Below are positions 1 to 64,000 of a DNA stretch of 64,000 nucleotides, one piece after another (position 1 is the stretch's first letter; each line of letters opens with the position of its first letter). The translations under genes were made by a program, and so were the position numbers. Origin of the DNA: Lacipirellula parvula (GTDB lineage: Bacteria > Planctomycetota > Planctomycetia > Pirellulales > Lacipirellulaceae); assembly GCF_009177095.1 (NCBI RefSeq), contig NZ_AP021861.1:6554501-6618500 (forward strand), written 5' to 3'. The notes under the pieces were generated by a model, which searched no databases, was not told the DNA's origin, and worked only from the letters and a program-made list of their open reading frames with translations.

Positions 1-1
1 C

Positions 2-2593
2 GACGTTTCAGAGGCGATCAACCTGCAGAACCTCATCGCCCCCTCCGGCACGGCGAAGGTGGGTCAGCAGGAATACAGCATTCGCCTCAACAGCAGCCCG
101 GAGATTGCGGCGGCCGTCGGCGACTTGCCGGTAAAGTCAGTCGGCAATCGCACGATCTACGTCCGCGACGTCGCCAATGTCCGCGACGGCTTCGCCCCGC
201 AAACAAACGTCGTGCGCGTGAACGGCCGTCGCGGCGTGCTGCAGCCGATTTTGAAGTCGGGCGCCTCGACGCTCGAAATCGTCGACGGCGTGAAGAATCG
301 GCTGCCGGTCGTGTTGCAGTCGCTTCCCGAAACGTTGCGAGCGACGCTGCTGACCGATCAATCGATCTTCGTCCGTCATGCGATTCACGGCGTGCTTGTG
401 GAAGCGGCCATCGCGGCGGGGCTGACGGGCCTCATGATTCTGCTCTTCCTCGGTTCGTGGCGGAGCACGCTGGTGATCGTCATTTCGATTCCGCTGTCGA
501 TTCTCGTGGCGATCATTTCGCTCAACTTCCTCGGCCATTCGCTCAACGTGATGACGCTCGGCGGCATGGCGCTCGCCGTCGGCATCCTCGTCGACGATGC
601 GACGGTCGAGATCGAGAACATCCATCGCAATCTACACCTCGGCAAAGGCCTCGTGCCGGCGATTCTCGACGGCGCCCAGCAGATCGCGATGCCAGCCTTC
701 GTGGCGACGCTCTGCATTTGCATCGTCTTCGTGCCGGTGGTGTTCATCACGGGGGCCGCGCGGTCGCTGTTCACGCCGATGGCCTTGGCGGTGGTGATCG
801 CGATGATGACCAGTTACTTCCTCAGCCGGACGCTGGTGCCGACGCTCGTGCACTACTTCTTAGCGAGCGAAGTGGAGCTGTATCACTCGCACCCGAATGA
901 GTCAGACGACGCGGTTCCGCAAAAGCAAAACATCATTTGGCGGTGCCATGAGGCGTTCAATCGGCAGTTCAACCGACTGCGCGACGCGTACGGCCTGGTG
1001 CTCGCCTGGGCGCTGGCTCATCCGCGGACGGTGGTGGCGACTTTTGCAATCTTCGTCTCGCTCTCGGCTTGCCTCGCGCCGCTCATTGGCCGCGACTTCT
1101 TCCCGCAAGTCGACTCGGGACAGATTCGGCTGCATGTTCGCGCCCCCGCCGGCACGCGCATCGAAGAGACCGAGCGTTATTTCACCGAGGCGAATCGCGT
1201 CATCCGCGACGTGATTCCTGCGGACGAAATCGAACAAATCGTCGACATCATCGGCATCCCGAACAGCGGCATCAACCTCGCGCTGAGCGACGGGGCGATG
1301 ATGTCGTCCGCCGACGGCGAGACGCTGATCACGCTCGCCGAGCACCACGGCCCGACCGAAGACCACGTGAAGCGGATCCGCGACGCGCTGGCCGAGCGGC
1401 TCCCCGATCTCACGGTCTACTTCCAGCCGCCCGACATGGTGACGCAGGTGCTGAACTTCGGTCTCGCGGCGCCGATCGATGTGCAAATCTCCGGCCCGCG
1501 CGGCAACTACGAAAAGAACTACGCGATCGCCCGCGAGCTGACGAAGCGGCTCGCCGCGATTCCGGGCGTCGTCGATTCGCACATCCAGCAAGTGCCGCTG
1601 ACGCCGCAGATTTCAGTCGCCGCCGATCGCAGCATGATGAGCCAGCTCGGCTTGTCACAGCGCGACATTTCGAACGATTTGCTCGTCGCGCTCAGCAGCA
1701 GTATCCAGGCGTCGCCCAACTACTGGCTCGACACGAAAACGGGCGTGCAATATCCGCTCGTGGTGCAGGCGCCGCAGCGGACGATGGATTCGCTTGAAGC
1801 GATCAAGAACATCCCCGTCACGCAGGGGGGCAAGGTGACGCAGAACCAGTTGCTCGGCAACTTGGTGGACGTGAATCGCACCTTCGGCGCCACGAACGTC
1901 ACGCACTTCAACATCGCCCAAAGCTTCGACGTGCTGGCGAGCGTTCACGGATCCGACCTCGGCAGCGCGTCGACGGCGATTCAACAGGTGGTCGACGAAC
2001 TCCGCCCCACCCTGCCCCGCGGCACGTCAATCACGCTCCGCGGGCAGATCGAAAGCATGGAGACGTCATTTAGCGGCTTGAGTTATGGCCTCATCTTCGC
2101 GGTCGTGCTCGTGTACCTGCTGATGGTGGTCAACTTTCAGTCGTGGCTCGATCCGCTGATCATCCTGATGGCGCTCCCCGGCGCTCTTAGCGGCATTTTA
2201 TGGATCTTGTTCGTCACGCAAACGACGATCAGCGTGCCGGCGCTCATGGGATCGATCATGTGCATCGGCGTCGCGACGGCGAACTCGATTTTGTTGATCA
2301 CGTTTGCGAACGATCAGCGCAAGCTCGGCAAGTCATCGGTCGAAGCGGCGTGGGCCGCCGGCGTCACGCGGTTGCGGCCGGTGATGATGACGGCGCTGGC
2401 GATGATCCTCGGCATGCTGCCGATGTCGCTCGGCATGGGCGAAGGTGGCGAGCAAAACGCGCCGCTCGGCCGCGCGGTGATCGGCGGGCTGGCGATGGCG
2501 ACGTTTGCCACGCTGCTGTTCGTGCCGATTGTGTATAGCTTGCTGCGGCGGCAAAGTCCGGAGCGGGTCCTTGAACCAGAACTTGCAGATTGA
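2..2593 (+). CDS. RND efflux transporter permease, HAE1-like (5' truncated by window edge)
   Basis: Inner-membrane proton-driven pump subunit of a tripartite RND exporter. The frame is open to the left edge, so the true start lies upstream; the GTG at 59 is only the first start-like codon. About 863 residues are visible of the usual 1030-1060. Clustered membrane segments lie around visible residues 135-290, one near 345-370, and a second cluster from about 690 to the end. The fourth-helix region reads GILVDDATVEIENIHR, matching the paired acidic residues used for proton relay in this family. Large periplasmic loops lie between the helix clusters. The adaptor gene follows 148 bp downstream, an inverted order compared with the common adaptor-permease arrangement. 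The substrate cannot be told from sequence. No TolC-type channel is in the window; it may lie upstream. Confidence 0.93.
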   Translation, partial: DVSEAINLQNLIAPSGTAKVGQQEYSIRLNSSPEIAAAVGDLPVKSVGNRTIYVRDVANVRDGFAPQTNVVRVNGRRGVLQPILKSGASTLEIVDGVKNRLPVVLQSLPETLRATLLTDQSIFVRHAIHGVLVEAAIAAGLTGLMILLFLGSWRSTLVIVISIPLSILVAIISLNFLGHSLNVMTLGGMALAVGILVDDATVEIENIHRNLHLGKGLVPAILDGAQQIAMPAFVATLCICIVFVPVVFITGAARSLFTPMALAVVIAMMTSYFLSRTLVPTLVHYFLASEVELYHSHPNESDDAVPQKQNIIWRCHEAFNRQFNRLRDAYGLVLAWALAHPRTVVATFAIFVSLSACLAPLIGRDFFPQVDSGQIRLHVRAPAGTRIEETERYFTEANRVIRDVIPADEIEQIVDIIGIPNSGINLALSDGAMMSSADGETLITLAEHHGPTEDHVKRIRDALAERLPDLTVYFQPPDMVTQVLNFGLAAPIDVQISGPRGNYEKNYAIARELTKRLAAIPGVVDSHIQQVPLTPQISVAADRSMMSQLGLSQRDISNDLLVALSSSIQASPNYWLDTKTGVQYPLVVQAPQRTMDSLEAIKNIPVTQGGKVTQNQLLGNLVDVNRTFGATNVTHFNIAQSFDVLASVHGSDLGSASTAIQQVVDELRPTLPRGTSITLRGQIESMETSFSGLSYGLIFAVVLVYLLMVVNFQSWLDPLIILMALPGALSGILWILFVTQTTISVPALMGSIMCIGVATANSILLITFANDQRKLGKSSVEAAWAAGVTRLRPVMMTALAMILGMLPMSLGMGEGGEQNAPLGRAVIGGLAMATFATLLFVPIVYSLLRRQSPERVLEPELAD

Positions 2594-2622
2594 TTGTTGA
2601 TAGATCGAAAGCGACCAAATGT

Positions 2623-2696
2623 GTGCCACTGGCATCTTGCCAGTGAGAAGTGACGAGCGAGTACCCACTTCAGCACTGGCAAGATGCCAGTGGCAC
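2623..2696. repeat. Family B palindromic element, copy 1
   Basis: Perfect 23-bp inverted arms (2623-2645 and 2674-2696) starting GTGCCACTGGC and ending GCCAGTGGCAC, separated by 28 bp. Each arm is itself a smaller palindrome (CACTGGCA...TGCCAGTG), so a cruciform or nested stem is possible. It fills the gap between permease and adaptor. A second copy with different arm centres is at 59849-60007. Confidence 0.9.
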
Positions 2697-2741
2697 CCGC
2701 AGAACTCAAACTAGCTATTACGCATTCTCAGCGGTGACGCG

Positions 2742-4001
2742 ATGAATCCTTCAGAAAAAACTACGCAGCAGAATTCGCAGCACGCGGCTTCGGAGCACGA
2801 CGAAGTAGGCGCGATGCCGCCGGCGCCGCAACCGGCGCGGTGGAAGCTCGCGCTCATCACTTCGCTTGCCGCGATCCTCGCGATCGGCGTGTTTTACTTG
2901 GGCTGGACGCCGAAGGCAAACCAACAGCGGGCCCTCGCGCGGGAGGTCGACATTTCGAAGTCGGCGTTGCCGCGGGTGCGCGTGACGCTTCCCCGCGAGG
3001 CTGAGGAACTGACCGACGTACTGCTGCCGGCCGACATCCAGGCAATGCAGGAAACGGTTCTCTATCCTCGCACAAACGGCTACGTGCTGCGGCGGCATGT
3101 CGACATCGGCGACCAGGTGGAAGCGGGCCAACTGCTCGCGGAGATTGCGACGCCCGAGGTCGATGCGGAGGTTTCGCAGGCCGCCGCCGAATTGTTGGGC
3201 GCCGAGGCGACGCTCGAAAGCGAGAAGGCGAATGCGCACCTTAGCGAGATCAACGCTCAGCGCTACCGGCGGTTGATCAAAACGGTCGCCACGTCGCAGC
3301 AAATGCTCGACGACGCCGAGGCGGCGCTTTTGGTCGCCAACGCAAAAGTAAAACTTGCCGAGGCGGCGATCCAGGTGTCGAAGGCAAACTTGCAGCGAGT
3401 CACTGAATTGCAATCGTTCGCGAAGGTGACCGCGCCCTTTGCTGGAGTCGTCACCGCCCGTTCGATCGAGGTGGGCCAGCTCGTCACCGCCGGCAATGCC
3501 CAGACCCAGGCGCTCTTCCGACTGGCGAGCACCAATCCGGTACGCGTCTTCGTCAACGTGCCGCAAGTGTATGCCGCGCATGTGGCGAAGGACCTCAAGG
3601 CTCAAGTCGTGCTGCGCGAGCAACCGACGCAAGACATCGTCGGCAAGGTGACCCGCACCGCTCGCGCGATCGACCCGAACACGCGAACGCTGCTCACGGA
3701 GATCCAAGTGCCGAACGACGACGGCGCGCTGCTCATCGGTTCGTACGCGCAAGTGAAGTTGCAACTGCAGCGCGACTACACGCCGCTGCTCATCCCCTCG
3801 TCGGCAATTATCTTCAACTCGCTCGGCACGCAAGTCGCCGCGGTGACGGCAGACAATCGGATCGCGCTCCACGACGTGCAAATCGAACGCGACATGGGTT
3901 CGGAGGTCGGCATCACGTCGGGACTCGACCCCGCCGAGTCGGTCGTCATCAATCCGGGCGACCGGATGTCACAAGGCCTGCATGTCGAGATCGACAAGTA
4001 G
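2742..4001 (+). CDS. RND efflux periplasmic adaptor (membrane fusion protein)
   Basis: Adaptor linking the inner-membrane RND permease to an outer-membrane channel. The 419-residue product has a short cytoplasmic tail, one membrane anchor near residues 33-53 (LALITSLAAILAIGVFYLGW), the first lipoyl half-motif around residues 115-135 (DIGDQVEAGQLLAEIATP), an alanine-rich coiled-coil hairpin to about 225, the second lipoyl half (VTAPFAGVVTARSIEVGQLV), then beta-barrel and membrane-proximal domains. Length and order are typical of AcrA/HlyD-like adaptors. It probably forms a unit with the upstream permease despite the palindrome between them. Its TAG stop codon is the first three bases of a family A repeat. 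Confidence 0.93.
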   Translation: MNPSEKTTQQNSQHAASEHDEVGAMPPAPQPARWKLALITSLAAILAIGVFYLGWTPKANQQRALAREVDISKSALPRVRVTLPREAEELTDVLLPADIQAMQETVLYPRTNGYVLRRHVDIGDQVEAGQLLAEIATPEVDAEVSQAAAELLGAEATLESEKANAHLSEINAQRYRRLIKTVATSQQMLDDAEAALLVANAKVKLAEAAIQVSKANLQRVTELQSFAKVTAPFAGVVTARSIEVGQLVTAGNAQTQALFRLASTNPVRVFVNVPQVYAAHVAKDLKAQVVLREQPTQDIVGKVTRTARAIDPNTRTLLTEIQVPNDDGALLIGSYAQVKLQLQRDYTPLLIPSSAIIFNSLGTQVAAVTADNRIALHDVQIERDMGSEVGITSGLDPAESVVINPGDRMSQGLHVEIDK

Positions 4002-4155
4002 CCGCGGCTCAACGAGCCGCCGGAGCGAGTTCAAATGCGGAATGCTGAATGGGGAATGGGGTGAGGACTCGCCTAGCCGAGTTCCTTCCCCATTCCGCAT
4101 TCCCCATTCTACATTTCCTTGCATCACCGCTCCGCGGGTCGTTGCCCCGCGGCTG
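3999..4155. repeat. Family A palindromic element, full-length copy 1
   Basis: The outer arms are 4000-4027 (AGCCGCGGCTCAACGAG then CCGCCGGAGCG) and 4128-4154, the inverse with a few changes. Inside is a second inverted repeat built on GCGGAATGCTGAATGGGGAA versus CCCCATTCCGCATTCCCCAT. The leading TAG is the adaptor stop codon. It has the same architecture as 7544-7701. Confidence 0.88.
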
Positions 4156-4239
4156 GGGCGGTCTATTCACCCGGCGCCGAACCCTAGGTAAGCTGATGCT
4201 GCCCTCCCTATTTCCCCGACATCAGCTCCCTGGCCTCCC

Positions 4240-5592
4240 ATGCCTCCTTCCGACGATGCCATCAACGCGCTTCGCGAAGCGCTGCGTCACTCGCCCGACA
4301 ACGTGCCGTTGCACAAGCACTTGGCCGAGTCGCTGCTCAAGCTTGGCCGCTTCGATGAGGCGGAGGCCGCGTATCGTGCGGCGCTTGGCGTCGTGCCGCA
4401 TCAGGTTGATCTGAAGCTCGGGCTGGCCAACGCCTACTATCAGCAGTCGAAGAATTCGCCGGCGCTGGTGGTCGTGGAAGACCTCATCAAGCAAAGCGAT
4501 CCGCCGGCCGGGGCCTACCTGCTGCATGCGAAGCTGCTCGTGCGAGCCGGCGAGCCGCAACGGGCCGCCCATCAATATCGCGAAGCGATTGGGATCGATC
4601 CCGATGTTGCCGACGCGGAACTCGCTCGGGAGCTTGGCGTCGATCGTGCGTCGCAGTCGTTCGACACTGCCGATGAAGAGGGCCGTTATCGCGAGCCCGC
4701 CGGCGAACTGCCGCCCGGTTCGCCGGAGTTCGACATCGAACGGCCAAAGGTCACGTTCGACGAAGTCGGCGGCATGGATGCGGTCAAAGAAGAAATCCGC
4801 ATGAAGATCATCTTGCCGCTCGAGCAGCCGGAGCTGTTCAAGGCGTACGGCAAGACGGTCGGCGGCGGCATCCTCATGTATGGCCCGCCAGGGTGCGGCA
4901 AGACCTTCCTCGCCCGCGCGACGGCCGGCCAAGTGAAAGCGTGGTTCGTCGCCATCGGCATTAGCGACGTCCTCGACATGTGGATTGGCAACAGCGAGAA
5001 AAATCTGCACGAGCTGTTTCAACAAGCCCGCCGCAATCGCCCGTGCGTGCTGTTCTTCGACGAGGTCGACGCCCTCGGCGCCAGCCGGGCCGATATGCGG
5101 CACAGCGGCGGCCGGCATCTCATCAACCAGTTTTTGTCAGAACTCGACGGCGTCGAACATTCCAACGAAGGACTGCTGATCCTCGCGGCGACGAACGCCC
5201 CTTGGCATCTCGACAACGCCTTCCGCCGCCCGGGCCGCTTCGATCGCATCTTGTTCGTCCCGCCGCCCGATCGCGAAGCGCGGGCCTCGATCTTGCAGCT
5301 GATGCTCGCCGGCAAGCCGGCCGACGGCGTCGACTTCGACGCGGTGGCGAAGAAGACCGATCACTTTTCTGGCGCCGATCTCAAAGCGGTGGTCGACGTA
5401 GCGGTCGAGGCGAAGCTGCGCGATGCGATGAAGAGCGGGAAGCTGGAGCCGCTGCGAACGAAGGATTTGGTTGCCGCGGCGGGAAATGTGAAACCGTCGA
5501 CGCGGGAGTGGTTTGCGACGGCGCGGAACTATGCGCTCTATTCGAACCAAGGGGGCGTGTATGACGATATTCTGAAGCACTTGAAGATGTGA
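4240..5592 (+). CDS. TPR domain plus AAA+ ATPase (CDC48/FtsH-like ATPase module)
   Basis: 450-residue protein. Residues 1-130 hold TPR-type helices (NVPLHKHLAESLLKLGRFDE and onward). A single AAA+ module follows from about residue 160: Walker A GPPGCGKT near 210, Walker B CVLFFDEVDAL near 268, sensor-1 region LLILAATNAP, and the arginine-finger segment RRPGRFDR near 330. The C-terminal lid contains the family-typical FSGADLKAVVDVAVEAKL. There is no protease domain, so it is not FtsH; the ATPase resembles a single-domain p97/spastin-like unfoldase or remodeller with TPR substrate recruitment. The target is unknown. The ATG at 4240 was chosen as the first start in the coding part of the frame. 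Function beyond ATP-driven remodelling is inference. Confidence 0.88.
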   Translation: MPPSDDAINALREALRHSPDNVPLHKHLAESLLKLGRFDEAEAAYRAALGVVPHQVDLKLGLANAYYQQSKNSPALVVVEDLIKQSDPPAGAYLLHAKLLVRAGEPQRAAHQYREAIGIDPDVADAELARELGVDRASQSFDTADEEGRYREPAGELPPGSPEFDIERPKVTFDEVGGMDAVKEEIRMKIILPLEQPELFKAYGKTVGGGILMYGPPGCGKTFLARATAGQVKAWFVAIGISDVLDMWIGNSEKNLHELFQQARRNRPCVLFFDEVDALGASRADMRHSGGRHLINQFLSELDGVEHSNEGLLILAATNAPWHLDNAFRRPGRFDRILFVPPPDREARASILQLMLAGKPADGVDFDAVAKKTDHFSGADLKAVVDVAVEAKLRDAMKSGKLEPLRTKDLVAAAGNVKPSTREWFATARNYALYSNQGGVYDDILKHLKM

Positions 5593-5597
5593 TCTTA

Positions 5598-5632
5598 TCC
5601 CTCTCCCTCGAAGGGAGGGGCTAGGGGAGGGA
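5598..5632. repeat. Short family G-like palindrome
   Basis: TCCCTCTCCCTCGAAGGGAG followed by GGGCTAGGGGAGGGA. This is the left-half signature of family G (full copies at 23195, 43799 and 63847), without the right half. It lies just after the stop codon of the ATPase gene and could act as a weak transcript-end hairpin. Confidence 0.7.
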
Positions 5633-5674
5633 TTCTCGACACAGTCAATACCCCCTTCGACATGAACAACCTCA

Positions 5675-5968
5675 ATGACCGATTTCCGCGAAGTCGATCC
5701 GAGCGAGCTGCGAGTCCCCTCCTCTCGCCGCCAGGGCGCCGACCCCGCGAAACTACAGCGGCAAATCACTTTGTTCGGTTCCTCAACGCAGGGGATGCCG
5801 GCGCCGTGGGTGTACGAAGCGGCGGACGGCGTGCTGGTGCTGTATAATGGAGTGACGCGCGCCACGCGGATCGCCAAGCTAGCGGCCGGAGTCAAGATTC
5901 GCTTGGAAGTGATTGGCAAGCTGCAGCGTCCTCGGGCTGCAGACCCCAAGATTGGAGATCTCTTGTGA
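5675..5968 (+). CDS. Small uncharacterised protein, weakly ParB-N-terminus-like
   Basis: 97 residues, no signal peptide or membrane segment. The central stretch (DGVLVLYNGVTRATRIAKL) has the look of the ParB/Sulfiredoxin N-terminal fold, where a NGxTRxxA-type string binds nucleotide, but the match is short and I do not claim the family. Its TGA overlaps the ATG of the next gene by one base (TGATG at 5966-5970), so the two are probably translationally coupled. The ribosome-binding site is poor. A frame-shifted ORF starting at 5662 looks like a shadow. Confidence 0.65.
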   Translation: MTDFREVDPSELRVPSSRRQGADPAKLQRQITLFGSSTQGMPAPWVYEAADGVLVLYNGVTRATRIAKLAAGVKIRLEVIGKLQRPRAADPKIGDLL

Positions 5969-6267
5969 TGAGCCCTGATACCCAACGACAACTGCTTGCG
6001 ACGCTTGCCGAGACGCTGGCTCTCGCGCCCGATGTTCGCTTCGGTCAACTCATCGCACATCTTGGATTTCTTGGAGAGGATTCCCTCGATCGCGGCCTCA
6101 GCGATCTAGAAGATGACGAGTTGCTGGCCGTGCTCTACAGACACCGCGCCGAGCTGTTGGCCCGCCAAGAGGGCGACGCGACCGCCGGTCCGCCGGCGCC
6201 GAGCGCAGTTGTCTCGATTTCGGGAAGCGAGATTTCTCCCTCGCCTTCGCCTGGCGTTTCTAGCTAA
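5968..6267 (+). CDS. Small uncharacterised acidic protein
   Basis: 99 residues if the ATG at 5968 is used; a GTG one codon earlier is possible, but the ATG gives the TGATG coupling with the previous gene. The first 70 residues are helical and acidic (RQLLATLAETLALAPDVRFG, then GEDSLDRGLSDLEDDELLAV), followed by a Ser/Pro/Ala-rich tail. It has no recognised domain. The helical pattern would suit a small partner or inhibitor of the preceding protein; that is inference. Confidence 0.65.
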   Translation: MSPDTQRQLLATLAETLALAPDVRFGQLIAHLGFLGEDSLDRGLSDLEDDELLAVLYRHRAELLARQEGDATAGPPAPSAVVSISGSEISPSPSPGVSS

Positions 6268-6286
6268 ATGCCGGCAAGGTTTCTGG

Positions 6287-7543
6287 ATGAATCACTCCCT
6301 CACCCGCGCCGCCCACCTGTTCCAGATCTCGCGGTACGCCGACGCCGAGACGGAGCTGCGTCGCGCGCTCGCCGAGCAGCCGCACGATCCGCAGGCGCAT
6401 GCGCTGCTCGGGCTTTGCCTTGCGAAGCAGGAGCGGTTGCCCGAGGCTGAGGCGGAGGTGAATCAAGCGATTACGCTGGCGCCTGATTGGGATCATGCCC
6501 ACTACTGCCGGTCGGCCGTGCTGCAGGAGCGGCGGCGTTACGCCGAGGCGGCGGAGGCGGCGCGCGAGGCGGTGCGGCTCGATCCGGCGAGCCCCGACAA
6601 CTACGCACGGCTAGCGATCACGCTCTACTGCCAAAGCCAATGGCAGGCGGCGCTCGATGCGGCACTAGAGGGGTTAAAGTACAACGGCGAGCATGCCGAC
6701 TGCATGAACCTCCGCACGATGGCGCTCACCAAGCTGGGGCGGCAGCGCGAGGCGATTGCGGCGGTCGACGAATCGCTCGCGCGCGATCCCGACGACTCGT
6801 ACGCCCATGCGAATAAGGCGTGGGCGCTGTTGCACGAAGGAAAGCCGCGGCCGGCGCTCGAGCAGTTTCGCGAGGCGTTGCGGCTTGATCCGACGAACGA
6901 GTACGCCCGGCAAGGAATGGTCGAGGCGCTCAAGGCTCGCAATCCGATTTATCGCTGGATGCTCGCCTACTTCCTGTGGATGGCGCGGCTCGACGATCGG
7001 ATGCGGTGGGGCGTCATCCTGGGCGGGTACTTTGGCTCGCGCATGTTGCGAGTGGTATCAGAGCGCTCGCCGGATCTGGCGCCGTGGATTTTACCGATTC
7101 AAATTTTGTATCTGGTGTTCGTGCTGCTCACCTGGTTCGCAATGCCGCTGTTCAACTTGCTGCTGCGGTTGAATAAGTTTGGACGGCATGCGTTGTCGCG
7201 CGATCAGCGCGTCGCTTCGAACTGGTTCGGCGGCTGTGTCGCGCTGAGCCTCGCCAGCTTCGTTGGCTGGTTGGTCTACGGTCACGACGCGCTGCTGCTG
7301 GGCGCCTTGCTGCCGATGGGCGTGGCGATGCCGATCGTGACGCTGTTCGCGTGCGATCCTGGTTGGCCGCGACAGGCGATGACGCTACTCGCCGCGGCGA
7401 TGTGCGTGGCGGGCGCCGTCGGCCTCTACGGCGTGGCGATCGAGCAAGAGTGGGGCTTCAATGCGTTGACCGTCTTCGCGTTTGGCTTCATCGCCAGCCC
7501 ATGGGTGGCGAACGCGCTGGCGTCGGTAACGGTGCGCCGCTAG
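6287..7543 (+). CDS. TPR-repeat membrane protein
   Basis: 418 residues from the ATG at 6287, preceded by GGCAAGGT; the longer upstream frame overlaps the previous gene and has shadow composition. Residues 1-215 contain about six tandem TPR units with the usual A..L.P......LG..L pattern (YADAETELRRALAEQPHDPQ and later repeats). The C-terminal half carries about four to five hydrophobic segments, including WILPIQILYLVFVLLTWF, then GGCVALSLASFVGWLVYG and MTLLAAAMCVAGAVGLYGVA. The layout suggests a membrane-anchored scaffold with cytoplasmic TPRs. The protein partner is unknown. Its stop TAG is immediately followed by the TAG that opens a family A repeat. Confidence 0.88.
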   Translation: MNHSLTRAAHLFQISRYADAETELRRALAEQPHDPQAHALLGLCLAKQERLPEAEAEVNQAITLAPDWDHAHYCRSAVLQERRRYAEAAEAAREAVRLDPASPDNYARLAITLYCQSQWQAALDAALEGLKYNGEHADCMNLRTMALTKLGRQREAIAAVDESLARDPDDSYAHANKAWALLHEGKPRPALEQFREALRLDPTNEYARQGMVEALKARNPIYRWMLAYFLWMARLDDRMRWGVILGGYFGSRMLRVVSERSPDLAPWILPIQILYLVFVLLTWFAMPLFNLLLRLNKFGRHALSRDQRVASNWFGGCVALSLASFVGWLVYGHDALLLGALLPMGVAMPIVTLFACDPGWPRQAMTLLAAAMCVAGAVGLYGVAIEQEWGFNALTVFAFGFIASPWVANALASVTVRR

Positions 7544-7701
7544 TAGCCGCGGCTCAACGAGCCGCCGGAGCGACCTCGAATGTGGAATGCTGAATGGGGA
7601 ATGTGGTGAGGACTCGGCCGATCAAGTTCTTTCCGCATTCCACACTCCCCATTCGACATTTCTTCCCGCCACCGCTCCGGCGGGTCGTTGACCCGCGGCT
7701 A
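7544..7701. repeat. Family A palindromic element, full-length copy 2
   Basis: It begins TAGCCGCGG and ends CCGCGGCTA. Outer arms of about 28 bp surround an inner inverted repeat (GTGGAATGCTGAATGGGGAA near 7581 and its approximate inverse near 7632-7656). It sits exactly between two convergent genes. The right-end CTA (7699-7701) reads as the TAG stop of the minus-strand amidohydrolase. Confidence 0.9.
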
Positions 7702-9486
7702 CGCGCTGCAGCCGCAGCCGGTTTCCCACACGCGGCCGTCGGCGGCCATGATCGGCGTGTGAGCATGTTGCGGCGGCGCGGGGGCTGAGTTGTCGTAGCC
7801 GCGCGTTTCCGGTCGGGCGACGGGCGACCAATCGGGACTCACCGGCGGCAGGTCTGGGCAGAGCGGCGCGAACTCCGCGGAGCCGTAGACCACCTTGCCG
7901 CCGAGCAGCGTCAACACGCTTTCGAGTCCGCGAATCTCGTCGGGCTCGACGCGAAAGTAATCGTCGCTCAGCACGGCGAGATCGGCGTACGAACCAACGG
8001 CGAGCGTCCCCTTCACATCGGCCTCGCGACTAAACCACGCGCTGCCGGCGGTGTAGAGTCGCAGCGCCTCTTCGCGAGTGAGACGATCAGCTTCGTCGTG
8101 CAGCACCGTGCCGCCGACGGTCTTTGAGGTAACGAGCCACCACAGACAGGTCCATGGGTGATAACTCGCCACGCGCGTCCCATCGGTGCCGGCGCCGACG
8201 GGCAGGCCCATCGCCAACATCTTCCGCAACGGCGGGCGACGCTTCGCCGCCTCGATGCCGTAGCGGCGGATGAAATACTCGCCCTGGTAGGCCATGCGAT
8301 GCTGAATCGCGATGCCGCCGCCGAGCGCAGCGATCCGTTCGAGATTTCGCTCCGACACCGTCTCCGCGTGATCGATGAACCAACCGAGCTGGTCGATCGG
8401 CGAGTCGCGGTGGACGCGTTCGAATACGTCGAGGAAACGGCCAATCGTTTCGTCGTAAGTCGCGTGGATCCGCCACGGCCACTTCGCTGCAGCGAGCTTG
8501 CCGACCACCGCTTCGAGTTCGCTCTCCATCACCGGCTTCAAATCAGGCCGCGGCTGCAGGAAGTTCTCGAAGTCCGCGGCGCTCCACACCAAATTCTCGC
8601 CGGCGCCGTTCACGCGGAGCGTCTCACTCCCCTCGCCCGGCCGCGTCATACCGAGCCAGCGCGTGTAGTCGGCGAGTTCTTCGCCCCCCTTTTGGGCGAA
8701 CAGGCTATACGCCACCCGCAGCGTCATGTGGCCCGCTTCGTCGAGTTGGCGAATCACCGCGTAGTCGTCGGGATAATTCTGCCACCCGCCGCCGGCGTCG
8801 GCGACGCTCGTGACGCCGAACCGATTCAGTTCCCGCATGTACTGCCGCGTGGAGTTGAGCTGATCCTCGGGCGATAGCTTCGGCGCCATTGCGATCGTCG
8901 AGTAGAGAATCAGCGCATTCGGCTCGGCGATGAGCAGCCCCGTCGGGTTGCCGCTCGCGTCGCGGGCGATCATCCCGCCGGGCGGGTTCGGCGTGTTGCG
9001 ATCGAAGCCGAGCGCCCGAATCGCCGCGCGGTTGAGCATCGCCGAGTCGTAGAGATGCAGCACGAACACCGGCGTGTCGGGCGCGGCTTTGTTGATCTCC
9101 TCGAGCGTCGGCATCCGCCCTTCGGCGAATTGAAATTCGTTCCACCCGCCGATGACGCGCACCCACTGCGGCGGCGGAGTCCGTTCCGCTTGAGCCTTCA
9201 GTTGGGCGAGCGCCTGCGACAAACTCGGCACGCCGTCCCAGCGGAGTTCGAGGTTGAAGTAGAGCCCCGCGCGGATCACATGGAGGTGCGAATCGTTGAG
9301 GCCCGGAATCACGCGGCGATGATTGAGAGCGATCCGCTGCGTCGCCTCGCCGGCGAGCGCCAAGATCTCGTCATCGGTCCCCGTGGCGACGATCCGCCCG
9401 CCGCTGATCGCCGCCGCCGTCACTTCCGGCCGCGTGGGATCGAGCGTGGTGATCTTGCCGCGATAGAGCACAACTTCCGGCGTCAT
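7699..9486 (-). CDS. Amidohydrolase family protein, YtcJ-like
   Basis: 595 residues. Metal-dependent hydrolase of the urease superfamily, YtcJ-like branch (exo-amidohydrolases of unknown substrate). It opens with the beta-sandwich strand VVLYRGKITTLDP, then the metal-binding HxH in VIPGLNDSHLHVIRAG at about residues 60-75; later metal or catalytic candidates are WFIDHAETV, AIQHRMAYQ and GAGTDGTRV. The C-terminus ends in a small Cys-containing tail (CGCSA). The ATG at 9486 is preceded by a strong AAGGGGGGG site; the 24-residue upstream extension is Arg-rich and unlikely to be translated. Its stop codon is supplied by the end of the family A repeat. Confidence 0.87.
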   Translation of the reverse strand: MTPEVVLYRGKITTLDPTRPEVTAAAISGGRIVATGTDDEILALAGEATQRIALNHRRVIPGLNDSHLHVIRAGLYFNLELRWDGVPSLSQALAQLKAQAERTPPPQWVRVIGGWNEFQFAEGRMPTLEEINKAAPDTPVFVLHLYDSAMLNRAAIRALGFDRNTPNPPGGMIARDASGNPTGLLIAEPNALILYSTIAMAPKLSPEDQLNSTRQYMRELNRFGVTSVADAGGGWQNYPDDYAVIRQLDEAGHMTLRVAYSLFAQKGGEELADYTRWLGMTRPGEGSETLRVNGAGENLVWSAADFENFLQPRPDLKPVMESELEAVVGKLAAAKWPWRIHATYDETIGRFLDVFERVHRDSPIDQLGWFIDHAETVSERNLERIAALGGGIAIQHRMAYQGEYFIRRYGIEAAKRRPPLRKMLAMGLPVGAGTDGTRVASYHPWTCLWWLVTSKTVGGTVLHDEADRLTREEALRLYTAGSAWFSREADVKGTLAVGSYADLAVLSDDYFRVEPDEIRGLESVLTLLGGKVVYGSAEFAPLCPDLPPVSPDWSPVARPETRGYDNSAPAPPQHAHTPIMAADGRVWETGCGCSA

Positions 9487-9519
9487 CGTTTGTCCCCCCC
9501 TTTGATAACACTTACCGTG

Positions 9520-9607
9520 TTGTGGGAGGCGTCTCCGACGCCGATTTCGCGCTGCCAAATGTAATCAGCCCGCGGCGCGTCTTCGGGGTCAGAGCCCCCT
9601 CCCACAA
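9520..9607. repeat. Family H palindromic element, copy 1
   Basis: It starts TTGTGGGAGGCGTCTCCGAC and ends with the approximate inverse (TCGGGGTCAGAG then CCCCCTCCCACAA). The left arm contains its own GGCGTCTCCGACGCC palindrome. Copies 2 and 3 are at 53296 and 60722. It lies in the gap upstream of the amidohydrolase. Confidence 0.88.
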
Positions 9608-9637
9608 TTTCTTCAGCAATCTAACGCCGCTGACGAA

Positions 9638-10309
9638 CTACTTCGTCACCTTCCGCGCCGCCGGCGCCTTGTGCACCATCGTATAAGCGTATTCAATCCC
9701 CACGCCATACGCCCCGCCAAATTCGCGGAACAGGCTCATCAGGGCGTTGTAGTGATCACGGTTCGCCCAATCGCGTTGGAACTCAAGCACCGTGGCGATC
9801 GTCGTCATCCGCACGGCGCCCGCTTGCACCATCCGCGACAGGGCAGCATCGTGGGCCGCCTGCGACGTGGCGCCGCACGCATCTTCGACGACGTAAATGT
9901 TGTACCCCTCGGCCAGCATATTGAGCGTCGGCCAAGCGATGCAAACTTCGGTCCACAGCCCCGAAAGAATGATGTTCTTCTTGCCCGTCTTCTTAATCGC
10001 ATCGCGAAACGCCTGCGTGTCCCACGAGTTCATGCCGGTCCGCTCGATCGACGTCTGGTCGGGGAAGACGTCGAGCAACTGCGGCCACATCTCGCCGCTG
10101 AACGATTCCGTTTCGACCGTGGTCAGGATCGTCGGCACGTTAAACTCTTTCGCCCCGCGAGCGAGCAGCAGCACGTTGTTAATGAGTTGCTGGCGATCGA
10201 TGTTACTCGCCACGCCGAACAGCATTTGCGGCTGGTGGTCGATGAAGACAAGCACGCTGTTGTCGGCGGTGATGAGCCCGGCGTCGGTGTTGGGAAGGAT
10301 GTTGGCCAT
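9638..10309 (-). CDS. Isochorismatase-family hydrolase, YcaC-like
   Basis: 223 residues of cysteine-hydrolase fold. The catalytic triad candidates are visible: Asp24 in VFIDHQPQM, Lys110/111 before NIILSG, and Cys123 in GLWTEVCIAWP. The GLWTEVC sequence and the MxxxGY... context match the YcaC/isochorismatase-like hydrolases often found in stress clusters; the natural substrate is unknown. It is the last of three minus-strand genes (pirin, DoxX, hydrolase) downstream of a marR gene. A half-operator matching the MarR palindrome lies 34-49 bp upstream. A family I hairpin separates it from doxX. Confidence 0.9.
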   Translation of the reverse strand: MANILPNTDAGLITADNSVLVFIDHQPQMLFGVASNIDRQQLINNVLLLARGAKEFNVPTILTTVETESFSGEMWPQLLDVFPDQTSIERTGMNSWDTQAFRDAIKKTGKKNIILSGLWTEVCIAWPTLNMLAEGYNIYVVEDACGATSQAAHDAALSRMVQAGAVRMTTIATVLEFQRDWANRDHYNALMSLFREFGGAYGVGIEYAYTMVHKAPAARKVTK

Positions 10310-10342
10310 GGTGATCTCCGTGAAGTGGTGAGTAGGTGTTTA

Positions 10343-10358
10343 AGTGAGTATGTAAGAT
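10343..10358 (-). promoter_or_regulatory. Half-site of the MarR operator upstream of the isochorismatase-like gene
   Basis: On the minus strand it reads ATCTTACATACTCACT. The first nine bases equal the half-site of the palindrome at 11841-11856. It sits 34 bp before the hydrolase start. Assignment to this MarR protein is inference from sequence identity and linkage. Confidence 0.45.
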
Positions 10359-10364
10359 CCATTA

Positions 10365-10389
10365 GCCCCCGGTTCTTCAAACCGGGGGC
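10365..10389. repeat. Family I hairpin, copy 1
   Basis: GCCCCCGGTT, a five-base loop CTTCA, then AACCGGGGGC. It is the exact reverse complement of 23521-23545. It lies between doxX and the hydrolase gene; no T-run follows on the minus strand, so a terminator role is uncertain. Confidence 0.85.
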
Positions 10390-10413
10390 CCGGCGCCGCC
10401 ACAAGCGCCGCGA

Positions 10414-10851
10414 TCAAAGGGTCGCCGCATCGCCCACAACGGCGCGACGATTATCAAAGCTCCAAGCCCCCGCCCCGTTCGCGATGATGAACAGCATCGC
10501 CCCCATCATCGAGGCGTTCTTCATGAACTGAATTGTCTGCTGCTGCCGCTCGGCCGCGTCGTCGAAGGTCCAGAAGTCGTGGAAGAAGTAGGTCGCCGCC
10601 ACCAAGAACACGAGCAGGAGCGCCGCTCCGATGCGGGCTTGATAGCCGATCGCGATCAGCACGGAGCCGATAATCAAGAACGCAATCGCCCCCGGCAATA
10701 ACACCGCCGGCGCCGGCACTCCCTCGCTCGCCATGTAGCCAGTGATTTGCGAGAAGTTGGGGATCTTGTTCCCCACCGCACTCATAAAAAAGATGCCAAC
10801 GAGCAGCACCCGCCCGGCCATGCTTGTTACACCGATCAGTGAATTATTCAC
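10414..10851 (-). CDS. DoxX family membrane protein
   Basis: 145 residues with four hydrophobic segments: AGRVLLVGIFFMSAVGNKIP, VLLPGAIAFLIIGSVLIAIG, IGAALLLVFLVAATYFFHDF and MMGAMLFIIANGAGAWSF. Length, the early (F)MSAVGNKI-type motif and the FHDFW segment are typical of DoxX/YphA proteins, quinone-associated membrane proteins of redox or sulfur stress. It is co-directional with pirin upstream and the hydrolase downstream, consistent with a stress-inducible group under the linked MarR protein. Biochemical activity is not established for most members. Confidence 0.87.
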   Translation of the reverse strand: MNNSLIGVTSMAGRVLLVGIFFMSAVGNKIPNFSQITGYMASEGVPAPAVLLPGAIAFLIIGSVLIAIGYQARIGAALLLVFLVAATYFFHDFWTFDDAAERQQQTIQFMKNASMMGAMLFIIANGAGAWSFDNRRAVVGDAATL

Positions 10852-10880
10852 GACAGTCTCTCCTGTTAATTTTGAAATAC

Positions 10881-10974
10881 GTCAGTTGTCCGTGGTCAGT
10901 TGTCAGTTGTCAGTTGTCAGTTGCTGAAAGGCGTTACTTCAAACAGCAACTGACTACGGACCACCGACAACGGA
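10881..10974. repeat. Family C element with GTCAGTT microrepeats, copy 1
   Basis: The left arm is a run of near-7-bp units (GTCAGTTGTCCGTGGTCAG, then TTGTCAGTTGTCAGTTGTC); the right arm is complementary (CAGCAACTGACTACGGAC...). The arms are joined by a unique centre. It resembles the heptanucleotide STRR repeats known from cyanobacteria. Other copies are at 11741, 50258 and 62256. Confidence 0.88.
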
Positions 10975-10983
10975 CGCGAAGCC

Positions 10984-11682
10984 TCAACCCAAATCAAACA
11001 CCATCACCTCCGCCGCTTTGTCAGCGCGGATCGCGACGGCAGCTTCTTCGCTAACTGCGGCCGCGTCGCCGGCGGTGAGCGGTTCGCCGTTCACCGTCGC
11101 GCCGCCGCGCAGGACTTGCACCCATGCGTGCCGACCCGAACCGAGCGGCAACGACGTTTCCTTTCCCGCTTCCAAGTCGCCGAGGTAGATCGCCGCGTCT
11201 TGGTGGATCGTCAGCGACTCGTCGCGTCCGTCGGGCGAAGCGACCAGCCGCAGCCGATTCAACTTCTCTTCCCGCGGTACGTCGAGCTCCTCGTAGCTTG
11301 GCTTCACGTTTTTCACATTCGGCATGATCCAGATCTGATAGAGGTGGACCTGCCGCTCTTGCGAAGCGTTGTATTCGCTGTGCGTCACGCCGGTTCCGGC
11401 GCTCATCCGCTGGAAGCGGCCGGGCGTCAACGTCGAGCCGTTGCCCATGCTGTCGCGATGGGCCAACTCGCCGTCGAGCACGTAGGTGATGATCTCCATG
11501 TTGTCGTGCGGATGGGTGCCAAAGCCCCGGCCCGGCGCGATGAAGTCTTCGTTCATCACCCGCAGCGAGCGGAAACCCATTTGCTGCGGATCGTAATACT
11601 GCCCGAACGAAAACGTGTGCTTGGTCTTCAACCAGCCATGATCGCCCCCGCCCCGTTCGTTGCTCTTGCGTACGCGAATCAT
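10984..11682 (-). CDS. Pirin family protein (YhhW-like bicupin)
   Basis: 232 residues, full length for the short bacterial pirins. Cupin metal ligands are visible in GTHPHDNMEIITYVLDGE (two His plus Glu) and the fourth in GTGVTHSEYN. The C-terminal cupin lacks clear ligands, as usual. E. coli YhhW has quercetinase activity in vitro; the cellular role is generally redox or stress linked. The gene is preceded by a family C repeat and, 159 bp upstream, by a perfect 16-bp operator-like palindrome that lies just past the marR stop codon. Confidence 0.9.
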   Translation of the reverse strand: MIRVRKSNERGGGDHGWLKTKHTFSFGQYYDPQQMGFRSLRVMNEDFIAPGRGFGTHPHDNMEIITYVLDGELAHRDSMGNGSTLTPGRFQRMSAGTGVTHSEYNASQERQVHLYQIWIMPNVKNVKPSYEELDVPREEKLNRLRLVASPDGRDESLTIHQDAAIYLGDLEAGKETSLPLGSGRHAWVQVLRGGATVNGEPLTAGDAAAVSEEAAVAIRADKAAEVMVFDLG

Positions 11683-11740
11683 TTTTCAGCCTTCCTTTCT
11701 TTGGACCTGTTCTGAATTGACAACGAATCTTCATGACGCT

Positions 11741-11824
11741 GTCAGTGGTCCGTTGTCCGTGGTCAGTTGCTAGGAAGAAGTCACTCCCCTCTCGCAACTG
11801 ACAACGGACTACTGACAACTGACC
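11741..11824. repeat. Family C element, copy 2
   Basis: Left arm 11741-11770 (GTCAGTGGTCCGTTGTCCGT...), right arm 11793-11824 (GCAACTGACAACGGACTACT...). The unit composition differs from copy 1, as if units were shuffled. It lies between the operator at 11841 and the pirin start. Confidence 0.88.
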
Positions 11825-11840
11825 GCCCCATCGCCATAAA

Positions 11841-11856
11841 ATCTTACATGTAAGAT
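11841..11856. promoter_or_regulatory. Perfect 16-bp operator palindrome, probable MarR site
   Basis: ATCTTACATGTAAGAT is a perfect dyad of the size bound by MarR dimers. It lies upstream of pirin and 22 bp past the marR stop. A 13-of-16 match (12410-12425) overlaps the marR promoter and a half-site lies before the hydrolase gene. Confidence 0.65.
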
Positions 11857-11877
11857 ATTGTGGCGAAAAAACGCAAC

Positions 11878-12357
11878 TCACTCACACCCACGAATTTTTC
11901 CCGCCAGCTTTTCCATCAGCCCGGCCAACTGCTTCACCTCGCCCTTGGTAAGCGAAGCCATCAGCCGCTCGTGCAGTTCCACCACCGGCTTATCAAGCTT
12001 CTTCAGCACCGCTTCCCCCTTCTTCGTGATCGCCACGTGGATCACCCGGCGATCCTCTGCGATCCGTCGCCGCTCCACGAGCAACGCCTTTTCGAGCCGA
12101 TCGACCAGCCCCGTCATCGCCGGCACCGGCTGGATCATTCGCGAGGAAATCTCCTGCACCGGCAACGGCTCCCCCGCCCCGCGGAGGATCCGCAGGACGT
12201 TGTATTGCGACGAGGTCAGCTCGAACTCGCGAAAGAGCGCCCCGAACCGATTCATCGACCAGTCGCTGACGCGCCACAGCCCAATCATCGCCTCTTGCTC
12301 CCCCGACGCGAACGGCTCCCGCTTCTTCAAATCAGCTTGCAGCGAGCCGCCCGACAT
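11878..12357 (-). CDS. MarR family transcriptional regulator
   Basis: 159 residues. Winged-helix core: LTSSQYNVLRILRGAGEPLP, the recognition-helix region VQEISSRMIQPVPAMTGLVD, and the wing with its conserved DRR (RLEKALLVERRRIAEDRRVI). Flanking helices form the dimer interface. There is no Cys in the N-terminal helix, so a simple OhrR-type Cys switch is not evident; one Cys is next to last (RGCE). Its promoter contains an operator-like copy, suggesting autorepression, and the three downstream genes are likely targets. The inducing ligand is unknown. Confidence 0.9.
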   Translation of the reverse strand: MSGGSLQADLKKREPFASGEQEAMIGLWRVSDWSMNRFGALFREFELTSSQYNVLRILRGAGEPLPVQEISSRMIQPVPAMTGLVDRLEKALLVERRRIAEDRRVIHVAITKKGEAVLKKLDKPVVELHERLMASLTKGEVKQLAGLMEKLAGKIRGCE

Positions 12358-12409
12358 GGGAAATATCTCCGTGTGAAGTAGTTATCGGCGATTTAATCGC
12401 CATGACATT

Positions 12410-12438
12410 ATCTTACGTGTGAAATATTTGAGCGTCAA
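12410..12438 (-). promoter_or_regulatory. marR promoter with overlapping operator
   Basis: On the minus strand, TTGACG (-35) is followed after 17 bp by TAAGAT (-10). The stretch 12410-12425 (ATCTTACGTGTGAAAT on the plus strand) matches 13 of 16 bases of the palindrome at 11841. Binding there would cover the -10 and spacer, as expected for autorepression. Confidence 0.6.
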
Positions 12439-12511
12439 GGGGACTGTTGAGAAACCGGGGTGTGCGGTGCTGGCGCCGGCCAATCGCGGGCTTTTTCCTG
12501 CTATGCGGGCA

Positions 12512-12539
12512 GCTCCGGCGGCTCGTTGAGCCGCGGCTA
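12512..12539. repeat. Family A single arm, copy 3
   Basis: GCTCCGGCGGCTCGTTGAGC followed by CGCGGCTA, equal to one outer arm of family A without the inner palindrome. It lies in the divergent gap between marR and the rbfA-like gene. Confidence 0.8.
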
Positions 12540-12624
12540 CTGGAAATAACCCGAACCTTTGGAATGGGACGGCTGTCCTGAAAGCGATCCGACCGGCAAC
12601 TTTCCTCGGCAAAAGGAGCTCATC

Positions 12625-12675
12625 ATGCGTACGCTCATTACCACAACTGCCCTCCTGAGCCTGTCGCTCCGCTAA
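12625..12675 (+). CDS. Possible 16-residue leader peptide
   Basis: The ATG at 12625 has a near-ideal AAAAGGAG site at 12611-12618, better than that of most genes here. The product MRTLITTTALLSLSLR is Thr/Leu/Ser rich and stops with TAA. It could be a regulatory leader peptide for the rbfA-rtcB pair or the stub of a lost signal-peptide gene. The downstream RNA has alternative pairings (next entry). The translation signal is clear; the function is inference. Confidence 0.4.
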   Translation: MRTLITTTALLSLSLR

Positions 12676-12677
12676 GC

Positions 12678-12803
12678 CTCTCGCGTCCTTCTCGACGTCC
12701 GCTGGCCTCGCGGGGCCAGGCTCTCGCTCATCGCTGATTCGCATCGATCAGTCGGCTGCGCTCTCGTTGCGCCGCCATTCTTCCTCCCAGCGAGAGAGTT
12801 TCC
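12678..12803 (+). promoter_or_regulatory. Leader region with competing stems before rbfA-like gene
   Basis: Three CTCTCG strings (12678, 12721, 12761) can each pair with the CGAGAG at 12791-12796 that overlaps the ribosome-binding region of the gene starting at 12804. A GC hairpin (CTGGCC...GGCCAG, 12702-12719) lies between the first two. The arrangement is compatible with translational attenuation, unproven. Confidence 0.35.
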
Positions 12804-13256
12804 ATGTCGCTCGACAAGCGCACGCGCGAGCAAATGCTTGCGCACTGCGACGCCATCCATGAAGACGACGGCGTCGATCCCCGTGAATCTTTCAAACTCC
12901 GTTCTCACCGCGACAAGCCAGACCGCAAGGCGCAACAGCTCTGCCGCCAAGTTGCCGAGACGATCGACCAGATCCTCGCCGGCGAACTTGGCGACGCGGC
13001 GCTCAACGCGCTGCGCGTGACTTCGGTCGTGCCGGCGCCTGACGCGTCGCGCATGCTAGTCACGCTCGTTGCCACCGGGCGCGACATGCCGTTCGATCGC
13101 GCCGCAGTAGAACAGAAGCTCGTCGCAGTGACGGGCTTGCTCCGTTCAGCCGTGGCTGCGGCGATCACACGCCGCAAAGCGCCGAACCTCAGCTTCGTGA
13201 TCATCGGGCCTCACGATGATGACTTGACGGCGCTCGCCAATGGAGGCGTCCAATGA
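12804..13256 (+). CDS. Ribosome-binding factor A-like protein
   Basis: 150 residues. RbfA is a KH-type 30S maturation factor that binds near the 16S 5' helix and decoding region. Family features are the N-terminal basic helix (RKAQQLCRQVAETIDQILAG), the strand LRVTSVVPAPDASRMLVTLV, and the C-terminal LRSAVAAAITRRKAPNLSFV, which parallels the LR..L......R..P.L.F pattern. An extra 35-residue N-terminal extension (DDGVDPRESF) is present. Its TGA overlaps the ATG of rtcB (ATGA), so the two are co-translated. It may be a second, repair-linked RbfA rather than the housekeeping copy; that part is inference. Confidence 0.75.
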   Translation: MSLDKRTREQMLAHCDAIHEDDGVDPRESFKLRSHRDKPDRKAQQLCRQVAETIDQILAGELGDAALNALRVTSVVPAPDASRMLVTLVATGRDMPFDRAAVEQKLVAVTGLLRSAVAAAITRRKAPNLSFVIIGPHDDDLTALANGGVQ

Positions 13257-14401
13257 ACGAACCTACGCTGCCTCCGATCAACGCCTGGCTCGGCGAGCCA
13301 GTCGACCGCCAGGTTGCCCTCTCGATCGATCGCCTCCGCTCCAGCGACGACGTCGCGGCCGTCGCGATCATGCCCGACGTGCATCTCGCCAAGGAGGTGT
13401 GCGTGGGGGCCGTCGTCGCCACGCGCGAGCTGATTTACCCCGCCGCCGTCGGCAGCGATATCGGCTGCGGTATGGCAGCCGTTGCTTTCAACGCCGAGGC
13501 ATCGCTCATCGACAACGAGCACGCCGCCGCTCGTCTGCTGTCGCAGCTCTACGAACACGTCCCCGCGAACAAACACGCCAAGGGGCGAGCCTTGCCAACG
13601 AACGTCGACGAGTTGCACCTTAGCGATGATCGCCTCAAGAGGATCGCCGCACGCGATGGTCGCTATCAACTTGGCACGCTCGGCCGCGGCAATCACTTCT
13701 TGGAACTCCAGGCCGACGAGCAGGGACAACTGTGGGCGATGCTCCACAGCGGCTCCCGCGCCGTCGGCCAAGCGATCGCCCTGTGGCATCAGGATCGTGC
13801 CACGCCATCGGACTGCGGTCTCGGCTACCTCGACTCCAATATGGCCGCCGGCGAAGCGTATCTCGCCGACGCCGGGTGGGCCCGTCGTTACGCCGCGGCC
13901 AATCGGCTCGCGATGCTCGAGGCTCTCGGCGACATCATGCGCCGCCTCTTCTCCGTGGAAGCCGATTGGTCGACGCTGATCCATAGTGATCACAACCACG
14001 TGCAGCGCGAACGCCACGCATCACCGAGCGGCGGCGTCCGCGAGTACTGGGTTCATCGCAAGGGCGCTCAGTCCGCCGTCGCTGACGAGCCAGGCGTCAT
14101 TCCCGGCTCGATGGGTTCGCCGAGCTACCACACCGCCGGCCGCGGCTGCACGCTCGCCCTCGCCTCCTGCTCCCACGGCGCCGGCCGCCGCCTCAGCCGC
14201 ACCGAGGCGAGCCGCAAGTTCAACGGCGCCGACCTTCGCCGCCAAGTCGGCCGACTGTGGTTTGACCACCGCCGCGCGAAATCTCTTCGCGAAGAAGCGC
14301 CCGCGGCATACAAAGACATCCGCCAAGTGATGCAGGCGCAGCGAGAACTGACGAAGATCACGCGAACGTTGCAGCCGCTGCTCACCTACAAGGGAGTTTA
14401 G
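13253..14401 (+). CDS. RtcB family RNA ligase, short form
   Basis: 382 residues. RtcB joins 2',3'-cyclic phosphate or 3'-phosphate ends to 5'-OH ends using GTP and Mn2+. Metal and nucleotide-binding motifs are all present: GSDIGCGM (Asp69, Cys72), GRGNHF (His148), LHSGSR (His165), DHNHV (His249), HRKGAQSA, PGSMGSPSYHTAGRG, and CSHGAGR, whose His308 is the guanylated residue. It is shorter than E. coli RtcB (408 residues), like the RtcB2 group linked to RNA damage repair. It overlaps the rbfA-like gene by 4 bp, pointing to ligation on the small subunit or its rRNA. No RtcA, RtcR or PrfH gene is adjacent. Confidence 0.92.
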   Translation: MNEPTLPPINAWLGEPVDRQVALSIDRLRSSDDVAAVAIMPDVHLAKEVCVGAVVATRELIYPAAVGSDIGCGMAAVAFNAEASLIDNEHAAARLLSQLYEHVPANKHAKGRALPTNVDELHLSDDRLKRIAARDGRYQLGTLGRGNHFLELQADEQGQLWAMLHSGSRAVGQAIALWHQDRATPSDCGLGYLDSNMAAGEAYLADAGWARRYAAANRLAMLEALGDIMRRLFSVEADWSTLIHSDHNHVQRERHASPSGGVREYWVHRKGAQSAVADEPGVIPGSMGSPSYHTAGRGCTLALASCSHGAGRRLSRTEASRKFNGADLRRQVGRLWFDHRRAKSLREEAPAAYKDIRQVMQAQRELTKITRTLQPLLTYKGV

Positions 14402-14490
14402 GAACGGCAGGACTATCTCGCCTGCAGTATTGGATCATGGAATAATGCGGGCGCAGCTTCACTCCCAAGCCACTTCGCCTGAGCAGAACC

Positions 14491-15279
14491 ATGAACCTCA
14501 ACCTCGCTTCCCAAACAGCTCTCGTCACCGCGTCCACCGGCGGTATCGGCCAGGCGATTGCCGCCGCGCTCGCTGCCGAGGGGGCTCGCGTCATTGTGAA
14601 TGGCCGTAGCGAGGCGAGCGTGGCGCAGGCGATCGAGGCGATTCGTCGGGAGCATCCGGCGGCGAACCTCGTGCCGCTTGCCGCCGACAATGGCACCGCC
14701 GCGGGCTGCGACGCGACGATCGCCGCCGTGGCGGAGGTCGACATTCTCGTGAACAACCTCGGCGTTTACGAAGCGGTCGGCTTCTTCGACGAGACCGACG
14801 AAGCGTGGCAGCGGCTCTTCGAGGTGAATATCATGAGCGGCGTGCGGCTTAGCCGACATTACCTGCGGCAGATGCTCGCGCGGGGCCGCGGGCGGATCAT
14901 CTTTATCTCCAGCGAGTCGGGGCTCACGCCGGCGCCCGAGATGGCCCACTACAGCGCGACGAAGACGATGCAGCTGTCGATCTCGCGGAGCCTCGCCGAG
15001 CTGACCAAGGGAACCGCCGTCACGGTGAATACGGTCCTGCCCGGTTCGACGCTTACCGACAGCGTGAAGAAGTTCATCGCCGACGTCTTCCCCGACGCCA
15101 CGCCCGAGGAGGCGGAGCAGCGGTTCATTGCCGAGAATCGGCCCAACTCGCTGATCGGCCGGTTCATTCGGCCGGAGGAAATCGGCGCTGCGGTGGCGTT
15201 CGTCGCCAGTCCGCTAGCGAGTGCGATCAACGGGGCGGCGATTCGGGTCGACGGTGGGCTGGTGCGGCACATTGCTTGA
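14491..15279 (+). CDS. Short-chain dehydrogenase/reductase
   Basis: 262 residues with the classical SDR fold. The cofactor motif reads TASTGGIG near residues 13-20 (TGxxxGxG variant). The NNLG strand motif follows near residue 87. The catalytic Ser is in FISSESG and the Tyr-x-x-x-Lys in HYSATK, about 13 residues later. An Arg in VNGRS after strand 2 suggests NADP(H). The C-terminal segment ([20 protein letters not shown]) is typical of FabG-like members. The substrate is unknown. It stands alone, 89 bp after rtcB. Confidence 0.9.
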
Positions 15280-15317
15280 GCGTTCCTCCTTCTTTCTTCT
15301 CTTCTGCGAATAAAGAT

Positions 15318-15393
15318 CTCACGCAAAGGCGCAGAGGTGCAAAGAGCGGAGCCATCCCTGCATTTCCTTTGCGTCTTCGCGCCTTTGCGTGAA
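15318..15393. repeat. Family D palindromic element, copy 1
   Basis: The left arm starts CTCACGCAAAGGCGCAGAGG; the right arm is CTTTGCGTCTTCGCGCCTTT followed by GCGTGA. The arms contain 8-10 bp subunits built on AAGGCGC. A near-identical element is at 18991. Confidence 0.88.
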
Positions 15394-15494
15394 ACTCCTC
15401 TGCCTGCGAGTTGTTCGAAAATCCGAATTTCTTCTTCGATCTGCGATTTTGTGCGTGCGGTCGTGGGCGTCCAATCGGTCCTTAGATTCCAGCG

Positions 15495-17918
15495 ATGACA
15501 GCGGAGGCGGCAGTCGAGCCTGGTGACTTGGCTCCCCCTTCGCAGCCGTGCATCGCCGGGATACAGCTGGGATTGGGGGACGCCGTGAGAAGCGATTTGA
15601 GCTGGACTAACCGCCTCCGCAAACTCTTTGGTCAGCCGGCCCGCCGGCGGGCGGCGCCGGTGCGGGGGCGTGGGCTGCGGTTCGAGTGCCTGGAAGGCCG
15701 CCGCGTGCTGACGCTGTCGGCGGGCGACTTCAATACAGACGGCATCGTCGACGGCAGCGACTTTCTGGCTTGGCAGCGAGGTTACGCCACGACTTACACG
15801 GCGACCGATCTCACCGCTTGGAAGGCTGACTTTGGAGCGGTTGCGGCGGTCACTACCATCACGCTGCAAGGAACGACGGCGACCGTCGACGGCGCCGGGG
15901 CGACGGTGAGCGGTTCGACGGTGACGATCACCGCCGCAGGCAACTACAAAATCGTCGGCTCGCTGACCGACGGACAGTTGGTCGTCAACGCGGGCGATGA
16001 GGACGACGTGACGCTCATCCTCGCGGGCTCGAGCATCACGAACGCCGACGGGCCGGGCATCTACGTCGCCAACGCCGACGACGTGACGATGACGCTCGCC
16101 GCCGGGACGCAAAACTCGGTGACCGACGGCGCCACCTACGCGAGCACCGGGACCGACGATCCCGACGCGGCGATCTTCAGCCGCGCCGACCTCGCGATCG
16201 ACGGGACCGGATCACTGACCGTCACGGCCAAGTACCATGACGGGATCGCCAGCCTGGACGACCTCGTCATCTCAAGCGGCACGATCGCCGTCACGGCGGT
16301 GAAGCACGCGATCAAGGGACGCGATTCGCTCGCTGTGAGCGGCGGCACGATCACGGTGAACGCCGGCAGCGACGGGCTCAAGTCGAGCAACGACGAAGAC
16401 GTCGCCAAGGGCTTCGTGACAATCTCGGGCGGGAATATCACGATCACCGCAGCGGGCGATGGCATCGAAGCGGAGACTTCCATCACCGTTTCCGGCGGCA
16501 GCATCACGGCGATGGCGACCGGCAAGGGGCTGAAAGCTGGAACCGACGTCACGATCACCGCCGGCACGATTGGCGTCACCAACAACGGCGCGGCTGGCCG
16601 CGGCATCGACGCCGACGGCAACGTGACGTTCAGCGGCGGCACGACCACGATCAATCTCTCCGGCGCGACGGTGCTGACCGCCAGCGGCAGCGGCTTTGAT
16701 CCGTCGTACCCCAGCGGCGTGAAGGCCGACGGCAGCATCAACGTCAGCGGCACGGCCAGCATCTCGGTGACTGGGACGGCCGCCGCCACCGGCGCTCGCG
16801 GCCTGTCGGCTGACAACGCGATCAACGTCACCGGTGGCACCGTCACCGTGACGCTCGCCGGTAACGGAGCGACCTACAAGAACGCTTCGGGCGTGACCGA
16901 TTCCTACGCCGCGGCGGCATTCTCGGCCGACGTGGCGATTGTCATCACAGGCGGAACCGTGACCACGACCAGCTCCGGCACGGGCGGCAAGGGGCTGAAG
17001 TCCGACGGCACGATCACCATCGGCAGCGCCACCGGCAGCCCGACGCTGAACATCACCACCACCGGCGCCCGCTTCCTGCAATCGGGTTCGGACTACAACC
17101 ATCCGAAAACGATCGTCGCCGCCGGAGCGATCACGATCGCCAACGGCACGACGACGCTCAACTCGACCGACGACGGCATCCATTCCGATACGTCGATCAC
17201 CATCAGCGGCGGCACGAACGTCGTCAACGCGATCTCAGCCACGCAAGGCGTCGGCGAAGGGGTCGAGGCCCCGATCATCAACTTCACCGGCGGCGTGACG
17301 AGCATCGTCGCCTCGAACGACGGCATCAACGCCACCTACGGCACTGTCAGCGGCGGCACGGAATCGAACGACGGCAGCCAACTCAACATCTCGGGCGGCA
17401 TCGTCATCGTGACCGGCGCCGACGCGATCGACTCGAACGGCAACATCACCATCACCGGCGGCATCACGATCATCGACGGCCCCGCGACCGGCGTCGAAGA
17501 AGGGATCGACTACAACGGCACGTTCCTGATCAACGGCGGCACGCTCATCAGCGGCGGCTCGAACTCGAGCATGACGAAAGCCGCCAGCACCAGCTCAACG
17601 CAAGTGAACTTCTTCCTCAAGTCGAGCACGGCGCTCGCTTCCACTTCGCTGCTCCATATCCAGGACAGCGCGGGCAATGTCATCCTCACCTACAAACCGA
17701 AGTACAACGCCTCGTACTTCCATGTCTCGACCGCCGCGCTGACGAAGAACACCTCGTACTCCGTCTACTTTGGCGGCACGTACACTGGCGGCAGCTATGT
17801 CGGCGGGCTGACGACTTGGGGGCTGCTCACCGGCGGGGCATGGTCGTCGACCGGTGCAACGCTGAAGAAGACGTTCACCACGTCGGCGAGCAGCACGGTC
17901 AATACGCAAACGCTTTGA
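15495..17918 (+). CDS. Secreted repeat-rich protein with dockerin-like segment and DUF4353-like carbohydrate-binding domain
   Basis: 807 residues. After a basic N-terminus comes the planctomycete LEPR/LEGR-type motif LRFECLEGRRVLTLS (about residues 55-70), then a dockerin-like calcium loop GDFNTDGIVDGSDFLAWQ. The rest is a long parallel-beta run of GG-T-I/V repeats (ISGGNITITAAGDGIEAE and relatives) resembling DUF4353 carbohydrate-binding proteins, and a small beta domain at the C-terminus. A classical signal peptide is not obvious; a GTG at 15585 after GGGGGA is an alternative start. The protein is probably exported and surface associated. The ligand is unknown. Confidence 0.75.
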   Translation: MTAEAAVEPGDLAPPSQPCIAGIQLGLGDAVRSDLSWTNRLRKLFGQPARRRAAPVRGRGLRFECLEGRRVLTLSAGDFNTDGIVDGSDFLAWQRGYATTYTATDLTAWKADFGAVAAVTTITLQGTTATVDGAGATVSGSTVTITAAGNYKIVGSLTDGQLVVNAGDEDDVTLILAGSSITNADGPGIYVANADDVTMTLAAGTQNSVTDGATYASTGTDDPDAAIFSRADLAIDGTGSLTVTAKYHDGIASLDDLVISSGTIAVTAVKHAIKGRDSLAVSGGTITVNAGSDGLKSSNDEDVAKGFVTISGGNITITAAGDGIEAETSITVSGGSITAMATGKGLKAGTDVTITAGTIGVTNNGAAGRGIDADGNVTFSGGTTTINLSGATVLTASGSGFDPSYPSGVKADGSINVSGTASISVTGTAAATGARGLSADNAINVTGGTVTVTLAGNGATYKNASGVTDSYAAAAFSADVAIVITGGTVTTTSSGTGGKGLKSDGTITIGSATGSPTLNITTTGARFLQSGSDYNHPKTIVAAGAITIANGTTTLNSTDDGIHSDTSITISGGTNVVNAISATQGVGEGVEAPIINFTGGVTSIVASNDGINATYGTVSGGTESNDGSQLNISGGIVIVTGADAIDSNGNITITGGITIIDGPATGVEEGIDYNGTFLINGGTLISGGSNSSMTKAASTSSTQVNFFLKSSTALASTSLLHIQDSAGNVILTYKPKYNASYFHVSTAALTKNTSYSVYFGGTYTGGSYVGGLTTWGLLTGGAWSSTGATLKKTFTTSASSTVNTQTL

Positions 17919-18328
17919 GAGCCTATTGAGCTCGGCAGCTTCTCAAAAGCCGTTGAGTCTTACGTTCATTTCGCTGCCAGCATCTGGTACGCAGAGCTAC
18001 ATTCAATCGACCACGGGAACCTTAATTCTGGCTGTTGTCGGCCTGAAAACGCCCCGATCGGCGGTGGCGAGCATGCCTTAAGCCGCAGTTAGGAGCGATT
18101 GGGCTGCCGCGTCGGGAGCGACGCAGGCATGTCACACGATGGCAATTGCATGGGAGGCGTTTTATACTCCAGGGACCTCGTCACGATGGTGACGGCGACC
18201 TAATCCACCGCGCGACCGTTCGCCGACGGCAGGTTCACGACCGCCGCGATTCGCTCACACCGAGTCGACTCCTCCGCGAACGCCGGCGCCACTCAGAGTT
18301 TCAACAGAGAAGAAAGTAGCAGGCATCC
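17919..18328. other. Intergenic region, 410 bp
   Basis: No coding frame with credible composition. A TATACTCC string near 18168 recalls one near 23477 before parA and could belong to a promoter, but no convincing -35 is seen. The lamin-tail gene begins at the end, with GAGAAGAAAG before its ATG. Confidence 0.5.
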
Positions 18329-18979
18329 ATGAAGCATCCTCTGGCTCTCGCGTGCGCGACGGCGTGCGTTTTGGTCTTTGGCGCCGTTCGCGCCTCGGCG
18401 GCCATTTCGATCACGGAGTGGGCCTACCAAGGGGGCGGCGGCGAGTTCGTCGAGTTCACCAACACGGGCGCGACCGCAGTCGACATGACGGGTTGGAGCT
18501 TCGACGACAGCACGCAAGTGGCCGGCTCGCTGAGCTTGAGCGGCTTTGGCGTCGTCGCGCCGGGCGAGTCGGTGATCGTCACCGATCTCACGGCGGCGGC
18601 GTTTCGCACGGAGTGGAATCTCGCGCCGACGGTGAAGGTTGTCGGCGAGAACACGCAGAACCTGGGACGCGCCGACGAGATCAATCTCTACGACAGCTCG
18701 AACGTTCGCATCGACTGGCTGACCTACGACGACCAAACGCTCGGCAGCCCGCGGACGAACAACGCGAGCGCGAACCCGCTGACGCTGGCCGCGGTGGGCG
18801 CCCACAACTCGACGCTGTGGAAGCTCTCGGTGGCGGGCGACTCGTATGGCTCGGTCACTTCCGTGAACGGCGGCATCGGGAACCCGGGCAAGTTCACTCT
18901 CGTCCCGGAACCGGCGAGCGCTGCCGTGCTGGCTAGCGCTTTGTTGGGCTTCGGCGTGATGCGTCGCCGCGTTCGGTAG
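18329..18979 (+). CDS. PEP-CTERM protein with lamin-tail domain
   Basis: 216 residues. Signal peptide at residues 1-25 (LALACATACVLVFGAVRASA). The LTD-like immunoglobulin fold follows: ISITEWAYQGGGGEFVEFTN, DMTGWSFDD, and the VVAPGESVIVT turn. The C-terminus is a PEP-CTERM sorting signal: VPEP, a hydrophobic helix, and an RRR end. Such proteins are cut and anchored by an exosortase, none of which is in this window. It is probably displayed on the cell surface or in exopolysaccharide. The function of the LTD domain is unknown. Confidence 0.85.
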   Translation: MKHPLALACATACVLVFGAVRASAAISITEWAYQGGGGEFVEFTNTGATAVDMTGWSFDDSTQVAGSLSLSGFGVVAPGESVIVTDLTAAAFRTEWNLAPTVKVVGENTQNLGRADEINLYDSSNVRIDWLTYDDQTLGSPRTNNASANPLTLAAVGAHNSTLWKLSVAGDSYGSVTSVNGGIGNPGKFTLVPEPASAAVLASALLGFGVMRRRVR

Positions 18980-18990
18980 ACTTAAGAAGA

Positions 18991-19061
18991 TCTCACGCAA
19001 AGGCGCGAAGGCGCAAAGGGAAGACGTTTTCTTCTTTGCGCCTTCGCGCCTTTGCGTGAGA
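18991..19061. repeat. Family D palindromic element, copy 2
   Basis: TCTCACGCAAAGGCGCGAAG then GCGCAAAG, with the complementary arm CTTTGCGCCTTCGCGCCTTT then GCGTGAGA. Nearly a perfect hairpin. It lies 12 bp after the PEP-CTERM gene. Confidence 0.9.
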
Positions 19062-19213
19062 CTTCCTCTTTCTTCGGTGCAGCCGGCCGGGCGGTTGGAC
19101 GCGAGCCGGCTCGGCAATCATACTAGCGGACCTGCCCATCAATTGGCGGCCCGCACGCTGCCAGGCGCGAGGCGCTGTTGCGCATCGCTGAAGTTGCACG
19201 CCTGGAGAAATGT

Positions 19214-20593
19214 ATGCCTTGCCGTCTGCCGTCGCTGTTCGTCTGCGCTGTCCTCTCGTTGGTTGCGCTCGCGGCCGTTGACGCCGCTCAGCTGAATGTA
19301 CGGTTCAAGAACACCTCGGGCCTGCCGGACGATCAGGTCTACATCGGCTTCGTCGGCGGCGAACCGCTGACGGCAACGAACAAGGCGACGAACGCGCCGC
19401 TCGCCAAGAGCGAATTTGGCAGCGAGCATTGGTACACGCTCAACACGCTGCCGCAGGGGGTCGACCTCACGTCGTTCAGCGGGCGAATCTACGTCGGCTA
19501 TGGCACGCCGTGGAATTTTACCCATGCGGGTTACGAGCCGTCGCCGGTCGCCTCGGTCGATCCGAACTACCTCAAACGATACGACAAGGTCGAGATTACC
19601 TATCACGGCAATTCCTCTGATGTGGCGAACACGACCTCGTTCGATTACTTCAGCATTCCGGTCGGACTGAACGCGTACAAGGGGGGCGTCGGCGGGACGC
19701 TAGTGAAGTCGCTGCATGCCACGTCGACGAGCGCGACGCTCGCGGCGATGGAAACGATCGCCAATCCGCACGCCGCCGCGGTGGTGCGCGACGGGGCGAA
19801 TAACTTCGTCCGCGTCATCGGCCCGAGCGTCTATCCGCCGCCGCCGGGGCTGCCCGCCTCGCCGTACGACAATTTTGACGGCTACCTCGACTATCTCCAC
19901 ACCTACGGCCAGAGCCACGGCGGCTCGATCGCGCGGATCAAAGGCCACTTCAACGGCACCGGCGGCGGCCCGGCGCCCCATCAGGCGCAGGATTACGACT
20001 TCACCGCGACGATCGACGCCCAGCAGAACATCACGCTCACCGGCAACGGCTCGGCGGTCGGCAATCACACGCTCACGTTCAATCACCAAGATCTCGATAA
20101 CCCCGCCGCGATTTATGGGGCCAATCCGAACTTCAAACTCGACGGCGCCCCCATGACGCCGCAGAACGATTTGTTCGGCTGGGTGATTGCCGACTTGTTC
20201 GCGGGACTGAACATCGGCGCCGTCGGCAGCACCGTCGAGATGAACGGCCAGCCGGTCGGCCAAATGGAAAGTCAGCAATGGTTCGGACTGAGTCAGCGGT
20301 TTGCCGCGCTGCAGCCGAGCCAGCCGTTTTACAATCAGTGGGCCGCGAAGATGAGCACGATCTCCGACGCTTATAACTTTGCGTACACCGATCGGTTCTC
20401 GCATGTGTTCGCGCCGTTGAACCCGGCGGACGTTGATACGCTGGAGGTTGTGTTCCAGCGCGAGACGGGCGTCGGGACGGGGAATCCGAATGATCCGGGA
20501 TTGCCGGAACCGGCGACGAGTTTATTGGCGGCGATCGGAGCGGCGCTGATGGCTGTTCGACAACGGTCGCGGCGCGGCGGCGGAATCTTCTAG
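19214..20593 (+). CDS. PEP-CTERM protein resembling GH64 beta-1,3-glucanase
   Basis: 459 residues from the ATG at 19214 (GGAG eight bases upstream). Signal peptide LPSLFVCAVLSLVALAAVDA. The body has GH64/thaumatin-like features: the early VYIGFVGGEPL strand, SGRIYVGYGTPW, RYDKVEITYH and the TTSFDYFSIPVGLNAY segment, comparable to the ...DFFGIP... region of laminaripentaose-producing glucanases, plus DNFDGYLDYLHTYG later. The catalytic Glu/Asp pair could not be assigned securely. The C-terminus LPEPATSLLAAIGAALMAV plus RQRSRR is a PEP-CTERM-like anchor. Together with the two preceding secreted proteins it suggests surface polysaccharide binding or degradation. Confidence 0.65.
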   Translation: MPCRLPSLFVCAVLSLVALAAVDAAQLNVRFKNTSGLPDDQVYIGFVGGEPLTATNKATNAPLAKSEFGSEHWYTLNTLPQGVDLTSFSGRIYVGYGTPWNFTHAGYEPSPVASVDPNYLKRYDKVEITYHGNSSDVANTTSFDYFSIPVGLNAYKGGVGGTLVKSLHATSTSATLAAMETIANPHAAAVVRDGANNFVRVIGPSVYPPPPGLPASPYDNFDGYLDYLHTYGQSHGGSIARIKGHFNGTGGGPAPHQAQDYDFTATIDAQQNITLTGNGSAVGNHTLTFNHQDLDNPAAIYGANPNFKLDGAPMTPQNDLFGWVIADLFAGLNIGAVGSTVEMNGQPVGQMESQQWFGLSQRFAALQPSQPFYNQWAAKMSTISDAYNFAYTDRFSHVFAPLNPADVDTLEVVFQRETGVGTGNPNDPGLPEPATSLLAAIGAALMAVRQRSRRGGGIF

Positions 20594-20936
20594 ATGTCGT
20601 GTCGTGCCATGTCACGTCGCGAGAGCGATTTTTGGCGACACTAAGGCGTCTTCTTAACTTGTTGCGACTGATGCGTTTGCGGCGAGTGCCGTCGTGTTCG
20701 TGTCGCATTTGGGGCGACAGTTCGCTTCGTGGCATGAGGCGGCGACGGCCTCTTGCGGCTGCGCCGCCCTGGTAGGCGAGTACGCCAACCAAGGCTACCC
20801 ACGGGCGGCGCTGCCGAGCGATTAGCGGTTCGTTGTCAAAGAGCGGTTTGACTTGAACCTAACGGATCACGGGGCTGTGGGCCATTGTCGATTTTCGGCC
20901 ACTTGCTTGGAGCTTGGAAACTCGCTCGCGCACCAC
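20594..20936. other. Intergenic region with an imperfect inverted repeat
   Basis: No credible gene. Around 20753-20812, GCGGCTGCGCCGCCCTGG and ACGGGCGGCGCTGCCG form an imperfect stem flanking GGTAGGCGAGTACGCC. This is possibly a decayed member of another palindrome family. Confidence 0.4.
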
Positions 20937-20964
20937 TAGCCCCGACCTAGCTAGGTCGGGGCTA
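20937..20964. repeat. Family K perfect palindrome
   Basis: TAGCCCCGACCTAG joined directly to CTAGGTCGGGGCTA, 28 bp with no loop. It carries TAG/CTA ends as in families A and J. It lies between convergent genes (GH64-like and aroB) and could serve as a two-way transcript end. Confidence 0.85.
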
Positions 20965-20996
20965 ATCGTTTCCGCGAGTGCTGCGCAGCGGCGGCG

Positions 20997-22088
20997 TTAG
21001 ACCTCCAGCGAGGCGAGGATGTCGATCTCCGGCACGTCGCTTACGAGTTCAACGTGGCCGATGCGGCTGGGGAGGATGAACCGCAGTTTGCCGGCGGCGG
21101 TTTTTTTGTCGCGGTACATCAGCCGCAGCAGGTCTTGGCCGTCGGCTTCGAGGGGGTCGACGAGGAGATTGAGCGCCGAAAGCAAGGATTCTTGGCGGGC
21201 GTAGGTCGCCTCATCGACACGGCCGAGGCGGACGGCGAGTTGCATCGCACAACGCATGCCGGCGGCGACGGCTTCGCCGTGGAGCAGCTCCTCGTATTCG
21301 CCGATCGCTTCGAAGGCGTGGCCGAAGGTGTGGCCGTAGTTGAGCGAGGCTCGCAGGCCGGTGAGTTCGCGTTCATCTTGTTCGACGACGTCGGCCTTCA
21401 GGCGGCACGAGCGCTGAACGATGTGCGTGAGGATCGCGGCGTCGCGGACATTGATCGCTTCGATGTTCGCTTCGAGGTAGGCGAAGAAGTCGGCGTCGAG
21501 GATGACGCCGTACTTCACGACCTCGGCGAGGCCGGCGCGGTACTCGCGATCGGGTAACGACTGCATCGCGTCGACGTCGCAGAGGACGCCGCGCGGTTGC
21601 CAGAAAGCGCCGACCATGTTCTTGGCGCCCGGCAGGTTGATGCCGACCTTGCCGCCGACGGAACTGTCGACTTGGGCAAGCAGCGTCGTGGGGACTTGGA
21701 AGAATTCGAGGCCGCGGGCGAACGACGCGGCCGCGAAGCCGGCCAGGTCGCCGACGACGCCGCCGCCGATGGCGACGACGATCGACTTGCGATCGGCGCC
21801 TTCGTCGAGCATCACGTTCCAGAGTTCTTCGACCACTTCGACCGACTTGCTCGTCTCGCCCGGATCGACGGCGAAGAGATCGACTTCCCAACCGTCGCCG
21901 ACGAGCAAATCGCTGGCGGCGTCGGCGTAGAGGCCTTCGACGTTGCCGTCGGTGATGACGACGGCGTGATCGGAGTCGGTGCGAGCGCGGAGGAACTCGG
22001 GAAGCGCAGCGAGCGTACCGCTGCCGATTTCGATGTCGTAGCTCCGTTCGGCCAACGCGACGCGAACCGTTTCAATCTTCCCGGGCAC
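20997..22088 (-). CDS. aroB: 3-dehydroquinate synthase
   Basis: 363 residues, standard length. Converts DAHP to 3-dehydroquinate, the second step of the shikimate pathway, using NAD+ and Zn2+. Diagnostic motifs are the NAD-binding IGGGVVGDLAGFAA, the VPTTLLAQVDSSVGGKVGIN segment with its catalytic Lys, the Zn ligand Glu and His residues in GLAEVVKYG, LNYGHTFGHAFE (two His) and HGEAVAAGM. The end of the protein (KKTAAGKLRFILPSRIG) is typical. A 74-residue unknown lies 66 bp upstream in the same direction. Confidence 0.97.
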   Translation of the reverse strand: MPGKIETVRVALAERSYDIEIGSGTLAALPEFLRARTDSDHAVVITDGNVEGLYADAASDLLVGDGWEVDLFAVDPGETSKSVEVVEELWNVMLDEGADRKSIVVAIGGGVVGDLAGFAAASFARGLEFFQVPTTLLAQVDSSVGGKVGINLPGAKNMVGAFWQPRGVLCDVDAMQSLPDREYRAGLAEVVKYGVILDADFFAYLEANIEAINVRDAAILTHIVQRSCRLKADVVEQDERELTGLRASLNYGHTFGHAFEAIGEYEELLHGEAVAAGMRCAMQLAVRLGRVDEATYARQESLLSALNLLVDPLEADGQDLLRLMYRDKKTAAGKLRFILPSRIGHVELVSDVPEIDILASLEV

Positions 22089-22154
22089 AGCGAGTCCTCA
22101 AATGTTGTCGATCAACGGCGGCGGGAGCGTTCGCTCCGCGGGCGCCGCATTAGC

Positions 22155-22379
22155 TCAAGATGAAATCCGCTCGATGTCCCACGGCGTCACGACGATCCGC
22201 CGGCAGAAGCCGGTGTGGCTGCGGACGTATTCGAGGTGGGCCGCATCGGCGGCGGTGGCGTGGAGTCGTTCGGCGAAGGCGGCGCGATCGACGGCGGGCC
22301 AGCCGAGGTATTCCTCAGGCCAGACGGTTTCCGTTTCGAGCACAAGGGCTTCGCGGTAGGGATCAAACGTATCGGGCAT
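22155..22379 (-). CDS. Small uncharacterised protein upstream of aroB
   Basis: 74 residues from the ATG at 22379 (MPDTFDPYREALVLETETVW); the longer upstream frame runs through a Arg-rich shadow. It is acidic at the N-terminus, with helical segments (DRAAFAERLHATAADAAHLE) and a conserved-looking VTPWDIERI end. It has no signal or membrane segment. Co-direction and short spacing suggest an operon with aroB, but I recognise no family. Confidence 0.6.
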   Translation of the reverse strand: MPDTFDPYREALVLETETVWPEEYLGWPAVDRAAFAERLHATAADAAHLEYVRSHTGFCRRIVVTPWDIERISS

Positions 22380-22504
22380 GGTAACGCAACGCCGTGGAAG
22401 ACGAGGGTAAAGACCGCACGAAGGAAGCCAGTATACTAGGGGCCGCGGTGCAAAAGTAGGCTGCCGGGCGGGGCGTCGGGCACGCTGCGAAAGGCAGAAA
22501 AGGC

Positions 22505-22621
22505 AACCGCCAAGGACGCCAAGGTTCGCCAAGACAACACGGAGAGGGACGGAACCGCCGATGAACGCGGATTAACGCAGATGGGATTTATTGGCGTTAC
22601 TCGGCGTTCACTGGCGGTTCC
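22505..22621. repeat. Family E element, copy 1 (two abutting palindromes)
   Basis: AACCGCCAAGGACGCCAAGG at 22505 is the family E arm seen also at 55488 and 55636. It is followed by a hairpin made of GGAACCGCCGATGAACGCGG (from 22551) and its approximate inverse ending GGCGGTTCC at 22620. The element ends 10 bp before the next ATG, which lacks a clear ribosome-binding site. Confidence 0.75.
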
Positions 22622-22630
22622 CTATTAAAC

Positions 22631-23209
22631 ATGCAGATCTCCGGCCGGCTGATCATTGTGGTGATGTTCGCACTCGCGATTGCGATGTCGGGGGGGGCGT
22701 GGCTTTACCAGTACAGCTACTCGCGGCACTCGGCGGAGTTTTGGGGGCCGGCGGGGTCACTCATTGTGAAGTCGCCGGAGTTGCAGTTGCTGGAACTGGC
22801 GCCCGCGGATTCGCCTGCCGAGGGCGAGGACGCGGGGGCAGAGGTTGATCTCAGCAATCAGGTGGCGGGGCGGAACGTGGTCGATCACCACGACCTGCGG
22901 AAGAAGCCGGGGCTGATTCATCTGCGGCATGTGTTCACGCAGGATAGCAACTTCGTGTGGGACGAGCGTAGCGTGGAGCCCGTTGATGGCGGGAAGCGGG
23001 AGTGGGCGTACGCCGTGCGGTTCGTCGATGGGGAGGCGGAGCAGATCGTGCTGTTCACGCGCGACTTTGAGCTGATGGGGAAGCTGTCGGCGGATGGGGC
23101 GACGGTGGAGGTGCTGCCTTGTGCGCGCATGGCGGGGGCGGTGACGACGTATTTGCGCGATGTGGGGGCGCTGGAGCGAAATTCCAACCGTGAGGTCCCC
23201 TCCCCTTGA
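22631..23209 (+). CDS. Uncharacterised single-pass membrane protein, 3' end inside a repeat
   Basis: 192 residues. One N-terminal membrane helix (LIIVVMFALAIAMSGGAWLY), then an extracytoplasmic domain with an acidic linker (DSPAEGEDAGAEVDLS) and a beta-rich body (HLRHVFTQDSNFVWDERSVE). No family recognised. The last four codons plus TGA (Val-Pro-Ser-Pro-stop, 23195-23209) are the start of a family G repeat, so the native C-terminus may have been replaced. The ATG at 22631 has no good SD and follows a family E hairpin by 10 bp. Confidence 0.7.
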   Translation: MQISGRLIIVVMFALAIAMSGGAWLYQYSYSRHSAEFWGPAGSLIVKSPELQLLELAPADSPAEGEDAGAEVDLSNQVAGRNVVDHHDLRKKPGLIHLRHVFTQDSNFVWDERSVEPVDGGKREWAYAVRFVDGEAEQIVLFTRDFELMGKLSADGATVEVLPCARMAGAVTTYLRDVGALERNSNREVPSP

Positions 23210-23292
23210 GGGGGAGGGCTAGGGAGGGGTGACAGCAGCGGGTACCAGGGTTCCTCCCCCTCCCCAGCCCTCCCCTCCAGGGGGAGGGAGCC
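23195..23292. repeat. Family G palindromic element, copy 1
   Basis: It opens GTCCCCTCCCCTTGAGGGGG and closes CAGGGGGAGGGAGCC around a central GCGGGTACCAGGGTTC. It is almost identical to 63847-63944. It supplies the stop codon of the preceding gene. Confidence 0.92.
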
Positions 23293-23520
23293 AGAACATT
23301 TCTCTTCAATCTGTCTCCGACAAAGATTGCTGTTGAATAAGCTTCTTCGCGCGACGTTGGGGCCACGGTCGGCGGCGTGGAGGGCGCCCCCCGGGCGGAG
23401 CTCGGTGCTAAATGGGGCGGGAATCGCACCGCTAGCATCTTTGGCGAATGGTCTGGAGGCGGGTGGGGGCGGGTTCTATACTCCGCGGCCCACTATCGGC
23501 GTTGCTTGCGGTCGCGCGTG

Positions 23521-23545
23521 GCCCCCGGTTTGAAGAACCGGGGGC
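23521..23545. repeat. Family I hairpin, copy 2
   Basis: GCCCCCGGTT, loop TGAAG, AACCGGGGGC, the exact reverse complement of copy 1. It lies 55 bp before the parA-like start, probably in its 5' untranslated region. Confidence 0.85.
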
Positions 23546-23600
23546 GAAGACGTGCACTGCTGGGCGCCGGGAACTGAATTGCCTCGACGGGAACTTTGCC

Positions 23601-24428
23601 ATGCGATCGATCGCCATCATCAATCAGAAGGGGGGCGTCGGCAAAACGACGACCGCCGTCAATCTGAGCGCCGCTCTCGCCGCCAGCGGGGTCCGCGTCG
23701 GGCTGATCGATCTCGATCCGCAGGCTCATGCGTCGCTTCACTTCGGCCTGGGCCCGCAGCAAGATCTGCCGAACACGTACGACTTGCTCACCGGCGAGAA
23801 GACGCTGGGCGACTGTTGGCAGTCGGTGGAAGAAAACCTGTGGGTCGCGCCGTCGCACATCGATTTGGCCGCCGCCGAGGTGGAACTCGCCGGCGTCGTC
23901 GGTCGCGAGCTGATTTTGCGCGACGCCCTCACGGAGAACGCCGCGGCGCAGAACTTCGACCTCGTGCTGATGGATTGCCCGCCATCGCTGGGCATTCTCA
24001 CGATCAACGCCCTGTCGGCGGTCGACGACGTCTTCCTGCCGCTGCAGCCCCACTTCCTCGCGTTGCATGGTCTCAGCAAGCTGCTGCAAACGATCGACTT
24101 GGTGCATCGCCGGCTGAACGACCGCCTGCGACTCGCCGGGGTGGTGCTCTGCCTGTACGACTCGTCGACGAGGTTAGCGGCGGAAGTGAGCGCCGACGTT
24201 TCGGCTTACTTCTCCGAAGGCGCCGAGCGACAGCAACCGTGGCTATCGGGGCGGTTGTTCGCCTCGCGGATTCGGCGGAACATTCGCCTGGCCGAGGCGC
24301 CGAGCTTTGAGCAATCGATCTTCAAGTACGCCCCGACTTCAGCGGGGGCGGAAGATTACCGCGCGCTGGCGGACGAGGTGCTAGCACTCTACGGGCTGCA
24401 GCAGACGCCGGTCGTTCAGGCGGCGTAG
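23601..24428 (+). CDS. ParA/Soj-family ATPase
   Basis: 275 residues from the ATG at 23601; an upstream in-frame extension runs through the family I repeat and is rejected. The deviant Walker A is NQKGGVGKTTTAVNLS (signature Lys plus P-loop Lys), Walker A' is IDLDPQAHAS, and Walker B is VLMDCPPSLGILT. The product has the length and order of chromosomal Soj/ParA, which cycles between nucleoid-bound ATP dimers and a ParB-stimulated ADP form. No parB is adjacent, so it may position other cargo instead of origins. Confidence 0.9.
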   Translation: MRSIAIINQKGGVGKTTTAVNLSAALAASGVRVGLIDLDPQAHASLHFGLGPQQDLPNTYDLLTGEKTLGDCWQSVEENLWVAPSHIDLAAAEVELAGVVGRELILRDALTENAAAQNFDLVLMDCPPSLGILTINALSAVDDVFLPLQPHFLALHGLSKLLQTIDLVHRRLNDRLRLAGVVLCLYDSSTRLAAEVSADVSAYFSEGAERQQPWLSGRLFASRIRRNIRLAEAPSFEQSIFKYAPTSAGAEDYRALADEVLALYGLQQTPVVQAA

Positions 24429-24958
24429 TTCTCTGGTCCCTCTTCCTCGAAGGGAGAGGTTAGGCGAGGGATTTCTGCCCCGCGTTGGGTAGCGCGAACA
24501 TCCTCGCAACGATCGCTGATCTAGCCACCGTGCCCCTCAGGCATGCCCTTCTAGCGGTCCTTTCAGGGCGTGCATCTACCGTTGGGTAGCGCGGCGAATT
24601 GGGCGGCGGTCGCTAATCCCTGCCCCTCCCTTCGAGGGAGGGGAGTTTGCTGCGGCTGCCGCGCGGGAAACTGCGCAAACTCTTCCTTGCGCGCAACCTC
24701 TTCCTGGCAAACCTGCGCGATTATTCCAGTCATTCGACCGATAGCAGCAGAAACATCTGTGCCGGACGCGACATGTCGCGAACTCTGCCGGCGGTAGCGG
24801 TCGATTGGATCATGCGGGGGAGGATGTAGCCGTCGTTGTCGAAGGAATCGACGGCTGCATCGCTCAAGACACCTCGCTCCGCGGATTCCGCGACGCCACG
24901 ACCGACCCAGGCGGCGTCCTCCGTGCGGGCGAACTCTATGCACAGGAGATTGCGTCCG
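24429..24958. other. Intergenic region, 530 bp, with short family G-like repeats
   Basis: It holds two short GGGA/TCCC palindromes of the family G type (24437-24472, 24618-24645) and two copies of CGTTGGGTAGCGCG (about 24484 and 24578). The remainder, just before the outer-membrane protein gene, contains repeated TGCGC/GCGCA strings near 24660-24722. No credible gene seen. Confidence 0.55.
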
Positions 24959-27022
24959 ATGCGATTGTTCAACGACCTAAGAAGGGGGCTGCTCGCGGCG
25001 TCATCGCTCGCGACGCTGCAGGTCGCCGTTCCGGCGTACTCACAGCAGTACCCCGCGTATCCGCAAACCGCTCAACCCTACGCCCAAGCGGCGCAGAACC
25101 CGTACACGCTGCCGCAAGCTGCGGTGCAACAGTACGCGGCTCCGACCGCTGCGGCCCAGCCAGTGGCGACGCCGCCAGTCGCGGCCACGGCACCCTACCA
25201 ACAGTTTTCGGCTGCTCAGCAACAAGCCACTGCTCAAGCGGCGCAGCAGTACAACGCGGCCGCACAGCAAGTCGGCCAGCAGGTGAACACGGTCGCCCAA
25301 CAAGCGAACCAACAATACACCGCCGCGACTCAGTACGTCGCTTCGCGTCCGGCGCCGGTTTACGGCACGTATCCAGCGACGCAGCCGGTTGCTCAGGTCG
25401 CGACTCAACCAGTCGGGCAGAGCTATCCGACGCAAACCTATCCAGTCGCTCAGCAACCGGTTCAAGCTGCGGCCCAGCCGTCGGCCTTCCAACAGGTTTA
25501 CCCGCAAGCCGGGGCGCCTGTCGCTCAGCAACCAGTCATGCAGCAACAGCCGGTCTACGTCGCTCGGGCGATGCAGAACCCGACGCCTGCGCCGGCTCCT
25601 GGCCAGCCGATGACGCTCAACCCGCCGACTGAGGCGGTCCCTCCCGGCGCGATCATGCCGACCCCGGCGCCCGCTCCGCAAGCTGTGCCGTCGCCCGACT
25701 ACGGCTACCCGTCGGCCGGATATGAGAGCTATCCCTCGGGTTACGGCGCTGCTCCGCAAGGGGCCGGCTGTGCCACGGGCAACTGTGCTCCCTACGGCGC
25801 CGCCGAGTACTCGACCTACGGCTGCGAACAGCCGGGCATGACCGATCGTCTGCTTTGCCGCAACTCGTGCAACTACTGGTTCGGCGGCGTCTACGGCCTG
25901 CTGATGCAGCGTGACAGCTCGGATAAGTACAACCTCGGCATGGTCGACGACTCGATGCCGGCGAACGGCTACCCGACGATGCCGAACATTCCGGTCGACA
26001 CGACTGACGTCGATCCCGGCTTCCAAGGAGGCGTTGAATTCCGTCTTGGTCGCACCTTCGGCGGCGTCGCTGGCGACCCGTGCGGTTGCACGCCGTGCTG
26101 CCCAGGCTGGGGCGTGGAAGGCGTCTACTGGGAAATGTTCGGCGCGACGCAATCGTTCGACTACATGCCGAGCATGCCGTCGGACTACTACTCGATGATG
26201 CCGATGCCGGGTCTCGAGTACAACGGCGGCGGCGGTTACATGCCGATGAACAACTTCTGGAACTACGGCCCGCCAGTCGGCAGCGGCACCTACTCGATCG
26301 ATGACGTCCGCGTTCGCAGCAACTTCCAAGCTCGCAACATCGAACTCAACCTGCTCCGTCTCAACCTGTGCGGCTGTGCCCCGATGTGCGGCCCGTGCGG
26401 CGGCTGCGACGGCGGCTCGTGCGGCGTGGGCGGCGGCATCGGCGGCGGAGCGGGCGGTTGCAGCACGGGTTACTGTGCTCCGAACCGCTACAACCTCACC
26501 GGCGTCTGCGGCGTGCGGTACCTGGAACTCGACGACTACTTCATGTACGGCGTCAACTACAGCGGCGGCACGACGGGCTACCTCGACTACAACTCGCGGA
26601 CCGAGAACAAGCTGCTGGGCTTCCAGCTCGGTTCGAACGCCATGTACCGCATCGGGTGCAAGTGGGGCTTCCACATGAATACCTTGGTCGGTCTGTACGG
26701 CAACGACATCAGCACCCACCAGTACATCAACTCGACGACCGGCAACATTCGGTACATCTCGAGCGGCGACGCGTTCAACGCGATGGCCGACAAGACCGAC
26801 GTCTCGATGCTGGGCGAGCTCCGCGTCGGAGCGAGCTACCAGATGACGTGCCACTGCCGTCTGTACGGCGGCTGGCGTGCGATGGGCATCACCGGCCTCG
26901 CCCTGGCCACGAACCAAGCTCCGAACCAATGGCTGACCTCGGGCCAAGGTTCGACCTACGTGAACTCGGGCGGCTCGATGATCCTGCACGGCCTGCAAAC
27001 GGGCATCGAGTGGAATTACTAA
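24959..27022 (+). CDS. Candidate outer-membrane beta-barrel protein with Q/A/P-rich N-terminus
   Basis: 687 residues. Start at the ATG at 24959 (AGGAG at 24944, 10-base spacing); the in-frame upstream ATG at 24836 adds a shadow-like stretch. Signal peptide RGLLAASSLATLQVAVPAYS. Residues 30-270 are low-complexity Gln/Ala/Pro/Tyr. Then come Cys-containing segments (GYESYPSGYGAAPQGAGCAT, CGCTPCCPGW, CGCAPMCGPCGGCDGGSCG) and alternating aromatic strands (YWFGGVYGLLMQRDS, VEFRLGRTFGG, GVEGVYWEMFGA). The last residue is Tyr, as in Bam-inserted barrels. It is similar in plan to the planctomycete BBP7-type outer-membrane proteins, but I am not certain of the family. Confidence 0.72.
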   Translation: MRLFNDLRRGLLAASSLATLQVAVPAYSQQYPAYPQTAQPYAQAAQNPYTLPQAAVQQYAAPTAAAQPVATPPVAATAPYQQFSAAQQQATAQAAQQYNAAAQQVGQQVNTVAQQANQQYTAATQYVASRPAPVYGTYPATQPVAQVATQPVGQSYPTQTYPVAQQPVQAAAQPSAFQQVYPQAGAPVAQQPVMQQQPVYVARAMQNPTPAPAPGQPMTLNPPTEAVPPGAIMPTPAPAPQAVPSPDYGYPSAGYESYPSGYGAAPQGAGCATGNCAPYGAAEYSTYGCEQPGMTDRLLCRNSCNYWFGGVYGLLMQRDSSDKYNLGMVDDSMPANGYPTMPNIPVDTTDVDPGFQGGVEFRLGRTFGGVAGDPCGCTPCCPGWGVEGVYWEMFGATQSFDYMPSMPSDYYSMMPMPGLEYNGGGGYMPMNNFWNYGPPVGSGTYSIDDVRVRSNFQARNIELNLLRLNLCGCAPMCGPCGGCDGGSCGVGGGIGGGAGGCSTGYCAPNRYNLTGVCGVRYLELDDYFMYGVNYSGGTTGYLDYNSRTENKLLGFQLGSNAMYRIGCKWGFHMNTLVGLYGNDISTHQYINSTTGNIRYISSGDAFNAMADKTDVSMLGELRVGASYQMTCHCRLYGGWRAMGITGLALATNQAPNQWLTSGQGSTYVNSGGSMILHGLQTGIEWNY

Positions 27023-27046
27023 GTGCGACGGCTTGGACGCCGCTGC

Positions 27047-27072
27047 GGACTGGTCGCTTAAGCGACCAGTCC
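27047..27072. terminator. Perfect palindrome after the barrel gene
   Basis: GGACTGGTCGCTT joined to AAGCGACCAGTCC, 26 bp with no loop, 25 bp after the stop codon. There is no T-run, so this is a possible transcript-end hairpin or another repeat element. Confidence 0.45.
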
Positions 27073-27183
27073 AATGGGGCGACCAGGCCGAGTGTTTGAG
27101 ACCCCCAACCCCCTCCCTTCCCCCAGGGAGGGGTCTAGCGGGCGACTACCCGCCTCCCCCGCGACAGTCGCCCGCCACAACTG

Positions 27184-27222
27184 GAAGCCCCGGCCTTTCC
27201 CCCAAGGTCGGGGCTTCTTTGT
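27184..27222 (+). terminator. Intrinsic terminator-like hairpin
   Basis: GAAGCCCCGGCCTT, loop TCCCCC, AAGGTCGGGGCTTC (one mismatch), followed by TTTGTTT. It probably ends the barrel-protein transcript before dprA. Confidence 0.7.
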
Positions 27223-27381
27223 TTGGTGGGAGGAAGTTGCGAGTTACGAGTTGCGGGTTGCGAGCAGATCGGCTGAACGCAGGCTCCAGCTCGGCCGGAA
27301 ACCCGGGATTTGCAATTAGACGACTGGCCAATTAAATTCGACCGACGGCGTCCAGTTACCCCGCGGCGAATGGTTGGCTCC

Positions 27382-28512
27382 ATGGCGACGACTGCAGATC
27401 CGCTGAATCTTGACGAAGCGGCCCGCGCGGAGATCTTGCTCGCGCTGACGCCCGACGTGGGGCCGATTCTGCGGGCCCGTCTGCTTGAACGCTTCGGCGT
27501 CGCGGCGGAGGTCTTCGCCGCGTCCGAAGCGGCGCTGCAGGGGGTGCAAGGCATCGGGCCGAAGATCTCGCGGCGGATTCTGGGCGCTCGGCATGAAGTG
27601 CAGCTCGATGCTCAGCTCGCGATCGCCCGCGAGCATGGGCTGCGGATCTTGTTGCCGCAGTGGCCGGGGTACCCGCGGTCGCTGCAGGAGATTCCTGACC
27701 CGCCCGGCGTGTTGTTCGTCCGCGGCGAGATCGAGCCGGCCGACCAGATGGCGGTCGCGATCGTCGGCACGCGACGGGCGACGCACTATGGCAAGAAGCA
27801 GGCCGAGCGGCTTGCGGCGGGGCTGGCTCGCGCGGGGATCACCGTGGTGAGCGGCATGGCCCGCGGCATCGACGGCGCCGTGCATCGCGCTGCGATGGCA
27901 GCGGGCGGCCGAACGATCGCGGTGCTCGCGAGCGGCGTGCTTAATCCGTTTCCGCCGGAGCATGTGAAGCTGGCCGAGGAGATCGAACAACAAGGCGCCG
28001 TGCTGAGCGAAGCGGCCCCGACGATGCCACCGCTGGCGGGGATGTTCCCCCAGCGGAACCGCATCATCAGCGGGCTGACGATGGGGACGATCGTCGTCGA
28101 AGCCGCCCTGCGGAGCGGCGCCCTCATCACCGCGCGGCATGCGATGGAGCAAGGCCGCGAGGTCTTCGCCGTGCCGGGACCGGTTGATAGTCCTGGTTCC
28201 GCCGGCCCGCATCATTTGCTGCGCGATGGGGCGAAACTGGTCACCTGCGTCGACGACGTGCTGGAAGAACTCGGCCCGCTGGCGGAGTCGGCGCCCGATC
28301 AGCGGGGCGGCACGATTCGCGTTGCTGCGGAGGTGCTGCTCAACGACATCGAGCATGCGGTGCTGCAAGCGATCGAGCCGACGGGGTCGATGCTCGACGA
28401 CGTGGCGGCGAGTTGCGAGATGCCAATCCACCGCGTGCTAGCGACGGTGAGCGTGCTGGAATCGCGACGGCTGGTGCGGAAGGTGGCGGGGAATCGGGTA
28501 GCTCGGATTTGA
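27382..28512 (+). CDS. dprA: DNA processing protein DprA/Smf
   Basis: 376 residues from the ATG at 27382 (an ATG at 27370 is also possible). DprA loads RecA on incoming single-stranded DNA during natural transformation. N-terminal helix-hairpin-like part (LQGVQGIGPKISRRIL), then the Rossmann core: VAIVGTRRATHYGKKQAERL, VVSGMARGIDGAVHRAAMAA, TIAVLASGVLNPFPPEH, FPQRNRIISGLT and ALITARHAMEQGREVFAVPG. A C-terminal winged-helix-like DML1-type domain is present. It is intact, suggesting competence potential or a housekeeping role. Confidence 0.95.
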   Translation: MATTADPLNLDEAARAEILLALTPDVGPILRARLLERFGVAAEVFAASEAALQGVQGIGPKISRRILGARHEVQLDAQLAIAREHGLRILLPQWPGYPRSLQEIPDPPGVLFVRGEIEPADQMAVAIVGTRRATHYGKKQAERLAAGLARAGITVVSGMARGIDGAVHRAAMAAGGRTIAVLASGVLNPFPPEHVKLAEEIEQQGAVLSEAAPTMPPLAGMFPQRNRIISGLTMGTIVVEAALRSGALITARHAMEQGREVFAVPGPVDSPGSAGPHHLLRDGAKLVTCVDDVLEELGPLAESAPDQRGGTIRVAAEVLLNDIEHAVLQAIEPTGSMLDDVAASCEMPIHRVLATVSVLESRRLVRKVAGNRVARI

Positions 28513-28527
28513 GAATCTAGCGGCACG

Positions 28528-28851
28528 ATGAAACCCGCTACAATGTGGCGTATGTATTGGAACCCAACGCCCGCGATTGCTCTGGTGTTCCTGTTCTTAA
28601 TTGGCTCTGCCATCTCAAGTGCGATGCTCAGCCTGCTAGGAGCCTTCATTGGCTCAAGGCGTCGTGATTGGCCTCCCAGCGACGCGGCAAGGTGCAGCGG
28701 CAGCGTCGCCGGATGCATGCTGAGTGCTTTTCTAATCGTCAGGGTGCTATGCGGTGACGACGCCGTATTACTGGCTGCAGCGCCTATTGCTGGCGTTACG
28801 GTGGCGTGGGCTGTAGCTCGTCTCGTCGCCGCAATAAAAAAAGCCCCGTAA
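28528..28851 (+). CDS. Small hydrophobic membrane protein of unknown function
   Basis: 107 residues, three hydrophobic stretches (AIALVFLFLIGSAISSAMLS, AGCMLSAFLIVRVL, AVLLAAAPIAGVTVAWAVAR) and a Lys-rich end. It begins 16 bp after dprA. Codon use is less GC-biased than in the neighbours. ATG at 28552 is an alternative start. No family recognised; I give it moderate weight because hydrophobic shadows are common. Confidence 0.5.
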   Translation: MKPATMWRMYWNPTPAIALVFLFLIGSAISSAMLSLLGAFIGSRRRDWPPSDAARCSGSVAGCMLSAFLIVRVLCGDDAVLLAAAPIAGVTVAWAVARLVAAIKKAP

Positions 28852-28934
28852 TACTCAAGCACGAGGAACGCGGCGGGGAATCGGGTGGCCAGGATTTAGG
28901 CTGCTGGGTAGGAATTTTGACCGGCTCGAGGGGT

Positions 28935-28962
28935 CGCTCCGGCGGGTCGTTGCCCCGCGGCT
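28935..28962. repeat. Family A single arm, copy 4
   Basis: CGCTCCGGCGGGTCGTTGCC followed by CCGCGGCT, one outer arm of family A. Located in the 565-bp gap between the small membrane gene and the sigma factor gene. The rest of the gap has no credible gene; it includes a possible -10 (TAGAAT near 29316). Confidence 0.8.
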
Positions 28963-29353
28963 GACGGAGTGTCCTCCGATTGATCTCTGGCGGCTCTTAA
29001 AATGAGACGAACGCCTGGAGGCGACCTGCCGGTTTTGCACGGCTTTGCAGTTTTTGGCAGTCAGGAAATCCCTCGGGAACCCGCGAACCACCCCCGGGGG
29101 CGGTGACGTAAGACCATACAGAGGGCCATCTTTGCCCCGCTTTTTGGGCGGACCGTCGCGCCCGCTTCTATACCCCTGGCATGCCACTTGCATCCCTCCT
29201 GATCCGTACTCGCGGAGGGTCGACATGGCCTTCAGCGGGTGCCAGCCGAACGAATCAATCGTATGGCTTGGCCTGCTTCGGCGGGCAATTTCCGCGACCC
29301 ATGGAAATGCAACTGTTAGAATGCTCGGGTCGGCGGAATTTTGATCAGGACGG

Positions 29354-29377
29354 CTAGGAGGAGGGATTTTCTCCTAG
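29354..29377 (+). promoter_or_regulatory. 5' untranslated hairpin before the sigma factor gene
   Basis: CTAGGAG, loop of ten bases, CTCCTAG. It lies 40 bp before the start codon and contains SD-like GGAG strings distinct from the real GAGGAG at 29402. It could affect message stability or initiation; inference only. Confidence 0.4.
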
Positions 29378-29416
29378 TAACACCGTCGAACTCTCTGAAT
29401 ATGAGGAGTTCGTAGG

Positions 29417-30082
29417 ATGAAAAAGAACACCAAGGAAGAATTGAACCGCACCAACACGTCGTCGGCGCAGGGTCTGATGGATCCGGTCGCCGTCAGCGAC
29501 GAACAATTGTTGCAATCGTACCGCGAAGCTAGCGATCCGACCGTCTTCTCGGAGTTGGTCTCTCGCTATCAGCGTGAATTGTATAATTACCTCCGTCGGT
29601 TCCTGGGTGACGCCACCCTGGCCGAGGATGTGTTCCAAGCGACGTTCTTCCAGGTCCACCAGAAGCGCGATTCGTTCGAGGAAGGCCGGAAGTTCCGTCC
29701 TTGGCTCTATACGATCGCCACCAACCAAGCGATCGACGCTCAGCGGCGAAATCGTCGTCACCGTCGATTAAGCTTGAACCAACCGCACCAAGCCGGCAGT
29801 GAGTCCGTAGGAACATTGATTGACTTGGTGGCGAGCGAAGGGGGCGACCCCGCGCTGGCCGTTGAGAGCGGCGAAGAGGGCGCCTGGGTGCGGGGCGAGG
29901 TCGAGGCCTTGCCTGAACCTCTCCGCAACGCGGTGAACTTGGTTTACTTCGGGGGAATGAAATACCGTGACGCAGCCAAGGTCATGTCGGTACCGGTTGG
30001 AACGGTCAAAAGCCGTTTGCATGCCGCTATCCAACGACTCGGCCAAGCGTGGCGCGACGTGCAGCCGGCTAGCCGTTCGTAA
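29417..30082 (+). CDS. ECF-type RNA polymerase sigma factor
   Basis: 221 residues. Region 2 spans about residues 40-110: FSELVSRYQRELYNYLRRFL, the core-binding AEDVFQATFFQVHQKRDSF, and the -10 recognition FRPWLYTIATNQAIDAQRRN. Region 4 is near 165-215 (LPEPLRNAVNLVYFGGMKYR then VPVGTVKSRLHAAIQRL). A 35-residue Asn/Thr/Ser-rich N-terminal extension precedes region 2. The next gene, across a terminator-like hairpin, encodes an anti-sigma-like membrane protein. Confidence 0.93.
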   Translation: MKKNTKEELNRTNTSSAQGLMDPVAVSDEQLLQSYREASDPTVFSELVSRYQRELYNYLRRFLGDATLAEDVFQATFFQVHQKRDSFEEGRKFRPWLYTIATNQAIDAQRRNRRHRRLSLNQPHQAGSESVGTLIDLVASEGGDPALAVESGEEGAWVRGEVEALPEPLRNAVNLVYFGGMKYRDAAKVMSVPVGTVKSRLHAAIQRLGQAWRDVQPASRS

Positions 30083-30140
30083 GGGGACGTCATGCAAGGC
30101 CAGCGTCCAATCTGCCGCTGCCGTGGAGATGAGTAACAAC

Positions 30141-30179
30141 AACAGGCCTGCCGCACCTAGCGGCGGGCCTGTTTTATTT
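30141..30179 (+). terminator. Intrinsic terminator between sigma factor and partner gene
   Basis: AACAGGCCTGCCGC, loop ACCTA, GCGGCGGGCCTGTT (one mismatch), then TTTATTT. It may limit readthrough into the anti-sigma-like gene and so set their ratio. Confidence 0.8.
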
Positions 30180-30238
30180 GAGTCGCAACTTTTCTTTGAG
30201 TCGCAAGCGCATATCGCACGCGGACGGGACTTGCCGCG

Positions 30239-31405
30239 ATGACTGAAGACCTGATCGCCTACTTGATGGACGACTTGTCGCCGGAGCGCCGCGCGGAAGT
30301 CGAGGCCAAACTTGAAACCGACGTCGTCTGGCGTTGGGAACTCCAGCGTCTGCGCGAATGCATGACGGCGGCCGACGGCGATGCAAGCTCGTGCGACGAT
30401 GCCGCGCCGGCGCCTGCTGCGTCCGCAGCCACTGCTTTAGCAACCATCGACGACTCGAGCATCCACGATTCGAAAGTCGACGTCGAGCCGCCGCTCGACC
30501 TCGTGAAGAAGACTTGCTGCTTCGTCGAAGATTCGGCGAGCGGGAAGTTCAAGGTCGAAAAGAAACGCTGCTCTAAGAAGCAAGCGGCGTTTACCGCCGA
30601 GACGGTTGGAGCGTGCAAACGTTCGTGGAGCCTCGCGGACGTGACCGTGGCGAGCGGCGTGGGGCTGATTCTGGCGGCGCTCATTCTGCCGGCGGTGCAG
30701 AACGGCCGGGCCGCGGCGCGCAACGATCAGTGCGCCAACAACATGGGCAGTCTTGGAATGGCGATCGAGAACTATGCCGGTCGCCACGCTGGCTTGATGC
30801 CGGCGGTCAATCGCAACGAACCGTCGATCGCGTTTTTTACACGACTGGTCGATGACGGGGACCTAACGCCGCAGCAAGCGTTCCAGCTGAGCGCTTGCCC
30901 CGATTCGGTACAGGCCCAAGAACGATTCGCGGACGGTGCGCTAAGTCGTTTGCCGTCGACGATGGAGTTGAGCAGCGTCACCGGCCTGCAGCTGTTGAAG
31001 TTGATCGCCTTGGCGAACGTAAGCTACGCTGCCCCTGTGGGCTACTTCAACGCTGAGGGCGAGATTCAGCCGCTGAAGTTCAACCCGGGCGCCGAGGCGC
31101 CGCTGATGACCGATGCCCCGACGATCGGGCCGACGGCCCTGCGTTCGAACAGCCATGGCGGCTGCCGGCAGAACGTGCTGAGCAGCGCCGGGTGCGTGCG
31201 GCCCTATACGCTGTGCGTCCTGTCGCAAGAAGACGAGCGGATGCGCGACATCCATCTGAACGACGCTGGCTTGCCGGCGGCGGGGAACTCGCCAGACGAT
31301 ATCTTCCTGGCGCCGCCGAACTTCGGCCCGGACGGTCCGGTTGGCGTCGGCAACGCGACGAAAATTCAATTCGAGATTATCTTTTGCCCCGTGATGTCGC
31401 GGTAG
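30239..31405 (+). CDS. Anti-sigma-like N-terminus joined to a DUF1559/pseudopilin-like segment
   Basis: 388 residues. Residues 1-42 (MTEDLIAYLMDDLSPERRAE...) resemble the N-terminal helix-turn-helix of anti-sigma factors, without the Zn-binding HxxxCxxC. A linker contains a small Cys-bearing patch (KKTCCFVED, KKRCSKKQ). Around residues 140-185 the membrane segment VASGVGLILAALILPAVQNG continues into RAAARNDQCANNMGSLGMAI, which copies the helix start of planctomycete DUF1559 type-II pseudopilins (LLPAVQ.AREAARR..C.NNLKQIGLA.HNY). The rest is extracytoplasmic. It lies 156 bp after an ECF sigma gene, so it is a candidate anti-sigma factor with a sensor that derives from a pilin-like fold. Confidence 0.7.
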   Translation: MTEDLIAYLMDDLSPERRAEVEAKLETDVVWRWELQRLRECMTAADGDASSCDDAAPAPAASAATALATIDDSSIHDSKVDVEPPLDLVKKTCCFVEDSASGKFKVEKKRCSKKQAAFTAETVGACKRSWSLADVTVASGVGLILAALILPAVQNGRAAARNDQCANNMGSLGMAIENYAGRHAGLMPAVNRNEPSIAFFTRLVDDGDLTPQQAFQLSACPDSVQAQERFADGALSRLPSTMELSSVTGLQLLKLIALANVSYAAPVGYFNAEGEIQPLKFNPGAEAPLMTDAPTIGPTALRSNSHGGCRQNVLSSAGCVRPYTLCVLSQEDERMRDIHLNDAGLPAAGNSPDDIFLAPPNFGPDGPVGVGNATKIQFEIIFCPVMSR

Positions 31406-31418
31406 CGCGAGCCTCTTC

Positions 31419-31506
31419 TAGCCCCGGGCTCTGCCCGGGGGTGGGCATCAGGCAGGGACGACGTACCACGGCATGGTGCGCGACCCCCGGGCGGAGCCCG
31501 GGGCTA
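31419..31506. repeat. Family J palindromic element, copy 1
   Basis: It starts TAGCCCCGGGCTCTGCCCGG, ends CCGGGCGGAGCCCGGGGCTA, and its centre (GGACGACGTACCACGGC) is unique to this copy. TAG/CTA ends again. It lies between convergent genes. Confidence 0.9.
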
Positions 31507-31532
31507 GGAATGCGACGCCCCTCAGCTGAGCC

Positions 31533-33392
31533 CTAGGCTTTCTTCGCTGCCCAGGTCCGTTCGCGTTCGGCGACCACTTGGCGAATGTGATCGAGGTCGT
31601 CGTTCGGCGTCGCGCTGATCAGCTTCCGCGTGTACGCCTCGCGCGGATCGCGGTAGATCGCTTCCGACGGGCCGAACTCGACGATCTTGCCGGCGTTCAT
31701 CACTGCCATCATGTCGGCCATGAATTTTACGACGCTCAGGTCGTGGCTGATGAAGATGTAGGTCAACCCGCGGGTTTCTTGCAGCCGCTTCAGCAGGTTG
31801 AGGACCTGGGCTTGCACGGATACGTCTAGTGCCGAGACTGACTCGTCACAGATGAGGAACTCGGGCTCCACAGCGATCGCGCGGGCGATGCAAATGCGCT
31901 GTCGCTGGCCGCCGGAGAACTCGTGCGGGTAGCGGCGGAGGTGGGCCGTTTGCAGGCCGACTTCTTCGAGCAATGCCGCGGCGCGGTCGCGGCGTTCTTT
32001 GCGGTTCGCGCCGATCTTTTGAATCACCATCGGCTCAGTGATCGCGGCTTCGACGGTCATCCGCGGGTTGAGCGAGCCGTAGGGATCTTGAAAGATGATC
32101 TGCATGCGGCGGCGCATCTGCCGTAGGTCGGAGGAGCCGAGCGAGGCGACGTCGACGCCGTCCAGCCAAACTTGGCCGCCGGTTGGTTCGACGAGTCGCA
32201 AGATCGCCCGGCCAGCGGTCGTCTTGCCGCAGCCCGATTCGCCGACGAGGCCGAGCGTTTGGCCGCGGTAGACGTTGAAGCTGATACCGTCGACGGCGCG
32301 GACATGGTCGACCGTGCGCGCGAGGATGCCGCGGCGGACGGGGAAGTGAACCTGCAGGTTGTTCACGGCCAGCAGCGGCTTGGTGCCTTCGGGGATGTAC
32401 TGCGTATCGGCGGCTGGCGTCGCGCCGACGGCGTGACCCATCGCGGCGAGTTCGCTCGGCGGATGCAACAATCGGCCGCGGCCGTGCGTCTTAAGTTCGT
32501 TCAGCCGCTTGGCGTCGAGTTGCTTCTCGGTGATCTCCAGCCGTCCGTCGACAACGCGGCTCGACATGAAGTCGTCGACCGTCGGCAGCAGCTTGTAGGG
32601 CGTATCGAGACGCGGCCGGCAGGCGAGCAGCCCCTTCGTGTAAGGATGCTTCGGGTGGGCGAAGATATCGAGCACGCGGCCATACTCGACCTCCTCGCCG
32701 CGGTACATCACTAGCACGTCGTCGGCAATTTCGGCGATGACGCCTAGGTCGTGCGTGATGAACAAAATCGCCATGCCGCGCTCGTCGCGGAGCTTGCGAA
32801 GGATATCGAGAATCTGCGCCTGGATCGTCACGTCGAGCGCGGTGGTCGGTTCGTCGGCGATCAGCAGCTTCGGATTGCACGAGAGGGCCATCGCGATCAT
32901 CACGCGCTGCTTCTGGCCGCCCGACATTTGGTGCGGGTACGAGTCGACGCGCTGTTCGGGGTTCGGGATGCCGACTTCCTTGAACAGCTCGATCGTCCGC
33001 TGCCGAGCTTCGGCCTTCGTCACCTTTTGATGGAGCAGAATCGCCTCCATCACCTGATCGCCGACGGTGAAGACCGGGTTGAGCGAGGTCATCGGCTCCT
33101 GAAAGATCATGCTGATCTCGCGGCCGCGGATGGACCGCATTTCCGGCTCGGGCAGGCGGACGAGATCGCGACCGAGGAGCGCGATGCGGCCCGATTCGAT
33201 TTGCGCCGACGACGCGAGCAGCCGCATGATCGAAAGCGAGGTCACGCTCTTGCCCGAGCCGCTCTCGCCGACGATGCCGAGCGTACGGCCGGGCTCAATG
33301 CGGAACGACACCCCGTCGACGGCGCGGACGACGCCTTCTTCGGTGTGGAAGTAGGTCTTGAGGTCGGCGACGTCGATGACTGCGGTGGACAT
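31533..33392 (-). CDS. Oligopeptide ABC transporter, fused double ATPase (DppD-DppF type)
   Basis: 619 residues from the ATG at 33392; a GTG nine bases upstream is an alternative. Two complete ABC ATPase halves are fused in one chain. Half one: GESGSGKS, Walker [11 protein letters not shown], signature MSGGQKQR. Half two starts near residue 325: [26 protein letters not shown]. Each half has the oligopeptide/dipeptide-type C-terminal region ([23 protein letters not shown]). The fusion is widespread but normally DppD and DppF are separate. It is the last gene of the operon after the solute-binding protein and two permeases; a family F element lies before it. Confidence 0.96.
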
Positions 33393-33411
33393 ATCTGTCA
33401 CTCTACGGATT

Positions 33412-33505
33412 TACCACGACGGCACAACGGACACGACGAAAGACAAAGGGACGAGTGGGTTGATCTTAATCGCATTTCCGTCGTGTTCGTCGTGTCGTCG
33501 TGGTT
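33412..33505. repeat. Family F palindromic element, copy 1, inside the ABC operon
   Basis: The left arm TACCACGACGGCACAACGGA (33412) and its complement ending TCGTCGTGTCGTCGTGGTT (33505) are made of CGTCGTG-type units. It sits between the second permease and the ATPase of one operon, so transcripts must pass through it. Copy 2 is nested in family E at 55511. Confidence 0.9.
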
Positions 33506-33509
33506 CTAA

Positions 33510-34619
33510 TTAGTGGGCGTCCTGCCGCAGGCGGGGGTCGGTGGCTTCTTGGAGGCCTTCGCCGATCAGGTTGTACGCCAGGACGGTGAGGAAGATGGCG
33601 ACGCCGGGGAAGACGATGAGCCACCAGGTTTGTTCGATCGAGTTGCGGCCCGCGGCAAGGAGCGTGCCCCAACTTGGATTTGGGGGCGAGGCGCCGAAGC
33701 CGAGGAAGCTGAGGCCGCTTTCGATGAGAATCGCATCGGCAATGCCGAAAGTGATCGGCACGAGTACCGGGGCCAGAGCGTTCCGCAAGATGTGCGTGAA
33801 CATGATTCGTCCCGAGCCGGCGCCCATCGCGCGAGCGGCGGAGACGAATTCCAACTGCTTCAGCTTCATGAACTCGGCGCGGGTGAGCCGAGCGATGCCC
33901 GTCCAGCCGGTACAGCCGACGATCACCATCAGGTGAAAGTTGGTGACGCGATCGAGCAAGGCGACGAGCGCCAAGATGAGCACGAGCGAGGGAATGCACA
34001 TCACCACCTCGATGAGTCGGCTGACGAGCACGTCGACCCAACCGCCGAAGTAGCCGGCTAACGCTCCCAACGTAATGCCGATCGCGGCGGCGATGCTCAT
34101 CGACACGAAGCCGACGCTCACGGCGGTTTGCGCGCCGTGAACCATCGACGCGAACACGTCGAATCCCTGCACGTTCGTACCGAACCAGTTGTATCTACTT
34201 GGCGGGCCGTTGCTCGGGTTCTCTGGCGTGTCGGGCCACACGAGGTCGCCGCGAACGCGGCGGTAGGGATCTTGGTAGACGAGCGGCCAGATGGCCCAGC
34301 TCTCGGGATCCTTGGCCTTGAGGTTCTGTAAGTAGCTGCCGCGGAAGCGATCTTTGTTGAAGACGGGATTCTCCCACGAGCGGTTGTAGTACCACATTGC
34401 GGGGAAATAGAGCTCGCCTTTGTAACGAACCACGATCGGCCGGGTGCCGGCGATCAGCGGAGCCGCGGCGGCAATCGCCGTCAGCGTGACGACGAACGCG
34501 AGGGCGACGACGGCTAGCTTGCGTTTGCGAAACCGCCGCCAAGACTCGCGCCAGAATCCGGCGGATGGCTCGACGGAGGCTGCGAGTTCAACTTCGACGG
34601 CGGGAGGCGTGGTCAGCAT
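33510..34619 (-). CDS. Oligopeptide ABC transporter permease (DppC/OppC type)
   Basis: 369 residues. N-terminal anchor and DppC-type first helix (KLAVVALAFVVTLTAIAAAA) with a ~120-residue periplasmic loop carrying NRSWENPVFNKDRF; five further helices with the EAA loop reading EFVSAARAMGAGSGRIMFTH. A typical C-terminal stretch (FLTVLAYNLIGEGLQEATDP) closes the protein. The gene overlaps no neighbour; it starts 11 bp after the upstream permease stop. Part of the four-gene operon 37816-31533. Confidence 0.94.
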   Translation of the reverse strand: MLTTPPAVEVELAASVEPSAGFWRESWRRFRKRKLAVVALAFVVTLTAIAAAAPLIAGTRPIVVRYKGELYFPAMWYYNRSWENPVFNKDRFRGSYLQNLKAKDPESWAIWPLVYQDPYRRVRGDLVWPDTPENPSNGPPSRYNWFGTNVQGFDVFASMVHGAQTAVSVGFVSMSIAAAIGITLGALAGYFGGWVDVLVSRLIEVVMCIPSLVLILALVALLDRVTNFHLMVIVGCTGWTGIARLTRAEFMKLKQLEFVSAARAMGAGSGRIMFTHILRNALAPVLVPITFGIADAILIESGLSFLGFGASPPNPSWGTLLAAGRNSIEQTWWLIVFPGVAIFLTVLAYNLIGEGLQEATDPRLRQDAH

Positions 34620-34630
34620 CTTCTAACTTG

Positions 34631-35614
34631 CTAGTTGTAGGTCACGCGCGGATCGACCACGGCGTAGAGGATGTCGGCCAATAGTTGCCCGGCGAGAGTC
34701 AGGACGCTGAACATCAACGTGAGCCCCATGATGACGTTGTAATCGCGTTGGCCGATCGACTCGAAGTACAGTCGGCCCATACCGGGCCACGAGAAGATCT
34801 GCTCAAGAATGACAGCGCCGCTGAACAGCGCCGGCAGCGAGAGGCCAACCAACGTGACGAAGGGGATCAGCGTGTTGCGGAAGGCGTGCTTCCAGATGAT
34901 GGTTCGCGGAGCGACCCCCTTGGCTCGCGCGGTGCGGATGTAGTCTTGCCGCAGCACCTCCTGCATATTGGCGCGGATGAAACGCGAGTAGAACGCCAGG
35001 CTGCCGTAAGTGAAGCAAATGATTGGAAGCGTCGCATGCTTCAGCAAGTCGAGAGCCTTGCCGCCGGCGCTCAACGTGGCGTAGTCGTCGGACGTCATGC
35101 CGTAGAGCGGCAGCCAGCCGAGTTTCACGTAGAACAGCAACTGCAAGTACAGCGCCGCTACGAACGCCGGCAGCGAATACAGCATATACAGCGCGGTGCT
35201 TGCCGTTCGCTCAGACGCTGAGTCGGCATGGGCGCTCGACCACAAACCGATCGGCACCGAAAGCAGATACGCGAGCACCAGCGAGGTCGACGAGAGCAGC
35301 AATGTCGCTGGCATGCGTTCCAAGATGAGCGAGCTGACCGGCTTGTTGTTCCGCGAGTACGAGAGGCCGAAGTCGCCCTCCAGCACGTTCCCCATCCACA
35401 GAAAGTAGGCCTGGTACCACGGCTTATCGAGACCGTAGAGCCGATTAAGCTTCTCCACGGCCTCTGGGCTCATCATCTTGCTCGGGTTCATCTGCGCCAT
35501 GTCGCTAGTGAACGGCGTCCCCGGGATGTGCCGCACCAGGGCGTACACCAAAAAGGTGATCAACACCAACGTGATCACGCCAATGCCGAGGCGGCGGATG
35601 ATGTAACTGATCAT
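34631..35614 (-). CDS. Oligopeptide ABC transporter permease (DppB/OppB type)
   Basis: 327 residues from the ATG at 35614; the longer frame adds 20 Arg-rich residues and is less likely. First helix IRRLGIGVITLVLITFLVYA, then the DppB-family LVRHIPGTPFT, KLNRLYGLDKPWYQAYFLWM and GDFGLSYSRNNKPVSSLI; four or five more helices; EAA loop LRQDYIRTARAKGVAPRTII; C-terminal GQLLADILYAVVDPRV. Together with the next permease it forms the transport channel. Confidence 0.95.
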   Translation of the reverse strand: MISYIIRRLGIGVITLVLITFLVYALVRHIPGTPFTSDMAQMNPSKMMSPEAVEKLNRLYGLDKPWYQAYFLWMGNVLEGDFGLSYSRNNKPVSSLILERMPATLLLSSTSLVLAYLLSVPIGLWSSAHADSASERTASTALYMLYSLPAFVAALYLQLLFYVKLGWLPLYGMTSDDYATLSAGGKALDLLKHATLPIICFTYGSLAFYSRFIRANMQEVLRQDYIRTARAKGVAPRTIIWKHAFRNTLIPFVTLVGLSLPALFSGAVILEQIFSWPGMGRLYFESIGQRDYNVIMGLTLMFSVLTLAGQLLADILYAVVDPRVTYN

Positions 35615-35713
35615 GGAGTTACCGCGAAGCTGAAACGTCCTGTTTCGTCGAGTTCGAGCATAGCCTTCCAACACTGTCGGCGACGGCCGTCACGAGGAAC
35701 GAAGCCGTGACGA

Positions 35714-37816
35714 TTAGGGAGTCGCGGCCGGGACGAACAGGCTGTTGAATCCGGGGCTGTACTTGAACGGCCCCAGGGCCCCGAAGTTGTAGCCTCGCAA
35801 GCTCTTGTTGAACCCAAAGAACGCGTTGCGGTAGAAGAGCCACGTGACGGGCTGATCTTCCCAAAGTTGCAGGTGGATGTTGCCGTAGATCACCGCGCGT
35901 TTGGCGGGATCAAGCTCTCGCAGGCCTTCGACGAACAGTTGGTCGACCTTCGGGTTCGAGTATTGCCCGTAGTTGCGTTGAGCGCCGGTGCCGTAGATGT
36001 TCGACTGCATCGAGGGATCGGTTCCCGCGCCCCAGCCGCCGAGGCAAGCGTCGAACTCGTGCTTGATCAACTTGTCTTGCATGACGACGAATTCGGTCGG
36101 CTTCACGTTGGCGATGACGCCGATCTGTTCGAGGCACTCTTTCATTAGCGTCGCGGTTTGAATGCCGGTTTCCGTTTGCGACGTCATCAGCTGGAACTCG
36201 AACGGCACGAGTTGGCCGTCGATTTCTTTGTCTCGGACGCCGTCGCCGTCGCTGTCGGTCCAACCAGCTTCTTCGAGCAGATCTTCCGCCTTATCGAGAT
36301 TCTGCTTCATCAGTTCCGGCGGGTTCTTCGGGAACATCCATGAAGTCGGGTGGAAGGTCCCCTGCCCTTGCTGATACAGCCCGTGCGTGATCGTCTTGAT
36401 CAGCTCGTCGTAGTCGAAGGCGTAAGACATCGCCCAGCGGACGCGTGAGTCGCCGAAGAAAGGGCTTGGCGATTTGCCGTCGGGCGTCCGTTCATTCCAC
36501 TCGATGTGGAATTCGGTCCACTCGGGAGCCGTTACCTTGGTGTTCTTGGCGTAGAAATCGTCGCCGCTGGTTTGATCAGCCCATTGCTCAGCACGAAATT
36601 CCATCTGCTGGATGTCGCCCGACTTCAGGGCGAGCAGCGCGGTGTTCATGTCCTCGATCGTCTTCACGCGCACTTCGGCAAAGTTTGGCTTGTCGCGGAC
36701 TTGCTTGCCGTCGTGCATGTAGTAGCTTTCGCGCCGGCGGACGACGAATTCTTCGCCCCGCTTGCGGCTCACGTATTCGTACGGTCCGGCGGTAACGGGT
36801 TTGGCCTCTTGCTCGGTGTGATAAGCGCTGCGCTTCAGCGACGGATCCTCGACCACGGACTTTTCGTAGATGTGCTGCGGCAGAATCGGGAAGTTGATGT
36901 TGGTGACGTTCGTCGCCAATGGTTCCTTATGGAAGATGACGACCGTGTGATCGTCGTAGGCTTTGACCGCCTTGATCTGATCGGTGCCGCTGCCGCGAAT
37001 AGCGGGAATCACCAGCAGCGCGTGGTCGGACATGATCAGCTTGAACGTGAACTCGACGTCGTAGGCGGTGAACGGTTTGCCGTCCGACCAGGTCATGTCG
37101 TCGCGGAGGACAAAGCGGTCGACCATTCCGTCTTCGCTCGTCTGCCACGAGACAACGACATCTTTCGGCGCGAAGTTCTTCAGCTGGCGATCAAAACTCA
37201 TGATTGCGATGCCGGTGAGATCGCCGAACTCGCCATCGGTCACGCTGCTTTGAAACAGTGGGTTGGTGCTGTTGAGATCGCCGCCGGCATGCCGCACAAT
37301 CTTGGCGCCGTCATTGACGCCCTTCCCCCCTTCGGGCTGCAGCACGCCCATGGCGGCGAGAATCTTTGCGTTGTTCTCGGGCGAATCGTTGCGGAGCTTC
37401 AACGCTTCCTCGGCGGTGAGAGCCGGCGCTGGTTCATCTTTCTTCTCTTCGCGGAGGAGCGCCATGCCATCGGCCACTTGGCCCTCCTTCCACTGGAGTT
37501 TGTCGAGTTCCTCCAGCGAGGGCGGTTCGAACTTCGGCAACGCATTGCCTATTACAAAGGGCGCCGCAGGATCGAGATTCGTCTCGGCGGCCGCGTCTGC
37601 TTCGTTCGATTCCTTAGCTGATGATTCCTTGGCTGCGTTCGCCTCGGTAGCAGGCGTCTCAGACTTCTCAGCCGCCGCCTTCTCGGCTGTCGGCTTCTCG
37701 GCTGCTGGCTTCTTGGCGGTTGGCTCCGCGGGCTTCGACGAACATCCTGCGGTCCCCCACAGCATCAATGCAGAAAGAAGAAACGATAGCGGCCGGAGGG
37801 AGCTCGATGCTGGCAT
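35714..37816 (-). CDS. Oligopeptide ABC transporter substrate-binding lipoprotein (SBP family 5)
   Basis: 700 residues from the ATG at 37816; a 64-residue upstream extension is rejected. Lipoprotein signal with lipobox LWGTAGC, Cys25 becoming the lipid anchor. Residues 28-80 are a Lys/Ala/Glu/Pro linker. The remainder is a family 5 solute-binding domain (DVVVSWQTSEDGMVDRFVLR, YDVEFTFKLIMSDHALL, AGPYEYVSRKRGEEFVVRRR, RVRWAMSYAFDYDELIKTIT, TWLFYRNAFFGFN). It is longer than DppA/OppA (about 540), mainly through the N-terminal extension. First gene of the transporter operon. Confidence 0.94.
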   Translation of the reverse strand: MPASSSLRPLSFLLSALMLWGTAGCSSKPAEPTAKKPAAEKPTAEKAAAEKSETPATEANAAKESSAKESNEADAAAETNLDPAAPFVIGNALPKFEPPSLEELDKLQWKEGQVADGMALLREEKKDEPAPALTAEEALKLRNDSPENNAKILAAMGVLQPEGGKGVNDGAKIVRHAGGDLNSTNPLFQSSVTDGEFGDLTGIAIMSFDRQLKNFAPKDVVVSWQTSEDGMVDRFVLRDDMTWSDGKPFTAYDVEFTFKLIMSDHALLVIPAIRGSGTDQIKAVKAYDDHTVVIFHKEPLATNVTNINFPILPQHIYEKSVVEDPSLKRSAYHTEQEAKPVTAGPYEYVSRKRGEEFVVRRRESYYMHDGKQVRDKPNFAEVRVKTIEDMNTALLALKSGDIQQMEFRAEQWADQTSGDDFYAKNTKVTAPEWTEFHIEWNERTPDGKSPSPFFGDSRVRWAMSYAFDYDELIKTITHGLYQQGQGTFHPTSWMFPKNPPELMKQNLDKAEDLLEEAGWTDSDGDGVRDKEIDGQLVPFEFQLMTSQTETGIQTATLMKECLEQIGVIANVKPTEFVVMQDKLIKHEFDACLGGWGAGTDPSMQSNIYGTGAQRNYGQYSNPKVDQLFVEGLRELDPAKRAVIYGNIHLQLWEDQPVTWLFYRNAFFGFNKSLRGYNFGALGPFKYSPGFNSLFVPAATP

Positions 37817-38189
37817 GTGGTTGAATCCTACCCTCGGGCAAGGCCACGAGGCTGAGGAGAGTGGGCAAGTTAGCGTGCAGGCAAGTTGGGCAAAATCGCC
37901 CCTTTCGGGTGGATCGTAGCCCAATTCTTCGGCGCGGGTCAATGAGAGTCGAGGGGACCGCGCGTAAGCCGCACTACGGTCCCCTGCCCCGCTGCGAATG
38001 GCTGCCAAGCCGCAACGGACATTTCACCCCGCCGGCTCGCAGCTAAATGGGCGTGGCAGATTGGCGGACGGATTCGTAATCCTGCGACGCCGACATTTCC
38101 ATTGCCGGCAACGGGGGTTCGTTGCTATTCTTCCCGCCCCTCGCGCCGTCGATCGCTGGCGGCGCTGCCGGTTGAAAAGGATTTCTCCG
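37817..38189. other. Divergent promoter region, 373 bp
   Basis: It separates the transporter operon (minus) from the PVC cytochrome gene (plus). No palindrome of the dispersed families and no convincing promoter boxes or small gene seen. AAAAGGAT at 38175 is the likely ribosome-binding site of the plus-strand gene. Confidence 0.5.
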
Positions 38190-41100
38190 ATGCTGTATAC
38201 GCTCCGCTCACTGCTAGCACTCTGCACTCTGCTGTTCGCCTGGGCCGCCGTCGCGCCGAGCGTGCACGCCGCCGATGGCGAAGCGGAGTGGATTTGGTCT
38301 CCCTCGCAGAAGCGGAACGAGATTCCCGTCGGCAGCTGCTTCTTCCGCAAGTCGTTCGACGTGAACAACGCCGAAGCGGCCGAGATCCATCTCACGGCCG
38401 ACAATGAGTTCGAGTTGTTCGTCAACGGCCAGCAGGTCGCCAAGGGGACCGACTGGCGGCAACTGCAGGTTCACGAGATCACCGAGCTGTTGCAGCCAGG
38501 CCGCAACACGATTGCGATTCGCGTCGACAACAAGGACGCCGGCGCCGCGGGTCTCGCGGCTCGCGTCATCGTCAAGCAGGTCGGCGACACGTTCGAAGGC
38601 TTCTCGACCGACAAGTCGTGGAAGACGAGCGTCCGCGAGTTTGAAAATTGGACGGCGCCGCAATTCAACGACAAAGATTGGGTCGCCGCCGTCAGCTACG
38701 GCGAAATGGGCGACGCCCTCCCTTGGGGCAACGAAATCGTCATCGAAGGCGTCGGCGCCCGATTCGCCGTCGACAAAGAGTTCGAAGTCGAGCGGATCAT
38801 GCGCGACGACGAGGTCGGCTCGTTGATCGCGATGACGTTCGATTCGCGCGGCAACATCTTCGCCTCCCAAGAGGGCGGGCACCTGATGTTGCTGACCGAC
38901 AACGACGGCAACGGCATTCACGATAAGGCGACCACCTACTGCGACAAGATTCAAAACGCGCAGGGCCTGCTCGCCATCGGCCTGCGTCTGTTCGTCGTCG
39001 GCGACGGCCCCGAAGGAATGGGCCTCTACCGGCTGCGCGACGCTGATCGCAACGACGAAGCCGACGAGGTCGTGAAACTCCTCAGCTTCAAAGGCTCGAA
39101 GGGCGAGCATGGCGCCCACGGCCTGCGGCTTGGCCCCGATGGATTGATCTACGTGATCGTCGGTAACTTCACGCGGGCCGACGGCACGCCGACTTCGCGT
39201 AGCCCGTACCGGTTGTGGTACGAAGGCGATCTTATCCTGCCGAAGTACGAAGATCCGGGAGGTCACGCGGTCGGCATTCCGTCGCCGGGCGGGACGATCT
39301 TCCGCACCGATGCGAACGGCAGCTTCGTCGAGTACATCGCCGGCGGCCTGCGAAATGCGTACGACATGGCGTTCGACCTCGACGGCGAACTCTTCACCTA
39401 CGACGCCGACATGGAATGGGATCGCGGGGCGCCCTGGTACCGGCCAACGCGCGTGAACCACGTTCCCGCGGGCGCCGAGATGGGCTGGCGGAGCGGTTGG
39501 TCGAAGTGGCCTGAGTATTACCTCGACAGCCTCCCGGCGGCTGCTAACATCGGCCCCGGCTCGCCGACCGGCATCGAGTTCTACGATCACTACGCCTACC
39601 CGGCGAAGTACCAAGGAGCGATGTTCGCGTGCGACTGGGCGACCGGCAAGATTCATGCGATCACCTTCAAACGCGACGGCGCCAGCTACATCGGCGAAGA
39701 TGAAATCTTCCTCGAAGGCCGCCCGCTGAACGCCACCGACTGCGCGGTCGGTCCCGATGGGTCGCTCTACTTCTGCACTGGCGGTCGCGGCACCGACGGC
39801 GGCGTGTACCGCGTCCGCTGCAACGTGCCGGTGGGACCGGAAGTGACCGACATGGGCGAAGGAATCGAACGTGCGCTGCGGCAACCGCAAATCGACGCCG
39901 ACTGGGCGCGGGCCAAGGCGGCCGGCGTGCGGCAGGCGCTCGGCGACAAGTGGGAAAGCGAACTCATTGCCGTCGCGACCGACCCCGATCGGATTGTTCG
40001 CGAGCGGGCTCGTGCGATCGACCTGCTCGTCTACTTCGGCCCGCGGCCGAACGATCAACTGCTCAAAAATTTGGCGACCGACGTCGAACCGGCGATCCGC
40101 GCCAAGGCGGCCCGCCTGATGTACATCAGCGACGACGCCGGCGTCCGCACGGCATTGACGAAGCTGCTGCAAGACAGCGATCCGCTGGTGAGGCGTTGTG
40201 CGTGCGAATCGCTAATGCGTCGCGGCGCGATGCCGGCTGCCGCCGACATTCTGCCGCTGCTGGGCGACGACGACCGCTTCACGGCATTCGCCGCGCGGCG
40301 GGTGATCGAGCAACTGCCGGTCGAGTCGTGGAGTGCGGCCGTGATGAAGGAAACGAAGCCGCAAGCGTTCTGCGTCGGCGCCACGGCGCTGGTGAACGTC
40401 GAACGGAAGCCGGCGGTTTCGCTGGCCGTGATCGACAAGTCGCTGCAGTTGCTGGCCGCCGAACCGATCACGGAACTCGATCGCGTGAATTTGCTTCGCG
40501 TGATCGAAGTCGCAATGTTCCACGGAAAGCTCGACGCCGCGAAGGCGACGCAAATTGCCGCCCCGATCCTGGCGATGTATCCGACAAACGAACCGGCCGC
40601 AAATCGCGAGCTCGTTCGCTTGCTGACGTTCCTGCAGGTGGAAGGCGCCGCCGACAAGTTTGCGGCGGAGCTGGCCAAGGCCGACATCCCGGTGGAAGAG
40701 AAGCTGCACGTCGCCGCCTATGCCGCGCGCCTGCAGAAGGGCTGGAACACAGCCGCGAAGCTCGAACTGCTGAAGTTCTACGAGCAGGCCCGCACGGTGA
40801 AGGGCGGCTACAGCGTCGACAAGTATGTGGAGCACTTCACCCGCGACTACCTGAAGAACCTCACGATGGCCGAGCGGCAGCACCTCATTGCCGGCGGCGA
40901 TAAGTGGCCTGCCTCGGCGTTGTCGACGCTCGCCAGCTTGCCGGAAAATCCGGGCGCCGAAGTCTTGGCGACCGTCCGCGATCTCGACAGCCGCATCGCC
41001 CCCAAGTGTGCAGAGAGCGATCTCTACCGCCGACTGCGCGTTGGCGTGATCGCGGTGCTCGGCGCCAACAACGACGCCGATTCGCAAGAATACTTGCGGA

Positions 41101-41957
41101 CGATTTACCGCGACGAGCCGGAGTACCGCGGCCCCGTGGCGATGAGCCTCAGCCAACATCCGGGCGGCGAGAATTGGAAGGTGCTCGTCGAGTCGCTGAA
41201 GTCGGTTGACGGTCCCATGGCGCAAGAGGTGCTTGGCGCGCTTACTCGCGTGAATCAACGCCCAGCCGACGCGGCGCCATTCCGCGATGCAATTTTGCTC
41301 GGCCTTAAGCTCGGCAACAACGGCGGCGCCGACGCCGCGAAGCTCCTCTCGCACTGGAGCGGCCAAGCTGGCACGGACATGGCCGGCTGGCAGCGATGGT
41401 ACGCAACGAAGTTTCCGAACGCCCCGGCCGCCGAGCTACCGAGCGACGCCGGCCGCGACAAGTGGAGCTACGAAGAACTGCTGACGTTCCTCAACTCGGA
41501 GCAAGGCAAGCAAGGCGATGCGGAGCGCGGCTCGCGCGTCTTCGCCCAAGCCCAGTGCGCGTCTTGCCATCGCGTCGGCACGTCCGGCGAAACGATGGGC
41601 CCCGATCTCACGGCGGTCGCGCGGCGGTTCCAACGCAAAGAAATCCTGGAATCGATCGTTTACCCGTCGCATGTGATCAGCGATCAATACGCCGCCCGCA
41701 TCGTCACCGCGGGAGGCAAAAGCTACTCTGGATTGGTGTCGCAGCAGGCCAACGGCAGCGTCACCGTGCTGCAATCGAACGGCCAGAAGGCGGAGCTGAA
41801 CGGCAATGAAGTCGACGACATCCAACCGAGCGACGTCTCGGCGATGCCGACGGGACTGCTCAACCCGCTGACGCTGGAACAGGTGGCGGACTTGTTCGCC
41901 TACCTCGGCGCCGCCAGCTCGAACGACGTCGCCAGCCGCGGCTCGTCCACCAAGTAG
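38190..41957 (+). CDS. PVC-type membrane-bound dehydrogenase with HEAT repeats and cytochrome c domain
   Basis: 1255 residues from the ATG at 38190. Signal peptide LLALCTLLFAWAAVAPSVHA. Residues 30-190 form a galactose-binding-like sandwich (AEIHLTADNEFELFVNGQQV). About residues 190-560 form a beta-propeller with the PVC dehydrogenase pattern (GLRLGPDGLIYVIVGNFTR, IAGGLRNAYDMAFDLDGELF). HEAT-like helical repeats run to about 1100. The C-terminal cytochrome c domain has CASCH near residue 1124 and a distal Met candidate in SAMPTGLLNP. Such large periplasmic proteins are numerous in planctomycetes; the substrate is thought to be sugar-related but is unproven. Its TAG stop is the first codon of a family A arm. 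Confidence 0.94.
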   Translation: MLYTLRSLLALCTLLFAWAAVAPSVHAADGEAEWIWSPSQKRNEIPVGSCFFRKSFDVNNAEAAEIHLTADNEFELFVNGQQVAKGTDWRQLQVHEITELLQPGRNTIAIRVDNKDAGAAGLAARVIVKQVGDTFEGFSTDKSWKTSVREFENWTAPQFNDKDWVAAVSYGEMGDALPWGNEIVIEGVGARFAVDKEFEVERIMRDDEVGSLIAMTFDSRGNIFASQEGGHLMLLTDNDGNGIHDKATTYCDKIQNAQGLLAIGLRLFVVGDGPEGMGLYRLRDADRNDEADEVVKLLSFKGSKGEHGAHGLRLGPDGLIYVIVGNFTRADGTPTSRSPYRLWYEGDLILPKYEDPGGHAVGIPSPGGTIFRTDANGSFVEYIAGGLRNAYDMAFDLDGELFTYDADMEWDRGAPWYRPTRVNHVPAGAEMGWRSGWSKWPEYYLDSLPAAANIGPGSPTGIEFYDHYAYPAKYQGAMFACDWATGKIHAITFKRDGASYIGEDEIFLEGRPLNATDCAVGPDGSLYFCTGGRGTDGGVYRVRCNVPVGPEVTDMGEGIERALRQPQIDADWARAKAAGVRQALGDKWESELIAVATDPDRIVRERARAIDLLVYFGPRPNDQLLKNLATDVEPAIRAKAARLMYISDDAGVRTALTKLLQDSDPLVRRCACESLMRRGAMPAAADILPLLGDDDRFTAFAARRVIEQLPVESWSAAVMKETKPQAFCVGATALVNVERKPAVSLAVIDKSLQLLAAEPITELDRVNLLRVIEVAMFHGKLDAAKATQIAAPILAMYPTNEPAANRELVRLLTFLQVEGAADKFAAELAKADIPVEEKLHVAAYAARLQKGWNTAAKLELLKFYEQARTVKGGYSVDKYVEHFTRDYLKNLTMAERQHLIAGGDKWPASALSTLASLPENPGAEVLATVRDLDSRIAPKCAESDLYRRLRVGVIAVLGANNDADSQEYLRTIYRDEPEYRGPVAMSLSQHPGGENWKVLVESLKSVDGPMAQEVLGALTRVNQRPADAAPFRDAILLGLKLGNNGGADAAKLLSHWSGQAGTDMAGWQRWYATKFPNAPAAELPSDAGRDKWSYEELLTFLNSEQGKQGDAERGSRVFAQAQCASCHRVGTSGETMGPDLTAVARRFQRKEILESIVYPSHVISDQYAARIVTAGGKSYSGLVSQQANGSVTVLQSNGQKAELNGNEVDDIQPSDVSAMPTGLLNPLTLEQVADLFAYLGAASSNDVASRGSSTK

Positions 41958-41983
41958 CCGCGGGGCAACGACCCGCCGGAGCG
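41955..41983. repeat. Family A single arm, copy 5, providing a stop codon
   Basis: TAGCCGCGGGGCAACGACCC then GCCGGAGCG, in the same orientation as the left arms at 3999 and 7544. The TAG (41955-41957) ends the PVC dehydrogenase gene. Confidence 0.85.
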
Positions 41984-42019
41984 GTGCTGAACAGGCTAGC
42001 CATTGCCAACGATGAGCGG

Positions 42020-42481
42020 TCAGCCGCTCGACATCGCAAAGTCGGTGACATACACGTCGCTGATCCCCTGCGGCGTCGGCACGCGCTTCAACCGCAGGTA
42101 GAGCAAGCGGTGAACCCGCTCCAGCTTCGGATCGGCAAGATCGTCGGTCGTCGCCGAACGGATCGCCGTAATCGCCTGATCGCGCAGACGGCGCTTCCAG
42201 TGTTCGAACTCACGGACCGTGTCGTCGGTCGTTCCCGGCGGGAGCACGACGTGCACGGCAAACTTCAGGCTCGCGATCTCGTTGTGCGTTGGTCGGAAGT
42301 TGCGGAGGTCGAACGAGCCGAGGTCGATCGCCCGCGGCAACTTCGGATCGTGCGGCGGCAGCGGCGCGGGTTCGGCGCCATGACCGCCGGCGGCTTCGCC
42401 ATGGCCTCCGCCGCCTGACGCGAACGCCGGGCATTGCAGAAACGCGAGCAGCGCAAAGAAAAACAACGCCCGCAGCGCCAT
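42020..42481 (-). CDS. FliL-like exported protein with Gly/His-rich linker (first of three)
   Basis: 153 residues from the ATG at 42481. Signal peptide ALRALFFFALLAFLQCPAFA, then a Gly/His linker (SGGGGHGEAAGGHGAEP). The body follows FliL topology: AIDLGSFDLRNFRP, a central strand LKFAVHVVLPP, helix HWKRRLRDQAITAIRSATTD, DLADPKLERVHRLLYLRL and an end strand ISDVYVTDFAM. No flagellar gene lies nearby. It follows a related lipoprotein gene by 73 bp in the same direction; both share the D-LADPKL motif. Confidence 0.7.
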   Translation of the reverse strand: MALRALFFFALLAFLQCPAFASGGGGHGEAAGGHGAEPAPLPPHDPKLPRAIDLGSFDLRNFRPTHNEIASLKFAVHVVLPPGTTDDTVREFEHWKRRLRDQAITAIRSATTDDLADPKLERVHRLLYLRLKRVPTPQGISDVYVTDFAMSSG

Positions 42482-42554
42482 GCGCGTGCGGTCGCTTAGC
42501 CCGCCGCCCTGGAAGGTAGCGGCTAGCGACGGGAGTTCGCGAGACCAAGTGATG

Positions 42555-43097
42555 TTAGTGGTGGCCACTGGCAGCTTCCTCGGCATGCGGAGTTTCTTCA
42601 GTGTTCGCCAGCGCGTCGGCGTCGAATTCGTTCAGCACGAATTGACGCACGAGTTGTGCGCCAATCAAAGGTCGGGCAACGTCGGCCATGCGAGCCTTCA
42701 CGGCGGAAAGCTTCGGATCGGCAAGTTCGTCGACCGAGCTGGTTCTCACGATCGAGATGACCGCGTCGCTCAACGCGCCGCGATGGGCCTCGACGGCGGC
42801 GGCGACGGCAGGTTGGCTCTCGGGGCTCGTTTCAGCCGCGAGTTCGAATTGCAGCCGGATCCAAAACGCTTCGTCCGGCGCGATCTCCGGCGAGGCGTCC
42901 GTCGGATCTTGCGTCGCGGCAATCGGAATGTCGTACTTGCCGAGCGACACGTACGACGCCGTCTCCAGCGGCACGTCGAACTCGATCTCTTCGAGATAGT
43001 CGACGAGCTTCGGCCCCTCGGGCTTGCTACAGCCGAGCGCGGCCGCCGACAACGCGACGGCGATCAGCGAGATGGAACGAGCGGCGACGAACGGCAT
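42555..43097 (-). CDS. FliL-like lipoprotein with His-rich C-terminus (second of three)
   Basis: 180 residues. Lipoprotein signal with lipobox AALGC (Cys23). The domain includes VDYLEEIEFDVPLETASYVS, WIRLQFELAAET, HRGALSDAVISIVRTSSVDE, LADPKLSAVKARMADVAR and a VRQFVLNEF strand, the same order as in its neighbour. The tail is acidic and histidine-rich (HAEEAASGHH). The neighbour carries a Gly/His linker next to its signal, so the pair could bind metal; inference. Confidence 0.7.
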   Translation of the reverse strand: MPFVAARSISLIAVALSAAALGCSKPEGPKLVDYLEEIEFDVPLETASYVSLGKYDIPIAATQDPTDASPEIAPDEAFWIRLQFELAAETSPESQPAVAAAVEAHRGALSDAVISIVRTSSVDELADPKLSAVKARMADVARPLIGAQLVRQFVLNEFDADALANTEETPHAEEAASGHH

Positions 43098-43292
43098 AGC
43101 AAGGCGATCGGAGAACGGCGGAGCGGCCGGCGTCGAGCCGGAACAATCGTTACAACGAAAGCCTACGTCACGAAGCCGCCTCGCGCCGGCGCACTACACT
43201 TGTCCTGCAGCGTCTGGACGCCGTTTCCGGCCGCTGTCCGCCGCCCCGCTACAGCCGTAGCGATCGCACCGATTGCGCCGAGGAGAGTTCGC

Positions 43293-43760
43293 GTGGATCC
43301 ATCGCAGCAGCCCAATTCCCGCAGCGCCGAACGCTGCCGCCGTCTGGTCGCGCTCGCGCTCGCATCGGTCCCGCTGGGGGGGTGCTACGACACGGCGATC
43401 TTGATGAAAGCGAGGCAGGAATCACGCGAACTGATCCAGACCGAAGAGGTTGATTTAGGAACCTACCGGATCACGCTGCCCCACAAGCTGGGCGTCGCGA
43501 CGGACAACGTCGTCGATTTCCATGTCTTCGGGCAGGTGACGCGCGGCGATCGGCAAGCGATCGACGACGCCTTGCGGATGCGCGGCGCCGAACTGCGGTC
43601 GAAGATGCTTGTCGAAGTGCGCGCGATGACTCCGCCGATGTTTGAAGAGGCGAAGTTGACCGCCCTGCGGAACGCGATTGCCGAGGTGATCAACTCGGCG
43701 CTCGGCCGGCGCGTCGTGAAGCAGGTGAGGTTTTATCGGTTTTCGTTTAACACGATCTAG
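43293..43760 (+). CDS. FliL-like lipoprotein (third of three, divergent)
   Basis: 155 residues from a GTG at 43293, with AGGAGAG at 43281; in-frame upstream codons run antisense through the previous gene. Lipobox SVPLGGC. The body matches the pattern of the two preceding proteins: EEVDLGTYRITLP, a central strand NVVDFHVFGQVT, helix MRGAELRSKMLVEVRAM, then EAKLTALRNAIAEVINSALG and the final strand VKQVRFYRFSFN. It is transcribed away from the other two, with a 195-bp shared upstream region. Confidence 0.72.
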   Translation: MDPSQQPNSRSAERCRRLVALALASVPLGGCYDTAILMKARQESRELIQTEEVDLGTYRITLPHKLGVATDNVVDFHVFGQVTRGDRQAIDDALRMRGAELRSKMLVEVRAMTPPMFEEAKLTALRNAIAEVINSALGRRVVKQVRFYRFSFNTI

Positions 43761-43798
43761 CCCCTCGACTTGAAGCGCAGCGCCCGCGTGCGCGTTCG

Positions 43799-43897
43799 TC
43801 CCCTCCCCTCGAAGGGGAGGGTTAGGGAGGGGTGCCTGAAGCGGGTACCAAGGTTCTACCCCCTCCCCCCGCCCTCCCCTCAAGGGGGAGGGAGCCT
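43799..43897. repeat. Family G palindromic element, copy 2
   Basis: TCCCCTCCCCTCGAAGGGGA ... centre GCGGGTACCAAGGTTC ... CTCAAGGGGGAGGGAGCC. It lies between convergent genes. Read on the minus strand in one frame it encodes the same Trp-Tyr-Pro-Leu-Gln peptide that copy 3 adds to folK. Confidence 0.92.
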
Positions 43898-43939
43898 GAA
43901 GTTCAGAAAGACGATGCGAGGTAGTTCGCTAGAGGCTCG

Positions 43940-45139
43940 TTACCGCACAATCTTCACGTTCGGCAGCGCCGCCTTCAGTTCCGCGACGCCCGCATCGGTC
44001 ACCGGCGTTTGCGAAACTTGCAGCGTCTTCAGCTTCTTCAGGCCGGTCAGCTTCTTCAGCCCGGCGTCGCTCACCGACGTGTTGTCGAGATTGAGGAACT
44101 CGAGAGCTTCCATCTTCGCGATGTGATCCATCGCGTCGTCGTTGACGCGGGTCGCCCACAGGTCGAGGTAGTTCAGCTTCGGCAGCTCGGCGAGGTGCGC
44201 GAGGCCGGGGCCTTCGACGCCCGTTTCGCTCAGATCGAGCTTGAACAGTTCCGGCATGCCGGCGAGGTACTGCAGCGTGTCGTCGCCGATCCACGTGCCG
44301 CGGAGAACGAGCTGCCGCATCTTCTTGAGGTTCTTGAGATGCTCGGTGCCGTAATCGGTAATCGTCGTCCGCATCAGGCTGACGTCGTCGAGGTCGGTCA
44401 AATCGGCGAGGTGGACCATGCCGTCGTCGCTCAGCTTGGCGTCTTCGAGGTAGAGCCCCTTGAGCTTCTTCAGCTTGCCGAGTTCCGCAACGCCGGCGTC
44501 GGTAATCGACGGGCTGCGGAACTTCACCGCGGCGAGCGTCGACATGGCGCCAATGTCTTTGCAGCCAACGTCCGAGAGCGTGCAGCCGCGGACGTCGAGC
44601 AAGCGGAGCTTCTTCAGCGGAGCGAGCGCCGCGACGCCATCGTCAGTGACTTTCGTGTAGGGGAGCATCAGGTGGGTCAGCTCGGGCATCTCGGCGATCG
44701 ACGCCATCCCTTCGTTGGTGAGCTGCGCCGAACGATGGACGTTCAGCGAACGAAGCGCCTTAAGCGGCTTGAGCTTCGGCAAGCCCGCGTTGGTAACCGA
44801 GGTATTGCGGAGCGTGAGCGTCTTGAGCGTCGACAGCCCGGCGAGCGAGTCGAGCGTCGCATCGTCGATTTGCGAACCCCACAGCGTGAGGGTTTCGAGC
44901 TTCGGCAGCTTGCCGATCTCGGCGACGTCGGCCGGGGTGGCGGGGCGATTTTCGAGATCGATCATCACGATCTCGCCGGCGGGGTTCTTCTGAACCTTGC
45001 CGAGCAGCTCCGCAACCCGCTCTTCAACCGAAGCGGCCGACGCGACGGCGGCGACGCAGCCGATCACCGCCACCAAGGCGAGCGCGCACGCGTGACGAAA
45101 CAGACCGGATAGCGAACGACGCGATGCAAAGCGAGACAC
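43940..45139 (-). CDS. Secreted leucine-rich-repeat protein
   Basis: 399 residues from a GTG at 45139, chosen because GGGAGA lies eight bases upstream; an ATG at 45190 lacks such a site. Signal peptide ACALALVAVIGCVAAVASA. The rest is a regular solenoid of about fourteen 24-25-residue LRRs of the ribonuclease-inhibitor/Cys-containing type (LPKLETLTLWGSQIDDATLD; LSTLKTLTLRNTSVTNAGL). No catalytic domain. It probably binds a protein ligand in the periplasm or at the surface. Confidence 0.88.
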   Translation of the reverse strand: MSRFASRRSLSGLFRHACALALVAVIGCVAAVASAASVEERVAELLGKVQKNPAGEIVMIDLENRPATPADVAEIGKLPKLETLTLWGSQIDDATLDSLAGLSTLKTLTLRNTSVTNAGLPKLKPLKALRSLNVHRSAQLTNEGMASIAEMPELTHLMLPYTKVTDDGVAALAPLKKLRLLDVRGCTLSDVGCKDIGAMSTLAAVKFRSPSITDAGVAELGKLKKLKGLYLEDAKLSDDGMVHLADLTDLDDVSLMRTTITDYGTEHLKNLKKMRQLVLRGTWIGDDTLQYLAGMPELFKLDLSETGVEGPGLAHLAELPKLNYLDLWATRVNDDAMDHIAKMEALEFLNLDNTSVSDAGLKKLTGLKKLKTLQVSQTPVTDAGVAELKAALPNVKIVR

Positions 45140-45824
45140 GGCGAGATTCTCCCACGCAGTTGAATATTCAGATCGGCCGCCACGATGCATCTGGGGGAAT
45201 GCGTCGACTAGCCCTCAAGTGAAACAGTTAGTCTAGCCTGCCTGATTGCGAGGCGACAACTCGCTGCGGGATGCGTTCGTTCGCAACGACAGCGACGACA
45301 AACAACCGCAACGTCCATTGAGCCGCGGCGCCTCCGCCGCGAACGCGGGACGAATCTCGCAGCGACATAGGCGTGGCGGGATGGAACCTGCACAGCGCGA
45401 GACATGCAAACGCACGAGCGAGATGCGATTCCCACAACTGCGCAAATCCTAGCGCGGCGTCGTTATTTTGCGTCGACGTTTCCATCGCATGCGTCGCGCA
45501 CCCCCGCGAACCTCGGCAAGAATCGCTGTTACTCGCGGCCATGGGCAATCTCCGTACGTCTTTCGGCAAATTCAGAACCGCTTACCGTACGCCCCGTCCT
45601 GCCCCGCGCGTTGCCAGCCTGCTTTCCCTCAGTTAAATTCAAGATTCGCACCGGCGCCGGTCAACTCTCTGACCGTGGCGCGCACCCCACGGCGCGAACC
45701 GTGACCTTCGTTTTGTAACGGCGGCTCTGGCGATCGTTACGACCGCGCGCATTCCACGCCGGTTGGTCGACTCGCATCGAGCGTGCTCCCACCAGCGCAC
45801 TATCTCTCCCAGGGGCATTCAAAA
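45140..45824. other. Divergent intergenic region, 685 bp
   Basis: Several short ORFs cross on both strands, but none has a ribosome-binding site or credible composition. GTAACG...CGTTAC (about 45715-45740) is a loose dyad upstream of the oxidoreductase gene. No member of the main repeat families recognised. Confidence 0.45.
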
Positions 45825-47189
45825 ATGCAACCACAGAAACGGCAAGCTTCGCGTCGCGACTTCATGCGTTATTCGGCTGCGGCCGGTGCAGCCGGCGCCG
45901 GCTATTGGGTCGCCGGCGGCGTTCCGCTGAAGGCCAGCGCCGCGGCCAACGAGCAACTGCAGATCGCCTGCTGCGGCGTCAACGGCAAGGGACGTTCGGA
46001 CGTCGAGAACGCCTCGAAGTTCGGCAAGATCCACGCCGTCTGCGACGTCGATCGCAAGTTCCTTGATCTGTCCGCTCGCTTCAACAAGACCGACAACAAG
46101 TTCACCGACTATCGCGAGATGCTCGACAAGCTCGGCGATCAGATCGACGTCGTCACGGTGAGCACGCCCGATCACACGCACGCGGTGATCTTGGCCAAGG
46201 CCCTCAAGATGGGCAAGCATTGCTACGGCCAAAAGCCGCTCACGAAGTCGATTTGGGAAGCTCGCGAGATCCAGAAGCTCGCCAAGGAAGCGGGCGTCGT
46301 CACCCAAATGGGCAACCAGTACACCGCCTACGAGCCGATGCGGAAGGCTGCTTACCAGCTTCGCAACGGCCAGGTCGGCAAGGTGAAGGAAGTTCACGTT
46401 TGGACGAACCGTCCGGTGTGGCCGCAAGGCGAAGCCCGCGGTCCGGAGAAGCCCGTGCCGGCGGAACTCGATTGGGAAGCCTGGATCGGCCCGGCGCCGA
46501 TGCGTCCTTACGCCGACGGCTACCACACCTTCAAGTGGCGCGGCTGGTGGGACTTCGGCACCGGCGCCCTCGGCGATATGGCGTGCCACACCTGCAACCT
46601 GCCGTTCATGGGCCTCAACATGCGCGACCCGACGGCCGTCGTCGCCGAGACCTCGGGCCACGATCACGACAGCTACCCGGCCAAGTCGAAGATCAAGTTC
46701 GACTTCCCTGAGCTCGACGGTCGCGCGCCGTTCACCTTCTACTGGTACGACGGCACCAACCTGCCGCCGGAAGAACTCTACTCCGACTTCCTCAAGGGAG
46801 AAGACGGCAAGGCGAAGTCACTGTCGACCAGCGGTTGCCTCGTCGTCGGCGACAAGGGCACGATGTACGCCGCCGGCGATTACGCCGAAGGGGGCATCCA
46901 GATTAGCGACGGCCTGGAGTGGCTCGAAGTCGACTACCCGAAGCCGCCCGGAGCGCCGGAACTCGGCCACGTCCAAGAGTTCTACGAAGCGATCCACGAT
47001 CCGAAGAACAAGAAGGCGATCTCGAACTTCGTCGACTACGCCGGCCCGCTGACCGAGACGATTCTGCTCGGCAACCTGGCCGTCTGGAAGGGCGAGCCGG
47101 TGAAGTGGGACGCCGCGACGATCACGCCGGACGATCCGAGCCTGATGGCGATCGTCAAGCCGACCTACCGCGAAGGCTATTCGCTGTAG
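45825..47189 (+). CDS. Tat-exported Gfo/Idh/MocA-family oxidoreductase
   Basis: 454 residues from the ATG at 45825 (AGGGG upstream). Twin-arginine signal: SRRDFMRYSAAAGAAGAGYW. NAD(P)-binding Rossmann fold: LQIACCGVNGKGRSDVENAS, the acidic strand end AVCDVDRKF, the VVTVSTPDHTHAVILAKALK core, and the Lys of the EKP-type motif as GQKPLTKSIWEAREI. The C-terminal sheet domain has the planctomycete WEAWIGPAP and YHTFKWRGWWDFGTGALGD region. It probably acts in the periplasm or at the outer face on sugars or inositol-like compounds; the substrate is unknown. The family is highly expanded in Planctomycetes. Confidence 0.93.
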   Translation: MQPQKRQASRRDFMRYSAAAGAAGAGYWVAGGVPLKASAAANEQLQIACCGVNGKGRSDVENASKFGKIHAVCDVDRKFLDLSARFNKTDNKFTDYREMLDKLGDQIDVVTVSTPDHTHAVILAKALKMGKHCYGQKPLTKSIWEAREIQKLAKEAGVVTQMGNQYTAYEPMRKAAYQLRNGQVGKVKEVHVWTNRPVWPQGEARGPEKPVPAELDWEAWIGPAPMRPYADGYHTFKWRGWWDFGTGALGDMACHTCNLPFMGLNMRDPTAVVAETSGHDHDSYPAKSKIKFDFPELDGRAPFTFYWYDGTNLPPEELYSDFLKGEDGKAKSLSTSGCLVVGDKGTMYAAGDYAEGGIQISDGLEWLEVDYPKPPGAPELGHVQEFYEAIHDPKNKKAISNFVDYAGPLTETILLGNLAVWKGEPVKWDAATITPDDPSLMAIVKPTYREGYSL

Positions 47190-47218
47190 TCGCCCTGACG
47201 GTGAATTGAACGCAACGC

Positions 47219-47256
47219 GAACCGGCCCGAAGCCCAGCTTCGGGCCGGTTTTTTTG
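47219..47256 (+). terminator. Intrinsic terminator after the oxidoreductase
   Basis: GAACCGGCCCGAAG, loop CCCAG, CTTCGGGCCGGTT and a run of seven T. Strong canonical terminator. Confidence 0.9.
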
Positions 47257-47270
47257 TTGGCAATCGCCTC

Positions 47271-47407
47271 TCGTTCCCACGCTCCGCGTGGGAACGCCCT
47301 CCCCGACGCTCTGCGTCGCGACCCTCTCGCCGAGCAATCCGGTTAGAATGATTGAAGACTGCCGCAGAGCGGCGGAAATAACATTCCCACGCGGAGCGTG
47401 GGAACGA
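47271..47407. repeat. Family L palindromic element
   Basis: The left part TCGTTCCCACGCTCCGCGTG (then GGAACG) is itself a palindrome; the right part ATTCCCACGCGGAGCGTGGG (then AACGA) is its partner. An 85-bp centre separates them. The right end joins directly to the GAGGAGGAA ribosome-binding region of the next gene. Confidence 0.88.
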
Positions 47408-47421
47408 GGAGGAACTCAACG

Positions 47422-48573
47422 ATGACCGCGATCATGAAATACGACGACCTGGCCAATCTCGCGGGCGATCCGGGCGAGATGTTTCGCGAGGTCGCGCAAT
47501 CGCTAGTCGCCGTGGGCGAGTTCCACCGGCTGTTCGATCTGCGGCTGCTGCAAGAACGCCATCGCCATGGCTTGCCGCTTGATCGCCGTACGCCGATCGA
47601 CGACGTCGAAGAGCCGCTCCGCTCGCAGGTCGAGGCGGGCTATCTCGCCGCGTGCCGCGAAGTGGGCGAACTGCTCCTCGAAGCAGGCCGGCTGCGCGAA
47701 GCGTGGATGTATCTCCGCCCGGCAGGCGACAAGTTTTCCATCCGCCAACGACTCGCTGGCGTCGTACTTGATGACGAACGGGCGGACGAACTGATCGAGC
47801 TCGCGCTGTTCGAAGGGATCGACCCTGAACGAGGCTACGCTTGGCTGCTCGGTCGCAACGGCACGTGCAATTCGATCACGACGCTCGACGGCATGAGCCA
47901 GCAGCTCGACGCCGCCGACATTCGCGCGTGCGCCGGCGTGCTGCTGCGGCATGTGTACCGCGAGCTGCACGGCAACCTCCGCGGGCACTACAACAAGCTG
48001 AAAGGCTCGGCGCCGCCGAACACGCTCACGATCGAGCAGTTGATCAATCAAAATCCTGAGTTGCTCTCCGGCGGCAACTACCATCTCGATATCTCGCACC
48101 TGCAAAGCACCGTCCGCTACGCGCGCGTGCTCACCGATCCCGCGCTCGTGACGAAGGCGTTCGAAATCGCCGACTACGGCTCACGGCTGCCGGCCGACCT
48201 GCAGTACCCCGGCGAGTCGCCGTTTGAAGAACTGTTCGCCGCCCATCGGCGTTGGTTCGGCGCACTGCTCGGCCGCGAAGTCGATCCGGCGGTCGAGTTC
48301 TTCGGCGAGAAGGCGCGGGCCGAAGGGGATGATCCGCGAAGTACGGCGGCGGTGGAAACGTTTTTGATTTTGCTGCTGCGGCTGGGGCGTGCGGACGATG
48401 CGCTTGCGGCATTCGAAGAACTAGCGCCGGCGGGTCGTGAGCTTTCGCCGCACGCGCCTACTTTGCTGGAACTCGCGCGAGCGAGCGGCGATTGGGAACG
48501 CTACGCGGCAATCTGCCGCGAGCGCGACGACCTGCTGGGGTTCGCCGCAGGCCTGCTAGCGCGGCAGGGGTAA
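47422..48573 (+). CDS. Conserved-looking helical protein of unknown function
   Basis: 383 residues from the ATG at 47422. It is cytosolic, mostly helical, with TPR-like passages at the start (GEMFREVAQSLVAVGEFHRL) and end (LILLLRLGRADDALAAFEEL). The middle contains WLLGRNGTCNSITTLDGMSQ and an HLDISHLQSTVRYARVL segment that look family-specific but are not known to me. The ribosome-binding GAGGAGG abuts the end of a dispersed repeat. Its stop codon lies one base from the stop of the convergent anti-sigma gene. Confidence 0.8.
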   Translation: MTAIMKYDDLANLAGDPGEMFREVAQSLVAVGEFHRLFDLRLLQERHRHGLPLDRRTPIDDVEEPLRSQVEAGYLAACREVGELLLEAGRLREAWMYLRPAGDKFSIRQRLAGVVLDDERADELIELALFEGIDPERGYAWLLGRNGTCNSITTLDGMSQQLDAADIRACAGVLLRHVYRELHGNLRGHYNKLKGSAPPNTLTIEQLINQNPELLSGGNYHLDISHLQSTVRYARVLTDPALVTKAFEIADYGSRLPADLQYPGESPFEELFAAHRRWFGALLGREVDPAVEFFGEKARAEGDDPRSTAAVETFLILLLRLGRADDALAAFEELAPAGRELSPHAPTLLELARASGDWERYAAICRERDDLLGFAAGLLARQG

Positions 48574-48574
48574 G

Positions 48575-50233
48575 TTACCGTTCTTCGTCGTCGCCATCGT
48601 CAGGACGCGGCGGCTCCGGTTCGTCGCCCGGCGGCGGGCCGAATTCTGGCCGGCCGCGGTGCTCGCCTTCAAACTCCGGTCCAGGCCCTGGGAATTGGCC
48701 ACGCCCGCCGCGATCGCCGGGGCCCATCCGTTCGTGCGGCGGTGGCCCGCCGGGACCGCCTTCGGGGCGACCAGGGCCGCCCTCCCAGTGGCCTCCACGA
48801 CCGCCCGGTCCGCCTGGACCGCCGTTGGGGCCCATGGGAGCTCCGTGCCCAAACCCGCCGCGTCCATCGCGCCCTTCGGGACCGCCAGGGCCCCCGGGCC
48901 CGCGTCGGCCGTCTTGCTTCGGCCCATCCCACGCCCACGGCTTGCCGAAGCCACGCCCAGGCTGCGAACGATACAACCGCCGCAGCGCCTGCTCCATCTC
49001 GCCGGGAGGCAAGCTCAGCAGCTTCGCCCGCGTCTCGGCGTCGAGATTCTTTTCGTCGGCGAAGAAGCTTTCGAGCGCCTCTTGCGAGACCTCGCCTTGC
49101 AGCGACTCGCTCTGCCGCAACCAGGTCCCAATTCGTTCAACTCTCTGCGGCGGTTCAAGCGACTTGAACGCTTGGTGCGTCCGCTCTGGCAACGCTTTCA
49201 GCGCCGCCTCCTGAAATTCCTCCGACTCGGCCATCGCGAAGGCGACGCGGCGGAGCATTGCGTAGGGGTTAAACGGTACTCGCCCTCGACCGCGACCATT
49301 GTTCGACTCGAACGCTTCGAGTTCCAGCTTGTCGAGCGGCTCGCGAATCTTTCGCACGAATCGATGGAGCTCTTCGTCGGTGAGCGTCAGCAGCGCGTCG
49401 TCGCGCATCTCGTCGAGCCAGCGATCGATCGTGTGAACGCGGTCGCTGGGCTGCATGGTGCGGAGTTCGTACTGCCGCGCGGGCGGCAAGCCGCCGACCC
49501 AATCGGCGTAGACGAGCATCGCCTGCTGCAGTTGAGCGGCGTCGTCGGCTGTGGCAATCTCGTTATGCAGCTTGCGAATCCGCTGTTGTTCTTCGACCGG
49601 AAGCTGGTGGAAGCGATTGAACTTGGCGCGCAACTGCGCCCGTTCTTCGTCGTCGAGCTTGGCGAGCCAATCGTCGCGGCCATCGGTGAGCGATACGGTT
49701 TGAAAACGTTCCGTCCGCTCCGAGGCTTTGCCGGCGGCACAGCCGAATTCGTGGAAGTCGCCGCCGAATTCATTCCGCAGCGAGCGGAGGAACTCGGGCG
49801 AATCAAACTGCGTGTAGACGTCGACGTTGTCGACGAGCGGCAAATCGGCGAGCAGCGCGCGGTCCGTGCTTTGCCACGCCAAACGAAATACGAGGAATGC
49901 GAGCGCCGCGGCGGCCACGGCCGCGAGAATCGACGACAGCCGACGCCGACGCTGCACCACCGGCAGCGCCATCGTCCGCTCCAGCACCTCGGTCGCGGCG
50001 GCCTTCACCGCCAATTCCATCGTCGTCCGCGAGAAGCGGTCGTCGACGTATTCCTGCGGCAACGCGTCGAGCGCCGTCCAAGCCTGCTCAATTCCCTGCA
50101 GCTGCCGGCGATACGATTCATCCGACGCCAACCGCTGCTCAACGCGCGCACTCTCTTCGGGAGAAAGTTCGCCATCAAGATAGGCGACGATCTCTTCGAG
50201 ACGCTGCAGGTTGTCGTTTGAAGGCGAAGGCAT
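48575..50233 (-). CDS. Anti-sigma-like membrane protein with Gly/Pro-rich tail
   Basis: 552 residues. The N-terminal 70 residues (EEIVAYLDGELSPEESARVE) form the anti-sigma cytoplasmic helices without Zn ligands. One membrane helix at about 97-117 (LSSILAAVAAAALAFLVFRL). The extracytoplasmic part is helical to about residue 420 (AKFNRFHQLPVEEQQRIRKL). The last ~130 residues are almost only Gly, Pro, Arg, Glu and His, a disordered tail. The sigma factor gene lies 128 bp upstream in the same direction with a family C repeat between. Probably controls that sigma factor in response to an envelope signal. Confidence 0.82.
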   Translation of the reverse strand: MPSPSNDNLQRLEEIVAYLDGELSPEESARVEQRLASDESYRRQLQGIEQAWTALDALPQEYVDDRFSRTTMELAVKAAATEVLERTMALPVVQRRRRLSSILAAVAAAALAFLVFRLAWQSTDRALLADLPLVDNVDVYTQFDSPEFLRSLRNEFGGDFHEFGCAAGKASERTERFQTVSLTDGRDDWLAKLDDEERAQLRAKFNRFHQLPVEEQQRIRKLHNEIATADDAAQLQQAMLVYADWVGGLPPARQYELRTMQPSDRVHTIDRWLDEMRDDALLTLTDEELHRFVRKIREPLDKLELEAFESNNGRGRGRVPFNPYAMLRRVAFAMAESEEFQEAALKALPERTHQAFKSLEPPQRVERIGTWLRQSESLQGEVSQEALESFFADEKNLDAETRAKLLSLPPGEMEQALRRLYRSQPGRGFGKPWAWDGPKQDGRRGPGGPGGPEGRDGRGGFGHGAPMGPNGGPGGPGGRGGHWEGGPGRPEGGPGGPPPHERMGPGDRGGRGQFPGPGPEFEGEHRGRPEFGPPPGDEPEPPRPDDGDDEER

Positions 50234-50257
50234 TAGTTACGAGATGGTATGGTTGAC

Positions 50258-50358
50258 GTCCGCGGTCAGTGGTCAGTGGTCAGTGGTCAGTTGCTGCTGT
50301 CGCAGAGTTCAGAATCCCACGTATTTCGCAACTGACAACTGACCACGGACAACTGACA
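50258..50358. repeat. Family C element, copy 3
   Basis: The left arm is a run of GGTCAGT units (50258-50294), the right arm GCAACTGACAACTGACCACG then GACAACTGACA. Copy-specific centre. Located between sigma factor and anti-sigma-like gene. Confidence 0.9.
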
Positions 50359-50361
50359 CAT

Positions 50362-50997
50362 CTATTCAACCTTCGTTCCTTGTTGCAAATACGGTTCCAG
50401 CACATCGCGCAAGTTCGCCCGAGCGCGGGTTAGCAACGACTTCACCGCCGAGGGGGTCATCTCCATCACTTCGGCGATTTCTTCGTAGCTGAGGTGTTCG
50501 AATTTGTTGAGCAGCACCGCTTCGCGTTGCCGTTCGTTGAGCGAGGCGACGGCGACGTTCACGGCGTCGCGTAGTTCCAGCTTGTCGAGTTGGCGGGTCG
50601 GCATCTGCCCGCTCTGGGCGACCGCGGCGGCGTCGAGGGCGTTGGCCCCGGTGTCGCTCGCGCTGCTGCCGGCGAGGTGAACTTCCTTCCGCCGCGACAG
50701 CGTCCGCTGAGCGTTCGCGGCGACGTTGTGGACGATCGTGAATAGCCAGGTCGAAAATTTGGAACCGGGGATGTATCGTTTGCGGGCGCGGTAGATCCGC
50801 AGGAAGACGTCTTGCGCCAAATCCTCCGCCATGTCGCGGCGACCCGTGATGTGGGCCAGCAGCGAGACGACGCGATTTTGGTAGCGGAGCATCAACTCCT
50901 CGAACGCCTCGGCGTCGTCTTCGCGCACGCGCAGCATCAGGCGCACGTCGGGGTCGTGCGCGGTGTACCGCTCGGCGGTGGAGTCGCTGATGGCCAA
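50362..50997 (-). CDS. ECF-type RNA polymerase sigma factor
   Basis: 211 residues, starting at a TTG (50997); an ATG at 50937 would remove the N-terminal 20 residues. Region 2: EAFEELMLRYQNRVVSLLAH, DMAEDLAQDVFLRIYRARKR and the -10 recognition KFSTWLFTIVHNVAANAQRT. Region 4: LNERQREAVLLNKFEHLSYE and TPSAVKSLLTRARANLRDVL. A 30-residue Ala/Gln-rich linker separates them. A palindrome at 51009-51029 lies in its likely leader. Downstream is the anti-sigma-like gene. Confidence 0.92.
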   Translation of the reverse strand: MAISDSTAERYTAHDPDVRLMLRVREDDAEAFEELMLRYQNRVVSLLAHITGRRDMAEDLAQDVFLRIYRARKRYIPGSKFSTWLFTIVHNVAANAQRTLSRRKEVHLAGSSASDTGANALDAAAVAQSGQMPTRQLDKLELRDAVNVAVASLNERQREAVLLNKFEHLSYEEIAEVMEMTPSAVKSLLTRARANLRDVLEPYLQQGTKVE

Positions 50998-51008
50998 GGG
51001 GCTGAAGA

Positions 51009-51029
51009 CCGCGGGGATAAACCCCGCGG
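51009..51029. repeat. Short palindrome before the sigma gene (family M)
   Basis: CCGCGGGG, loop ATAAA, CCCCGCGG. It sits 12 bp upstream of the TTG start and could occlude initiation when folded. The same sequence is known as a frequent motif in GC-rich genomes; only one copy was noticed here. Confidence 0.65.
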
Positions 51030-51127
51030 CTCGCTGTTGGTCGGGGTGGACGCTTTTTCGGGGTGTTTGCCGGCTATTTGATGATACCCGAAAGCTGCCC
51101 GAAAGTTTCGCCGGGAACCGGCAGCGA

Positions 51128-53077
51128 TTAGACCTGCCAGCTGCCGGCGCGGCGTTCTTTTACCAGGGCGACCGTCCGTTCGGCGACGGCGGCCGCTTGG
51201 CCCCGCAGCTCGGGCACGGCCGTGCTTTCCCAATATTGCGGCTTACGCAGCGTGCCGACGACGAACAGGTCGGCCGTCTCGCGGCCATTCTCGCCGATCG
51301 CGTTGCCATGCGGCGTCGTCTGCAGGCCGAGGCCGAGCTCATCGGGCTGGAGCCAGCCGTCGACCAGCAGCGAGCCGATGGCCGGGTTCGCCGCGGCGCT
51401 GTTCGAGGGCGCCGGTCCGGTGCAGTTGATCACCCAGGCAGCGTCGAGTTCCTTCAGGCAGTTGCTGCCGCGCTCGGCGATCGCCAGCCGCACCGTGGCG
51501 CCATCCGACTGAGCCGAGACGATTCGTCCCGCCACGACGTCGACCCAATCGCAGTCGCGCAGCTCGCCGAACTGGGCGCCAATCGAGAGGGCCATCCGAT
51601 GGCGGTGGACTTCCCAGTAGGGCCGCAGCCGGACCAGGAATCGCTGCCGCTGCTGGGCCGACATCGCTCCCCAAATCGCGGCGGTGTGCGGACGGACGCC
51701 ATCGACGACGGTGCGCCAGTCCCCCTTCTTCGCGACGACTTCTCGCGCGAGGCGATGGAGCCGGCGGCTTAGTTCAACAGCGCGAATGCCGCCCGGCTTG
51801 GCCGACAGCTCCGTTACCAATGCCTTGAGATCAACCGGCGGCTGCGGCGCGGCCGCGTGCGACTGCGGCAGCAACCCGCGCCGCGACAAAATCGTGATCG
51901 GCGCCTGCCGCTTCGGATGGGCGAGCGACAACACCGCGTCGACCGCGGTAAGCCCGGCGCCGATGACGACGACCGGTTCGTCTGGCTCGACGACGTTGAG
52001 CGCGAACGGCCGCCACGGATCGGCAATCAACCGCGTCCGCGGTCCGCTCCAACGGACGCCGATCGGATCGGACGGCGGGCGATGCCCGATGGCGAGCACC
52101 ACGGCGTCGGCGCAAATCGTCGTGCCGTGAGCGAGATGCACGAGCCAACCGCCGCTTGGTCGACGAGCAACGCGGCGAACTTCGTCGAAGCGAACGGACA
52201 GCTCCGCGGCGGCGCCGAGTTCTTGCGCCGTATTGAGCAGCGTCTCGCGAACGTACTCGCCGTACCAGCGGCGCGGCAGGAATTCGTCGCCGCGAATTTT
52301 CGCGTCGCGCGTGCGGGCCCAGTTCACAAAGTCGTCCGGCCGATCGGGCCAGGCGCTCATCTTGCCAGCCGGCACGTTGAGCAAGTGGTGCGTCTCGCGC
52401 GTGCCGTAGGCGACCCCTTCGCCAACGGCGCCGCGACGCTCGACGACGACGACTCGCAGCTTCTGCCCGGCGGCAGCCGCGCTGCGCAGCACCTGGGCAG
52501 CGGTCATCGAACCGCTAAACCCGCCGCCGACCACGACCACCGTCGGCGTGTCGTCTCGCTGCGGGGCTTGCGGGGCCGTGGGCGTTTGCGGCCGTTGGAT
52601 GAAGCGGCGGAAATCTCGCAACGGCGGGGCGTAGGCGTGCACCGTAACGAGCGTCTCGCGACTCGTCGCCGGGTTGAGCACCGTGTGGACGCCGGCGTCT
52701 TGCCCGGCAGTGATTTCCCCGGCGGGTACGATCGTTTCGTAATCGACGTCGACGTACCCATCGGCCGCCACTTGGAACGAACCTTCGGTCGCCGCGCCTT
52801 GCAGCACCTGCATCACGCAAATCGAACCGGCATGATCGTGCGGCACGCTCGTTTGGCCCGGCAGCCACGTCATCACAAGCAGTTCGTACTGCTCGCGGAG
52901 CGCGACGAGCGCGCGGTTGTACATTCGCGAGTTGGGGCGGACGAACTCCGCCACGTCTTCCATCGTCAGCCCTGTCGTCGCCATCGCCTCGGCGAGATCG
53001 ACCAAGGTCGGCGCCGGGCCGAGGGCATCGAGTTTACGCACCAGTTCGGCAAGCTTGCCGCTAGGAAGATGAGTCAT
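51128..53077 (-). CDS. Cysteine-dioxygenase-like cupin fused to a FAD/NAD(P)-binding domain
   Basis: 649 residues. Residues 1-165 resemble bacterial cysteine dioxygenase: the iron ligands His80 and His82 in VPHDHAGSICVMQVLQG and His131 in GVHTVLN. A Pro/Gln/Thr linker (165-178) leads to a FAD domain of the PF13454-like group: the GxGxxG-type VVVVGGGFSGSMTAAQVL, the AGKMSAWPDRPDDFVNWART region, and a second dinucleotide site VVVIGAGLTAVDAVLSLAHP. The C-terminus ends near QPDELGLGLQTTPHGNAIGE. Each half looks intact. The natural reaction is unknown; thiol oxidation coupled to a flavin step is possible (inference). Confidence 0.85.
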   Translation of the reverse strand: MTHLPSGKLAELVRKLDALGPAPTLVDLAEAMATTGLTMEDVAEFVRPNSRMYNRALVALREQYELLVMTWLPGQTSVPHDHAGSICVMQVLQGAATEGSFQVAADGYVDVDYETIVPAGEITAGQDAGVHTVLNPATSRETLVTVHAYAPPLRDFRRFIQRPQTPTAPQAPQRDDTPTVVVVGGGFSGSMTAAQVLRSAAAAGQKLRVVVVERRGAVGEGVAYGTRETHHLLNVPAGKMSAWPDRPDDFVNWARTRDAKIRGDEFLPRRWYGEYVRETLLNTAQELGAAAELSVRFDEVRRVARRPSGGWLVHLAHGTTICADAVVLAIGHRPPSDPIGVRWSGPRTRLIADPWRPFALNVVEPDEPVVVIGAGLTAVDAVLSLAHPKRQAPITILSRRGLLPQSHAAAPQPPVDLKALVTELSAKPGGIRAVELSRRLHRLAREVVAKKGDWRTVVDGVRPHTAAIWGAMSAQQRQRFLVRLRPYWEVHRHRMALSIGAQFGELRDCDWVDVVAGRIVSAQSDGATVRLAIAERGSNCLKELDAAWVINCTGPAPSNSAAANPAIGSLLVDGWLQPDELGLGLQTTPHGNAIGENGRETADLFVVGTLRKPQYWESTAVPELRGQAAAVAERTVALVKERRAGSWQV

Positions 53078-53111
53078 CGGGCTGGGTAGCCTGCGGGTTG
53101 ATCGCGTCCAC

Positions 53112-53152
53112 GAAAAAAGCCGACGGACCCTCTACGGAGTCCGCCGGCTTCT
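53112..53152 (-). terminator. Intrinsic terminator, minus strand
   Basis: Read on the minus strand: AAGCCGGCGGAC, loop, GTCCGTCGGCTT (one mismatch), then TTTT. It ends the sugar isomerase-like transcript before the cupin-FAD gene. Confidence 0.8.
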
Positions 53153-53295
53153 GGTTTTTCCAGTCAGCGAGCGGGGGGTTTTAGCACGGCAAAATTGTAC
53201 GTCGCTGGCGCCCGCCGGGCGCAGCAACTGCCGAGAAAACCGAATGCGCCGGCTAGACCGTTCGTGCGACCATCGACCGAATTGCACCGCTCGCG

Positions 53296-53388
53296 TTGTG
53301 GGAGGCGTCTCCGACGCCGATAGCGCTCCCCACCACACAGCGGTCGCCCGCTGGCAAATCGCCTCGGGATCGGAGATCCCTCCCACAG
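53296..53388. repeat. Family H palindromic element, copy 2
   Basis: TTGTGGGAGGCGTCTCCGAC at the left, ATCGGAGATCCCTCCCACA at the right; the centre differs from copies 1 and 3. It ends seven bases before the stop codon of the isomerase-like gene. Confidence 0.9.
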
Positions 53389-53393
53389 ACGAA

Positions 53394-54146
53394 TTACAGC
53401 AAGCTGTCGAGCAGCAAGCGAATCTTCCGCATTTCGGGCCGATGCTCGTGCCCTTCCAGCGGCGGCATGTCGATCGTCAGCGCCCGGCTGTAGCCGATCT
53501 TCTCGAGCTGCCCCAGCAGCTTGCCGTAATCGACCTCGCCCTGCCCCACGCGCACATGCAGCGCACTCTTCGTCGAGTCGCGGAGATGGACGTTGTAAAC
53601 GTAAGGAATTACCTTCGAGAAATCGCGTCCCTGCCGCGGGCCAGCGATGTAGTGGCTCGGGTCGAGCGACAGGCCGAGGCCCTTCACGTTGTTGCAGAGC
53701 ACCGCGGCGGTGTCGGGGTCTTCGGTCATGCAGCCGATTTCGGTCCGCATGGCGACGAGGCAACCTTCGAGCGACGCGATCTTCACCAGCTCGCGAAGGC
53801 GCTCGATCTCTTCGTTGAACGGCGTGCCAAGTTCGGCCGCGGGGACCACCAGCGGCACGACCTTCAGCGCCTTGGCCAGCTTGCAACAGGCGCTGAACTG
53901 GCCGTAGTACTCGTCCTTCACGCCGGTCGGTTCGACGGTGAGGGCGGCGATCGTCAGCCGATGGGTGTCGCGAAAGGCATCGACCGCCTTCTCCGGACTT
54001 TTGGCGACTTCGGCCGGGGTGATCCAAGAGCGGGAGTCGTTGCGGATGGGCAATTCGACGGCGGTGAACTCGAGGTCGACCAGCGTCGGCAACACCTCAT
54101 CCTTGGGCAAATCGGGAAAGCAATCCGATGACGCGGCAACAAACAC
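53394..54146 (-). CDS. Sugar phosphate isomerase/epimerase-like TIM-barrel protein
   Basis: 250 residues of the xylose-isomerase-like TIM barrel (AP endonuclease family 2). Strand/loop pieces: LVDLEFTAVELPI, AALTVEPTG, VPLVVPAAELGTP, GCLVAMRTEIGCM, the metal-binding-type LGLSLDPSHYIAGP and NVHLRDSTKSALHVRVGQGE, and a C-terminal ALTIDMPPLEGHEH. Metal ligands (Glu, Asp/His, His, Glu) appear at the expected places. Substrate not assignable. It is a single-gene unit ended by the terminator at 53112. Confidence 0.87.
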   Translation of the reverse strand: MFVAASSDCFPDLPKDEVLPTLVDLEFTAVELPIRNDSRSWITPAEVAKSPEKAVDAFRDTHRLTIAALTVEPTGVKDEYYGQFSACCKLAKALKVVPLVVPAAELGTPFNEEIERLRELVKIASLEGCLVAMRTEIGCMTEDPDTAAVLCNNVKGLGLSLDPSHYIAGPRQGRDFSKVIPYVYNVHLRDSTKSALHVRVGQGEVDYGKLLGQLEKIGYSRALTIDMPPLEGHEHRPEMRKIRLLLDSLL

Positions 54147-54389
54147 GCTGGCACTCCTCGCGGTAACTTCACAGCCTGGCGGCTAATTCGGGCAAGATAT
54201 GCCGTACTGTAGCGGTTTCGGCCAAGTCGAGGCAACACCGGCAGCTGGCGCCGTTGGAGCGGCGCCGATCGCTCGCACAGTGCGTGTGGGCCCGGCGATC
54301 TCGCACTATGTCGCCTCGCCGCCATCGCAGTAGAATGGTGGATTCCCCACCGCCGACCCGCCGCCTCCCTGCGGACAGGAGTTCTTCGC

Positions 54390-55469
54390 ATGTCGACCGT
54401 TACCCCCGCCCCCGGCTCGCCCCCGTCGCAAGTCATCATCCAACAACAGGCCCCCTCCGCCTTCGGCCGGTACGGCAAGTTGCTGCTGATCGTGCTCGGC
54501 ATCTGCGTGATGATCATCATCGGCCAGAATGCTAGCTACCAACGCTACTTCAGCCCCGCCGACGCGCCGCAGGAGAAGTACCACTCGCTCAGCAAGGAAG
54601 CGACCGACAAGATCGCCATCATCCGCGTCGAGGGAACGATTCTCGATCCTGACGGGTTTGTAAAGAAACAGATCGACCGCGTTCGCGAAGACAACGACGT
54701 GAAGGGGATTGTCCTGCGGGTCGATTCGCCCGGCGGTACCGTCACGGCGAGCGACTACCTCTACCACGAGCTGAAGGAGCTGGTGAAGGATCGCGAGATC
54801 CCGATGGTCGTCAGTATGGGGAGCATTTGCGCCAGCGGCGGCTACTACCTGGCGATGGCCGGTAGCGATCAGAAAACGCAGGACGACATTATTTACGCGG
54901 AGCCATCGACTTGGACCGGTTCGATCGGCGTGGTGATCCCGCACTACGACGTGTCGGAGCTGCTCAGCACCTGGAAGGTAAAGGACGACTCGGTCGCCAG
55001 CCACAAATACAAGTTAATGGGGAGCCCGACTCGCGAGCTGTCGCCTGAAGAGCGGGCGGAAGAACGGAAGCTGCTGCAGGGGCTGGTCGATCAGAGCTTC
55101 GCTCGCTTCAAGGCGATCGTCGAATCAGGCCGGCCGAAGCTGAAGGGGAACGAAGCCGATCTCAAGAAGGCGACGACCGGACAGATCTTCACCGCGGAAC
55201 AAGCGCAAGAACTGGGGCTGATCGATCAGATTGGCTTCATGGAAGCCGCCATCGAACGGGCCGCCAAGCTGGCGGGCAAAGACACGGCGAGCGTTCGCTG
55301 CGTTGAGTACGAGTCGCCGCCGTCGGCCCTGGGGGCTCTACTCGGCGCCGACAGCCAGTTGCTGCCGCAACGCAGCAGCCTCGACCTAGCCGGCGTCCTC
55401 GACCTCACCGCCCCCCGGGCCTACTACCTCTGCACCTGGCTGCCGGCGATTTTGTCGAACTCTCGGTAG
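54390..55469 (+). CDS. sppA: Signal peptide peptidase SppA, short form
   Basis: 359 residues. Serine-lysine protease of family S49 that degrades cleaved signal peptides at the membrane. One N-terminal anchor (LLLIVLGICVMIIIGQ), then GIVLRVDSPGGTVTASDYLY, the nucleophile Ser149 in ICASGGYY, SWTGSIG-like STWTGSIGVV, and the catalytic Lys in SHKYKLMGSP (about 206-208). The length matches the single-domain B. subtilis-type SppA rather than the double E. coli form. The C-terminal 35 residues are an extra hydrophobic tail. Confidence 0.93.
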   Translation: MSTVTPAPGSPPSQVIIQQQAPSAFGRYGKLLLIVLGICVMIIIGQNASYQRYFSPADAPQEKYHSLSKEATDKIAIIRVEGTILDPDGFVKKQIDRVREDNDVKGIVLRVDSPGGTVTASDYLYHELKELVKDREIPMVVSMGSICASGGYYLAMAGSDQKTQDDIIYAEPSTWTGSIGVVIPHYDVSELLSTWKVKDDSVASHKYKLMGSPTRELSPEERAEERKLLQGLVDQSFARFKAIVESGRPKLKGNEADLKKATTGQIFTAEQAQELGLIDQIGFMEAAIERAAKLAGKDTASVRCVEYESPPSALGALLGADSQLLPQRSSLDLAGVLDLTAPRAYYLCTWLPAILSNSR

Positions 55470-55487
55470 GTTCGGGGAGAGAAAGAT

Positions 55488-55672
55488 AACCGCCAAGGAA
55501 ATGCGGGGATAACCACGACGACACTACGATCACGACGGTAAATACAAGGCGGTTGGAGGCAACTCCAAGCTGATTCCTCACCAACCGTTTTTTTTCGTCG
55601 TGTCCGTCGTGCCGTCGTGGTTAGTATTTAATCAGCCGTATTTCCTTGGCGCAGTTGGCGTCCTTGGCGGTT
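55488..55672. repeat. Family E element, copy 2, with a family F element nested in it
   Basis: The outer arms AACCGCCAAGGAAATGCGG (55488) and CCGTATTTCC then TTGGCGCAGTTGGCGTCCTT (55636-55667) are complementary with an additional GGCG unit at right. Inside lies a complete family F palindrome. Confidence 0.92.
55511..55622. repeat. Family F palindromic element, copy 2 (nested)
   Basis: AACCACGACGACACTACGAT then CACGACGG, with the inverse arm ending GTGCCGTCGTGGTT. It has the same end sequences as copy 1 at 33412 but a different centre (contains GGTTGGAGGCAACTCCAAGC and a T8 run). Confidence 0.92.
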
Positions 55673-55692
55673 CAATCCCTGAACGATAGATC

Positions 55693-56760
55693 ATGTCCGA
55701 TCAAGCAAAACCACACCTGCTCAATAGCGTCGACGCTTCGCTGGCTGAATGGGCCGCCGAGGCGAAGGTGCCGCGCTATCGCGTCGCGCAGGTGCGGAAG
55801 TGGCTCTTCGAGAAGCGGGCCGGCGATTGGGAGGCGATGACCGACCTGCCGAAGGCGGTGCGTGCCGACCTCGCCGAGCGGTTTCAGCTGTGGACCACCG
55901 AAGTCACCAAGCACACCCAGGCCGACGACGGCACCGAGAAGCTGCTGCTGAGCCTCGCCGACGGCGGCCAGATCGAGTGCGTGCTGCTCCGCGATACGAC
56001 CCGCCGCACGATTTGCATCAGCACGCAGGTCGGCTGCGGCATGGGCTGCGTCTTCTGCGCTAGCGGGCTCGACGGCGTCGACCGTAATCTCACCGCCGGC
56101 GAGATCGTCGAGCAAATCCTCCTGCTCCAGCGATTGCTGTCGCCGGATGAACGGCTGAGCCATATCGTCGTCATGGGCATGGGCGAGCCGCTCGCCAATC
56201 TCGATCGTTTGCTGGTCGCGCTCGCCGAGGCCCACCGCGAGGATGGCCTAGGAATCAGCGCTCGGCGCATCACGATCTCCACCGTCGGCCTACCGCCGGC
56301 GATCGATCGGCTCGCGCGTCACGAGCAAAACTACCGGCTCGCCATTTCGCTCCACGCCCCGAACGACGAGCTTCGCAATCAACTCGTCCCGGTGAACAAA
56401 AACATCGGCCTCGACCCGATCATGCAGGCGGCCGACCGCTACTTCGACGTCTCGGGCCGGCGGATCACCTACGAGTACGTGCTGCTCGCGGACCTCAACG
56501 ACGCCCCCGAGCATGCTCGCCAACTCGCCCGCATTTTGCAGGGCCGCGAGGCGCTCCTGAACGTCATCCCTTACAACCCGGTCGCCGGCCTGCCGTACGG
56601 CACGCCAACCGCTGAGCGGCGGCAAACATTCCGCGCGATTCTGGAAGAGGGAGGCGTGCGCGTAAAATTCCGTCACCGCAAAGGCGACCGCATCGACGCC
56701 GCGTGCGGGCAGCTGCGGCGCTCGCAGCAGCCGCTGCATCAAATCTCGACTTCGACGTAG
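55693..56760 (+). CDS. rlmN: 23S rRNA (adenine2503-C2)-methyltransferase RlmN
   Basis: 355 residues. Radical SAM enzyme that methylates A2503 of 23S rRNA and A37 of certain tRNAs. The iron-sulfur cluster ligands are Cys115, Cys119 and Cys122 (CGMGCVFCASG); SAM-binding GEP-type VVMGMGEPLAN follows, with VVGLPPAI-like and IPYNPVAGLPY segments; the catalytic methyl-carrying Cys is in DAACGQL near the end. Length is normal. Its last 22 bp overlap the convergent DUF5615-like gene. Confidence 0.96.
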   Translation: MSDQAKPHLLNSVDASLAEWAAEAKVPRYRVAQVRKWLFEKRAGDWEAMTDLPKAVRADLAERFQLWTTEVTKHTQADDGTEKLLLSLADGGQIECVLLRDTTRRTICISTQVGCGMGCVFCASGLDGVDRNLTAGEIVEQILLLQRLLSPDERLSHIVVMGMGEPLANLDRLLVALAEAHREDGLGISARRITISTVGLPPAIDRLARHEQNYRLAISLHAPNDELRNQLVPVNKNIGLDPIMQAADRYFDVSGRRITYEYVLLADLNDAPEHARQLARILQGREALLNVIPYNPVAGLPYGTPTAERRQTFRAILEEGGVRVKFRHRKGDRIDAACGQLRRSQQPLHQISTST

Positions 56761-57056
56761 CCGCCGGCGCTGATTGCTTGGCAGGCCTCGCGTACAGCAT
56801 CCAAGCGAGTTTGAATGAGTCGCCAGTTGGCTGACTTGATCACCACGATCGCAATCTTCCGCGCGGGAAGATTCTGCTGATACTTCAAGCTTTGGTCGGT
56901 CGTGATCAGCAGGTCGAAACCTTCCTGCTCAGCGGCATTCAGAAGATCGCCGTTTTGGAGCGTCGACCAGCCGCGCTCAAAGGCCGTTTCGATTTGATGC
57001 TCCGGCAGCGCATGCCGAAGCGGAACAGGCGTTCCCTGGTCGAAGAGAATCCTCAT
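56739..57056 (-). CDS. DUF5615 PIN-like protein, probable toxin partner
   Basis: 105 residues from the ATG at 57056. PIN-like fold: the start MRILFDQGTPVPLRHALPEH has the conserved Asp, followed by DLLNAAEQEGFDLLITTDQS, where Asp/Asp plus the QSL...Q stretch are the usual active-site residues of DUF5615. Such proteins pair with DUF433 partners and are predicted ribonucleases. The start overlaps the upstream gene by ATGA; the stop lies inside rlmN. Toxicity is inferred. Confidence 0.8.
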   Translation of the reverse strand: MRILFDQGTPVPLRHALPEHQIETAFERGWSTLQNGDLLNAAEQEGFDLLITTDQSLKYQQNLPARKIAIVVIKSANWRLIQTRLDAVREACQAISAGGYVEVEI

Positions 57057-57280
57057 GTAGCGAGGGCCTGCTTCGCGGCGACCGTCTCGTGGTCGAGCAG
57101 CGAGACAACTTGCTGACGCGACACTCCCGGAAACCATTCGAGAAACTCGTCGATCGTCGCCCCGCCCTGCAAGTTCTCAAAGAGGGCCGCGACCGGGATG
57201 CGCGTACCGCGGAATACCCAGGCGCCGCTGACTCGCCCGGCGACCTGCTCTACCGCATCGCAATCTTCCCAGCTCTTCAT
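57053..57280 (-). CDS. DUF433 antitoxin-like protein
   Basis: 75 residues. DUF433 winged-helix-like core: GAWVFRGTRIPVAALFENLQ, then GATIDEFLEWFPGVSRQQVV. It overlaps the DUF5615-like gene by 4 bp (ATGA), antitoxin-first as in type II modules. The C-terminal LLDHETVAAKQALAT could contact the partner. Operator-type dyad not identified. Confidence 0.82.
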   Translation of the reverse strand: MKSWEDCDAVEQVAGRVSGAWVFRGTRIPVAALFENLQGGATIDEFLEWFPGVSRQQVVSLLDHETVAAKQALAT

Positions 57281-57414
57281 CGCAGCAAGCTCGATACGTT
57301 TATTGCCCGATCAGACGGCGTCGAGAATGCGCCGCTCCCTACAAGTCTAGCATTGCGGCCGCTTAGCTCCCAAACATTCCGCCAACGGCCAGAACTGCCG
57401 AATAAAAACGCCAA

Positions 57415-57444
57415 CGGCCGCGGCTCGAAGTCGAGCCGCGGCCG
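57415..57444. repeat. Perfect palindrome with two-base loop
   Basis: CGGCCGCGGCTCGA, AG, TCGAGCCGCGGCCG. It lies in the 362-bp gap between the antitoxin-like gene and the PDZ gene. A longer weak pairing TTGGCCGTC / GACGGCCAA surrounds it (57452, 57520). No coding frame seen in this gap. Confidence 0.75.
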
Positions 57445-57549
57445 TGGTCGCTTGGCCGTCGGAACTGGGAGGGGACGTTTTCGTCCGCGCGGAAGCTGTG
57501 TGAATCCCGCACGCACGCCGACGGCCAAGCTAGTTGGATGTTTCAAAAA

Positions 57550-57585
57550 GCTTCGACCAGGACCATCGCTGAGCCTGGTCGAAGC
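57550..57585. repeat. Hairpin near the PDZ gene end
   Basis: GCTTCGACCAGG, loop of 12, CCTGGTCGAAGC. Perfect 12-bp stem. It lies 57 bp past the stop of the minus-strand PDZ gene and may be its transcript end; no T-run. Confidence 0.6.
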
Positions 57586-57642
57586 ACGCGGAGGTACTGA
57601 CCCGCGGGACTACGAAATTAATCCCATCGGTTCCCTCAAAAA

Positions 57643-58722
57643 TCAAGCGCTCGGATCTTCCTCGGCCTGCGGTTGAGCAGGCGGGGCCGAGCGTTGTTCT
57701 TCCTGGAGTTCGCGAATCCGCTGCTCCATCCGCTCCATCCGTTCGAGCATCCGTTGGTTCATGCGATTGAGCCCTTCGCCGTTACCGCCGGCGTCGAACT
57801 GCCGCAAGTCGCCCGGCATGCCCGGCAGATCCTGTGGATTAAACCCCGGGATGCCGCCGAAGGCGTTGCCGCCGCCGCTGAGAACTTGGTCGACAAACGG
57901 CCGAATATCTTCCGGCAGCTTAGCGAGCGCCTCTTCATCGCCCGCTTCGACAGTCCACGATTCGTCGCCGCGTTGGACATTCACGGTCGCCTCGCCGTCG
58001 CCGTTGCGGGTGACGTTCACCGAGACGCCGTTAGGCACCTGGGCGCCAGGCTGGCCGCCGAAGATCATGCCGGGGTTGATCATTCGCATGCCGCCCTGGC
58101 CCCCTTGCTGACGGAGTTGCTCCATCAGGGCCTGCGGGTCGAAGTTCCCCCCCTGCATCATCCCCATCGGGTTGCGTTGCTGCCGCTGTTGGACGGCGAG
58201 CCGTTCCAGCACTTCGGCCGGAATCTCTTCAGGCGTCACTTCGATCGTCTCTTCTTTGGCGAGACGGATGATCTTCAGTTCGACTGGCTTGTCATGCTTC
58301 TCGGCAATGACGCTTTGCAGGTAGGCGAGATCAGCGAGCGGTTCGCCGTTCACCGACACCAAGATGTCGTCTTGCCGCAGGCCAGCCTTCTCGGCGGGGC
58401 TGTCGGGCATGACCGATTCAATCGCCACGCCCACATCAGCCGCCAGTTGCAGCTGCGTCCGCAGAATGCGGTTGTCGATCGGCCGACCTTGCAGGCCGAT
58501 CCAATACTTTGGCGCCGCGACTTCGGCTTCTTGTTCGACGCCCTCTTCGACGACGGCGGGACGGTCACCGCGATTGGGCGAGAGCTCGACGATGCGGCCT
58601 TCGCTAACTTCAACTTCTTCTTCGGCATGAACGGCCGACGGTGTGAGGGCAACAACGATTGCAACCGCGGGGAAGGCAATCGCGAGCGATCCCCACAAGC
58701 TTTTCCATTTTTGAATTTTCAT
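57643..58722 (-). CDS. Secreted PDZ-domain protein
   Basis: 359 residues from the ATG at 58722, with GAGGAGCGTTATC upstream; the longer frame passes through a repeat and is rejected. Signal peptide WGSLAIAFPAVAIVVALTPS. PDZ domain at about residues 75-165: YWIGLQGRPIDN, SVMPDSPAEKAGLRQDDILV, VNGEPLADLAYLQSVIAE and IKLIRLAKEETIEVT-like strand. The rest is Met/Gln/Gly-rich (QQRNPMGMMQGGNFDPQ) with a C-terminal coiled coil rich in Arg/Glu/Met. No protease triad. A periplasmic binding or chaperone-like role is possible (inference). Confidence 0.85.
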   Translation of the reverse strand: MKIQKWKSLWGSLAIAFPAVAIVVALTPSAVHAEEEVEVSEGRIVELSPNRGDRPAVVEEGVEQEAEVAAPKYWIGLQGRPIDNRILRTQLQLAADVGVAIESVMPDSPAEKAGLRQDDILVSVNGEPLADLAYLQSVIAEKHDKPVELKIIRLAKEETIEVTPEEIPAEVLERLAVQQRQQRNPMGMMQGGNFDPQALMEQLRQQGGQGGMRMINPGMIFGGQPGAQVPNGVSVNVTRNGDGEATVNVQRGDESWTVEAGDEEALAKLPEDIRPFVDQVLSGGGNAFGGIPGFNPQDLPGMPGDLRQFDAGGNGEGLNRMNQRMLERMERMEQRIRELQEEQRSAPPAQPQAEEDPSA

Positions 58723-58776
58723 GATAACGCTCCTCAATAAAACACAACGCTTGTGCGATGCAACGAACGTCCGCGC

Positions 58777-58866
58777 TTCAGCCCCAGGCTCCGCCCGGGG
58801 GTCGGTGTCCAGCACCAATCGTCCCCGCACGGGCGATGCTACCCCCGGGCGAAGCCGGGAGCTGAA
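58777..58866. repeat. Family J palindromic element, copy 2
   Basis: TTCAGCCCCAGGCTCCGCCC ... then ACCCCCGGGCGAAGCCGGGA GCTGAA. The centre differs from copy 1. It occupies the upstream region of the PDZ gene. Confidence 0.88.
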
Positions 58867-59077
58867 GTCGCGAACTTGCTTCCAACGAAGCGGGCGAAAG
58901 GACGTTGCAACGCAGAGGGCAGGATGACCCATTTCGACGCTCGACTCGTTGTGTTAACCCCAAGTCTTGCATTGAGGCGAGCGTCTAGCGGTTCTCTCCG
59001 AGTTGCACGTCCCTTCGCCGGCCCCGCCGGCTGTTGTTAGTGGTGGTAGTGATGTAAGAAACTGAGCTGCGATTCCC

Positions 59078-59098
59078 GATCACTGATCACCGATCACT
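59078..59098. repeat. Three tandem 7-bp units
   Basis: GATCACT GATCACC GATCACT. The unit size is the same as in family C but the sequence is different. It lies just past the stop codon of the third anti-sigma-like gene. Confidence 0.7.
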
Positions 59099-59102
59099 CT
59101 TC

Positions 59103-59834
59103 TCAATACACCGGCCGATTCACCGGCCGCACGATGGCGTCGTCTACCGGTACGACCATCGGGACAACCTTGTTCTCTTGTTCGAAGTAAATCGGTGCGT
59201 AGCGGCGATGGGCCTCGAGATCGAGCCCTTGCTCGTCGAGCCGACGATCCAACTCCGGCGACGACCAGTGCGGCACGTTGCCGAACGCCCGCCCCAACTG
59301 CCGGCCTTCCACCAGCGGCACTTCAATTCGCTGCGGCACACCGTGGCGATCGTTCACCACGAGCGTCACCGCATCGCCGGGCGCGGTGCGCTCGATCCGC
59401 GGCTCGCTTGTTTTGCTATTTGGTATCGCGGCAGGCGACGACGCGATTTGCTGATTGGCCGTGTGATTCGCCGACCGCATCACGCCCGTTTGCCGTCCCA
59501 CGCCGAACGCGACGACCACTGACGCCGCCACGGCCAGCCAAGTCGCCAGCGACGATCGCGATGACTCTTTGCGAGCCGCTTCGCTCACTCCCGCTGCCTC
59601 GACTGTAGAGGCAGCGAGCGTCTTAGGCTCAGCGACGATGGGGGTCTCCCGCACGAGACTCCCCATCGCGCCTCGCCATGCTTGTGCTTCGACGAAGGCC
59701 AACGCACAACGTCGCCAGCCGTCAGGCTGGGCTTCGAGCGTCGCGAGCAATTGCCGCCGCTCATCGTTCGACAGCTCGCCGTCGACCAACCGATCGATCA
59801 GCATCGCGTCGCGTTGTTCGTCGGAAAGGTTCAT
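59103..59834 (-). CDS. Anti-sigma-like membrane protein (third module)
   Basis: 243 residues from the ATG at 59834 (AAAGG upstream); the longer frame is a read-through of a family B repeat. N-terminal anti-sigma helices (AMLIDRLVDGELSNDERRQL). One membrane helix near 95-113 (SLATWLAVAASVVVAFGVGR). The extracytoplasmic part has AVTLVVNDRHGVPQRIEVPL and ends with Pro/Val-rich VDDAIVRPVNRPVY. No Zn ligands. It follows an ECF sigma gene by 184 bp, with a family B repeat between. Confidence 0.82.
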   Translation of the reverse strand: MNLSDEQRDAMLIDRLVDGELSNDERRQLLATLEAQPDGWRRCALAFVEAQAWRGAMGSLVRETPIVAEPKTLAASTVEAAGVSEAARKESSRSSLATWLAVAASVVVAFGVGRQTGVMRSANHTANQQIASSPAAIPNSKTSEPRIERTAPGDAVTLVVNDRHGVPQRIEVPLVEGRQLGRAFGNVPHWSSPELDRRLDEQGLDLEAHRRYAPIYFEQENKVVPMVVPVDDAIVRPVNRPVY

Positions 59835-59848
59835 GGTTTTACGTCGGG

Positions 59849-60007
59849 GTGCCACTGGCGTGCCGCCAGTGCGAAGTGCTTTGCAAGTTAAACAATTGAT
59901 CGATCGCGACTCGGGCTCGGCCAGCCTGAAGGAGTTATTCAAACCCTCGTTAGGCTGGTTGCATGGTCCTCCAGGCAAGGAAGGCACTGGCGACACGCCA
60001 GTGGCAC
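59849..60007. repeat. Family B palindromic element, copy 2
   Basis: The arms GTGCCACTGGCGTGCC (then GCCAGTG) and CACTGGCGACACGCCAGTGG (then CAC) are 23 bp each and 113 bp apart. An inner stem pairs CCAGCCT with AGGCTGG. It lies between the third sigma gene and its anti-sigma-like partner. Confidence 0.88.
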
Positions 60008-60017
60008 CCGAACATGA

Positions 60018-60596
60018 CTACCTTGCTGTTTCGGCTACTTCCGGCGCCAGGCTCGCTAGCGCCGATCGCATCCGACCGCGGGCTCGATGGAGTCGCGCCT
60101 CAACGGCGCTCACCGACATGCCCAACTTTTCAGCCAGATCGCGATAACTCCAGTCTTCCGTATATTTGAGGAGGAGCAGCTCCGCGTCGCGCGGCGACAA
60201 ACGAGCGATCGCTTGCCGCACCAGTTGTTGCGTCTCCTCCGCAAGTAACCAGGCGAGCGGGTCGTGGTCGACGGCTTCGTCTCGCGCTACGCCGCTGCCG
60301 GCGTAGCGCTCGACGAGTCGCCGTCGCCGACCCGCACGTCGGCGATACTGTAAGGTTTGCACGACCGCGATGCGGTAGAGCCACGGGCCCATTCGCTCGC
60401 GATCGTTCAATTGCTCCGCTCCGCGACATGCCGCTGCAGCGACTTCTTGCAGGACCTCGTCGAGCGCATCCCGCTCGACGCCCCGCGCCGCCAGTACCGT
60501 CCGCAACCAGCGGCCATGTTCCGAGAGGATCGACGACAGGTCGATTCGCTCGGCCGAGTCGGTCTCGGCAGCACGCTGGCCAGTGGACGAGTTCAT
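60018..60596 (-). CDS. ECF-type RNA polymerase sigma factor (third module)
   Basis: 192 residues from the ATG at 60596. Region 2 (DEVLQEVAAAACRGAEQLND, GPWLYRIAVVQTLQYRRRAG) with an Arg-rich -10 contact stretch RRAGRRRRLVERY. Region 4 (LSPRDAELLLLKYTEDWSYR, MSVSAVEARLHRARGRMRSA). A Ser/Ala-rich 25-residue N-terminus precedes it. It is the shortest and most Arg-rich of the three sigma factors in the window. Confidence 0.9.
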   Translation of the reverse strand: MNSSTGQRAAETDSAERIDLSSILSEHGRWLRTVLAARGVERDALDEVLQEVAAAACRGAEQLNDRERMGPWLYRIAVVQTLQYRRRAGRRRRLVERYAGSGVARDEAVDHDPLAWLLAEETQQLVRQAIARLSPRDAELLLLKYTEDWSYRDLAEKLGMSVSAVEARLHRARGRMRSALASLAPEVAETAR

Positions 60597-60675
60597 GTCA
60601 CAGGCTTCACGGGGATAGTTACCGCTCAGCCTTTTGCCTTGCACGAAAAGTGGCAAAAATCCTGAAGGATTTTTT

Positions 60676-60702
60676 TAGCCCCTGGCTCTGCCAGGGGGTC
60701 GG
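60676..60702. repeat. Family J single arm, copy 3
   Basis: TAGCCCCTGGCTCTGCCAGG then GGGTCGG. Only one arm; it directly adjoins a family H copy. Confidence 0.8.
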
Positions 60703-60721
60703 CCTCCACAACGCGAGTTCC

Positions 60722-60813
60722 TGTGGGAGGCGTCTCCGACGCCGATGACGTTCACCGCCACAAACGCTCGTGACTGCGCGAAGCCGCATCGGGGTCGGAG
60801 ACCCCTCCAACAA
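60722..60813. repeat. Family H palindromic element, copy 3
   Basis: TGTGGGAGGCGTCTCCGACG at left, TCGGGGTCGGAGACCCCTCC at right. The right arm lacks part of the terminal CCACA match. Together with 60676 it fills the 306-bp gap between the sigma gene and lgt. Confidence 0.88.
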
Positions 60814-60902
60814 TCTCTTGCACGAAGCTGCCCACCTGAGCCGAGACGACTACAGAGCGCAAGCCGTTCATATCCCAACGGAGCGAGTGCCCCGAGGGTT
60901 CA

Positions 60903-62198
60903 TCAAGAACTGACGGCCGTGTCGGGAAAAGCCAGATTTCCGGCCGGTTTACGCAGCAACCAGACCCACATCGCCCCGGCCGCCACAAGCAGCAGAATGC
61001 TCACATTCTGCGAAATACTCATCCCGGTGCCGAACACCGCCGACTCGTCGACGCGGATCGATTCCTCGCAAAAACGGGCGATTGGATAGAGCGTAATCAT
61101 CAGCGCCGTCACCGCGCCGTCGCGACGCCGGAAGGGGTAAAACGACCACAGCACCCACGCCAACAGCGCGGCAGTAATCGTGCTGTAGAGCTGCGCCGGA
61201 TGCACGGGTCGACTGCGCGGCGGCGGCTCAATGGCCGGTATCTCGTGCGTGGCGTTGTCGCTGGTCGTCAGCACCATTGGCTTGCCTTGCAGGAAGGCTT
61301 CGTAGACGAGCATCTCGGCGCCCGCGACTCCGGCCAGCAGTTTCTCGTCGATCTTGATGACGCGATCGCCCGCCTTCAAACCGGCCGTCGCGGCGAGCGA
61401 GCCTTCGTTCACGCGATCGATGATCGCCGGCGCCATTTCGTCGGAGCTTGAGCGCAGGTGAAATCCATAGAAAGCTCCCGACGTCGCTTGGTCGCCATAC
61501 GGCGGGCTGATCATCTCGGGACCGCTCTCGCGCGGGAAGGTGATCGCCCACGCCACATCCGACTCGCCGCCGTAGCAGCAACCGTTCATCAGGCACCCAA
61601 TGCGGCCGAACGCGAGCCCCACGAGCATCCCCGCGCAGATCATGTCGGAGATCGCGAGCGCCGGCAATCCGCGGCGCCGCATGTAAAGCGTGAAGCCGAT
61701 CATCGCGCCGATGAAGGCGCCGTACACGACGAGCCCGCCTTCGGTGAAGCTGAGCGCCGTCTTGATCGTCGACAGCACATCAGCTTGGCGGATGCGATCT
61801 TCCCAATATTCGACGACGTAAAACAATCTCGCGCCGATGACGCCGGAGATGAACATCCATACGGCAAGACCAAGAATCTCTTCACCAGCGACGCCCGCCT
61901 GTTGCGCACGATGAACCGACATCCAAATGCCGGCGATGCTGCCGAGCAGCACCATCATCCCGTAACCGCGAATCGGCACGCCGTCGGGAAAGTACTTCGG
62001 CACAAAAAACACCAGCGCCACGCCGACGATGACGATCGTCGGCAAGTGCGCCTTGAGCGCCGCCGGCCACCCCATTGCCCGCGCGGTCGACTTCAGCCCC
62101 AGCACGCTGAACACGGCCCACAACAGCAGCAACACCCCCGCGCCGAAGATCGGCACGTTGTCCCATTTCAGCGGAATCCGAAAAAGTTCAGAGCACAT
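60903..62198 (-). CDS. lgt: Prolipoprotein diacylglyceryl transferase with inserted PDZ-like segment
   Basis: 431 residues against about 280 for E. coli Lgt. Catalyses transfer of diacylglycerol from phosphatidylglycerol to the lipobox Cys. Lgt hallmarks: PIRGYGMMVLLGSIAGIW near 75-92, FTEGGLVVYGAFIGAMIG near 151-168, GRIGCLMNGCCYG near 198-210, PVHPAQLYSTI near 331-341, and the EESIR end. Between the GCCYG and HPAQLY motifs, residues about 247-325, an added stretch (AIIDRVNEGSLAATAGLKAG, VIKIDEKLLAG) reads like a PDZ domain. It also has two extra N-terminal hydrophobic segments. The three lipoproteins in this window would be clients. Confidence 0.92.
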   Translation of the reverse strand: MCSELFRIPLKWDNVPIFGAGVLLLLWAVFSVLGLKSTARAMGWPAALKAHLPTIVIVGVALVFFVPKYFPDGVPIRGYGMMVLLGSIAGIWMSVHRAQQAGVAGEEILGLAVWMFISGVIGARLFYVVEYWEDRIRQADVLSTIKTALSFTEGGLVVYGAFIGAMIGFTLYMRRRGLPALAISDMICAGMLVGLAFGRIGCLMNGCCYGGESDVAWAITFPRESGPEMISPPYGDQATSGAFYGFHLRSSSDEMAPAIIDRVNEGSLAATAGLKAGDRVIKIDEKLLAGVAGAEMLVYEAFLQGKPMVLTTSDNATHEIPAIEPPPRSRPVHPAQLYSTITAALLAWVLWSFYPFRRRDGAVTALMITLYPIARFCEESIRVDESAVFGTGMSISQNVSILLLVAAGAMWVWLLRKPAGNLAFPDTAVSS

Positions 62199-62255
62199 GG
62201 GGGAATATTACTTGGGTGAATATCTGGTCGGTTGTCGATCGTTAGCGGCGGGCTT

Positions 62256-62347
62256 GTCAGTTGTCCGTTGTCAGTCGTCAGTTGTGAAGGCCAGCTGGTA
62301 GATGCCGCTATCTAGTCGCAACTGACAACGGACCACTGACAACTGAC
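62256..62347. repeat. Family C element, copy 4
   Basis: GTCAGTTGTCCGTTGTCAGT then CGTCAGTTGTG at left; GCAACTGACAACGGACCACT then GACAACTGAC at right. It ends four bases before the panC stop. Confidence 0.9.
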
Positions 62348-62351
62348 GCGA

Positions 62352-63218
62352 TTAGCCAATCCGCAAATTATCGATCAGCCGCGTCGTGCCGACCTTCGCT
62401 GCGACGGCAATCGTAATCGGGCCGCTGATCGTCGCAACTTCGTCGACCGTCTCGTCGCGGACGATCGCGACGTACTCGACGTTCACGTCGCCGGCCGCCG
62501 CCAGGTGTGCTAGCATCCGCTCACGAACCATAAGTGCGTCGCGCTCGCCGCCGGAAATTAATTCTTCTGCCAACCGCAGCGATTGGCTCAGCGAGAGCGC
62601 TCGCCGCCGCTCATCGGGGCTGAGGTAAACGTTCCGCGAACTGAGCGCGAGCCCGTCGGCGTCGCGAATGATCGCGCAAACTCGCACATCGACCGGCAGG
62701 TTGAGGTCGGCGGCCATCCGCTTCACGACGAGCGTCTGCTGATAATCTTTCCGCCCGAAGTACGCCCGATCGGCCGGCACGCATTCGAACAGCTTCAGCA
62801 CCACCGTCGCGACGCCAGAAAAATGCCCCGGACGTGCGGCGCCTTCCCACGGCACGGCGACGGCGCCGACGTCGATCGACGTGCCATAGCCCGCCGGATA
62901 CATCTCAGCCGCCTCGGGCACGAACACGAACTCGCAGCCCCGCTCCCGCAGCAAATCGAGATCACGCTCCAGCGGCCGCGGGTACTTCGTAAAGTCTTCG
63001 TTCGGACCGAACTGCGTTGGGTTGACGAAAATACTCGCCGCGACGCGATCGCATTCCGCGGCAGCCGCGTCGATCAAACTGAGGTGCCCCTCGTGCAGGG
63101 CGCCCATCGTCGGCACGAAGCCGACCGTCTCGCCGCCGCGCTGCACGTCGCGAATCGCGGTGCGCATCGCTTCAACGCCGTTGATCACCTGAAGGGAACG
63201 AGGCACGGCGGCGGGCAT
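62352..63218 (-). CDS. panC: Pantothenate synthetase
   Basis: 288 residues. Joins pantoate and beta-alanine with ATP to make pantothenate for CoA. Diagnostic motifs: the HxGH ATP site VGFVPTMGALHEGHLSLID, the SIFVNPTQFGPNEDFTKYPR loop, the pantoate site (RPGHFSGVATVVLKLF, YFGRKDYQQTLVVKRM) and the KMSKS-like SSRNVYLS. Intact at both ends. It begins 6 bp after folK, so folK and panC probably form one transcript. Confidence 0.96.
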   Translation of the reverse strand: MPAAVPRSLQVINGVEAMRTAIRDVQRGGETVGFVPTMGALHEGHLSLIDAAAAECDRVAASIFVNPTQFGPNEDFTKYPRPLERDLDLLRERGCEFVFVPEAAEMYPAGYGTSIDVGAVAVPWEGAARPGHFSGVATVVLKLFECVPADRAYFGRKDYQQTLVVKRMAADLNLPVDVRVCAIIRDADGLALSSRNVYLSPDERRRALSLSQSLRLAEELISGGERDALMVRERMLAHLAAAGDVNVEYVAIVRDETVDEVATISGPITIAVAAKVGTTRLIDNLRIG

Positions 63219-63224
63219 CGCGAG

Positions 63225-64000
63225 CTAATCCGAAGGGGGTGCGACCGCCGCCAGCTCCGGCCACACTGCTTGGATCGCCGCCGCCGCTTCGGTCATCGGG
63301 TCGGCCGCCCCGAGTTGAGAGATCCACGCGACGGGGCCGCCGGTTGGAAGGTTAGGCATTCTACGCGAACCAGCCCCGGCGTGGAACGCGGGTCTGGCGG
63401 GCTGCGTCGGCGATTCACCAGCGGCCGTGGACGCGCTAGAAAAATTCAAAATTAATTTCGGCCGGCGTCGCCGCGACTCGTCGGCGCCCGCGCGGTAGGC
63501 AGCCCACGTCACGATTTGCGGCAACGCGAGCGCACCAGGGCTCGCCGCAAATGCATTGCGGAAGTGAGCACGCAGTCGCTCGGCCCACGCTTCAGCCTGT
63601 TGCTCGCTGTCCGCGATCACTGCGGCGACATCGGTGCCATGTTGAAGTTGCCTCAGCAGCGCAGCGACCGTCCAGCCGCTTGGCGGATGGATCATTCCCG
63701 GCGCGACGGCGGCAGCCGGCTCAAGGACGAAGCGCCGAAACGCCATCCGCGGATGCGGGACAATGAGATTGTCCGCATGACAGGGCGGGCGGCGAATCTC
63801 ACTTACCTGCGAACCGTCGAGAGAGCGAGCGACTAATGACTCTGAGGTCCCCTCCCCTTGAGGGGGAGGGCTAGGGAGGGGTGATTGCAGCGGGTACCAG
63901 CGTTCCACCCCCTCCCCAACCCTCCCCTCAAGGGGGAGGGAGCCAGAGAGAAGTGAATGTTGTTGAGAGCTTACGAACTGATCGTAGAGGAGTAGATCGA
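63225..64000 (-). CDS. folK: HPPK (folate biosynthesis) with an in-frame repeat-encoded insertion; 5' end outside window
   Basis: 6-Hydroxymethyl-7,8-dihydropterin pyrophosphokinase, transferring pyrophosphate from ATP in folate synthesis. The frame runs from the stop at 63225 to the right edge. From 63998 leftwards it reads DLLLYDQFVSSQQHSLLS, matching the LDLDLLLYD region, and then NLIVPHPRMAFRRFVLEPAA from about 63776, the conserved PHPRM block and downstream region. Between the two, nucleotides 63847-63944 are a family G palindrome read through in frame without stop, adding about 33 residues (SLPLEGRVGEG, WYPLQSPLPSPPP). A long non-family extension is present at the C-terminus (about 100 residues after LLRQLQHG). 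Activity may or may not survive the insertion. Confidence 0.85.
   Translation of the reverse strand, partial: DLLLYDQFVSSQQHSLLSGSLPLEGRVGEGVERWYPLQSPLPSPPPQGEGTSESLVARSLDGSQVSEIRRPPCHADNLIVPHPRMAFRRFVLEPAAAVAPGMIHPPSGWTVAALLRQLQHGTDVAAVIADSEQQAEAWAERLRAHFRNAFAASPGALALPQIVTWAAYRAGADESRRRRPKLILNFSSASTAAGESPTQPARPAFHAGAGSRRMPNLPTGGPVAWISQLGAADPMTEAAAAIQAVWPELAAVAPPSD
63847..63944. repeat. Family G palindromic element, copy 3, inside folK
   Basis: GTCCCCTCCCCTTGAGGGGG ... centre GCGGGTACCAGCGTTC ... AAGGGGGAGGGAGCC. It is 98 bp long and lies within the folK reading frame, which it extends rather than ends. Confidence 0.93.

Follow-up and report, generated by a model that had tools for sequence, protein, structure and literature searches.

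A dispersed palindromic repeat lies in frame within the folK gene of the planctomycete Lacipirellula parvula

We analysed a 64-kb stretch of DNA, referred to here as the window (G000:C1:6554501-6618500), from the genome of Lacipirellula parvula (G000; 6.92 Mb, single contig). The minus strand at the right-hand end of the window carries the 3' part of folK, the gene for HPPK, and addition of the neighbouring sequence placed the folK start 289 bases past the window end, at genome position C1:6618789. A preliminary description of this DNA had reported an open minus-strand frame from 63998 to 63225, and this was borne out, since the frame is uninterrupted and belongs to a complete HPPK ORF of 354 aa (locus L031, 2290-1226). 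Downstream of folK lies a gene that we take to be panC from its VPTMGALHEGH motif, and the two genes form a probable operon. Upstream of folK, a 655-aa frame (L031 3343-5310) appears, by eye and from its motifs, to join uroporphyrinogen-III synthase to uroporphyrinogen decarboxylase in a single protein. The features of the locus, together with the other copies of the repeat that are found in the window, are collected in Table 1.

Table 1. Features of the folK locus and family G copies in the window (window coordinates)
Feature	Position	Strand	Remarks
panC	62352..63218	-	288-aa ORF, 6 nt after folK stop; orthologues in relatives
folK (HPPK), 3' part	63225..64000	-	354-aa ORF and PF01288 match
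Conserved LIVPHPRM block resuming after the insert	63747..63770	-	reading frame and alignment of relatives
Rest of the lengthened folK loop, outside the element	63771..63837	-	
Full palindromic family G element in folK	63838..63957	-	120 nt, codons 111-151, ends approximate
98-bp family G core in folK	63847..63944	-	two inverted hairpin units, short spacer
Family G copy	23191..23295	+	overlaps 3' end of a predicted gene
Family G copy	43794..43898	+	intergenic according to our own gene calls

The folK product reads as a normal HPPK N-terminal half up to DLDLLLYD, followed by 71 residues, the block LIVPHPRM and a C-terminal tail. The PF01288 profile matches both halves in one stretch (residues 6-197, E 6.3e-31; profile positions 2-116 of 116), with a score of 107.6 bits against a curated cut-off of 25.7, and this is the one PF01288 match in the G000 genome. 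Alignment with solved HPPKs was clear for folK residues 3-106 (77.5 bits), and residues 171-215 matched chain residues 108-147 of a solved HPPK at the expected place and weakly (8.5 bits, i-E-value 11). What we take to be the catalytic and Mg-binding motifs of HPPK (RxR, W, R, DxD, H, R, F) are readable on both sides of the insert. The protein therefore resembles other members of PF01288 in having the full domain above the curated cut-off, with conserved sequence on both sides of the insert, but differs from other HPPKs in the approximately 63 extra residues that precede VPHPRM. Codon-model scores along folK were weak (+11.1 before the loop, -10.2 within it, +4.2 and +3.3 after it), and the gene was missed by both gene callers written for the analysis, one for the window and one for the family G copies. 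An AlphaFold run on the G036 HPPK and the window fragment of folK gave a mean pLDDT of 34.9 and was uninformative. Because G000 also encodes a folP-type gene (315-aa frame, PF00809 E 9e-85), the folate pathway is, judging from the genome sequence, probably in use in this organism.

The sequence interrupting the HPPK domain includes a member of a dispersed palindromic repeat, here called family G. The three copies described previously in the window are real (found at 23191, 43794 and 63843), and the other two had correctly been called gene-ending or non-coding, as the first overlaps a predicted gene end and the second is intergenic. The repeat is, however, longer than the 98 bp first attributed to it: in a profile of 30 copies run over the fetched loci, the conserved flanks reach past this core on both sides, giving an element of about 120 bp. 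Lengths across 102 copies ranged from 109 to 132 nt by this profile and were divisible by three in 36 of them; the folK element, at 120 nt, equals exactly 40 codons, which contradicts the earlier suggestion that the length of the repeat alone would shift the frame. All 40 family G copies that were scored also matched the opposite strand, with 74-80% identity, as terminal inverted repeats, and the 120-nt folK element folded as RNA has a predicted energy of -80.6 kcal/mol (z -6.5). Some copies, for instance those at L005, L006 and L013, run on at the right end into a small palindrome like GCCACAACATTTGTTGTGGC, which could place the true end of family G about 10 bp farther outward. No known RNA family was found in the 64-kb window at the gathering threshold. 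The window also holds a short dispersed repeat made of CAACTGACAACTGAC-like units, outside called genes (11773-11823, 50307-50357 and 62297-62347).

Across the G000 genome, family G occurs at 126 places with at most 3 mismatches to a 35-nt half of the element, whereas a reversed control pattern gave 0; among the 100 places listed (26 of the 126 are not), 71 match this half exactly. Profile searches of the fetched loci gave 114 hits, including 103 full-length copies. These 103 form a non-random sample, consisting of the best genome-search matches together with places picked for long open frames, and two listed places (5452556 and 5639724) are not in it. With 97% identity to a 99-nt consensus, from which it differs at 3 of 99 positions, the folK core ranks 21 of 103. 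The element is readable in essentially one direction: in the translatable orientation the three frames are free of stops in 40, 47 and 53 copies out of 102 (140/306), as against 2, 1 and 1 (4/306) in the opposite orientation. Since there is one translatable orientation and about one third of the lengths are divisible by three, we estimate that roughly 8% of random family G insertions into genes would be readable.

We then asked how many copies lie within protein-coding sequence. A codon-model scan of 102 copies found positive flanks over 150 nt, on both sides and in the same open frame, in folK alone. In 35 of the 103 copies the element is crossed by open frames 100 aa or more in length, 41 in all, and a Pfam search of 40 of these (L171:1327-1641 being left out) identified a domain spanning the element, HPPK, in folK alone. 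Three further frames considered as coding copies, L112 (sulfatase), L028 (DUF2585) and L122 (Lumazine_bd_2), were rejected, as in each of them the domain begins after the element, which more probably forms an N-terminal segment or is untranslated. Another candidate, L104 (50582), has weakly positive codon scores in its flanks (1.9 and 3.6), but it was set aside on finding no Pfam domain and an antisense look by eye. As called by a gene caller whose sensitivity is limited, folK itself being missed, 94 of the 103 copies lie outside genes and 9 lie partly over one; predicted genes make up 82% of the window, so that about 84 of the 103 would be expected inside genes if placement were random. Family G is thus strongly excluded from genes, with folK as the one exception that we found. 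One copy (C1:1545263-1545384, L179) lies about 80 bp after the folP-type PF00809 match (1544459-1545181), and it is probably chance that folK and the folP-type gene both have family G in or beside them.

Searches for the source of mobility covered the Y1 transposase family (PF01797), which has 4 matches in G000. As none of the 4 has family G within about 1.5 kb, we rejected the idea that family G is a RAYT-borne REP. Three of the 4 are flanked by other inverted repeats, of GTAGCCAGGGGC, TGTGGGAGGCGTCTCCGACGCC and GCCGCGACCGGCGG types. The TGTGGGAGGCGTCTCCGACGCC repeat also occurs in the window (9521-9561, 53297-53337 and 60722-60762), and it likely forms a repeat/transposase pair with the Y1 match at C1:1466181 (L092) that it flanks. 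Of the 103 copies, 88 could be anchored, and with element ends that are not exact these showed no excess of target site duplications over shuffled pairs.

HPPK was found in 39 of the 43 genomes of the family, and 24 of 30 fetched loci could be aligned, the remaining ones being missed by the motif used. As the preliminary description had proposed, the extra sequence in G000 is an in-frame addition flanked by two conserved motifs of HPPK, in DNA that carries several palindrome families. Its estimate of about 33 added residues was too low: the G000 loop has 71 residues as compared with 8 in the insert-free G035 (hand count), that is, about 63 extra, of which the element accounts for 40 and other sequence for about 23. 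Comparison with relatives agreed with an addition in that 20 of the 24 aligned family members are without such an insert (G035 and G025 among these; G001 has a small extension); in G034 and G036 this loop is occupied by a palindrome of another kind. Within the Pirellulales, HPPK was found in 278 of 296 genomes, with one match listed for each, and by eye almost all spans measure 375-423 nt, the G171 match being partial and that of G035 split. The longest spans are 576 nt in G000, 498 in G036, 495 in G034, 471 in G290 and 435 in G031. The same loop varies mildly in length elsewhere; the distant member G290 (L218, G290:C2) has about 22 extra Gly/Arg-rich residues there with no obvious repeat, and the G031 protein has no extra residues in the loop. 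The G035 protein (L224, G035:C144:9969-10310) is without some 19 mid-domain residues before RWAARPLDLD, a gap that reflects a damaged gene, an assembly error or an odd variant.

In G036, the folK loop holds ATTGCAGCCCCGGGCTCCGCCCGGGGG...CCCCCCGGCGGAGCCGGGGGCTGCAAT, in frame and starting at nearly the same codon as family G in G000. This insert belongs to a dispersed family of its own, with 73, 52 and 52 matches in G000, G034 and G036, respectively (E <= 0.001, both strands, 40 candidates scored per genome). G034, a member of the same genus as G000, has a more diverged insert of the G036 kind at the same place; it too is open, and the gaps between the two inserts (loci L221 and L222) are multiples of three. 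A third palindrome lies in the same loop of G037, where the contig ends inside it; this palindrome is dispersed in its own genome, with 56 matches including itself on both strands. A tree of 24 concatenated reciprocal-best frames (uncurated, with some frames overlapping) grouped G034 with G036 with support 100 and left G000 outside, and single-gene trees conflict, panC joining G000 with G034 (82) and folK joining G034 with G036 (83). Either the folK loop was entered separately by two palindrome families in sister lineages, or one family has taken the place of the other.

Outside the loop, pS between G000 and each of G036 and G034 is 0.46-0.60. Because the folK core differs from its consensus at 3 of 99 positions, set against this divergence, the sequence comparison indicates that the insertion is young relative to the species split. 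As the folK copy is young, its open frame alone is no proof of selection for that frame. The ratio dN/dS for G000 against G036 or G034 is 0.16-0.22 in the part preceding the loop and 0.25-0.38 in the part that follows, and spans 0.16-0.38 outside the loop over all three pairs. Loop pN/pS reaches 0.76-0.80 in the same two comparisons, in which the aligned sequences need not be homologous, and 0.69 between G036 and G034. These rates fit a constrained enzyme with a free loop but, the insertion being too young, do not demonstrate selection after it.

Several known systems bear comparison with this arrangement. According to Di Nocera et al. 2013 (PMC3733652), GTAG/CGTC REPs occur within ORFs of several bacteria, mostly in the verrucomicrobium O. 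terrae and in R. conorii, where they encode 20-30 residues; GTAG REPs are present in PVC bacteria, and different REPs occupy about the same recB site in two Xanthomonas species. Family G is like the REP dimers of that account in consisting of paired inverted palindromes that are dispersed and mostly intergenic, with some in ORFs, but differs in its longer pair (about 120 bp), in that no flanking Y1 transposase was found and in its target, the HPPK loop. By eye, its consensus has TTAG/CTAA beside the stems and no GTAG/CGTC. Rickettsia RPE elements (Ogata 2000, 2002, as summarised in PMC10969869) are palindromes of about 150 bp lying in frame in genes, and nearly half of those of R. conorii are in ORFs. 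The likeness to RPE drawn in the preliminary description stands at the sequence level for folK, where a dispersed palindrome of similar size sits in frame in an unrelated housekeeping gene, but it does not extend to the genome, in which 1 of 103 family G copies is spanned by a Pfam domain. RU elements, as described in PMC2759123, are MITE-like, measure 103-168 bp and keep the frame inside annotated enterobacterial genes; by this description, family G resembles them as a small mobile repeat with the frame kept in a gene, with different hosts. In-frame palindromes are therefore less rare outside Rickettsia than had been supposed, to judge from PMC3733652 and PMC2759123. Other bacteria already offer examples of palindromes read as protein, and G000 folK would be a further one. 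Neither family G nor a palindrome inside a folK gene was found in the titles and abstract openings of the open-access papers listed, up to 20 per search. What appears to be new, as far as the genome sequences indicate, is that in the two genomes closest to G000 this loop contains a palindrome of a different dispersed family, likewise in frame.

We consider it probable that family G inserted recently into a permissive HPPK loop and is read as a neutral extension of the protein. In this scheme, a dispersed, non-autonomous palindrome of REP-dimer or MITE-like character would have entered folK recently, in the sole translatable orientation and in frame, landing in a length-tolerant loop between the DLDLLLYD strand and the VPHPRM strand. 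Translation of the element would add about 40 residues, with a high content of Pro, Gly, Ser and Glu, forming a segment that is presumably disordered and at the surface. Because the HPPK sequence is intact on both sides, the enzyme should remain functional and the insertion would be nearly neutral. In the sister lineage, this loop would have taken up a palindrome from a different family.

Other histories of the locus would account for parts of the same evidence. A palindrome of the CCCCGGG type may have entered the loop before the three species split, with family G landing later in its remains in G000, which would make the loop a nested or replaced insertion. This reading is rather unlikely in our assessment, although about 23 of the 63 extra residues in G000 do lie outside the element, and in a 12-nt stretch that precedes VPHPRM, 11 positions agree with the end of the G034 insert. 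Of 500 shuffles, 30 reach that score, and 317 of 500 reach the score of the equivalent comparison with the G036 insert; moreover, G034 and G036 are sisters, so that two separate insertions suffice. A search of the genus with the extra loop sequence (query 63765-63846) found no repeat match (best non-self E 0.1). That the insert is an assembly or sequencing artefact is barely credible: repeats are the usual sites of assembly failure, but the genome is a single contig, the folK copy shows individual deviations from the consensus and borders on unique sequence on its right side, and comparable inserts are present in G034 and G036.

Readings that concern function depend on what the insert does to the enzyme or to the message. 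Against the preferred reading, a loop of 71 residues with a hairpin of -80 kcal/mol could slow or stop ribosomes. Alternatively, folK might be damaged outright, the insert lowering or abolishing HPPK activity and the open frame being a recent accident. The copy is young, the loop residues evolve fast, and the single copy among 103 within a protein domain implies that such insertions are usually removed; yet this is the one HPPK gene, its C-terminal half is complete and PF01288 extends over both halves, and in G034 and G036 an in-frame insert at the same place has long been tolerated if it was inherited from their common ancestor. We therefore judge damage to be improbable. Still harder to accept is the proposal that selection keeps an mRNA hairpin and not the peptide, with unrelated palindromes supplying a stem that slows ribosomes or tunes folK/panC output. 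Strong folds do occur at the same folK place in G000 and its relatives (z -7.25 in G036, -4.6 in G037 and -3.46 for the full insert in G034), panC begins 6 nt after folK, and the stem arms retain more identity between G036 and G034 than the spacer does (47/60 against 17/32 columns; hand count, Fisher p 0.017), with 2 of 28 stem pairs changed on both sides. This comparison involves two sequences, however; in one of them 4 pairs do not form, and 138 of 500 shuffles reach the covariation. Any palindromic element would fold in this way, hairpin-templated mutation also yields compensated changes, and 20 of the 24 aligned family members, including G035, are without such an insert. A broader version, which we regard as improbable, would have unrelated palindromes land repeatedly in this one loop of an essential, single-copy enzyme, with at least two families, and perhaps a third, arriving within the same few folK codons in separate lineages of the Lacipirellula group, each with a strong hairpin and at least two in frame, retained as a useful hairpin or disordered loop. 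If this were true, the hairpin or loop would set, for example, the HPPK:PanC ratio.

A recent, near-neutral insertion of family G into a permissive loop thus remains our preferred account of the folK locus. With this case, the genes known to harbour a mobile palindrome in their reading frame come to include that of a central folate enzyme, in a planctomycete. That 1 of 103 copies lies within a protein domain shows how strongly such insertions stay out of genes, and the folK loop suggests that one loop accepts mobile DNA more than once. Different palindrome families occupy one loop in related species, with insert-free relatives for comparison, and the route from insertion to neutral protein segment is therefore directly testable.
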